From assembly GCA_028286785.1 (NCBI GenBank), contig JAQBQX010000019.1:1-32253 (forward strand): 32,253 nt of DNA, read 5' to 3'. Both the position numbers and the translations under genes were made by a program. Origin of the DNA: Candidatus Adlerbacteria bacterium. Its GTDB lineage: Bacteria; Patescibacteriota; Minisyncoccia; Phycocordibacterales; SBAW01. Below the pieces are notes generated by a model. It was not told the origin of the DNA. It searched no databases and saw only the letters and a program-made list of their open reading frames with translations. Below, piece after piece: positions 1 to 32,253 of this stretch (its first letter is position 1; every line of letters starts with the position of its first letter).

Positions 1-695
1 GTGAAGTTGGTGCCTATGCTGTTGCGGATGTTGCACACATCGCCGGGCTTATTGCAGGCAAGGCTGCGAAGAATCCTTTTGATGCGGGGTTTGATGTCAT
101 GACCTCGACAACACATAAGACATTGCGCGGACCTCGCGGCGGTCTGATTGTTGTCCGCGAAAGCGCCGATATCGCCAAAGCGGTAGACAAGGCAGTATTC
201 CCAGGGCTACAGGGTGGGCCGTTGATGCAGACCATTGCAGCCAAAGCAGTCGCGTTTGGCGAAGCACTGCAGCCATCATTTACAACATACGCAGCGCAGA
301 TTCTCAAAAACGCTAAAGCAATGGAAGAGGTCTTTCGTGCTCATAATGTGCGCATGCTTGGCGGCGGTACCTCAAACCATTTAATTTTGGCAGATGTGTT
401 CGGGAGCCTTGGTATTCCTGGTAAAGAGGCCGAAGCGGTTTTGGATACTGTCGGTATTACTCTGAACAAAAATGTCATTGCCGACGATACTCGCAGCCCG
501 ATGGACCCATCTGGTATCCGCTTTGGTACTCCAGCCATCACAACCCGCGGCTTTATGGAAGGGGACTGTGCGCGTGTGGCGGAGCTGATGCTCGACGCAC
601 TGGCAAACCGCGCCGACCAAACAAAGCTTTCTGCAATCCATCAGGAAATAAAAGACATGGCTGCCAAACACCCGATCCCGGACACATTTGTGTAA
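1..695 (+). CDS. glyA: Serine hydroxymethyltransferase, C-terminal part (5' end outside window)
   Basis: PLP-dependent cytosolic enzyme that interconverts serine and glycine and loads one-carbon units onto tetrahydrofolate. The frame is open from base 3, with no start in the window, so this is the 3' portion. It carries DVAHIAGL (the PLP-contacting Asp/His segment) and then TTHKTLRGPRGG, whose Lys (codon 117-119) is the Schiff-base lysine of the family. Further on are FPGLQGGP and a C-terminal stretch with GIRFGTPAITTRG, both hallmarks of SHMT. It ends at TAA 693-695, one base before the next ATG, so it is probably cotranscribed with the following membrane protein. Nothing appears degraded; the truncation is only the window edge. 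Confidence 0.96.
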   Translation, partial: EVGAYAVADVAHIAGLIAGKAAKNPFDAGFDVMTSTTHKTLRGPRGGLIVVRESADIAKAVDKAVFPGLQGGPLMQTIAAKAVAFGEALQPSFTTYAAQILKNAKAMEEVFRAHNVRMLGGGTSNHLILADVFGSLGIPGKEAEAVLDTVGITLNKNVIADDTRSPMDPSGIRFGTPAITTRGFMEGDCARVAELMLDALANRADQTKLSAIHQEIKDMAAKHPIPDTFV

Positions 696-696
696 T

Positions 697-1800
697 ATGT
701 GGCTGACTATAAAAAAAAGAGTGGTTGCGTTTTGGCTGCGCTTCGAGCACTACTTTAACTTCTGTGCCGCAGCGGCTGGCTTTACCTTTGACCTTTGGCT
801 CGCTAAACGCCCTGACAGCATTGCCGACAATATACTGCTGCTCACCTACCTGTGCATTGCTGCAACAATAATCATCCTCCTGAATCACAAGACGCGTCAA
901 CAGATGGATGCCGAAAATCCGACCGAGCCTCTGGCACTTTTGTTTTTACTGCAGTTCTGTTTTGGAGGCCTGGCCAACAACCTGCTCATTTTATACGGCA
1001 AAAGCGGAACGCTCGCAGGTAGCGCATTGTTTGTAGTGTTGCTGTTGGGGATTGTGCTCGGCAACGAATTTTTCCGCAATCGGTATGTCAGACTCAACTT
1101 TAATGTCGGCGTGTACTACTTGCTCCTGTTGACGTATGTCATCATTGCGGCGCCGACATTCATCTTTCATTCTATAGGTACGGCCGTATTCATTTATAGC
1201 GGCCTCATCAGTCTCGCTATCATTGCCGTATTTTTGATAGTGATACGCACAACTGTCTTGCGTGGAGTGCGCGAGAGGAAGCATTTTATCGAAGTGGGCG
1301 GTATTGTTGCTGGCATATTTCTTGTATTTAATGCGCTCTACTTTTTGGATATTATCCCGCCCGTACCGCTGTCGCTCAAAGGGATCGGCGTGTATCACAG
1401 CATTATGCGCGAACCGTCGGGCAACTATGCGGCTACCTACGAAGCCCCGGCTTGGTTTGTGTTTTGGCGCGACACTGCAGCGACCTTTACCATCAAACCG
1501 GGACAATCCGCGTATTGCTTTAGCGCGGTGTTTGCCCCGGGTAAGCTTACTGCCCCGATTTCGCACAAGTGGCAATGGTATGACACGCGCACTAAAGAAT
1601 GGATCACTAAAGAAACGGTCTCGTTCGGCATTTTGGGAGGTCGCGACGGCGGGTACCGCGGCTATAGCATCAAGGCTAATCTTCCGGCAGGGCAGTGGCG
1701 CTGCGATGTCGAGACCCAAAACGGCGCGCTTATCGGCCGCATGAGTTTTACGGTCATCGAGTCGGCCTTGCCTGCAAACCTGTCGACAACCACCCTATAA
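697..1800 (+). CDS. Polytopic membrane protein with C-terminal DUF2914 domain
   Basis: About 367 residues from the ATG at 697, one base after the glyA stop. A TTG nine bases upstream would overlap glyA and is less likely. The first ~230 residues contain six or seven hydrophobic segments, so this is an inner-membrane protein. The last ~100 residues (pattern HKWQWYD ... ILGGRDGGYRGYS ... LPAGQWRCDVET ... G.MSFTV) match what I know of DUF2914, a beta-rich domain of unknown function often attached to membrane regions. It has no recognisable catalytic residues. Tight packing with glyA suggests cotranscription rather than a shared pathway. Function unknown. Confidence 0.85.
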   Translation: MWLTIKKRVVAFWLRFEHYFNFCAAAAGFTFDLWLAKRPDSIADNILLLTYLCIAATIIILLNHKTRQQMDAENPTEPLALLFLLQFCFGGLANNLLILYGKSGTLAGSALFVVLLLGIVLGNEFFRNRYVRLNFNVGVYYLLLLTYVIIAAPTFIFHSIGTAVFIYSGLISLAIIAVFLIVIRTTVLRGVRERKHFIEVGGIVAGIFLVFNALYFLDIIPPVPLSLKGIGVYHSIMREPSGNYAATYEAPAWFVFWRDTAATFTIKPGQSAYCFSAVFAPGKLTAPISHKWQWYDTRTKEWITKETVSFGILGGRDGGYRGYSIKANLPAGQWRCDVETQNGALIGRMSFTVIESALPANLSTTTL

Positions 1801-1804
1801 CTGG

Positions 1805-1810
1805 TAGTGT
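1805..1810 (+). promoter_or_regulatory. Possible -10 element for argS
   Basis: TAGTGT lies exactly six bases before the ATG at 1817 (third codon of the longer argS reading). This is the spacing seen at many other genes here and would give a leaderless mRNA starting at 1817. No convincing -35. Confidence 0.4.
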
Positions 1811-3433
1811 ATGGCAATGACCTCTGTGAGAGAAAAGATAGAACAGGCCGTGGCGCAGACTCTTGCTGACCTTGGCGCTGCGAACGTGCCTTTTGCGGTG
1901 GAGAGGCCTGCTGACATGTTGCATGGCGATTATTCCACCAATGCGGCGCTTGTTGTTGCTAAACTTCTCAAGAAGAACCCGAAAGATGTCGCACAAGAAA
2001 TTGCCGACAAGTTGACTGTCCAGGGTGTTAAGACAATCGACATAGCGGGTCCTGGCTTCATCAACTTTACGCTCGCGGGCAATGCGGTTAAAGATATTGT
2101 GCACGAAGCTCACGAAACCTCGTGGGGGAGCAATAACGCGCGCCAAGGTCAGAAGATCATGGTCGAATATACCGACCCTAATCCGTTTAAAGAGTTCCAT
2201 ATAGGGCACTTGATGAGCAATGCAATTGGCGAAAGTATCGCGCGACTGTTTGAAGCTGGTGGGGCGGATGTAAAGCGCGCCAACTACCAAGGGGATGTTG
2301 GGCTGCATGTCGCTAAAACAATTTGGGCAGTAAAGAATAAAAAAGTTGCTGGGGCCGATTGGGGTGCCGCATATGTTGCAGGAAATACTGCCTACGAAAC
2401 TGATGAGGTGGCAAAAAAAGAGATACAGGAAATCAATGTAAAAGTGTATGACCGCACAGACGACGCTATTAATGCTCTGTATGATGAGGGGCGCGAATCG
2501 TCACTGGCGCATTTTGAAGAGATATACAAAAAACTTGGCACTAAGTTTGATGAATACTTTTTTGAAAGCCAAACATGGAAGAAAGGTTTAGGGCTGGTGC
2601 AAAATAATATAGGGCAAGTGTTTGAGGCTAGCGACGGAGCCGTCATATACCGTGGCGAGCAGGATGGACTGCACACTCGTGTGTTTATTAATGCCGCAGG
2701 CCTGCCAACCTATGAAGCTAAAGACCTCGGGCTATTGGCGCTTAAGGCCGAGAAAGGGGAATTTGATGTATCGGTTACTGTCACTGCGAGCGAGCAGACA
2801 GAATATTTTAAAGTGGTCTTGGCTGCCGCAAAACATATTGATGAGGTACAAGCTATCGCCGAGAGAACCCAGCATGTAAGCCACGGCATGATGCGCTTTG
2901 CTGACGGAAAGATGTCGTCGAGAACTGGTAATGTGGTTACTGGCGAGTCCTTGCTTGCCGACCTGACTGAAGCTGCGCGCGGCAGGGAAGACGTTGCAGT
3001 GGGGGCCATCAAATATACCGTACTTAAATCGGCAAGTAGCAAAGATATCGTCTTTGACCCTGAAAAGTCGCTGTCTCTCGACGGCGACTCGGGGCCGTAC
3101 TTGCAGTATGCATTGGTGCGCACGCGCTCGCTGTTGCGCAAAGCGGCCGAGGCGCAAGTGGTTGATCCTCAACCGGCCGGTGCCATGCCGGTTGAAAGGC
3201 TCATCGTGCATTTTCCTGAAGTGGTTGAATATGCGGCAACAGAGCTCGAGCCGCACTACGTCACCACCTATTTAACCGAGCTCGCGAGCGCTTTCAACAG
3301 TTGGTATGCCCAAGAGCGGCTCATTGTAGACGGCGCCATAACGACCCGCTCGATTGCCGTACTCAAAGCGATAGAGAATACGCTCGCGCAGGGCTTGAAG
3401 GTGCTGGGCATCCCAACTCCGGAGGAAATGTAA
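1811..3433 (+). CDS. argS: Arginine--tRNA ligase
   Basis: Class I synthetase that charges tRNA-Arg. The N-terminal Add-1-like region is followed by NPFKEFHIGH (HIGH at residues 130-133) and a KMSSR version of the KMSKS loop at residues 367-371 (followed by TGNVV). The C-terminal all-alpha anticodon-binding domain carries AFNSWYAQERL. At 540 residues it is of ordinary bacterial length. Two starts are possible: ATG 1811 and ATG 1817. The second lies six bases after a TANNNT hexamer and fits the leaderless pattern of the window. The gene begins 10 bases after the DUF2914 gene and ends 4 bases before the P-loop kinase, so it could also be translated from a longer transcript. Confidence 0.97.
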   Translation: MAMTSVREKIEQAVAQTLADLGAANVPFAVERPADMLHGDYSTNAALVVAKLLKKNPKDVAQEIADKLTVQGVKTIDIAGPGFINFTLAGNAVKDIVHEAHETSWGSNNARQGQKIMVEYTDPNPFKEFHIGHLMSNAIGESIARLFEAGGADVKRANYQGDVGLHVAKTIWAVKNKKVAGADWGAAYVAGNTAYETDEVAKKEIQEINVKVYDRTDDAINALYDEGRESSLAHFEEIYKKLGTKFDEYFFESQTWKKGLGLVQNNIGQVFEASDGAVIYRGEQDGLHTRVFINAAGLPTYEAKDLGLLALKAEKGEFDVSVTVTASEQTEYFKVVLAAAKHIDEVQAIAERTQHVSHGMMRFADGKMSSRTGNVVTGESLLADLTEAARGREDVAVGAIKYTVLKSASSKDIVFDPEKSLSLDGDSGPYLQYALVRTRSLLRKAAEAQVVDPQPAGAMPVERLIVHFPEVVEYAATELEPHYVTTYLTELASAFNSWYAQERLIVDGAITTRSIAVLKAIENTLAQGLKVLGIPTPEEM

Positions 3434-3437
3434 ACAC

Positions 3438-3956
3438 ATGATGAAACCTGCAAAACTTTCCCTTATTGTTATTTATGGCGCTCCTGGTGCCGGCAAGACA
3501 ACTCTTGCGGATTTACTGCATACTGAGCTTTCGAACACAGCGCATATTGGTGTCGACCACATCAAACGATTTATTTCAGAATTCAGAGAAGTCGCCTCAC
3601 ATCAAGATGTAAGTAAAAAAGTTATTAACGCGATGGCTGCAGAATATTTACAAAATCATATTAGTGTCATTGTCGAGCAGGGGATAGATTTGAATGAATT
3701 AAATGCACTTAAAGAAATTGCGGCGGTAAATAGCGCAGAGTTTTTTGTCTATCGCTTGGAAATCTCTCGGGATCTTGCTGACAAACGTGCGGCGGAAAGG
3801 ATGGAGGCTTTGGGTAAGCCGGCAATTCCTCAAGAAGTTCTCGACACACTTAATAGGACACATGAAGGGGTAGATTACTCAAACACTGCGGTATTGAATT
3901 CCGGCGAGCTGACAACCCAAGAAATGGCTGATCGGATTCTTAAAGATTTGATATAA
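3438..3956 (+). CDS. Small P-loop kinase / AAA_33-type ATPase
   Basis: A 172-residue soluble protein beginning with a beta strand and the Walker A loop GAPGAGKTT (about residues 15-23). An Asp in GVDHIKRF is in the position of the phosphoryl-acceptor base of many small-molecule or nucleic-acid kinases. An Arg-rich lid (RDLADKRAAERM) follows. This fits the AAA_33 / zeta-toxin-like / polynucleotide-kinase-like group; the substrate cannot be read from sequence. It starts four bases after argS and lies 51 bases upstream of ileS. The stretch is visibly more AT-rich than the synthetases on both sides, with more AAA, TTT, ATT and AAT codons, which suggests later acquisition. ATG 3438 and ATG 3441 are adjacent; GGAGG at 3421-3425 is rather far upstream. 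Confidence 0.8.
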   Translation: MMKPAKLSLIVIYGAPGAGKTTLADLLHTELSNTAHIGVDHIKRFISEFREVASHQDVSKKVINAMAAEYLQNHISVIVEQGIDLNELNALKEIAAVNSAEFFVYRLEISRDLADKRAAERMEALGKPAIPQEVLDTLNRTHEGVDYSNTAVLNSGELTTQEMADRILKDLI

Positions 3957-3993
3957 GAAAATAGGGCCGTTTTTTATTTATAGTCTTACCTGG

Positions 3994-3999
3994 TATAGT
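3994..3999 (+). promoter_or_regulatory. -10 element for ileS
   Basis: TATAGT, eight bases before the ileS ATG at 4008, inside the short argS-kinase/ileS gap. There is no Shine-Dalgarno sequence between them, so the mRNA would be leaderless or nearly so. Confidence 0.5.
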
Positions 4000-4007
4000 C
4001 TTTTCAT

Positions 4008-7000
4008 ATGCCTGACGATCCTAAACAGGGCGGGGAAGAGCTCGAGCGCCCACCCTACACCCCCAAAGGCCCTTTTGCAGAACGCGAAGAAGCCATTTTG
4101 GACTTTTGGAATGAGAGCGAGATTTTTGACCAGACGCTCCGCAAAGACGCGCCCAAAGGCGAGTTTGTATTTTATGATGGTCCGCCGTTTGCCAACGGCT
4201 TGCCGCACTATGGTCACATACTGGCTTCGACTATCAAGGACGCCATTCCGCGGTATCGCACCATGCAAGGCTACCGAGTGCAGCGTCGCTGGGGTTGGGA
4301 TTGTCACGGCTTGCCGGTTGAAAACCTTGTAGAGAAAGAGCTCGGATTTAAGAGCAAGCGCGATATTGAACAATACGGGATAGAAAAGTTTAATGCGATG
4401 GCACGTACCTCGATCATGAAGGACGTGTCCGATTGGAAGCGAATCATCCCGCGCCTGGGCCGCTGGGCTGACATGGAACATGACTACAAGACCATGGACA
4501 CGACCTACACAGAAAGCGTGTGGTGGGCTTTCAAGAACTTGTATGACCGCAAACTAATTTATGAAGGGTACAAGGCCATGCAGCTGTGTCCGCGCTGCGG
4601 CACGACACTTTCAAACTTTGAGGTGGCCCAAGGATACCAAGACATTGATGACATTGCGGTCACGGTAAAGCTCTTGCTCGTTGACGAGCCGAACACCTCG
4701 CTCCTTATTTGGACCACAACACCCTGGACGCTGCCGGGCAACACTGCCGCTGCGGTGAACAGCAAGGCGACCTATATAAAAGTAGAAAAAGACGGCGAAT
4801 TTTTCATAGTCGCAAAAGAGCGCGCTGAGGCGGTCTTTGGCGAAGCGCCTACTGTGGTTGGCGAGATGCTTGGCAAAGCCCTTGTTGGTAAAAAGTACAC
4901 GCCTCCGTTTAACTATTTTAAAAACGAAGTTCACAAACACAAAACCCATGCATGGAAGGTCTATGCTGCCGACTATGTCACGACCGATTCGGGCACCGGT
5001 ATTGTGCACTTGGCACCTGCGTTTGGTGCCGAAGACCTCGAGTTGGCACAAAAAGAAAAGGTCCCGGTCATCCACCATGTGACTGAAGAGGGTAAATTTA
5101 TTGCGACAGTCACAGACTTTGCAGGGCTCCCGGTCAAGCCAAAAGGCCGCCACATGGAAACTGACGTAAAAATCGTGGCATGGCTCGACGAACATAAACT
5201 GCTGTTCAAGCAGGAAAAAATAAAGCACTCGTACCCGCATTGCTGGCGCTGCGACACTCCACTTCTCAACTGGGCTGCAAATTCTTGGTTTGTGAATGTC
5301 CAAAGCGTCAAACAAAACTTGTTGAAGCAAAACAGCAAGGTCTCGTGGGTACCCGACCACATAGGTACTGGGCGGTTTATGAAAGGGCTCGAGAGCGCTC
5401 CGGATTGGGCAATATCCCGCAGCCGCTATTGGGGCGCGCCGCTGCCGGTATGGCGCCACAGCAAAACAAAAGAAGTCCGCGTTGCGGGTTCGGTGGACGA
5501 CATGCTGGGTCTCGTGCGCCGCTCCGGCAATCGGTACTTTGCCATGCGCCATGGTGAGGCACTGAGTAACGTGAACAAGCTCGATGATCTTATGGGCGAT
5601 CCAGAGAATCATATTACTGAAGGTGGTAAAAAGGCTATTCTGTTGACTGCACAGAATCTCAAGAAAGAACACATCGACATGATCGTTGTGTCGCCATTTG
5701 TTCGCACTCAGGAGACCGCGGCCATTGTCCAGCGAGAACTCGGTGTGCCAGGCGCAGCTGTTATGGTTGACGAGCGCCTGCGAGAAGGGGGAAGCCATGA
5801 TGTCCAAGAAGTGCGTCAACGCGTGGGTGAATTTTTGTTTGATGTGGAGCGCCGTTACAGCAACAAAAACATTCTGATTGTGTCGCATGGATATCCGATC
5901 TGGATGCTTCATAATATTGCTGCGCACCAAAAGTCGGACGTCTATGTGAAAACACATTTGCCACAGCTTGCAAGCGTGCAAGAAATTTCTTTTGTTCCAT
6001 ATCCGCACAATCAAAACTTCGAGCTCGACCTCCATCGCCCGTATATAGATGAAGTGCCACTAGGGGACCATCTCAATGGCCGCTGGGAACGCATTCCTGA
6101 TGTGTTTGACTGCTGGTTTGAGTCTGGTTCGATGCCGTTTGCGAGCAATCACTATCCGTTCGAAAAAAACACGTTCGATCCCAAGCGGTTTTTTGGTCTT
6201 GGTGCGAAAGGGTATCCGGCAGATTTTATCGCAGAAGGTCTCGACCAGACCCGCGGATGGTTTTACTCGTTGATTGTGCTGGGTACTGCGCTGTTTGGAA
6301 AAGCTCCGTACAAGCATGTCATCGTCAACGGCCTTATCTTGGCTTCTGATGGTCAAAAAATGAGCAAACGTTTGAAAAACTACCCTGACCCGATGGAAGT
6401 GGTGGAAAAATACGGAGCCGATGCGCTGCGCTATTATCTGCTATCGTCGTCTGTGATCCGCGGAGAAGACTTGCGCTTTAGTGAGCGTGGTGTCGACGAA
6501 GTATCGAAAAAATTGCTGATGCGGCTTGATAACGTGCGCAGCTTTTATGACTTGTATGCGCCGGCAGTGCAGGAAGTGGGCCGGGACAGCGCTATAGGTT
6601 TCAAGGCCTTTGCTTCGCAGCCCGCAGCACTCCACGTGCTTGATCGCTGGATCATATCCCGCTTGGCCCAGGTGGTGCGCGGCACTACAGAGGGTTTTGA
6701 TACCTATCAGCTCGATAATGCTACGCGCCCCTTGCTCGCGTTTGTTGATGATCTTTCCAACTGGTACCTGCGTCGCTCGAGAGACCGATTTAAAACAGAC
6801 GGCAGTGACAAAGTAAACGCACTGGTCACTTTGCGCTACGTGCTCATTACACTTGCGCACACGATGGCGCCTACGATGCCGTTTTACGCCGATGACTTGT
6901 ACCGTCGTTTGAGGACTGATGATATGCCAGAGAGCGTACACTTGGCGCAGTGGCCGATGGCAGACCTCATAGATGAGACCTTGGTGTCTGATATGGTATT

Positions 7001-7454
7001 GGTGCGCGAGTTGTCGTCGCGCGCTTTGCAGTTGCGCGAAAAAGCAGGAGTGAAGATCCGCCAGCCACTAGCCACCCTTACTGCCAAAGCGCTCCCTTCA
7101 GACGAGTCGCTCCATGCGCTTATCGCTGACGAGGCAAACGTTAAGCAGGTAGTGCTCGATGCTAACCTTGCTGATGAAGCCGAGCTCGATACGGTACTCA
7201 CGCCAGAGCTCAAAGAAGAGGGTACTCTGCGCGATCTTGTACGTATGGTGCAAGACCTGCGCAAAAAAGAAGGGCTGACTATTTCCGACCGACCCACACT
7301 GAGCGTTGCTACTGACAAAGACGGAAGTGCTTTTGTCGAGCGCAACAAACATGCCCTGATGGAAGAAACAGGCCTCAGCTCGGTGAATGTAGAAGATGGT
7401 GGTGAGACTGCAAAAGATTTTGTATTTCCGATAACGCTCACGCTTACTGTGTAA
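4008..7454 (+). CDS. ileS: Isoleucine--tRNA ligase with inserted histidine-phosphatase domain
   Basis: Class I synthetase that charges tRNA-Ile, of the archaeal/eukaryote-like type. In order: HIGH variant HYGH (residues 67-70), zinc knuckle CPRCGT, CP1 editing domain with TTTPWTLPGNT and HLAPAFGAED, second zinc knuckle CWRCDTPL, SRSRYWGAPLPVW, GSVDD (494 on), FDCWFESGSMP, GLDQTRGWFYS, KMSKR (784-788), then the anticodon-binding and C-terminal domains. Total length is 1148 residues. Between GSVDDM and DLHRPYIDEV (residue 674), normally only a few tens of residues apart, lie about 165 extra residues. They contain RHGEA (R514, H515), SPFVRTQETA, LREGG and VSHG (H627), the catalytic set of the phosphoglycerate-mutase/histidine-phosphatase superfamily. 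The reading frame is continuous. The next gene, recO, starts one base after the TAA. Confidence 0.96.
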   Translation: MPDDPKQGGEELERPPYTPKGPFAEREEAILDFWNESEIFDQTLRKDAPKGEFVFYDGPPFANGLPHYGHILASTIKDAIPRYRTMQGYRVQRRWGWDCHGLPVENLVEKELGFKSKRDIEQYGIEKFNAMARTSIMKDVSDWKRIIPRLGRWADMEHDYKTMDTTYTESVWWAFKNLYDRKLIYEGYKAMQLCPRCGTTLSNFEVAQGYQDIDDIAVTVKLLLVDEPNTSLLIWTTTPWTLPGNTAAAVNSKATYIKVEKDGEFFIVAKERAEAVFGEAPTVVGEMLGKALVGKKYTPPFNYFKNEVHKHKTHAWKVYAADYVTTDSGTGIVHLAPAFGAEDLELAQKEKVPVIHHVTEEGKFIATVTDFAGLPVKPKGRHMETDVKIVAWLDEHKLLFKQEKIKHSYPHCWRCDTPLLNWAANSWFVNVQSVKQNLLKQNSKVSWVPDHIGTGRFMKGLESAPDWAISRSRYWGAPLPVWRHSKTKEVRVAGSVDDMLGLVRRSGNRYFAMRHGEALSNVNKLDDLMGDPENHITEGGKKAILLTAQNLKKEHIDMIVVSPFVRTQETAAIVQRELGVPGAAVMVDERLREGGSHDVQEVRQRVGEFLFDVERRYSNKNILIVSHGYPIWMLHNIAAHQKSDVYVKTHLPQLASVQEISFVPYPHNQNFELDLHRPYIDEVPLGDHLNGRWERIPDVFDCWFESGSMPFASNHYPFEKNTFDPKRFFGLGAKGYPADFIAEGLDQTRGWFYSLIVLGTALFGKAPYKHVIVNGLILASDGQKMSKRLKNYPDPMEVVEKYGADALRYYLLSSSVIRGEDLRFSERGVDEVSKKLLMRLDNVRSFYDLYAPAVQEVGRDSAIGFKAFASQPAALHVLDRWIISRLAQVVRGTTEGFDTYQLDNATRPLLAFVDDLSNWYLRRSRDRFKTDGSDKVNALVTLRYVLITLAHTMAPTMPFYADDLYRRLRTDDMPESVHLAQWPMADLIDETLVSDMVLVRELSSRALQLREKAGVKIRQPLATLTAKALPSDESLHALIADEANVKQVVLDANLADEAELDTVLTPELKEEGTLRDLVRMVQDLRKKEGLTISDRPTLSVATDKDGSAFVERNKHALMEETGLSSVNVEDGGETAKDFVFPITLTLTV
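5526..6005 (+). other. Histidine-phosphatase domain inserted in IleRS
   Basis: Approximate boundaries of the inserted domain (about residues 507-666 of IleRS). Visible active-site set: R514-H515-G516 (phosphohistidine loop), the Arg of RTQETA, an acidic LREGG, and H627 in VSHG. All are expected to be present in an active branch-1 histidine phosphatase (PF00300 type). The flanking synthetase sequence resumes in register on both sides, so this is an insertion rather than a replacement. The boundaries are estimated by comparison with remembered IleRS sequences and could shift by about 10 residues. Confidence 0.85.
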
Positions 7455-7455
7455 T

Positions 7456-8034
7456 ATGTATGACGTCGTAGTGACCAAAGGCTTGGTGCTCGGCAAACGC
7501 GGGGTGGGGGAGGCAAACACGTTGGTGAGTATCGTGACAGCCGACCTCGGGCTCGTGCGCGCATCGGCCCGCTCTTCTCGTGCAGAAAAATCCAAGCTCC
7601 GCTATGTGCTCGAGCCTCTGACCATGGGGCGGTTTTCTTTGATACGTGGGCGACACGAGTGGCGACTGACCGGGGCAGAAGCGGCTGAGCGTGCGTTTAG
7701 TGCAGCGCTCCCCGAACGGCGCACGGCAGCTGGGCGTATCTCGCGCCTGCTGATACGGCTGATCCAAGGCCAGGAACCGGTCCCTGCATTGTTCGATGTG
7801 GTAGAAAGCGGATTTGCTGCGCTTGCATCTGTGCCCGACGACGAAGCTGTCGGGGTCGAATATATAACCGTGCTGCGCATAGTGTCACTGCTCGGATATT
7901 TGCCTCAGTCACGGGCGCTCGAGCAGTTTGTGGGCACTTCATCATATGGACGTGACCTCAACTTGCAGGCGGGTTCTATGAAGCCAGCTTTGGCCAAGGC
8001 CATCAATACGGCGCTCGAAGTAAGCGGGCTCTAA
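7456..8034 (+). CDS. recO: DNA repair protein RecO
   Basis: Recombination mediator that, with RecR, loads RecA onto SSB-coated DNA. The 192-residue product starts with the OB-fold pattern of RecO (VVTKGLVLGKRGVGEAN ... VTADLGLVRASARSSR) and continues into a helical region. It is shorter than the usual ~240 residues and I see no CxxC zinc finger in the C-terminal half. Starts with the ATG one base after the ileS stop; TACTGT lies five bases before it, but cotranscription with ileS is more likely. Partner genes recA and ssb are elsewhere in this window. Confidence 0.82.
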   Translation: MYDVVVTKGLVLGKRGVGEANTLVSIVTADLGLVRASARSSRAEKSKLRYVLEPLTMGRFSLIRGRHEWRLTGAEAAERAFSAALPERRTAAGRISRLLIRLIQGQEPVPALFDVVESGFAALASVPDDEAVGVEYITVLRIVSLLGYLPQSRALEQFVGTSSYGRDLNLQAGSMKPALAKAINTALEVSGL

Positions 8035-8044
8035 GCCAGTGCGC

Positions 8045-8050
8045 TATACT
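8045..8050 (+). promoter_or_regulatory. -10 element, leaderless start
   Basis: TATACT followed by exactly six bases and the ATG at 8057. No Shine-Dalgarno sequence and no clear -35. Confidence 0.6.
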
Positions 8051-8056
8051 GTACTT

Positions 8057-10009
8057 ATGCAACGCGAAGAAAAGGACGCGGTAGACGCGCTCAAGTCCAA
8101 GCTGTATTCTCGCAACCAAACCACGTCTGTCGGCAACGATATGCGGTCACCGCTTTCTGCTTCAACAGCAGACGCTCCTCATGTGTGGCAAGAAGAGCAG
8201 TCCGAAGTTCCCGCGGAAGCTGCTCCTGTGGTGGCACCTATCGCAAGTCTGATGGTCGAGCCAAAACGCCGCGTATCCTGGGCGGCAAAATTTTTCTTCG
8301 TATCAATATCGTTTTTTATAATCGCTGCAGGGGCTGCTGCGTACTTCTTTTTTGGCGGGGGCAATTCTATCTCTCCGCAGAATATAGATCTACAAGTGGT
8401 GGTGCCGTCCTTGGTGGATGCTGGCAAACCGAGCACGTTCCAGATAATTATTTCCAATCACAATATTGGTGACCTAACGCTGGCCGACCTCATCATCGAC
8501 TATCCGGATGGTACACGTAGTGTCGAGACGGTGGGCACAGCGCTGACTCATGATCGACAAGCAGTCGGTACTATTGCGGCAGGGCAGCAGATCAAGCGCA
8601 CCACATCTGCGATGTTTTTTGGCCAACAGGGAACAGAAAATACCATCAAAGTCACACTCGAATATTCCGTCAACGGATCAAATTCGTTTTTCCAAAAATC
8701 GGGTACTGCATCGTTCGTGATAGGCTCCTCGCCAGTGTCGGTGTCCATACATTCTCCGACTGAGGCTATAGCCGGTCAGGCATTTGGCATGGACGTGACG
8801 GTGCAGGCCAATGGCCAATTGCCGGTGGGCAACGTGGTCTTGCAGGCGCAGTATCCGTACGGCTTTATTCTTTCGACATCTTCTCCGTCGGCTGTGTCCG
8901 GAGGCAACCTGTGGCGTCTCGGCGTGCTTGAGCCGGGCGATATCAAAACCATCCATATTTCAGGTTCGATTGACGGACAAGACGGCGATGAACGCGTATT
9001 CCGCTTTGTGGCAGGAACTGACGCGAGTGATAGCGACGTGACTATAACAACACCGATACTGACAGTTCCAGCAACATTGACGGTACGCAGGCCATTTATT
9101 TCAGCCACCATTGCTCTCAATGGCACGTCGGGCAAAACAGTCGCAGTGCCTCCGGGCAGCAGTGTCTCTGGTGTAATCACTTGGAAAAACAATCTGCCCA
9201 CCTCTGTTTCAAATGCAAGCTTCAAACTCTCGCTCAACGGTGCAATCATTTCTCCTGACTCGATCAATGCTCTTGGCGGATTCTATCAGTCGTCCGATTC
9301 ATCCATTACATGGGACTCGCAAACTAACGCAGAGCTCAAGAATGTTGCTGCGGGTGCTCAGGGTACATTGCAGTTTAGTTTTGGAACTCTCGATCTCCAG
9401 AAAAACATCGGGACCAAACCGAACATTTCTCTCAATCTTGCCCTCACCGGTATCCGCGAAGGGCAGTCGGGCGTGCCGGACACTGTAGCGTCCGCTGCAA
9501 CGGCCCAGGCAACGGTGGCATCGCTTTTGACCCTATCTTCACGTGCGCTGTACTTTAGCGGTCCGTTTACCAATACCGGTCCTGTACCGCCAGTGGTCGG
9601 CCAAAAGACCACATATACCGTCCAATGGGGCGTGAAAAACTCTTCTAGTGTCGTAAGTGGCACCGTAGTGCGCGCAGTGCTGCCGTCATATGTACGATTT
9701 GTCTCATCGGCTGCAGGCAGCAATATTATCTACGATGCTCCAACCCGCACTGTTTCGTGGTCCATAGGATCTGTTGCGGCAGGTACCGGCTACTCGAGTG
9801 AGGCTGTTGCAGGGAACTTCCAAGTTGAGCTCACTCCAAGCTTGTCGCAAGTGGGTCAGCCGGTGTCACTGACTGGCAAGACGATACTCACTGGACGCGA
9901 CGATGCTGCCAATGCATCTGTACAGTCAAATGCAGAAGCTCCAACAACACAGATCAATACTGATACAGGCTATATGCCATCGATGGGGATCGTTACTGCG
10001 GCAAAATAG
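8057..10009 (+). CDS. Single-pass membrane protein with large extracytoplasmic beta-sandwich region
   Basis: About 650 residues. ATG 8057 was chosen because it follows TATACT by six bases; an in-frame GTG at 8039 would place the -10 box inside the gene. The N-terminal ~75 residues are charged and probably cytoplasmic. A strongly hydrophobic segment (FFFVSISFFIIAAGAAAYFFF, roughly residues 78-98) follows. The remaining ~550 residues are rich in Ser, Thr, Val and Gly, with repeating patterns such as DAGKPSTFQIIISN, AGQAFGMDVTV and VGQKTTYTVQWGVKN. These are typical of DUF11/CARDB-like Ig-type domains in surface proteins. I see no enzyme motif. It precedes a membrane-anchored protease, so the two may act in the same envelope layer. 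Exact function unknown. Confidence 0.78.
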   Translation: MQREEKDAVDALKSKLYSRNQTTSVGNDMRSPLSASTADAPHVWQEEQSEVPAEAAPVVAPIASLMVEPKRRVSWAAKFFFVSISFFIIAAGAAAYFFFGGGNSISPQNIDLQVVVPSLVDAGKPSTFQIIISNHNIGDLTLADLIIDYPDGTRSVETVGTALTHDRQAVGTIAAGQQIKRTTSAMFFGQQGTENTIKVTLEYSVNGSNSFFQKSGTASFVIGSSPVSVSIHSPTEAIAGQAFGMDVTVQANGQLPVGNVVLQAQYPYGFILSTSSPSAVSGGNLWRLGVLEPGDIKTIHISGSIDGQDGDERVFRFVAGTDASDSDVTITTPILTVPATLTVRRPFISATIALNGTSGKTVAVPPGSSVSGVITWKNNLPTSVSNASFKLSLNGAIISPDSINALGGFYQSSDSSITWDSQTNAELKNVAAGAQGTLQFSFGTLDLQKNIGTKPNISLNLALTGIREGQSGVPDTVASAATAQATVASLLTLSSRALYFSGPFTNTGPVPPVVGQKTTYTVQWGVKNSSSVVSGTVVRAVLPSYVRFVSSAAGSNIIYDAPTRTVSWSIGSVAAGTGYSSEAVAGNFQVELTPSLSQVGQPVSLTGKTILTGRDDAANASVQSNAEAPTTQINTDTGYMPSMGIVTAAK

Positions 10010-10019
10010 AATCATCGTC

Positions 10020-10025
10020 TATACT
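10020..10025 (+). promoter_or_regulatory. -10 element, leaderless start
   Basis: TATACT, six bases (gaatag) before the ATG at 10032, in the 22-base gap after the preceding gene. No Shine-Dalgarno site. Confidence 0.6.
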
Positions 10026-10031
10026 GAATAG

Positions 10032-11384
10032 ATGTCAGTGCAAAGCTTTCGCCGCGAATCTCCTAATGCATTTAATGCAGTGCTAGCAGCGCTCGGGTTT
10101 TTGCCGTTTATTATATTTCTGATACTGGGCTACATTGCTACGGCTCCGCTGAGCCAGGCCCAAGTGCTTGATATGGTGCGCCACCGCGTGTTGCCTGCAG
10201 TGGTGCAGCTGCGCTGTATGGATGCCAATGGCGACGAGGTGCAGTCAGGTTCGGGTATTTATAATACCGACTCAGAAGGCGCCTATGTTGATACCAACGC
10301 GCATGTGCTGCGCGCCGCGGACGGAAAGTTTTATGGCTGCAATGTATATTTTCCCGTACCAGACACGGGCGGATTTTATCAATCTGCGTACTATGCCGGA
10401 CCTGGGTCAGTAGTTTTGTACGACCAGCAGCAATCGGTCGTTGATGGCGAAACCATACAAGGGATCGACTATGCGCAGCTCCAGCTCGATGGTCCTTTGG
10501 CCGATGAGCGGGGTCGGGCGTACCCATTTCCACCAGTACAGGTAGATGGCTATCAGCCCATGGTGCGCGCCTGCCTGCCATACAAAGGCACTCCGCTTGA
10601 AATCGGTTCGCACATGTATGTGCTTGGTTATCCAGGTGTGGGCGACGATTCACTGACCTTTACCGACGGCGTCGTGTCCGGCTTTACTGGCGAGCATGGC
10701 GAATTTATTAAAGGCTCTGCCGTCGCGGCACCTGGCTCGTCCGGGGGAGTAACAGTCGAATCTGAAACGGGTTGCTTTATCGGCTTTGTTACAAGTGTCG
10801 AGAGCGATTCAGGCGGTACTATTACCCAGATACTGAGCGGTGACTTTATCACCAGCTTCCTTAAACATTTAACCGGTGTACATACCTATACGCCAGAGGT
10901 AACTGCGCAGCAAGGCAGCGCTGGGCTCACTAACAAAGTAGAACTTGGAAACATCTCGCTTGCATACCCATCAGACTGGAGTGTCGCAACTAGTACCAGC
11001 AAAACCGACGGGACCCAGGCGCTGTATATCCGATCTCCGTACGAAGGGGCACTGGATGGTATGGCCGAGGAGATGGACGTGTGGGCAAGCCCGATGGGTT
11101 CTACATCTATTGAGGCACAAGCCCGCGACATGTTTGTAAGCGCCAAAGCAGTGGACCCAGATGCCACAAAAACAACCTCTACGCTGGAGGGCGTAGACAT
11201 ATACACCATACAGCTCGTGGACAACACATATGCGTATTTTCCAGAAGAGATAAACACCGAAATCTCCTATTTCCGCTACAAAGACCGCGACTACGAAATA
11301 GAAATCGACTGGCCCATTGGGTCTGAAAGCCACGCTTACAAGACCGTCTTTGACCTCATTATGAGTTCCATAAAGTTTCGATAG
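10032..11384 (+). CDS. Membrane-anchored trypsin-like serine protease
   Basis: A 450-residue protein with one N-terminal hydrophobic anchor (about residues 15-37). A chymotrypsin-fold protease domain of the HtrA/S1 kind follows: GSGIYNTDSEG precedes TNAHV (His91), GIDYAQLQL supplies Asp146 and APGSSGG supplies the nucleophile Ser237. All three catalytic residues are present, so activity is expected outside the membrane. There is no PDZ domain; instead residues ~300-450 (ISLAYPSDWSV ... DRDYEIEIDWP) resemble PsbP-like/DUF1795 lipoprotein domains. Likely an envelope quality-control or processing protease. The upstream Ig-like surface protein is a candidate neighbour or substrate, which is inference only. 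Confidence 0.85.
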   Translation: MSVQSFRRESPNAFNAVLAALGFLPFIIFLILGYIATAPLSQAQVLDMVRHRVLPAVVQLRCMDANGDEVQSGSGIYNTDSEGAYVDTNAHVLRAADGKFYGCNVYFPVPDTGGFYQSAYYAGPGSVVLYDQQQSVVDGETIQGIDYAQLQLDGPLADERGRAYPFPPVQVDGYQPMVRACLPYKGTPLEIGSHMYVLGYPGVGDDSLTFTDGVVSGFTGEHGEFIKGSAVAAPGSSGGVTVESETGCFIGFVTSVESDSGGTITQILSGDFITSFLKHLTGVHTYTPEVTAQQGSAGLTNKVELGNISLAYPSDWSVATSTSKTDGTQALYIRSPYEGALDGMAEEMDVWASPMGSTSIEAQARDMFVSAKAVDPDATKTTSTLEGVDIYTIQLVDNTYAYFPEEINTEISYFRYKDRDYEIEIDWPIGSESHAYKTVFDLIMSSIKFR

Positions 11385-11388
11385 CCTG

Positions 11389-11394
11389 TATAGT
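11389..11394 (+). promoter_or_regulatory. -10 element for glyS
   Basis: TATAGT, seven bases before the ATG at 11402, with no Shine-Dalgarno site. Confidence 0.5.
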
Positions 11395-11401
11395 AGGCCT
11401 T

Positions 11402-12745
11402 ATGACCGAGGACCCTAAAGAAAAGAGCAGCCTCATGGAGAAAATAATATCCCTCTCTAAGCGCCGCGGTTTTGTATACCAGGGTTCCGAAATCTACGGC
11501 GGTCTCGCTGGCACTTGGGACTATGGGCCGTTGGGTGTGGAGCTTAAAAACAATATCAAAAATATTTGGTGGAAGATGTTTGTGCAGGGTCGCGACGACA
11601 TGTACGGCCTGGACGCGGCTATTTTGATGAACTCGCGTGTATGGGAGGCAAGCGGTCACGTGTCTGGCTTTTCCGATCCGCTAGTTGAGTGCGAAAAGTG
11701 TAAAAAACGTTTTCGCGAAGATCATCTCGAAGACAAAGCGAAATGTCCTGAGTGTGGCGGCAAGCTCGGAGAAGCACGTCAATTTAATATGATGTTCCAA
11801 ACACAGATTGGAGCAATGGAAGGTTCTATTTCATATTTGCGGCCGGAAACTGCTGGCGGTATTTTTGTAAACTTTAAGAATGTTGTCGACTCGTTCCATC
11901 CCAAACTGCCGTTTGGTATTGGGCAAATCGGAAAGGCTTTCCGCAACGAGATCGCTCCGCGCGACTTCATATTCCGTGTCCGCGAACTGGAGCAGATGGA
12001 AGTCGAATACTTTGTCCGCCCAACTGAATGGGAAAGCAGTTTTGAAATGTGGCGCAGCCAGGTGCATGCATTTAATGCTGCTGTTGGTATCCCGAGTGAA
12101 AATGTCCATGAGCTCGAGGTGGGCGACGGCGACCGAGCGCATTACAGCAAACGCACTATCGACTTCGAGTTTGATTTCCCGTTCGGTCGGAAGGAACTTT
12201 ACGGTTTGGCGTATCGCACTGACTTTGACCTCAAGGCGCATGAAGTCGGTTCTGGTACTGAACTGAAATACCAGGATCCGGAAACTAACGAAAAATTTGT
12301 TCCGCATGTCATCGAGCCATCGTTTGGTGTCGACCGTACATTTTTGGCGGTCCTTGCCTCTGCCTACGCCGAAGATGAACAAAACGGGGAAGTGCGCACC
12401 TACCTCAAGTTCAAACCTGCAGTTGCGCCTGTTAAAGCGGCAGTATTTCCGCTCCTTAAAAACAAACCCGAACTTGTCGCCAAGGCTCGCGAGATCTATA
12501 TCGCCCTTAAAAAGGATATTCCGCAGATTATGTGGGATGACAACGGCAACGTCGGCAAGCGCTACCGCCGCCAAGATGAAATTGGTACTCCGTGGTGCGT
12601 CACTATCGACTTTGACACATTGGGCGAAAACCCAGCCCTGTTGGACACTGTGACTGTGCGCGACCGCGACTCGGGCGAGCAGATCCGCATGCCTGTCGGG
12701 GAGTTATCCTCATTCATCTCCAGCAAAATCAAAGAAGAAATATAA
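11402..12745 (+). CDS. glyQS: Glycine--tRNA ligase (alpha2, class IIa type)
   Basis: Single-chain dimeric glycyl-tRNA synthetase, the form shared by archaea, eukaryotes and part of the bacteria, not the alpha2beta2 GlyQ/GlyS form. Seen in the 447 residues: SLSKRRGFVYQGSEIYGG at the N terminus, WEASGHVSGFSDPLVEC, a four-cysteine zinc site (CEKC ... CPEC), FNMMFQT, LRPETAGGIFVNF, the motif 2 segment IGKAFRNEIAPRDFIFR, and motif 3 PHVIEPSFGVDR. The C-terminal HGTP anticodon-binding domain ends near KIKEEI. All expected active-site segments are intact. Confidence 0.97.
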   Translation: MTEDPKEKSSLMEKIISLSKRRGFVYQGSEIYGGLAGTWDYGPLGVELKNNIKNIWWKMFVQGRDDMYGLDAAILMNSRVWEASGHVSGFSDPLVECEKCKKRFREDHLEDKAKCPECGGKLGEARQFNMMFQTQIGAMEGSISYLRPETAGGIFVNFKNVVDSFHPKLPFGIGQIGKAFRNEIAPRDFIFRVRELEQMEVEYFVRPTEWESSFEMWRSQVHAFNAAVGIPSENVHELEVGDGDRAHYSKRTIDFEFDFPFGRKELYGLAYRTDFDLKAHEVGSGTELKYQDPETNEKFVPHVIEPSFGVDRTFLAVLASAYAEDEQNGEVRTYLKFKPAVAPVKAAVFPLLKNKPELVAKAREIYIALKKDIPQIMWDDNGNVGKRYRRQDEIGTPWCVTIDFDTLGENPALLDTVTVRDRDSGEQIRMPVGELSSFISSKIKEEI

Positions 12746-12747
12746 GG

Positions 12748-12753
12748 TAGAAT
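12748..12753 (+). promoter_or_regulatory. -10 element, leaderless start
   Basis: TAGAAT, six bases (aaaggc) before the ATG at 12760, in the 14-base gap after glyS. Confidence 0.55.
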
Positions 12754-12759
12754 AAAGGC

Positions 12760-13839
12760 ATGTCTACCCCTCCTCGCGACATGCACGTAACCATCACCGC
12801 CAGGAGTATCATAACCGCCATACTTTTTTTGCTGTTGGTAGGTCTTGTGTGGGTGTTGCGCGACATCGTGCTTATTGTTCTCTCGGCGGTAGTTATCGCC
12901 TCGGCCATAGAGCCGGCGGTCGGGTACTTTTATCGCAAGGGCATACCGCGCATTGGCGGCGTCATGCTTACGTATGCCATTGTCCTGGGGGCGTTTTTTA
13001 GCGTCCTCTTTTTCTTTATCCCTCCCATCCTCAACGACGCTGCGACGTTTTTGCGCAACTTACCCCAGACGCTCCAGACCATCAACTTTAATGACCTGAC
13101 CCACGGCTTGCTGCCTGCGTGGGGTTCGTCATCGTTTAACTCGGCCGACCTGCTTAACAGCGTGTCGCAAACGGTCGCAGACTCGACCGGCGGGATGTTC
13201 AGCACTGCGGCAGCATTCTTCGGCGGCCTGACATCATTCATACTCATCATTGTTTTGTCATTTTACTTTTCAGTGCAGGAAACCGGCGTTGACGACTTTT
13301 TGCGCGTGGTGACCCCGGTCAAAGAACAAGCCTACGTGCTCCACTTGTGGAAGCGCTCGCAAGACAAGATAGGCAAGTGGATGCAGGGGCAATTGGTGCT
13401 CGGGGTTATTGTGGGTGTCTTGCTGTACCTTGGTCTCGTAATCCTCGGCGTGCGCTACGCGCTCCTGCTGGCAGTATTGGCTGCCGTGTTCGAACTCATC
13501 CCGGTGTTCGGGCAGATTATGGCCGCAATACCGGCGGTTGCTATCGCATATACCGACGGCGGGCTTTCGCTCGGTGTCTCGGTCTTTATTTTGTACATGG
13601 TGGTGCAGCAATTCGAGGCGCACCTGATTTATCCGATTGTGGTCAAAAAGGTGGTGGGCGTTCCGCCCCTGCTGGTCATCCTAGCGCTCCTTGTTGGGTT
13701 TAAATTAGTGGGCTTTTTGGGCGTATTGCTTTCGGTCCCGATTGCGGGAGCTATCCAGGAATTTGTGTCTGACGTCGACCGCCAAAAGACCCGGGCGCTT
13801 GCGCGTGCAGGCCTTGCACCAGACGGAGAAGAGAAGTAG
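12760..13839 (+). CDS. AI-2E family transporter (PerM-like permease)
   Basis: A 359-residue integral membrane protein with about eight hydrophobic segments. Hallmarks of the AI-2E/UPF0118 family are visible: a central soluble loop after the first three helices, the FELIPVFGQIMAAIPAV segment, QQFEAHLIYPIVVKKVVGVPPL, and the final pair of helices in GFLGVLLSVPIAGAIQE. Family members have been linked to autoinducer-2 export, ion exchange and solute efflux; the substrate here cannot be assigned. It sits between glyS and metG with gaps of 14 and 12 bases, so it is likely cotranscribed with metG. Confidence 0.9.
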   Translation: MSTPPRDMHVTITARSIITAILFLLLVGLVWVLRDIVLIVLSAVVIASAIEPAVGYFYRKGIPRIGGVMLTYAIVLGAFFSVLFFFIPPILNDAATFLRNLPQTLQTINFNDLTHGLLPAWGSSSFNSADLLNSVSQTVADSTGGMFSTAAAFFGGLTSFILIIVLSFYFSVQETGVDDFLRVVTPVKEQAYVLHLWKRSQDKIGKWMQGQLVLGVIVGVLLYLGLVILGVRYALLLAVLAAVFELIPVFGQIMAAIPAVAIAYTDGGLSLGVSVFILYMVVQQFEAHLIYPIVVKKVVGVPPLLVILALLVGFKLVGFLGVLLSVPIAGAIQEFVSDVDRQKTRALARAGLAPDGEEK

Positions 13840-13851
13840 GGTTGTACCTAT

Positions 13852-15300
13852 ATGGCCCAAGAGAATTCTAAGCAGAAACCGTTTTACCTTACCACCACGC
13901 TTCCGTACGTTAATGCCGACCCGCACATCGGCTTTGCTTTAGAAATTGTGCATGCGGACATCATCTGCCGCCACGAAAGGCTCAAAGGAAGGGAGGTGTT
14001 TTTTACCACCGGGACCGACGAACACGGACAGAAGATTTTTCAAAAGGCCCAGGAAACCGGTCAGGACACGCAGGCATACGTCGATCATTATGCCGAGCAG
14101 TTCGGTAAACTCAAAAATCTACTCGGGCTTTCATACGATGCGTTTATCCGCACTACCAATGCAGGGCATAAGCTTGCTGCTCAAGAAATGTGGCGCCGCT
14201 CGCTTGCAAAAGGAGATATCTATAAAAAGAAATATAAAGGTCTGTACTGTGTGGGCGACGAAATGTTCCTCAAAGATACTGACCTGGTTGACGGCAAATG
14301 TCCTAACCATCCAAACATGGACCCGGTAGAGATCGAGGAAGAAAATTATTTCTTCCGTCTCAGCGCATATCAAGACAAGCTCCTTGCATACTTGGCGCAA
14401 GACGGTGTGATACTGCCTGAATGGCGTCGCGACGAGGCGATAAAATTTGTTGCAGGCGGACTCGAGGACTTTAGTATCTCGCGCGAAATAGCTCGCATGA
14501 GCTGGGGTGTTCCGGTGCCAGACGACGACAGCCAGGTTATGTATGTGTGGTTCGATGCTCTCACTAACTATATTTCGACTCTTGGTTGGCCTGAGGATAC
14601 TGATGAGAATTTTGCAAAGTTTTGGGAAGGCGGCGAAGTAGTGCAGGTTGCCGGCAAAGACCAAGTGCGTTTTCAGTCTGTTATGTGGCAGGCGATGCTT
14701 ATGTCTGTCGATGTTAAAGCGACCGACAAGGTGGTGTACCACGGCTTTATCACCTCCGGCGGGCAAAAAATGAGCAAATCGCTAGGCAATGTCATCGAAC
14801 CCGCTGCCTTGGTGGAAGAATATGGCACCGAGGCTGTGCGTTACTTTTTGGCTCGGCACATACATCCGTTCGAGGACTCCGACTTTACCCTGGAGCGCTT
14901 TAAAGACGTCTACAATGCCAACTTGGCCAATGGCCTGGGTAACTTGGCTGCGCGCATCATGACCTTGGCACAAACGCATCTGGAAAGCCCGGTTGAAGCG
15001 GGAGAGGTGGAAATACCCGCAGAATATTCAGAGGCGTTCGAGAATTTTGAGATCAACAAAGCTGCCGACGTCATTTGGGAGCGCATCAGTCTCTTGGATG
15101 CACAAATCACCGACACGCAGCCGTTTAAGGTGATCAAGACAAACCCCGAAGAGGGAAAGGAACTGATTGCGGCGCTGGTGGTGGAGCTCGCTGGCATTAC
15201 TAAACTTCTGACTCCCTTTATGCCGGCAACTGCAGAAGCTATTGCCGAAGCAATTAAAGAAAACAAAAAGCCCGAAAATCTCTTTCCCCGCAAGGATTAA
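13852..15300 (+). CDS. metG: Methionine--tRNA ligase
   Basis: Class I synthetase that charges initiator and elongator tRNA-Met. The 482-residue protein has PYVNADPHIGFA (HIGF at 25-28), FFTTGTDEHGQK, ENYFFRLSAYQDKLL, VMYVWFDALTNY and KMSKS at 306-310, followed by the helical anticodon domain. There is no C-terminal EMAP/OB domain. The zinc knuckle, normally C-x2-C ... C-x2-H in the short form of MetRS, reads C133, D136, C150, H153: one cysteine is replaced by aspartate. Start ATG 13852 is 12 bases after the permease stop, with no Shine-Dalgarno site or clear -10 at the usual spacing, so cotranscription is likely. Confidence 0.97.
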   Translation: MAQENSKQKPFYLTTTLPYVNADPHIGFALEIVHADIICRHERLKGREVFFTTGTDEHGQKIFQKAQETGQDTQAYVDHYAEQFGKLKNLLGLSYDAFIRTTNAGHKLAAQEMWRRSLAKGDIYKKKYKGLYCVGDEMFLKDTDLVDGKCPNHPNMDPVEIEEENYFFRLSAYQDKLLAYLAQDGVILPEWRRDEAIKFVAGGLEDFSISREIARMSWGVPVPDDDSQVMYVWFDALTNYISTLGWPEDTDENFAKFWEGGEVVQVAGKDQVRFQSVMWQAMLMSVDVKATDKVVYHGFITSGGQKMSKSLGNVIEPAALVEEYGTEAVRYFLARHIHPFEDSDFTLERFKDVYNANLANGLGNLAARIMTLAQTHLESPVEAGEVEIPAEYSEAFENFEINKAADVIWERISLLDAQITDTQPFKVIKTNPEEGKELIAALVVELAGITKLLTPFMPATAEAIAEAIKENKKPENLFPRKD

Positions 15301-15355
15301 TAAGTAGACTGGCTCGTATCTCTGCGACATGATACCCTGCCTAAGGACTTCTTTG

Positions 15356-15361
15356 AGGAGG
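15356..15361 (+). promoter_or_regulatory. Shine-Dalgarno site AGGAGG
   Basis: A perfect AGGAGG lies two bases before ATG 15364 and five before ATG 15367. It is one of only a few clear Shine-Dalgarno sites in the window and favours the second ATG. Confidence 0.65.
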
Positions 15362-15363
15362 GT

Positions 15364-16143
15364 ATGATGAACGAGTTTCAACGTTTAATGGCTGTCGAAG
15401 CGGCGGTCAAGCGCGAGATGGCCAAACAGGACAAGGCGCACGACTGGTTCCATATCGACCGTGTGCGTAAGATGGCGCTTAAGCTCCAAGCAATTGAGGG
15501 TGGCGATCCTCACTTGATTGAAATGGTTGCGCTCGTTCACGACGTTGGCGACCGCAAGGCACATGAGAGCGAAGAAGCTGGGCGCAAGGCAACTCACTCC
15601 TTGCTTGAAAAATGCGGAGTTGGGCCACGGTTTGCTTCTGTAGTTGTCGACATTGCGCATAGAATTTCGTTCAAAGGGTTCCATGTGCCGGACGATATGC
15701 CATCGCTTGAAGGCAAGATTGTCCAGGACGCCGACCGGCTCGATGCTGTGGGCGCAATTGCTATCGCTCGCACGTTTACATGGGGAGGTGCCCACGATCG
15801 GCCCATGTATGACCCGAACATGCCGCCTACACCAGCAAAAACGGCTGAAGAATACTATGCCTCAGGCGGCGCGACGAGCGTCAACCATTTCCACGAAAAG
15901 CTGTTGCACCTGACCGACCGGATGCATACAAAAACAGCGCGTGCTCTCGCATCGGAGCGGACTGAATTTATGCGGGAATATCTCGAGCGGTTTATGTCAG
16001 AGTGGAATTTGTCTGAGGATTGGGAGGCTCGGGTCAGACTCGAGTTACATGAAAGGTCTGAAGATAGAAGGTCATATTTCGACGCAAAACGTAAATACAT
16101 AGAGGAAGCTCGAGCTTTCATAAATAAAGGTCATAAAAGTTAA
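15364..16143 (+). CDS. HD-domain phosphohydrolase (YedJ/YpgQ-like)
   Basis: A 259-residue soluble metal-dependent phosphohydrolase. Metal-binding residues of the HD fold are visible: HDWFHIDRVRK (His26, His30), ALVHDVGD (His59-Asp60) and QDADRLDAVGAI. The pattern HDW-x-H-x2-RV with DADRLDA-x-GAI is that of the YedJ/YpgQ group, for which nucleotide pyrophosphohydrolase activity is known in some members. The C-terminal part (LLHLTDRMHTKTAR) also fits. Start: ATGATG at 15364-15369 after AGGAGG, so translation probably starts at 15364 or 15367. It ends just before a strong rho-independent terminator. Confidence 0.88.
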   Translation: MMNEFQRLMAVEAAVKREMAKQDKAHDWFHIDRVRKMALKLQAIEGGDPHLIEMVALVHDVGDRKAHESEEAGRKATHSLLEKCGVGPRFASVVVDIAHRISFKGFHVPDDMPSLEGKIVQDADRLDAVGAIAIARTFTWGGAHDRPMYDPNMPPTPAKTAEEYYASGGATSVNHFHEKLLHLTDRMHTKTARALASERTEFMREYLERFMSEWNLSEDWEARVRLELHERSEDRRSYFDAKRKYIEEARAFINKGHKS

Positions 16144-16153
16144 GAGTTCTCAG

Positions 16154-16180
16154 GCCTGCGCACACGCGCAGGCTTTTTTT
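16154..16180 (+). terminator. Rho-independent terminator after the HD gene
   Basis: Perfect 8-bp stem GCCTGCGC / GCGCAGGC with a 4-base loop (acac), then seven T residues. The -10 box for tatD begins three bases after the T tract. Confidence 0.92.
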
Positions 16181-16182
16181 GT

Positions 16183-16188
16183 TATACT
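16183..16188 (+). promoter_or_regulatory. Extended -10 element for tatD, leaderless start
   Basis: TGT precedes TATACT (extended -10), which is six bases (caccca) before the ATG at 16195. The region where a -35 would lie is occupied by the preceding terminator stem, so the promoter must rely on its -10 region. Confidence 0.65.
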
Positions 16189-16194
16189 CACCCA

Positions 16195-16974
16195 ATGGAA
16201 TATTTCGACGCGCATTGCCATATCTATACGCCGCAGTTTGATGCCGACCGCTCGGAGGTTTTGGCTCGTATGAAAGATGCGGGATTGGGAGCTATTGTTG
16301 TTGGCACCGATTATGCACAAAGCACCCAGGCTCTTGAATTGGCTTCGGCTCACGATTTTTTGTGGGCATCTGTCGGTCTGCACCCCAATGACAATTTGGA
16401 AGAAGCGTTTGATATAGAAAAATATCGTGCCTTGGCGCAAAACCCAAAGGTGGTCGCGATAGGCGAGTGCGGTTTGGACTATTTTCGCTCCGGCGGGACC
16501 GATGCAGAAAAAGCTGCGCAAAAAATACGCTTTGCTGCGCATATCGAGTTGGCGGTTGAGGTGGGTAAGCCGTTGATCATTCACTGTCGCAATGCGCACG
16601 ACGATATGCTGATCATGTTGGGCGAATATAAAGAAAAATTTGGGGACAAACTCCAAGCAGTCATACACTTTTTTACAGGGACAAGTGAACTTGCTCAAAG
16701 ATACCTCGACCTCGGTTGCTACCTGTCTTTTCCGGGGCCGATAACCTATACAACCGAATATGACGAATCTATCCGTGTCTGCCCGCTCGACCGCATGCTT
16801 TCAGAAACTGACTCACCGTATGCAGCGCCCGTACCCAACCGTGGCAAGCGCAATGAACCAGTGCATGTTAAGGATGTAGTCGAAAAACTGGCTCTAATTA
16901 AGGGTTTTTCAGCTGCAGCCGTAGCCGACCAAATAGTCAAAAACGCCACTAAGTCCTTTGGGTTGACAAAATAG
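16195..16974 (+). CDS. tatD: TatD family metal-dependent hydrolase (DNase)
   Basis: A 259-residue TIM-barrel metallohydrolase; family members are 3'-5' exonucleases or DNases in DNA repair and turnover. Metal ligands are visible in order: DAHCH (His7, His9), IGECGLDY (Glu), IIHCRNA (His), HFFTG (His) and SETDSPY (Asp), so the site is complete. SVGLHPND and RNEPVHV are also family hallmarks. The gene is read from its own -10 element and probably as a leaderless mRNA. Its final codons (G-L-T-K) contain the TTGACA -35 box of the next gene's promoter. Confidence 0.93.
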   Translation: MEYFDAHCHIYTPQFDADRSEVLARMKDAGLGAIVVGTDYAQSTQALELASAHDFLWASVGLHPNDNLEEAFDIEKYRALAQNPKVVAIGECGLDYFRSGGTDAEKAAQKIRFAAHIELAVEVGKPLIIHCRNAHDDMLIMLGEYKEKFGDKLQAVIHFFTGTSELAQRYLDLGCYLSFPGPITYTTEYDESIRVCPLDRMLSETDSPYAAPVPNRGKRNEPVHVKDVVEKLALIKGFSAAAVADQIVKNATKSFGLTK

Positions 16975-16991
16975 GTTTTTAAGAGTATAAT
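16963..16991 (+). promoter_or_regulatory. Perfect-consensus sigma-70-type promoter
   Basis: TTGACA (16963-16968), a 17-base spacer, and TATAAT (16986-16991). Both hexamers and the spacer are consensus. The -35 box lies inside the last codons of tatD. Transcription should start near 16998, giving a ~60-base leader. Confidence 0.92.
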
Positions 16992-16997
16992 TATATT

Positions 16998-17058
16998 AGC
17001 TGATAGAGCCCGATTTCGGACCTCTAGGACAGCTCTTTGTAAACAAGGAGATGACGCC
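16998..17058 (+). promoter_or_regulatory. Structured 5' leader with Shine-Dalgarno AAGGAG
   Basis: The predicted leader can fold: AGAGC near the start pairs with GCTCT near 17030, enclosing CCGatttCGG and the palindrome CCTCTAGG. AAGGAG (17045-17050) is eight bases from the ATG at 17059. This layout differs from the leaderless genes around it. Confidence 0.55.
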
Positions 17059-17727
17059 ATGACTACGGTTGTGACCCCATCGACAATCACCACTGGCCAA
17101 ATTGGCAAGCTGCAGGACCTTCTTGTGGCACGTTTGCGTAAAAGTGGATTTTCGAGTGCTGCCATGCAGGTGGTTCTCGAAACTCAGGGCGACACTATTG
17201 GAGATGCTATGCTCCAGGTTATCAGCGATGAGATCGAAGCGCTCGGTGAGGTCACGACTGAGATCATCGTTCGTCATGTTGCCGTCGACCGCACTCGTCT
17301 GCCGCAACAAGCGCTAAACGCCATAGGGTGCCAGCAATGGATTAATCCAGATGTTGTCGCTGCAATGCCACGCGGCGAAGGCTCCGAGGCAGAGGTGTGT
17401 TTTTTCAAACCCAGTCGTTATCTCAACGATGAAGAGGTTGAGAGACAGTACCAGCAGCGAGGGCTCCGGCCTGTTGACCCGTATTCTCTGGCGGCAGTAA
17501 ATGAAGCTGACCCAACATTTGGGGACAAGCGTGAAAATGTCACGCACTGGAAAGATGAACAGGGTCGGTGGTGCTATCTAGCTTTCGCTAGGAGTTCCTC
17601 CGTACACGAACGCTCTCTCCATGTTGGCTGTGGCCAAGGCCCGGTATATAACGAGAAAGGTGAGGTCTCATATGGCAGCGACGTCTGGATGAATGATACG
17701 TGGTTCGCCGGCATCCGCGAGAAATAG
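17059..17727 (+). CDS. Conserved CPR-type protein of unknown function
   Basis: A 222-residue soluble protein with no signal peptide, membrane segment or enzyme motif I can name. Residues ~10-90 look helical. The second half has a distinctive block: ALNAIGCQQWINPDVVAAMPRG, then EVCFFKPSRYLNDEEVERQY, DPYSLAAVNEADPTF, THWKDEQGRWCYLAF and NDTWFAGIREK, many aromatic residues in a probable beta fold. I remember multi-copy paralogues with this block in other Parcubacteria, but have not checked. It has a perfect promoter, its own Shine-Dalgarno site and its own terminator, so it is a monocistronic unit built for high expression. Function not assignable. Confidence 0.8.
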   Translation: MTTVVTPSTITTGQIGKLQDLLVARLRKSGFSSAAMQVVLETQGDTIGDAMLQVISDEIEALGEVTTEIIVRHVAVDRTRLPQQALNAIGCQQWINPDVVAAMPRGEGSEAEVCFFKPSRYLNDEEVERQYQQRGLRPVDPYSLAAVNEADPTFGDKRENVTHWKDEQGRWCYLAFARSSSVHERSLHVGCGQGPVYNEKGEVSYGSDVWMNDTWFAGIREK

Positions 17728-17741
17728 TTCACCAAACTTCT

Positions 17742-17771
17742 GCCCCGCACTGAAAAGTGCGGGGCTTTTTT
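17742..17771 (+). terminator. Rho-independent terminator
   Basis: 9-bp perfect stem GCCCCGCAC / GTGCGGGGC, 6-base loop (tgaaaa) and six T residues, 14 bases after the stop at 17727. Confidence 0.93.
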
Positions 17772-17778
17772 ATATGTC

Positions 17779-17807
17779 TTGCGCCGGCTATTTTGACGTG
17801 GTAGAGT
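17779..17807 (+). promoter_or_regulatory. Promoter of the rpsF-ssb-rpsR operon
   Basis: TTGCGC (17779-17784), 17-base spacer, TAGAGT (17802-17807), then six bases and the rpsF ATG at 17814. Leaderless start predicted. Confidence 0.65.
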
Positions 17808-17813
17808 GCACGC

Positions 17814-18326
17814 ATGACTACAAAGTCGCAGGACGAAGAGTCCTTTACCCAAGCGAATGATGCGTCAACCGTATACGAGGTTGGCTATCACGTTATCCCA
17901 ACTGTCCCAGAGGCAGAAGTGGCTACCGTTGTCGATGCAATTCGCGCTGTGCTTACCGCACAGTCCGCAGAAATTATTAGTGAGCAGGTTCCGGTCAAAA
18001 CGACACTCGCGTACCGCATCGAGCGCGCAGCGTCAGGCAAAGTAGAGAAGTTCACAGAAAGCTATTTCGGGTTTATCAAGTTTGCCACGGCTCCCGAGGC
18101 AAGCGTTGCTATCCACAAAGCACTTTCTGATAAGTACGAAGTGCTGCGCTTTATTATCGTTCACACTACGCGCGAGGATGCCTTGGCACCACGCCGCACT
18201 GTGTTTGCTTCAGACCGTTTGGAAGGCAAGACGATCGAAAAGCCGGTCGCAGAGGTAGTTGAAAAGGTAGGGGAGGTATCAGAAGCAGAGCTCGATAAGT
18301 CGATCGACGCTTTGGTTACCGAGTAG
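17814..18326 (+). CDS. rpsF: 30S ribosomal protein S6
   Basis: Small-subunit protein that binds 16S rRNA as a pair with S18. The core (YEVGYHVIPTVPEAEVATVVDAIRAVL ... LAYRIERAASGKVEKFTESYFGFIKF ... LRFIIVHT) is the S6 ferredoxin-like fold. At 170 residues it is longer than the usual 95-130: about 20 extra residues at the N terminus and a ~50-residue acidic tail (EKPVAEVVEKVGEVSEAELDK). The order rpsF-ssb-rpsR is the classical bacterial arrangement. The start is fixed by TAGAGT six bases upstream. Confidence 0.95.
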   Translation: MTTKSQDEESFTQANDASTVYEVGYHVIPTVPEAEVATVVDAIRAVLTAQSAEIISEQVPVKTTLAYRIERAASGKVEKFTESYFGFIKFATAPEASVAIHKALSDKYEVLRFIIVHTTREDALAPRRTVFASDRLEGKTIEKPVAEVVEKVGEVSEAELDKSIDALVTE

Positions 18327-18331
18327 TGTGG

Positions 18332-18337
18332 CATAAT
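18332..18337 (+). promoter_or_regulatory. Possible internal -10 for ssb
   Basis: CATAAT, six bases (taagct) before the ssb ATG at 18344. The spacing matches the leaderless pattern, so ssb may have its own start in addition to read-through from rpsF. Confidence 0.5.
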
Positions 18338-18343
18338 TAAGCT

Positions 18344-18838
18344 ATGTACATCAATAAAGCAATGGTCTACGGAAACCTCACCCGTGACCCGGAGTTGCGG
18401 GCGCTGCCCTCAGGTGGGCAGGTGTGTTCCTTTAGCGTTGCGACCAACCGCGTATATAAAAAGGCGGACGGCAGCAAGGCAGAACAGGTAGAGTTCCACA
18501 ATATTGTGGTGTTTGGCCGCCAGGCAGAAACCTGCGGACAATACCTCAAAAAAGGGAGCCCTGCGTTTATTGAAGGCCACATCCAGACCCGCAGCTGGGA
18601 CGCTCCTGAAAAGGGCAAGCAGTACCGCACCGAGATCATCGCAGAGCGCGTGCAATTTGGTCCTAAGGGAGGCTCAACTGGTGGCGCAAGCTCTGGCGGC
18701 TCAGACTATAGCGGAGGCAACGGCCCAAGCAATTCTTCAGCCGGATACTCCGACGCAGAAGCGCCTCAAAAGGCTCCGAAAGACGATGCTATTGATTACC
18801 CCGAGGAAGATATTAACCCAGACGACATCCCATTCTAA
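18344..18838 (+). CDS. ssb: Single-stranded DNA-binding protein
   Basis: 164 residues. An N-terminal OB fold (MYINKAMVYGNLTRDPELRALPSGGQVCSF shortened form, VEFHNIVVFGRQAETCGQYLKKGS, IEGHIQTRSW) is followed by a Gly/Ser-rich linker (residues ~110-135). The acidic C-terminal tip DINPDDIPF is the canonical docking peptide for repair and replication partners such as RecO, which is also in this window. It lies between rpsF and rpsR in the usual operon. Confidence 0.97.
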   Translation: MYINKAMVYGNLTRDPELRALPSGGQVCSFSVATNRVYKKADGSKAEQVEFHNIVVFGRQAETCGQYLKKGSPAFIEGHIQTRSWDAPEKGKQYRTEIIAERVQFGPKGGSTGGASSGGSDYSGGNGPSNSSAGYSDAEAPQKAPKDDAIDYPEEDINPDDIPF

Positions 18839-18848
18839 TTAAACAATT

Positions 18849-19040
18849 ATGTCAGACAATTACGTACAATTTCAGCGTATAGACTACAAGGATACCGAGA
18901 CCTTGAAGCGCTTCATCAACCCGCACGGCAAGATCATGCCTCGCCGCCGCACCGGTTTGTCATCGGCAAACCAGCGCGAGTTGGCCCAGGCGGTCAAACG
19001 TGCTCGCTTCATGGCTTTGATGCCGTATATCATTCGCTAG
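18849..19040 (+). CDS. rpsR: 30S ribosomal protein S18
   Basis: 63 residues with the S18 core: [17 protein letters not shown], then [20 protein letters not shown], the conserved C-terminal helix contacting S6 and 16S rRNA. It lacks the N-terminal cysteine-containing extension of some S18 forms. Starts 10 bases after ssb and is followed by a bidirectional terminator. Confidence 0.95.
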
Positions 19041-19050
19041 TTCAGCAAAT

Positions 19051-19080
19051 AAAAAAGCCCCGCAATTGCGGGGCTTTTTT
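19051..19080. terminator. Bidirectional rho-independent terminator between rpsR and efp
   Basis: A run of A, a perfect palindrome GCCCCGCAATTGCGGGGC (19057-19074) and a run of T. It serves both the rpsF operon (plus) and efp (minus), which converge here. Confidence 0.93.
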
Positions 19081-19089
19081 ATTTCTGGT

Positions 19090-19665
19090 TTATTTTTTGT
19101 CTACGCGCTCGACGTATTCGCCGACTTCGGTATTGATGCGCACAACGTCACCTTCGTTGATGAACAGTGGGGCATTGATGACTGCACCAGTCTCAAGCGT
19201 GATCTGTTTGTTGCCTCCCTGGGCAGTATTGCCTTTGACGGCAGGAGGGGCTTCTTTGACCACGAGCTCGACTTTGATGGGGATACGTACACCGATGATG
19301 CGCTCATCAAACACCAGTGCTTCAACGACAGAATTGATTTTCATAAACTTGGCCGCGTCACCGATAGTGTCTTCAGGGATGGCAAAGCGGTCGGCAGGAT
19401 TATTTTCGGCACAAAACCAAAACTCGCCTTTGTTGGTATACATGTACTTAACCTGCTTGGTTGAAAGGTCCGCTTCCTGTACCTTTTCCGACACGTGGAA
19501 GGCCTGCTCGGTTACCTTGCCCGTAATCAGGTTGCGCAGCTTGGTCTGGTTGACCGGTTTGCGCTGCTGTTTGCGGAAGACGTGCGCGTCGAGCACTTCG
19601 TAGGGCTCCTCGTTAAAGAGGATGACCTTTTTGTTTAAAATCTCGTTATATTCAAGCATTGCCAT
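19090..19665 (-). CDS. efp: Elongation factor P with atypical tip loop
   Basis: About 191 residues, three beta-barrel domains; it relieves ribosome stalling at polyproline. Start at ATG 19665 (MAMLEYNEI), which matches the usual EF-P N terminus; earlier in-frame ATGs would add an unrelated extension. Domain features: FNEEPYEVLDAHV, TKLRNLITGK, YMYTNKGEFWF, and the C-terminal NTAQGGNKQITLETGAVINAP shortened hallmark ending GEYVERV. The tip loop, PGKGQA in E. coli with the modified Lys34, reads FRKQQRKPVNQ here. An ungapped alignment from the conserved TKL places Gln34 at the modified position. TACAAT at 19676-19681 (minus) lies ten bases upstream of the start. Confidence 0.95.
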   Translation of the reverse strand: MAMLEYNEILNKKVILFNEEPYEVLDAHVFRKQQRKPVNQTKLRNLITGKVTEQAFHVSEKVQEADLSTKQVKYMYTNKGEFWFCAENNPADRFAIPEDTIGDAAKFMKINSVVEALVFDERIIGVRIPIKVELVVKEAPPAVKGNTAQGGNKQITLETGAVINAPLFINEGDVVRINTEVGEYVERVDKK

Positions 19666-19675
19666 AGTGCCTCGC

Positions 19676-19681
19676 ATTGTA
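19676..19681 (-). promoter_or_regulatory. Possible -10 element for efp
   Basis: TACAAT on the minus strand, ten bases before the efp ATG, just after the terminator of the upstream gene. Confidence 0.4.
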
Positions 19682-19694
19682 GCTAAAAACCAAT

Positions 19695-19720
19695 AAAAAA
19701 GCCACCCAATAGGGGTGGCT
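19695..19720 (-). terminator. Rho-independent terminator of the 105-residue minus-strand gene
   Basis: Read on the minus strand: stem GCCACCC / GGGTGGC with a short loop and a T run (the A run at 19695-19700 of the plus strand), eight bases after the TGA at 19728. It separates this gene from efp. Confidence 0.88.
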
Positions 19721-19727
19721 GGAAATC

Positions 19728-20045
19728 TCAACGCTTACGGACTTGTGCGTGCTGCATGTTACTGCGGGCCCATTGGCTAAGTGTGACAATCACAGACTGG
19801 TGCTCAGGATTGTCGACGGTCAGTTTGTACGGGCCGATATCGATCTTTAGTTTGGAATCCTGTCGGGAAGTCCAAATTTTGCGGACTTCACCGATCGGTC
19901 CACTGCCTACTATTTCAACGACAGCTCCCGGGAAGTCTTTTCCCAGGGCTTCTAGCAGCATTTCTATTTGAGATGCTCTAGGAAGTTTGCCTTCAGTAAT
20001 CTGCGTGTCCGACTCGCTATCATAGTGTCTGACTGAACCTACCAT
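19728..20045 (-). CDS. Small conserved-looking protein of unknown function
   Basis: 105 residues from ATG 20045 to TGA 19728-19730, with its own terminator, which supports it as a real gene. The sequence is mixed alpha/beta: SQIEMLLEALGKDFPGAVVEIVGSGPIGEVRKIW followed by charged strands and KLTVDNPEHQSVIVTLSQWA (segments quoted loosely). It is basic at the C terminus (QVRKR) and has no signal peptide or membrane segment. A GAGGG sequence lies ~9 bases before the ATG, and TACATT about 25 bases upstream could be a -10, giving a short leader. I do not recognise the family. Confidence 0.65.
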   Translation of the reverse strand: MVGSVRHYDSESDTQITEGKLPRASQIEMLLEALGKDFPGAVVEIVGSGPIGEVRKIWTSRQDSKLKIDIGPYKLTVDNPEHQSVIVTLSQWARSNMQHAQVRKR

Positions 20046-20171
20046 TTCCTGCCCTCTGTATGTGCCCTAGAATGTACTCGGTACAATGGCACACTATACC
20101 ACTACTTCCGCAGCATTTCCAGAAACTGACGCTGCAATTTTATTGTTATAGATATCAAAGAGCACATGATA

Positions 20172-20177
20172 TATGCT
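20172..20177 (+). promoter_or_regulatory. -10 element fixing the sigma-factor start
   Basis: TATGCT, six bases (acaggg) before the ATG at 20184. This argues against the upstream in-frame ATG at 20166, which would contain the hexamer. Confidence 0.55.
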
Positions 20178-20183
20178 ACAGGG

Positions 20184-20771
20184 ATGGGGGAGTATTTAGA
20201 CAATAGCGAAAACCTCGAGCGCTCCGACGAGGAGATTTTGGCGCTTTCGATCTCAAACCCGAGCCTTTTTGCGCTTTTAGTACGTAAATATGAGGCGCCT
20301 TTTTTGCGCAAAGCGCGCTCTATTATCCGCGAGGAGGAAGAGGCCGAGGATATCGTGCAGGAAGCTTTTACCAAAATTTACCTCAATGCAAAAAAATTTA
20401 AGGTAATGGAAGGTGCCCAGTTTTCATCCTGGGCCTACCGGATAGTCATCAACACGGCGCTTTCGCACTACGCCAAGCGCAAACGCCGCGGCATGATCGT
20501 GGCACCGCTGGATGACGAGATTTTGCAGCTTATTCCGGACAAGACGCTGGACCAGTTTGACCAAAAAGAATTGCGCGATGAAGTGGCGAGCGTGGTGTCC
20601 CGCATGTCGCCCATGTTCGCATCAGTACTGACTTTGTTTTTTATCGACGGGAAGTCTCAAGAGGAAATAGCCACGCAGGAAGGTGTGACAGTGGGGGCAA
20701 TCAAGACCCGCGTGCACCGAGCAAAGGAGGAGTTCAGGAAACTTTATAAGTCGGTCACAGAGTTACCATAA
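20184..20771 (+). CDS. RNA polymerase sigma factor, ECF (sigma-70 family) type
   Basis: About 195 residues from the preferred ATG 20184. Region 2 is clear: LVRKYEAPFLRKARSII, then EEAEDIVQEAFTKIYLNAKKF and FSSWAYRIVINTALSHYAKRKRR (core-binding and -10 recognition helices). Region 4 is a helix-turn-helix: GKSQEEIATQEGVTVGAIKTRVHRAKEEF. Regions 1 and 3 are missing, as in ECF factors. The small membrane protein two bases downstream could be its regulator, but lacks the zinc-binding anti-sigma signature. The target promoters are unknown. Confidence 0.9.
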   Translation: MGEYLDNSENLERSDEEILALSISNPSLFALLVRKYEAPFLRKARSIIREEEEAEDIVQEAFTKIYLNAKKFKVMEGAQFSSWAYRIVINTALSHYAKRKRRGMIVAPLDDEILQLIPDKTLDQFDQKELRDEVASVVSRMSPMFASVLTLFFIDGKSQEEIATQEGVTVGAIKTRVHRAKEEFRKLYKSVTELP

Positions 20772-20773
20772 GT

Positions 20774-21112
20774 ATGAGTCATAACATGAGCATAATCGAG
20801 AAAAACGTCATGGCAGGGGTGCGTATGGTCTACCTAGGCCGCACCCTTGTGTCGCGCACTGCGCTAGAGGCTTACGTAGCGGTACTTTCGCTATGGGGTA
20901 TAGGCCGCTTGGTGTGGGTGAGCGAAGTCTTTCATAACTTTGTCACAGTGGAAAAGCTGGGACTTGCTGCCACAGGGAAGTACGTGCTTTATGCCCTGGG
21001 ACATACACAAATAGGCGTTCAATTGACGCTTCTGGTGCTTGGTGCGGCATTGCTGGGCCTAGCGGTTGACGCTGTACGCTCGGCCACGACACCTACGCGA
21101 CGTTTTGCATAG
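20774..21112 (+). CDS. Small two-helix membrane protein, possible partner of the sigma factor
   Basis: 112 residues (ATG 20774; ATG 20786 is an alternative), starting two bases after the sigma-factor stop, so almost certainly translated from the same mRNA. Two hydrophobic segments: about residues 31-50 (ALEAYVAVLSLWGIGRLVWV) and 76-97 (IGVQLTLLVLGAALLGLAVDAV shortened). No H-x3-C-x2-C motif and no known domain. A membrane anti-sigma role is possible from position only. It ends two bases before the convergent recA stop, with no terminator between. Confidence 0.72.
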   Translation: MSHNMSIIEKNVMAGVRMVYLGRTLVSRTALEAYVAVLSLWGIGRLVWVSEVFHNFVTVEKLGLAATGKYVLYALGHTQIGVQLTLLVLGAALLGLAVDAVRSATTPTRRFA

Positions 21113-21114
21113 CT

Positions 21115-22194
21115 CTATTCTTCGTCAGGAGCATCGTCATCTTTGCTTGGCGGGAGTTTAGAAGTGAGAGCGTTTTCAGCAAATTTAGTACGGATTTCCT
21201 TTAAGATCGCGTTTGCGGTCTTTTTGTTGTCACGCAGGTACGTACGGGTTGCGTCGTAACCGCGGCCCATCTTTTCATCGCCGTAGCTGTAAGAAGATCC
21301 GCTTTTTTGTATGACGCCGTACTTTTCGCCCAAGGCGATGATTTCGCCCTCGCTTGAGATACCTTCGTTGTACATGAGGTCAAATTCGGTGGTACGGAAG
21401 GGAGCTGCTACTTTGTTTTTGACTACCTTGACCCGGTGGCGGCCTCCGACAACTTCTTCGCCCTTCTTTATCTGTGCAATGCGGCGGATATCGAGGCGCA
21501 CCGATGTATAAAACTTGAGAGCCTTGCCGCCGGTCGTTGTCTCGGGGTTGCCGAACATCACGCCGATCTGCATACGGATCTGGTTGATGAAGATGACTAT
21601 GGTCTTGGACTTCGAGGTAATGGCTGTGAGTTTGAGCAGCGCTTGTGACATAAGGCGTGCTTGTTTGCCCACCTGGTGGCTGCCCATGTCGCCCTCGATT
21701 TCGTCTTTAGGAGTGAGCGCCGCAACCGAGTCGATGACAATGAGGTCGACCTTGCCCGAGCGCACCAAAGACTCGACGATTTCGAGCGCTTGTTCGCCGG
21801 TATCTGGTTGTGAGACAAGAAGGTTGTTGATATTTACGCCGATTTTTTTGGCATATTCTGGATCAAGTGCGTGTTCGGCATCTATAAATGCGCAGATGCC
21901 GCCTTTTTTTTGCGCTTCGGCAATGGCATGCAAGGTAAGAGTTGTTTTGCCGGATGACTCAGGGCCGAAAACTTCGATGATGCGGCCGCGCGGGTATCCG
22001 CCGATACCAAGAGCCCAATCAAGCCCAATAGAGCCCGAGGGAATAACGTCGACATCCACCTTGGGGGAGTCGCCGAGCTTCATGATGGCCTCGTCGCCAA
22101 ATTTTGTCTTGATTTCGCGGATTGCCGCATCAATAGCGCTGCTGTCTTTTGAAATGCTTTTCGGTTCCTTCGGTGCAGATTTCTTGAGTGCCAT
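21115..22194 (-). CDS. recA: Recombinase RecA
   Basis: 359-residue ATP-dependent strand-exchange protein. Walker [10 protein letters not shown], the RecA signature with [15 protein letters not shown], Walker B-like [11 protein letters not shown], loop L1/L2 segments ([41 protein letters not shown] shortened), and an acidic C-terminal tail ([10 protein letters not shown]). An N-terminal extension of about 20 Lys/Ser-rich residues precedes the core. It begins four bases after the upstream Ig-like protein gene on the same strand, so it lies in a ftsK - Ig-like - recA unit. AATACT seven bases before the ATG could add a local start. Confidence 0.98.
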
Positions 22195-22198
22195 AGTA

Positions 22199-22564
22199 TT
22201 AAGTATTATTCGTGCAAAAGTTCAAAACAGTGAAGTGCACAGACATGGATGCTTCGCGCCCAAAACGGTCTTTTGCTGCGACCGTAATACTAGTATACCC
22301 CGGGTGTGGAGAGAGTGTAGCACTAAAATGTCCTGCCGCATCCGTGTAGGCAGGGCGACCGTTAATAGTCAAAAAAGCTATATTTTGAGCCATTCCTGAG
22401 ACCACGACCGCAACGCTTGATGTGGCGGATCCACTGCGAGGGAAGTCGAGGCTGATTTCTGGGCCTGACAAGATCCGACGACCTTCAAATAATCCGTAGC
22501 CGCCGACTATAACTATAGCCACCAGTACTAACGCCCATTTGTACCAATTATTGTTCCTCATCAT
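22199..22564 (-). CDS. Membrane-anchored protein with one Ig-like domain
   Basis: 121 residues if translation starts at ATG 22564 (ATG 22561 is adjacent). The start lies inside the end of ftsK, overlapping by ~15 bases in another frame, so translational coupling is likely. A short basic N terminus and one membrane helix ([17 protein letters not shown]) are followed by ~80 extracytoplasmic residues of Ig/glucodextranase-B-like beta pattern ([12 protein letters not shown] ... [20 protein letters not shown] ... [12 protein letters not shown]). This is a substrate- or wall-binding style domain with no catalytic residues. A longer reading back into ftsK is probably spurious. Confidence 0.75.
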
Positions 22565-24761
22565 GCGTGCTCTCTGTCTTGGCGCCCAATACTTCGCGTG
22601 GTTTTGCGCCATCAGCTGGGCCAATGACTCCACGCTCTTCAAGTACGTCCATCAACCGCGCTGCGCGAGAATATCCGACTCGAAGCTTGCGCTGGAGGTA
22701 CGAAGTCGACGCTTTGCCTGCCTCTAGTACTGCGTTGCGCGCAGCTTCGTACATGTCGTCGTCAATTTCGTCCTCGTCGCTCGTGATACCGGTGTTGCCA
22801 AGTCCGCCTGCGGTAGGGCCGCCAGTGGGGCCGGTGATATCGATAGGAAGTTCCGAATCGTTATGCTTTGCAATAAAGTCGGTGACCTTTTTTACTTCGT
22901 TTTCGCTGATGTAGGCGCTCTGGAGACGTATAGGTTTGCCCATTTCGCCTGAAAGGTAGAGCATGTCGCCCGCACCCAAGAGCTTTTCTGCGCCTGCTTG
23001 GTCCAAAATGGTGCGCGAGTCGATCTGTGAGGCAACCTGCAGTGCTATGCGGGCCGGAACGTTTGCTTTGATGAGGCCGGTAATGACATTAACTGATGGT
23101 CGCTGTGTCGAAAGAAGCAGGTGAATGCCCACAGCGCGGCTCATCTGGGCCAAACGCACAATTGCCGCTTCAAGTTCACGTGGGAATGTCTGCATGATGT
23201 CGGCCAACTCGTCGATGACAATCACGATGTACGGCATTGCTTCAGGGATCTTGTCGCCCTCGGCTGCGCCTCCTTTGCGGCGTAGTTTTTCCAAAGACGG
23301 GGTAAGGACGTTGGTATGGTACGACTCGATGTCGCGCACGCGTTCAGACTCTAATATATTGTATCGGCGTTCCATTTCTTTGCCCGCCCAGCGCAGCGCC
23401 ATGACTGCTTTTTTAGGGTCGGTGATAACTGGGGTGAGTTGGTGCGGGATAGTGTTATAGAGGGTCAACTCCACACGCTTGGGGTCGATCATCAAAAAGC
23501 GCAGCTGCTGCGGCCCGCAACGGTACAAAAGTGAGGTGATGATAGTGTGGATGCTCACCGACTTGCCCGAGCCCGTTGCCCCTGCGATGAGTCCGTGGGG
23601 CATTTTGGCGAGGTTGGCAAACTGCGACCCGCCTGCAATGTCGCGGCCAAGTGCTACCAACAACGGCTTCGGCGATGCGGCAAACTCAGGTGCCTCAAGG
23701 AGCGTGCCCAAGCCCACTGTAACTTTTGAGTGGTTCGGGACTTCGATGCCTACCAGGGATTTGCCAGGGATAGGTGCCTCAATGCGTACGGGGTGCGCCG
23801 CAAGAGCAAGTTCGAGGTTAGTCTGGAGCGATACAATTTTTTGCAGGCGCACACCTTCGGCGGGTTTGATGGCATAGCGGGTGACCGATGGGCCGATTGA
23901 AATCTCGTCGAGCTCAACCACAATTCCAAAGTTTTGAAGCGTGCGTTTGATGATGTTGGCATTTGCTTTAACGTCACCAACACCCGGGCGGCCTTTGTCA
24001 CGCTCAAGGAGTGACAAAGGTGGCGGGGTGTACGTGCCCAATAGCGACTTCAAAAGGTCTGCAGTATTGACCGCTGCCACAGCGGCAGTAGCAGGTTCGC
24101 GCAGAGGCTGCTGGTGCGGGACGGGCACATCATCTTCCTCGTCGTCTGCATCTGGTGCCTCTTCGTGCTCCTCGTCTTCTGCGTCCACACGGAAGCCGCT
24201 CACGGCAATTCCGTCATCTTCTGGTTCGGGAGTTTTGCCAAATAACCCACGCACTCCACGCACTGTGCTTGCGCTCAAGCCGGTAAAGACATGGACCGGG
24301 ATCGAGCCTTCCAACAACATGAGCAAAGATACCAATGTGAGTCCGCCCATGAGTATGACCGATGCGTATATATCAAAGTAATGAATGGCAGTTTTGCCCA
24401 GCATATCGCCCACTAATCCGCCCTTGCCGCTGACAATAGCCACAAACCCTAATCCAGACAATATAAAGAGAATGCTCGAAAGGCTCTTAAACCAGTCGAA
24501 GCCGGGTTTTTCTTCGCGCAGAGCAGTCCCTGCCAAAACAAAAAAGAGCACTGGCAACAGAAAATATCCGATACCCACCAGATGTACTATGCCTTGATAG
24601 GTGTCTATGCCCGCGACCCCTGCGGTGCCAAATGCGGCCAGGGTCAGGAAGCAACCAAGGATCGAAAACACTACGGCTAAAATTGCACGTTTTGTACCGT
24701 CGGGCATGCCAGATGTTGCCGCGCGGGCGTTTGCTGACTTAGAATTTTTCTTACGCGCCAT
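22548..24761 (-). CDS. ftsK: DNA translocase FtsK/SpoIIIE
   Basis: 737-residue hexameric motor that pumps the chromosome through the division septum. The N terminus has four membrane helices (to ~residue 155) and a very acidic linker (about 190-220, AEDEEHEEAPDADDEEDD). The motor follows: Walker A GATGSGKSV near residue 393, IDPKRVELTLYN, Walker B IVIDELADIM, and LLSTQRPSVNVITG. The C-terminal gamma winged helix (SYLQRKLRVGYSRAARLMDVLEE shortened) reads KOPS-type sequences in other bacteria. It is shorter than E. coli FtsK, mainly in the linker. Start fixed by TATTAT six bases upstream. Confidence 0.97.
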   Translation of the reverse strand: MARKKNSKSANARAATSGMPDGTKRAILAVVFSILGCFLTLAAFGTAGVAGIDTYQGIVHLVGIGYFLLPVLFFVLAGTALREEKPGFDWFKSLSSILFILSGLGFVAIVSGKGGLVGDMLGKTAIHYFDIYASVILMGGLTLVSLLMLLEGSIPVHVFTGLSASTVRGVRGLFGKTPEPEDDGIAVSGFRVDAEDEEHEEAPDADDEEDDVPVPHQQPLREPATAAVAAVNTADLLKSLLGTYTPPPLSLLERDKGRPGVGDVKANANIIKRTLQNFGIVVELDEISIGPSVTRYAIKPAEGVRLQKIVSLQTNLELALAAHPVRIEAPIPGKSLVGIEVPNHSKVTVGLGTLLEAPEFAASPKPLLVALGRDIAGGSQFANLAKMPHGLIAGATGSGKSVSIHTIITSLLYRCGPQQLRFLMIDPKRVELTLYNTIPHQLTPVITDPKKAVMALRWAGKEMERRYNILESERVRDIESYHTNVLTPSLEKLRRKGGAAEGDKIPEAMPYIVIVIDELADIMQTFPRELEAAIVRLAQMSRAVGIHLLLSTQRPSVNVITGLIKANVPARIALQVASQIDSRTILDQAGAEKLLGAGDMLYLSGEMGKPIRLQSAYISENEVKKVTDFIAKHNDSELPIDITGPTGGPTAGGLGNTGITSDEDEIDDDMYEAARNAVLEAGKASTSYLQRKLRVGYSRAARLMDVLEERGVIGPADGAKPREVLGAKTESTHDEEQ

Positions 24762-24767
24762 TGAAAC

Positions 24768-24773
24768 ATAATA
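24768..24773 (-). promoter_or_regulatory. -10 element for ftsK, leaderless start
   Basis: TATTAT on the minus strand, six bases (gtttca) before the ftsK ATG at 24761. Confidence 0.6.
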
Positions 24774-24830
24774 CCACGTGAGCCGAGACTATTTTTAAGC
24801 CTTAATCAACCTGTACAACCTGGAAGCGCT

Positions 24831-24923
24831 TGTTATACTCAAGGACACAGTCTGTCTTAGAAATGTCTTTCAAATCCTTAAAGGACAGCAATAAGACAAG
24901 TGTAAAAGACGCATTGAAAATCA
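24831..24923 (+). promoter_or_regulatory. Promoter and repeat-bearing leader of the HTH gene
   Basis: TGT-TATACT (24831-24839) is an extended -10; the start would be near 24846, leaving a ~78-base leader. The leader holds AAGGACA at 24841 and 24881, AAGACA at 24893, AAAAGAC at 24904, and the inverse forms TGTCTT at 24853 and TGTCTTT at 24864. The inverted copies can pair with the direct ones. No Shine-Dalgarno sequence is evident. Confidence 0.6.
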
Positions 24924-25664
24924 ATGTCTGATAACACCTCTAATTTTCATACATTTGCCTTACAGTCAGGCCTTTTTAAAGGACACGACGATTGGTATTT
25001 TTGCTATTTAAAGTCAGAACGGATCGCCCACGTGCTCGCTGTTTTGGCCCAGAGCTCTCCACACCCTGACCTAGACCGTTTGATTGAACTTGCGTCGTCT
25101 CTGCCGGAATCAATCGTGTACTTTGCTGCCTCTGAAGTGGTGCCTTCTGTATTGTTGGCCGAAGTATTTGTGCTCCTTTCCGCGATGCGTCTTAGCGGTA
25201 CTAAGAACCTCATTCGGCAAGAAAACGTTTCAGTACTTATAAGTGAACTCCAACACATTGCTCAATTAATGGGGAACAGCAGCCAAGTGTCGCCGTTTGT
25301 GACTGCCGAGGATTTTGCCGTGCCGTTTGCAACGGCCCCTGACCAAATACCTAAAAGACTTTCTATGCCACCAACCTTAGCCGAAGCGGGAGTTCCTATA
25401 AAGGACATCTATAAAGGACATTTAAAAAGGCAGGCAGGGCCCGTCCCACGCCCCTCTAAAGACCAGGAAGATCGGGCTGCCATAATCCGCGATTTTGTCC
25501 TTTCAAATAAGGGGGTTTCTATAAAAGACATTTCTAAGGTAGTGCGAAACTGTAGTGAGAAAACAATCCAGCGCGAATTGGGTGCGCTTATCCAACAGGG
25601 ATTGGTTAAAAAAATAGGGGAGAGGCGGTGGAGCGTATACGTAGGCAGTGCTTCGGCGCAGTAA
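24924..25664 (+). CDS. HTH-domain protein, CPR-type, probably a transcription regulator
   Basis: 246 residues. The N-terminal ~110 residues look helical (HDDWYFCYLKSERIAHVLAVL, SSLPESIVYFAASEV). A low-complexity linker spans residues ~130-180. The C terminus is a winged helix-turn-helix (about 185-240): AIIRDFVLSNKGVSIKDISKVV, then CSEKTIQREL and GLVKKIGERRWSVY. I remember Patescibacteria proteins with this 'IKDIS ... CSEKTIQRELxxL ... GERRWSxY' ending, but know no assigned function. The coding sequence carries repeats of a nucleotide motif also present in its leader, read in different frames (FKGH 18-21, IKDI 159-162, YKGH 163-166, IKDI 200-203). Divergent from ftsK. Confidence 0.78.
   Translation: MSDNTSNFHTFALQSGLFKGHDDWYFCYLKSERIAHVLAVLAQSSPHPDLDRLIELASSLPESIVYFAASEVVPSVLLAEVFVLLSAMRLSGTKNLIRQENVSVLISELQHIAQLMGNSSQVSPFVTAEDFAVPFATAPDQIPKRLSMPPTLAEAGVPIKDIYKGHLKRQAGPVPRPSKDQEDRAAIIRDFVLSNKGVSIKDISKVVRNCSEKTIQRELGALIQQGLVKKIGERRWSVYVGSASAQ
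25396..25421 (+). repeat. Perfect tandem 13-bp repeat inside the HTH gene
   Basis: CTATAAAGGACAT occurs twice head to tail (25396-25408 and 25409-25421). Because 13 is not a multiple of three, the copies are read in different frames, as I-K-D and Y-K-G-H. A third copy with one change (CTATAAAAGACAT) is at 25519-25531, and AAAGGACA is at 24978-24985. Confidence 0.92.
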
Positions 25665-25693
25665 AAATCAAGTTGACCCAGACCCCTCCCTGG

Positions 25694-25699
25694 TGTACC
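25694..25699 (+). promoter_or_regulatory. Upstream TGTACC half-site
   Basis: TGTACC followed 11 bases later by GGTA (25711-25714), an imperfect copy of the inverted repeat at the -10 box. The two TGTACC copies start 41 bases apart, close to four helical turns. Confidence 0.35.
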
Positions 25700-25717
25700 T
25701 TTATCCACAAGGTATTT

Positions 25718-25746
25718 TTGCACCTTCCACCCCCTGTACCTATAAT
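25718..25746 (+). promoter_or_regulatory. Strong sigma-70-type promoter upstream of the giant secreted protein
   Basis: TTGCAC (25718-25723), a 17-base spacer, TATAAT (25741-25746). Start predicted near 25753, which would give a leader of ~365 bases before the ATG at 26119, unless a separate small RNA is made. Confidence 0.8.
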
Positions 25747-25752
25747 GGTACA
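25735..25752 (+). promoter_or_regulatory. Inverted repeat enclosing the -10 box (candidate operator)
   Basis: TGTACC-TATAAT-GGTACA: two perfect 6-base arms with the consensus -10 hexamer exactly as the spacer. A protein bound here would block polymerase directly. Confidence 0.55.
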
Positions 25753-26118
25753 TAGTGGTTGAACCCCATTCGGGCTATAAGCCTGTGTGGGGCAGAATGC
25801 CAGGTTCGTTGACAATTTCATAATCAAACACCTTCATGAAAGACGCAGGTAAGATGTGCGCTCTTTTTGCGTCTATAAATAGTACGTGCTCGCACACCAG
25901 GAATCTTCCTTGTTCCGTATTGACCGCATGACCGATTCCGCCTCACATCTTGCTACCAACGCCTTCACATCTCGCTTGCCTCTTCGCGCTCCATCCTTCC
26001 TTTAATAGGAAAGGTGGTGACGAGGAGAGAGCGAGCGGGAGGGCAGGTAGGTTATCAGTGCTGTTCCATTTATTCGTAGGATTACAAGTAAATTATTATT
26101 CGTTCGTTTAGTTACCTT
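25753..26118 (+). promoter_or_regulatory. Long structured leader or small RNA region before the giant protein gene
   Basis: No convincing coding sequence. Three foldable parts are visible. 25759-25804: nested stems, including CCCCA/TGGGG around GGCT-ata-AGCC. 25839-25876: AGACGCA pairs with TGCGTCT. 25970-26036: a ~65-base imperfect hairpin with arms CTCGCT/AGCGAG, CCTC/GAGG and CCA..CCTT.CCT/AGG.AAGG..TGG. A second possible -10, TATTAT near 26094-26100, would leave a ~12-base leader. No Shine-Dalgarno site is near the ATG. Small ATG frames (for example 25836-25931, 31 codons) have no support. Confidence 0.5.
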
Positions 26119-29100
26119 ATGACTATTACTCAGAGTTCTTCACGTCTCGCCGCTCTCACCATTGGTGTAGCAGCAGTCGTCGCATTTGCGTTCGCAGCGG
26201 TTTCGGCCACTCCAGCGCAGGCTGCAACAATCTGCCCAGGCACAACGTTCTCGACAAACCTTAAACAAGGTGCAACGAGCGCAGGTGTTTTGGCATTGCA
26301 GCAGTTCTTGAACATGAGCCCAGACACGATGATTGCATCGACTGGCGCCGGTTCTCCTGGAAATGAAACAACCTACTTTGGTGCTTTGACCACAGTAGCT
26401 GTTAAAAAGTTCCAGCAAAAGTACGCAGCACAGATTTTGACACCGTTGGGTCTTACAACTCCAACGCCTAACTTCTACGCTGCATCACGTGCACAGGCTA
26501 ATGCAGTCTGCGCAGGCACAGCGGGCACAGGTACTGGTACCGGAACTGGTACAGGCACAGGAACAACAGGTTCTGGCTTGTCGGTTATGGCATCAGCACA
26601 GCCGGCTAATGCACTTGCTCCGGCAAATGCAGCTCGCGTACCATTCACAAACTTTACTCTCACAGCTTCTAATGACGGCGACGTCACTATCAGCGGTGTG
26701 ACAGTACAGCGTGGTGGCGCATCAGCTGACGCTTCCTTCTCAGGTGTTACTCTTCTTGATGCTTCAACTGGTCTCCAGATCGGTATCTCGAAGACGCTTA
26801 ACAGCAACCACCAGGCTACCGTCGGTGACACTATCGTCATCCCTCGCGGCACATCGCGTACCTTCACTGTTGCAGCAAACCGCGCAGCAGCAGGTGCTCA
26901 TGCTGGTGAAATCGCAAGCTTCTCTGTTGTGTCTATCAACACTTCAGCTGCAGTCAACGGTTCGCTCCCAATTGTTGGTGCAAGCCACACAATCAACGAG
27001 TCGCTGTCACTTGGTTCAGTTTCGACTTCAACATCGTCATTTGACCCAGGCGCAGCTCAGAGCCGCAACATCGGTGACACCGCTGTTCGCTTCTCGGGTA
27101 TCCGCTTTACAGCAGCTTCTTCGGAAGACTTGAAGCTCTACTCGATCCGTTGGCGCCAGACCGGTTCTGTTAGCGCATCTGACTTGTCAAACGTCATGAC
27201 AAACGTTGGCGGTACTATGTACCCAGCGACTGTTTCGGCAGACGGCAAATACTTCACTTCAACCTTCCCAGGCGGTATCTTGATCGCTAAGGGCAACTCG
27301 GTTGATGCGTACGTACAGGGCGATATCACCGGCTCTAACGCTGCAGGTCGCACCGCAGAGTTCGACATCGACAAATCGACAGACGTCTACTTTGTTGGTC
27401 AGCTCTATGGCTACGGCATCGCTGCTCCAGGTACCTACACACCTTGGTTTGTAGGCCGCTCGGCATCGATCAGCGCAGGTACAGTAACTACAATCAGCAA
27501 GGCAAACGAAGTTGCTGCGCAGAACATTGCAGTTAACGTTCCTGGCCAGGTTCTCGGCGGGTTTGCTACAAACTTTGCAGGTGAATCTGTATCAGCACAG
27601 CAGATGGTCTTCACTGTCTCAACCACAACCGGTAACACTTTCGGTCTCACCAGCGTTTCTATCGTTGATGAGAGCGGTCGCGTAGTTGCAGGTCCAGTTG
27701 ACCAGTCAGGCACATCACTTACCTTTACTGATACCGTTACGTTCTCAACAGGACGCCACGTGTACACACTCAAGGGTAAGGCTTCGTCTGCAACACCTAC
27801 AGGTACTACCTTCACTGTTGCCACAACTCCTTCGAGCCAGTGGACAAACGTGACAGGTCAGACCTCGGGTAACACCATTTCGCTTTCTGGTACAAGCCAG
27901 GTAACGATGAACACAATGACAGTTAAGGGCGGTTCGGCTGCAGTGACCTTCTCGTCACAGCCAACTTCTCAGAACGTCGTTGCAGGTGTTCAGAACTTTG
28001 TGTTCGGTAACTACCAAATCGACGCATCACAGTCAGGTGAAGACCTCCGCCTCAACGCGGTACCTCTTTACTTCACTGGAAATGCTACAACCCTTTCAGG
28101 TTGTCAGATCTGGGACGGTACAGCCTCTCTCAACAATGGCTCACGTGTAGTCAACACATTGACTGCAGGTGGTGCTACTGCAAACACCTTCAGCCTCGAT
28201 AACACTCTTATCGTTGCTAAGGGTACGGTCAAGACACTCGCAGTTAGCTGTAACATTTCGTCATCAGCTACTTCGTCGTCAACCTACAAGTTCTCAACAG
28301 ACACAGCTACGGGTGATTACGCCTTTACTGGCGCAACCTCGGGTAACACCATCACTCCTACCGCTTCGGCTTCGAACGCAGGTACGATGACTGTTACTGC
28401 AGGCTCGCTCACCATCTCAGTTGACTCATCGTCTCCTTCATACAAGGCGGCATCAGGTGGTTCAACCGGCGTGACTGTTGCTGCTATCAAGGTCCGTGCA
28501 ACAAACGAGGCAACAAACCTCACTAAGCTCGGCTTGGTACTCACTTCAGGCAGCGCAGGTGACCTCTCACAGGTATACATCTACAACGGTGCAACCTTGG
28601 TAGGTACAGCTCAGTTCACTGGTGGTAACACTGTCGCAACATCTACATTCAACACTGCGGTAGCGTTGACTAAGGATACCGACACAGTTCTTACCGTTAA
28701 GGCTGACTTCGCTGACATTGGTTCTAGCCAGTCAGGTACAGAAGGTAACCTCGTCAAGATTGATCCGCTCAATGCAGAAGGCACTGGCGCATCATCTGGT
28801 AACACAGTTACTGCAAGCGCAACAGCTGGTGTAGCAGGCGTACGCGTCTTCAACACCTTCCCAACGCTCGCACTTGATACGCTTGGCTCTACCGGCGTAG
28901 CCGATGGCAAGCTTATGCGCTTCAAGGTTACTGCTGACTCGTTGGGTCAGGTAGGTATCGGCAAGTTCACGTTCACACTCGCAACTACAACGTTGTCAGT
29001 GACGAACATCGGCTTGTACGCATACACTGATTCTTCTTACTCTTCAACAATCTCAAGCCAGGGCACTTCTGGTCAGATTGGTGCAACAGTATCGTCAGCA

Positions 29101-29412
29101 AGCACAACAGCGTTCTGGATCCAGCCAAGCACGTCTCCTGTCCAGGTCCCAGCAGGCTCAACTGTATACTTCGAACTTCGCGGTTCAGTTACAAACAATG
29201 CCACTGGCGCTTCGGTCGTGACGACTCTCTTGGGTGATGCAACCGCTAGCCCATCGACGGGTACATCGCCATTCGCTTCGGTCTCTGGTAACTTTATCTG
29301 GAGCGCAAACGCAACAGGTACAGCTGCTACATCAACCGGCAACGACTGGTCAAATGGTTACGGCCTCCCAGGCTACCCAGCCTCAGGTCTTATCCAGACT
29401 CGTTCGAACTAA
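26119..29412 (+). CDS. Giant secreted protein with peptidoglycan-binding-like domain, probable surface-layer protein
   Basis: 1097 residues. A Sec signal peptide (hydrophobic 10-29, predicted cleavage after ATPAQA, residue 35) precedes a PG_binding_1-like domain (about 42-105: GVLALQQFLNM ... TTVAVKKFQQKYAAQ). A pure Gly-Thr linker (136-148) leads to ~900 residues of Ser/Thr/Gly/Val-rich beta domains with recurrent ends such as TSGNTI(S/T) and (M)TV..GS. Only one or two cysteines follow the N-terminal domain. Codon use differs sharply from neighbours (AAC, TTC, TAC, AAG, CCA, GCA favoured), as in very highly expressed genes. A long leader, strong promoter and own terminator agree. The S-layer role is inferred from size, composition and expression signals. 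Confidence 0.85.
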   Translation: MTITQSSSRLAALTIGVAAVVAFAFAAVSATPAQAATICPGTTFSTNLKQGATSAGVLALQQFLNMSPDTMIASTGAGSPGNETTYFGALTTVAVKKFQQKYAAQILTPLGLTTPTPNFYAASRAQANAVCAGTAGTGTGTGTGTGTGTTGSGLSVMASAQPANALAPANAARVPFTNFTLTASNDGDVTISGVTVQRGGASADASFSGVTLLDASTGLQIGISKTLNSNHQATVGDTIVIPRGTSRTFTVAANRAAAGAHAGEIASFSVVSINTSAAVNGSLPIVGASHTINESLSLGSVSTSTSSFDPGAAQSRNIGDTAVRFSGIRFTAASSEDLKLYSIRWRQTGSVSASDLSNVMTNVGGTMYPATVSADGKYFTSTFPGGILIAKGNSVDAYVQGDITGSNAAGRTAEFDIDKSTDVYFVGQLYGYGIAAPGTYTPWFVGRSASISAGTVTTISKANEVAAQNIAVNVPGQVLGGFATNFAGESVSAQQMVFTVSTTTGNTFGLTSVSIVDESGRVVAGPVDQSGTSLTFTDTVTFSTGRHVYTLKGKASSATPTGTTFTVATTPSSQWTNVTGQTSGNTISLSGTSQVTMNTMTVKGGSAAVTFSSQPTSQNVVAGVQNFVFGNYQIDASQSGEDLRLNAVPLYFTGNATTLSGCQIWDGTASLNNGSRVVNTLTAGGATANTFSLDNTLIVAKGTVKTLAVSCNISSSATSSSTYKFSTDTATGDYAFTGATSGNTITPTASASNAGTMTVTAGSLTISVDSSSPSYKAASGGSTGVTVAAIKVRATNEATNLTKLGLVLTSGSAGDLSQVYIYNGATLVGTAQFTGGNTVATSTFNTAVALTKDTDTVLTVKADFADIGSSQSGTEGNLVKIDPLNAEGTGASSGNTVTASATAGVAGVRVFNTFPTLALDTLGSTGVADGKLMRFKVTADSLGQVGIGKFTFTLATTTLSVTNIGLYAYTDSSYSSTISSQGTSGQIGATVSSASTTAFWIQPSTSPVQVPAGSTVYFELRGSVTNNATGASVVTTLLGDATASPSTGTSPFASVSGNFIWSANATGTAATSTGNDWSNGYGLPGYPASGLIQTRSN
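26524..26562 (+). repeat. Gly-Thr dipeptide linker repeat
   Basis: Thirteen alternating Gly and Thr codons (residues 136-148) written with mixed synonyms (ggt/ggc/gga, aca/act/acc). It is therefore a maintained protein linker and not a fresh DNA slippage tract. Confidence 0.85.
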
Positions 29413-29450
29413 TCTTGGATGACTTCGGTCAACTAAGTTAGCAAGCAACA

Positions 29451-29477
29451 AAAGCCCCCTCACAAGAGGGGGCTTTT
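29451..29477 (+). terminator. Rho-independent terminator after the giant protein gene
   Basis: 8-bp stem GCCCCCTC / GAGGGGGC, loop acaa, extended by A-T pairs; the T tract is short (four). The stem's last T residues overlap the -35 box of the next promoter. Confidence 0.88.
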
Positions 29478-29504
29478 GCGTTGCGTAGGTATATCAATTA
29501 CACT
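29476..29504 (+). promoter_or_regulatory. Promoter of the TPR-like gene, leaderless start
   Basis: TTGCGT (29476-29481), 17-base spacer, TACACT (29499-29504), six bases (gttgat), ATG 29511. Confidence 0.6.
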
Positions 29505-29510
29505 GTTGAT

Positions 29511-30224
29511 ATGAATACGAATCGTTCACTTTTCCTAGGTATTGTTATTGCTGTAGTCATTGCCCTTGTTGCATTTATGGCATTTCGCTCATCGCGTGCG
29601 CCGGAAGCTGTCCAGTCGCCGGATACTACTCAAACGACCGGTACGACAACCGGTCAAACTGCCTCTTCCACTACTGTGGGCGGCGTCACTATCACAGGCC
29701 CGGGCACTATCGAGATGGTAGATAGCGGAGGCACTAAAATTCCCACACCTTCGCTTACACGCCCGATTACATTTTCGGCGGATGTTTCTGCCGAGATAAA
29801 AACATATCTCACCGGTAAGGAGCAAGATCTTATCGCCCAGCTCAAAAAAGCCCCAACTCGCACTGACCTGTGGCTCCAGCTTGGGCTCTACCGCAAGCAA
29901 GCAGGGGATTACACAGGTGCGGCAGAGGCGTGGACCTATGTAGCAAAGGTTGCACCGACTGAAATGCGCACAACCGCCTACGCTGATTTAGGCGACCTCT
30001 ACATGAACTTTGTGCACGACAACGCAAAGGCCGAGGTTAACTTCAAGGCAGCAGTAGCGCTTACTCCAAAGTACGTGCAGGGCTACCACGACCTTTTTAA
30101 CCTGTACCACTACACCCTCAAAGACGACATCAAAGCCGCTGCAATCCTGAAGGCGGGCCTCAAAGCAAACCCAAACAATACCGAACTCCTTGAGGTCCAA
30201 AAGCAATTCCAAGCAGGAAAGTAA
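29511..30224 (+). CDS. Membrane-anchored TPR-like protein
   Basis: 237 residues from ATG 29511, chosen for the -10 six bases upstream; a longer in-frame reading from 29481 would run through the promoter. One N-terminal helix (LFLGIVIAVVIALVAFMAF) is followed by a Thr/Gly-rich linker (about 27-65). The C-terminal ~120 residues are helical with TPR-type periodicity: DLWLQLGLYRKQAGDYTGAAEAW, YADLGDLYMNFVHDNAKAEVNFKAAV and AAAILKAGLKANPNN (segments shortened). Probably a protein-protein scaffold on the outer face of the membrane. It follows the giant secreted protein gene, so a role in surface assembly is possible but unproven. Confidence 0.8.
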   Translation: MNTNRSLFLGIVIAVVIALVAFMAFRSSRAPEAVQSPDTTQTTGTTTGQTASSTTVGGVTITGPGTIEMVDSGGTKIPTPSLTRPITFSADVSAEIKTYLTGKEQDLIAQLKKAPTRTDLWLQLGLYRKQAGDYTGAAEAWTYVAKVAPTEMRTTAYADLGDLYMNFVHDNAKAEVNFKAAVALTPKYVQGYHDLFNLYHYTLKDDIKAAAILKAGLKANPNNTELLEVQKQFQAGK

Positions 30225-30232
30225 ATTAGGAG

Positions 30233-30238
30233 TATACT
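30233..30238 (+). promoter_or_regulatory. -10 element, leaderless start
   Basis: TATACT, six bases (agagct) before the ATG at 30245. Confidence 0.6.
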
Positions 30239-30244
30239 AGAGCT

Positions 30245-30871
30245 ATGAATACTTCATCCGAAACGGGTGGAAAGGGGGCATGGCTTACCAAAATATGGCG
30301 GGTTGCACGATGGGTGCTTCTCGCCATTTTTGTGTTATATATAGCCTTGGCTGTATACCGCTTCCCAGTGGTGGCGCAAAAACAGAAAAGCGATGCCGTT
30401 GTGGCAAAGATCCATGCGCAAAAACTTACCCGAGAGGTGGTATTGGGGGATTTGCCCAACGAGCCTGACAAAGAGATAAATGACGCAACAGTGGCTGGCG
30501 TAGACGCTAACCGTAACGGCATCCGCGACGATGTTGAGAGGGCGATATATTTCAACCATAAAGACTCAGCAAAAGTAGTTGCCGCCGAGTATCAATATGC
30601 GATGGCGATACAAATGATGCTCACCCAAGTATTTGATACTAATACCTGGATTGCTGCCGCGGAGGAAACTTCTCGGGGTGATGCATGTGTTGGTGATGCT
30701 ACTGGTGATGATTTTCAAATCTATCTTAAAAGAACAAGAGAAGTTGAAAACATGATGGTGAATACTTCAACAAGACATGCCTCTGAGGATGCGGCATATA
30801 TGTTTACTGCTAGTTTCACACTTCCTAATACAGATATATGCAACGTCGATTTAAATACATTGCCCAACTAA
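30245..30871 (+). CDS. Single-pass membrane protein with EF-hand-like motif, function unknown
   Basis: 208 residues: a short cytoplasmic start, one membrane helix (about 22-40, VLLAIFVLYIALAVY), then a periplasmic/extracellular part. DANRNGIRDDVERAI (about residue 88 on) has the D-x-N-x-N-G-x-x-D-D spacing of calcium-binding EF-hand or thrombospondin-type-3 loops. No enzyme signature. The second half becomes AT-rich and less codon-biased, like the first part of the hydrolase gene that overlaps its end. The start is fixed by TATACT six bases upstream. Confidence 0.75.
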   Translation: MNTSSETGGKGAWLTKIWRVARWVLLAIFVLYIALAVYRFPVVAQKQKSDAVVAKIHAQKLTREVVLGDLPNEPDKEINDATVAGVDANRNGIRDDVERAIYFNHKDSAKVVAAEYQYAMAIQMMLTQVFDTNTWIAAAEETSRGDACVGDATGDDFQIYLKRTREVENMMVNTSTRHASEDAAYMFTASFTLPNTDICNVDLNTLPN

Positions 30872-32253
30872 CACTTTTAGTGGGTCTTTTTTCTATACCT
30901 GCACTTGTGCAGTCTGATGCGAATAACTGTTCAGAAACAGGCTATACGGTCATTTTTATAAATGGAGTTTGGGATGATTACCGGTCTGCTCAAGTAAATG
31001 CTAGTTCTTTAGGAAAAAAATTAAATCGTAATTTTAACGGACAACCCTTAACAGTCCAGCTTGAATACAACGCATCACATTTGGCTGGGATAGGGGATGG
31101 GTTAGAAGTGGCTTTTCCTGTTTTGAATCAATATGACCTGCAGACTATCTTGCAGCACATGCACCAGGATGTGCATACACAGAAAGTGATTATTGTTGGA
31201 CACTCACAGGGTGCTGTATATGCCAACAAAGTATATGAATATCTTGTTGCGCACGGTATGTCCCCTGAATCGGTGGCAGTCTATGCAGTCGCAACGCCCG
31301 AAAGTTATGTGGCGGGCGGTGGCAAGTACATCACGTATGCTTTGGATAATACTGTTACCAACCTTGCTACGACATTTGGTCTGCATCCGCTTGCGCCCAA
31401 CGCAACATTTAGCGAACTCCTCGATACCTCGGCAAGCAACTCGGCCGTCCCTGCGCAAGGTCATTCATTTATAGACCTGTATCTCGGTGCATTTTCCGAC
31501 CGGATAGTAAGTGACATCCACCAAGAACTTGCAGGTCTTACTGCAGAGAATCAGAATAGAGCCGAATGTTTTACCGTCCCGAGCGTTTCGTTGATGTATC
31601 GGGCCCAAGGTGCGGCACTTGGGATGGCAGACCCGCTTGTGTCAGGTATCAGTACCGTCAGTGTTAAAGGATATAGTGCGCTCGCAGCAGTTGCGGGATC
31701 TATTGGGGCCCTGGCCGAAGCGGGGCGAGGTGCCGTTGCGTATGTTGTCACAACTCCGCGCAGGGTGGTTGATGCTGCATATAACAACCTTACCTCTGCC
31801 GAGTCGAACGTTAAGGATTTTACCGTACAAAAACAAATATACGGTTCTAGTCTGGACACGTCGGATGTGCGGGACTTACTCGGAGTTCCACAAGGCGGGG
31901 CAGCAATTTTAGCTTTGCAAAAAACAATTAATAAGCCTGCTGACCCAGAGTCTGCTCCGGCGGCAGAAGTTGCAACTTCAACACAAGGTGGAGTGATAGA
32001 TAATGAAGCTACCTCGACTGTGCGGGTCATGGGTTCTCGCGAGTGGCCTTGGCCGGGCGGTGATTCAAGAGTGCCTCAACCTGCAACTGCATCAGTCCCT
32101 GATGCTATCCCGCCTGTGCCAGACCCAGCCACAACAACACCCACCACAACTCCGGACATACTACCTATTGTCCCGGATGCTCCAACAGTGCTCTTTACGT
32201 CTACTACCACTCCGCCTACTTTGACTGTGGAAGAATGCGCAACTTCGCTTAAC
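30838..32253 (+). CDS. Secreted alpha/beta hydrolase (lipase/esterase-like), 3' end outside window
   Basis: Open from ATG 30838 to the window end, at least 472 codons without a stop. It overlaps the preceding gene by 34 bases in another frame. Residues 1-26 form a signal peptide (RRFKYIAQLTLLVGLFSIPALVQS shortened). The core has TVIFINGVWDD (oxyanion-side strand), VIIVGHSQGAVYANKV with the nucleophile Ser123 in GHSQG, VAVYAVATPE, and HSFIDLYLGAF as the likely catalytic-His region. After ~residue 330 a Pro/Thr-rich region begins (DPATTTPTTTP), typical of an extracellular linker or stalk. The substrate is unknown. The incomplete C terminus may contain a surface anchor. Confidence 0.85.
   Translation, partial: MQRRFKYIAQLTLLVGLFSIPALVQSDANNCSETGYTVIFINGVWDDYRSAQVNASSLGKKLNRNFNGQPLTVQLEYNASHLAGIGDGLEVAFPVLNQYDLQTILQHMHQDVHTQKVIIVGHSQGAVYANKVYEYLVAHGMSPESVAVYAVATPESYVAGGGKYITYALDNTVTNLATTFGLHPLAPNATFSELLDTSASNSAVPAQGHSFIDLYLGAFSDRIVSDIHQELAGLTAENQNRAECFTVPSVSLMYRAQGAALGMADPLVSGISTVSVKGYSALAAVAGSIGALAEAGRGAVAYVVTTPRRVVDAAYNNLTSAESNVKDFTVQKQIYGSSLDTSDVRDLLGVPQGGAAILALQKTINKPADPESAPAAEVATSTQGGVIDNEATSTVRVMGSREWPWPGGDSRVPQPATASVPDAIPPVPDPATTTPTTTPDILPIVPDAPTVLFTSTTTPPTLTVEECATSLN

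Follow-up and report, generated by a model that had tools for sequence, protein, structure and literature searches.

A histidine-phosphatase domain inserted in the isoleucyl-tRNA synthetase of Patescibacteria as a candidate partner in tRNA charging

The isoleucyl-tRNA synthetase (IleRS) encoded in the window, that is, the whole 32,253-nucleotide stretch of a Candidatus Adlerbacteria contig analysed here, contains an inserted branch-1 histidine-phosphatase (HP) domain. The phosphatase is very probably active and retained beside IleRS either by fusion or by translational coupling. Its occurrence as a fused domain in many tiny Patescibacteria, and as a free gene directly upstream of ileS in some insert-less relatives, suggests that a phosphatase cooperates with tRNA charging in a way not yet described. 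The HP-in-IleRS architecture recurs in >150 loci.

The ileS reading frame (Table 1) is uninterrupted, with no stop codons or frameshifts. The Pfam families named for checking in the earlier note, tRNA-synt_1 (PF00133, 449 bits), His_Phos_1 (PF00300, 75 bits, E 7e-21, cut-off 21.7; 83 bits for the excised insert) and Anticodon_1 (PF08264, 97 bits), all match the product, and they follow each other in the order tRNA-synt_1 half, His_Phos_1, tRNA-synt_1 half, Anticodon_1, DUF5915. The same protein exceeds the equivalog cut-off of NCBIfam ileS (TIGR00392; 893 versus 621 bits), so that the reading of an HP domain within an intact IleRS in a single open frame holds. It has the HIGH and KMSKS signatures and the CP1 editing motifs WTTTPWTLPGN and GTGIVHLAPAFG. 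Its closest PDB matches are type 2 enzymes (Priestia megaterium IleRS2, yeast, Candida, Thermus), and these alignments stop at residue 484 and restart at 667. Type 2 IleRS (P. megaterium IleRS2, 8c8v; yeast, 8wnd) and Thermus IleRS (1ile) share the host domains, HYGH, KMSK and the CP1 editing motifs with the window protein, but the aligned PDB structures have no insert at this site, and the window IleRS has lost the cysteines of the second zinc knuckle. A small P-loop kinase (AAA_33/zeta-toxin-like) lies between argS and ileS (3438-3956, + strand); its pairing with the phosphatase was considered and dropped, 0 homologues being present in the other ileS loci fetched.

Table 1. Features of the ileS region, in coordinates of the window
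Feature	Position	Strand	Evidence or remark
argS, upstream neighbour	1811..3433	+	kept beside ileS across loci
ileS, IleRS with inserted HP domain, 1148 aa, type 2-like	4008..7454	+	ORF, Pfam, NCBIfam, AlphaFold
HIGH-type motif HYGH, residues 67-70	4206..4217	+	sequence, conserved column
5' host flank, WGAPLPVW and first zinc-knuckle half (CxxC in relatives, RHSK in the window)	5430..5492	+	
Inserted branch-1 HP domain, residues ~507-666	5526..6005	+	PF00300, AF2, Foldseek
R514-H515 of catalytic RHG (514-516); H515 expected phospho-acceptor	5547..5552	+	invariant in 84-row alignment A1, 99/99 loci
S562 to R566; R566, second pocket Arg	5691..5705	+	invariant
E593, expected general acid	5784..5786	+	invariant in A1; E/D in nearly all wider homologues
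Site of ~30 residues absent in the window's clade	5787..5798	+	HMM gap ~90-119
H627 of VSHG, second pocket His	5886..5888	+	invariant
3' host flank, DLHRPYID and second knuckle half (CxC or CxxC in relatives, LGDHLNG in the window)	6027..6086	+	
KMSKR motif, residues 784-788	6357..6371	+	sequence, conserved column
recO, downstream neighbour	7456..8034	+	kept beside ileS across loci

In the HP superfamily, the first histidine accepts the phosphate, two arginines and a second histidine hold it, and an acidic residue gives a proton. All of these are found in the insert. The positions given in the earlier note, RHG at 514-516 and H627 in VSHG, are right, and its other two motifs, RTQETA and LREGG, are at 566-571 and 591-595. 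Together with the profile score above the cut-off and the alpha/beta/alpha fold, they assign the domain to branch 1. Assignment to a named subfamily by profile was rejected, as every NCBIfam subfamily score is under its equivalog cut-off (SixA 47/74.5, PspA 47/350, CobC 40/163 and dPGM 52/225 bits). In the 84-sequence alignment, only 7 of the 132 HP columns are invariant (R514, H515, G540, S562, R566, E593 and H627); with random placement of the invariants, the chance of five catalytic residues falling in these columns would be ~7e-8. The HP domain is otherwise the faster-evolving part of the protein, with a median pairwise identity of 41% versus 54% for the host core. Strict retention of catalytic residues in a drifting domain is the pattern left by selection for catalysis. 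The same residues are nearly always kept, with the acidic E occasionally replaced by D, in a wider set comprising 159 single-copy IleRS inserts, tandem copies, 11 inserts in valyl-tRNA synthetase (ValRS) and 17 free genes, some of them distant. Within the HP domain, no conserved pocket residues were seen other than those common to the whole superfamily. The description of the domain as complete stands for its catalytic residues and core fold and fails for a segment just after E593, since the compact HP of the window's genus and clade is without ~30 residues that most relatives possess.

Structure prediction is consistent with the sequence analysis. The AlphaFold model of the whole protein, built with the 84 aligned sequences, has a mean pLDDT of 91.7 and a pTM of 0.86, and superimposes on Thermus IleRS (1ile) with a TM-score of 0.92. 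The HP domain and both linkers are mostly above 90 pLDDT, and the linkers joining HP to IleRS are conserved as well as confidently modelled. Modelled alone (AF2), the HP domain reaches a pLDDT of 95.6, and Foldseek finds 266 PDB matches for it at E<=0.001, with PspA, the phosphoserine phosphatase of Hydrogenobacter (4ij6, 4ij5), at the top and PhoE (1h2e) among the first five; the profile search is concordant. PspA, PhoE and CobC, the best profile and fold matches, share with the insert the fold, RHG, the second Arg, the acid and the second His, whereas the window HP is only 22-23% identical to them, lacks the ~30-residue segment and resides in a tRNA synthetase.

Relatives were gathered from 41 related genomes and a GTDB-based collection. 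In this comparison, of the kind that the earlier note had proposed, the insertion site is identical in 99/99 non-redundant loci whose insert could be read; the span from PLPV to LHRP is ~192-239 residues long there and the RH pair is at a constant position. Some close relatives have nothing inserted in this loop. In one insert-free relative (L213), the GSVDDM-side and DLHRPYID-side flanks are contiguous, as had been supposed for ordinary IleRS, and the HP insert therefore splits a zinc-knuckle loop, with one Cys pair on either side of it. This second, four-cysteine knuckle at the insertion loop is common in IleRS, but not obligatory. All four cysteines are missing from the window IleRS, whereas many relatives keep them.

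Slightly fewer than 100 of the 153 genomes sampled from the class show an HP match crossing the IleRS junctions, that is, an HP inside IleRS, and in the phylum sample HP matches at E<=1e-30 were found in 80 of 380 genomes. Outside the class, most of the listed IleRS frames are ~940-1100 aa, the length expected without an insert. The best 80 of 548 matches in a scan of the GTDB collection come from Patescibacteria, unnamed bacterial bins and one bin labelled Spirochaetia; the contig of the latter (L098) bears a Patescibacteria-type IleRS with HP, probably through a binning error. In the tree of the IleRS core there are many switches between inserted and not-inserted states, at least 18 of which are forced by well-supported branches, indicating that the HP trait has repeatedly been lost, gained or transferred with ileS. 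Species assigned to the window's genus (loci L008, L025 and L029) have IleRS far apart from that of the window in the core tree, so that ileS may have been exchanged among Patescibacteria.

Of the sequence evidence, the alternation between fused domain and apparently coupled neighbour argues most strongly that the phosphatase and IleRS are functionally linked. In seven class members with an insert-less IleRS, a close, orthologous free HP gene (~185-210 aa) immediately precedes ileS on the same strand. Five of these genomes belong to one family (G432, G452, G492, G526, G542) and the others are G389 and G314; in all, three families (f182, f41, f36) are involved. The distances from the HP stop to the likely ileS start are -7, -4, -4, -4, +1, +14 and +4 nt, with ATGA overlaps in three of the seven. 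The free gene is located 1-2 kb upstream of ileS in two further genomes (G372, G469) and elsewhere in three (G214, G528, G462). The other insert-less members, a sizeable minority of the class, have no close HP near ileS and, since it is neither inserted nor adjacent there, HP must be dispensable. The HP tree intersperses the directly upstream genes with inserted HPs from the class. A single origin of all main-group free HP genes is not rejected (p-AU 0.25), and a clade of inserted HPs separate from the free ones is weakly rejected (p-AU 0.03). A second, distant HP is encoded in the window's genome by a 290-codon open frame (L262:1261-2130), and a similar distant one lies upstream of an ileS whose product already contains HP (L091:3784-4653).

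HP domains are also found inside ValRS of Patescibacteria (L141, L142, L143, L145, L147-L149, L250-L253), mostly at the loop that corresponds to the insertion site in IleRS, and fall in other branches of the HP tree. Some genomes (e.g. G263, G545, G458) have HP in both IleRS and ValRS. Furthermore, one IleRS of 1572 aa contains three HPs (L144:1881-6596) and four of 1450-1551 aa contain two in tandem (L156, L157, L257, L258), with the catalytic residues kept in each case; the tandem-HP enzymes form one family. The long frames examined from the class and phylum surveys gave no HP insertion in any synthetase besides IleRS and ValRS. Enzyme domains of other kinds (HAD, serine hydrolase, NUDIX, GNAT) occur at several sites inside these two synthetases, alone or with HP, as in a ValRS (L145:2592-6422) and three IleRS (L158:2535-7166, L146:3861-8213, L259:2693-6280).

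We tentatively favour, as possible rather than probable, the reading that a PhoE/PspA/CobC-like branch-1 HP in the zinc-knuckle loop of IleRS has been kept in an active state and works in cis as a partner to the synthetase. It is supported by the profile matches, the catalytic retention, the confident fold and linkers, the upstream free HPs and the reuse of the equivalent ValRS loop. By analogy with the superfamily, H515 would take the phosphate off the substrate and pass it to water, with R514, R566 and H627 holding the phosphate and E593 acting as the acid. With less certainty, the domain may remove the phosphate of a small molecule that is made by, or inhibits, the activation of isoleucine (in ValRS, of valine), and so might keep the local environment of the synthetase clean, although the substrate is a guess. 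A phosphorylated small molecule is favoured because IleRS and ValRS, both hosts of HP, share their activation chemistry and CP1 editing. Counted against the partner proposal are the dispensability of HP and the several copies per IleRS, which, together with the joint presence in IleRS and ValRS, suggest no single narrow job, as well as the conservation of superfamily-general pocket residues only and the absence of the post-acid segment in the window's clade. The chances are almost evenly balanced for the broader idea of a hitherto undescribed step in isoleucine (in some lineages valine) charging, in which a phosphatase provided in cis or from the same message, as an inserted domain or an adjacent gene in alternation, would remove a phosphorylated by-product, inhibitor or regulatory mark.

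Domains added to aminoacyl-tRNA synthetases usually serve tRNA binding, editing or signalling. Among those that we found described, none is a phosphatase built into the enzyme with its active site conserved. HP-IleRS is widespread in a bacterial group that is very large and has hardly been cultured. A literature search for HP in IleRS or for synthetase insertions in CPR bacteria, with subscription journals mostly outside its coverage, returned nothing relevant; the word 'phosphatase' is absent from the AARS Online paper (2024, PMC11580382), and in a 2026 domain-insertion study tRNA synthetases appear only for editing domains and as general hosts. The nearest precedent is the MetRS-aminotransferase of Mycoplasma penetrans, where the added metabolic enzyme domain was shown to supply the amino acid for MetRS (PMC7694997). 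As in our case, the genome is reduced and the enzyme domain is carried by a class I synthetase; however, the M. penetrans domain is an N-terminal appendage of unrelated chemistry, whereas the window HP is a loop insertion tied to IleRS by genomic linkage only. NCBIfam NF040702 describes an IleRS with an N-acetyltransferase, likewise a small enzyme domain on IleRS, but a different one (the window protein scores 338 against a cut-off of 1999). HP is fused end-to-end with another enzyme in PFK-2/FBPase-2 and in RNase H/acid phosphatase (PRK07238, the top NCBIfam profile for the insert with 66 bits, cut-off 326), but in these it is not inserted and has no link to tRNA charging. The questions raised are which phosphorylated compound needs removal beside IleRS and ValRS, and why tiny genomes gather hydrolase domains there.

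Next in rank after the small-molecule partner comes an active general-purpose phosphatase unlinked to charging, which would ride in an insertion-tolerant loop of an essential protein that is always expressed, fusion or coupling merely securing its expression in a very small genome. The HPs in ValRS, the presence of as many as three HPs per protein and the unrelated NUDIX, HAD, serine hydrolase and GNAT domains at several sites of the same hosts suggest that Patescibacteria generally tend to equip IleRS and ValRS with hydrolases. They are the main argument for such a passenger, which would also fit the patchy gain and loss over the IleRS tree. Yet the free HP is placed directly upstream of ileS in three families rather than just anywhere in the genome, HP insertions were met in IleRS and ValRS only among the long frames examined, and the linkers are conserved and confidently modelled rather than floppy, so that this explanation appears somewhat unlikely.

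Regulation by dephosphorylation of a macromolecule, be it the synthetase itself, a partner protein or a damaged or phosphorylated tRNA end, is quite improbable. In its favour, the matches include phosphohistidine phosphatase of the SixA type (42-47 bits, cut-off 74.5, not reached), and the compact HP of the window resembles SixA in being without a segment. However, most relatives have the longer form akin to the small-molecule phosphatases PspA and PhoE, and no partner kinase is conserved, the kinase gene beside the window's ileS being absent at all other loci fetched. Ranked last among the functional explanations, and very doubtful, is a non-catalytic role, in which HP would sense a phosphorylated metabolite by binding or structurally replace the zinc knuckle. 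Over non-redundant sequences, the zinc cysteines are indeed absent from 73 of 139 readable HP-bearing IleRS versus 6 of 27 without HP (Fisher p 0.006, uncorrected for kinship). Nevertheless, E593 and all other catalytic residues stay while the remainder drifts, although a sensor or scaffold needs no acid, and the domain occurs as a free gene too. Finally, an assembly chimera or frameshift, which the earlier note had named as refuting its reading, has nothing found in its favour and a negligible probability, being refuted by the independent assemblies that share the architecture across the >150 loci.
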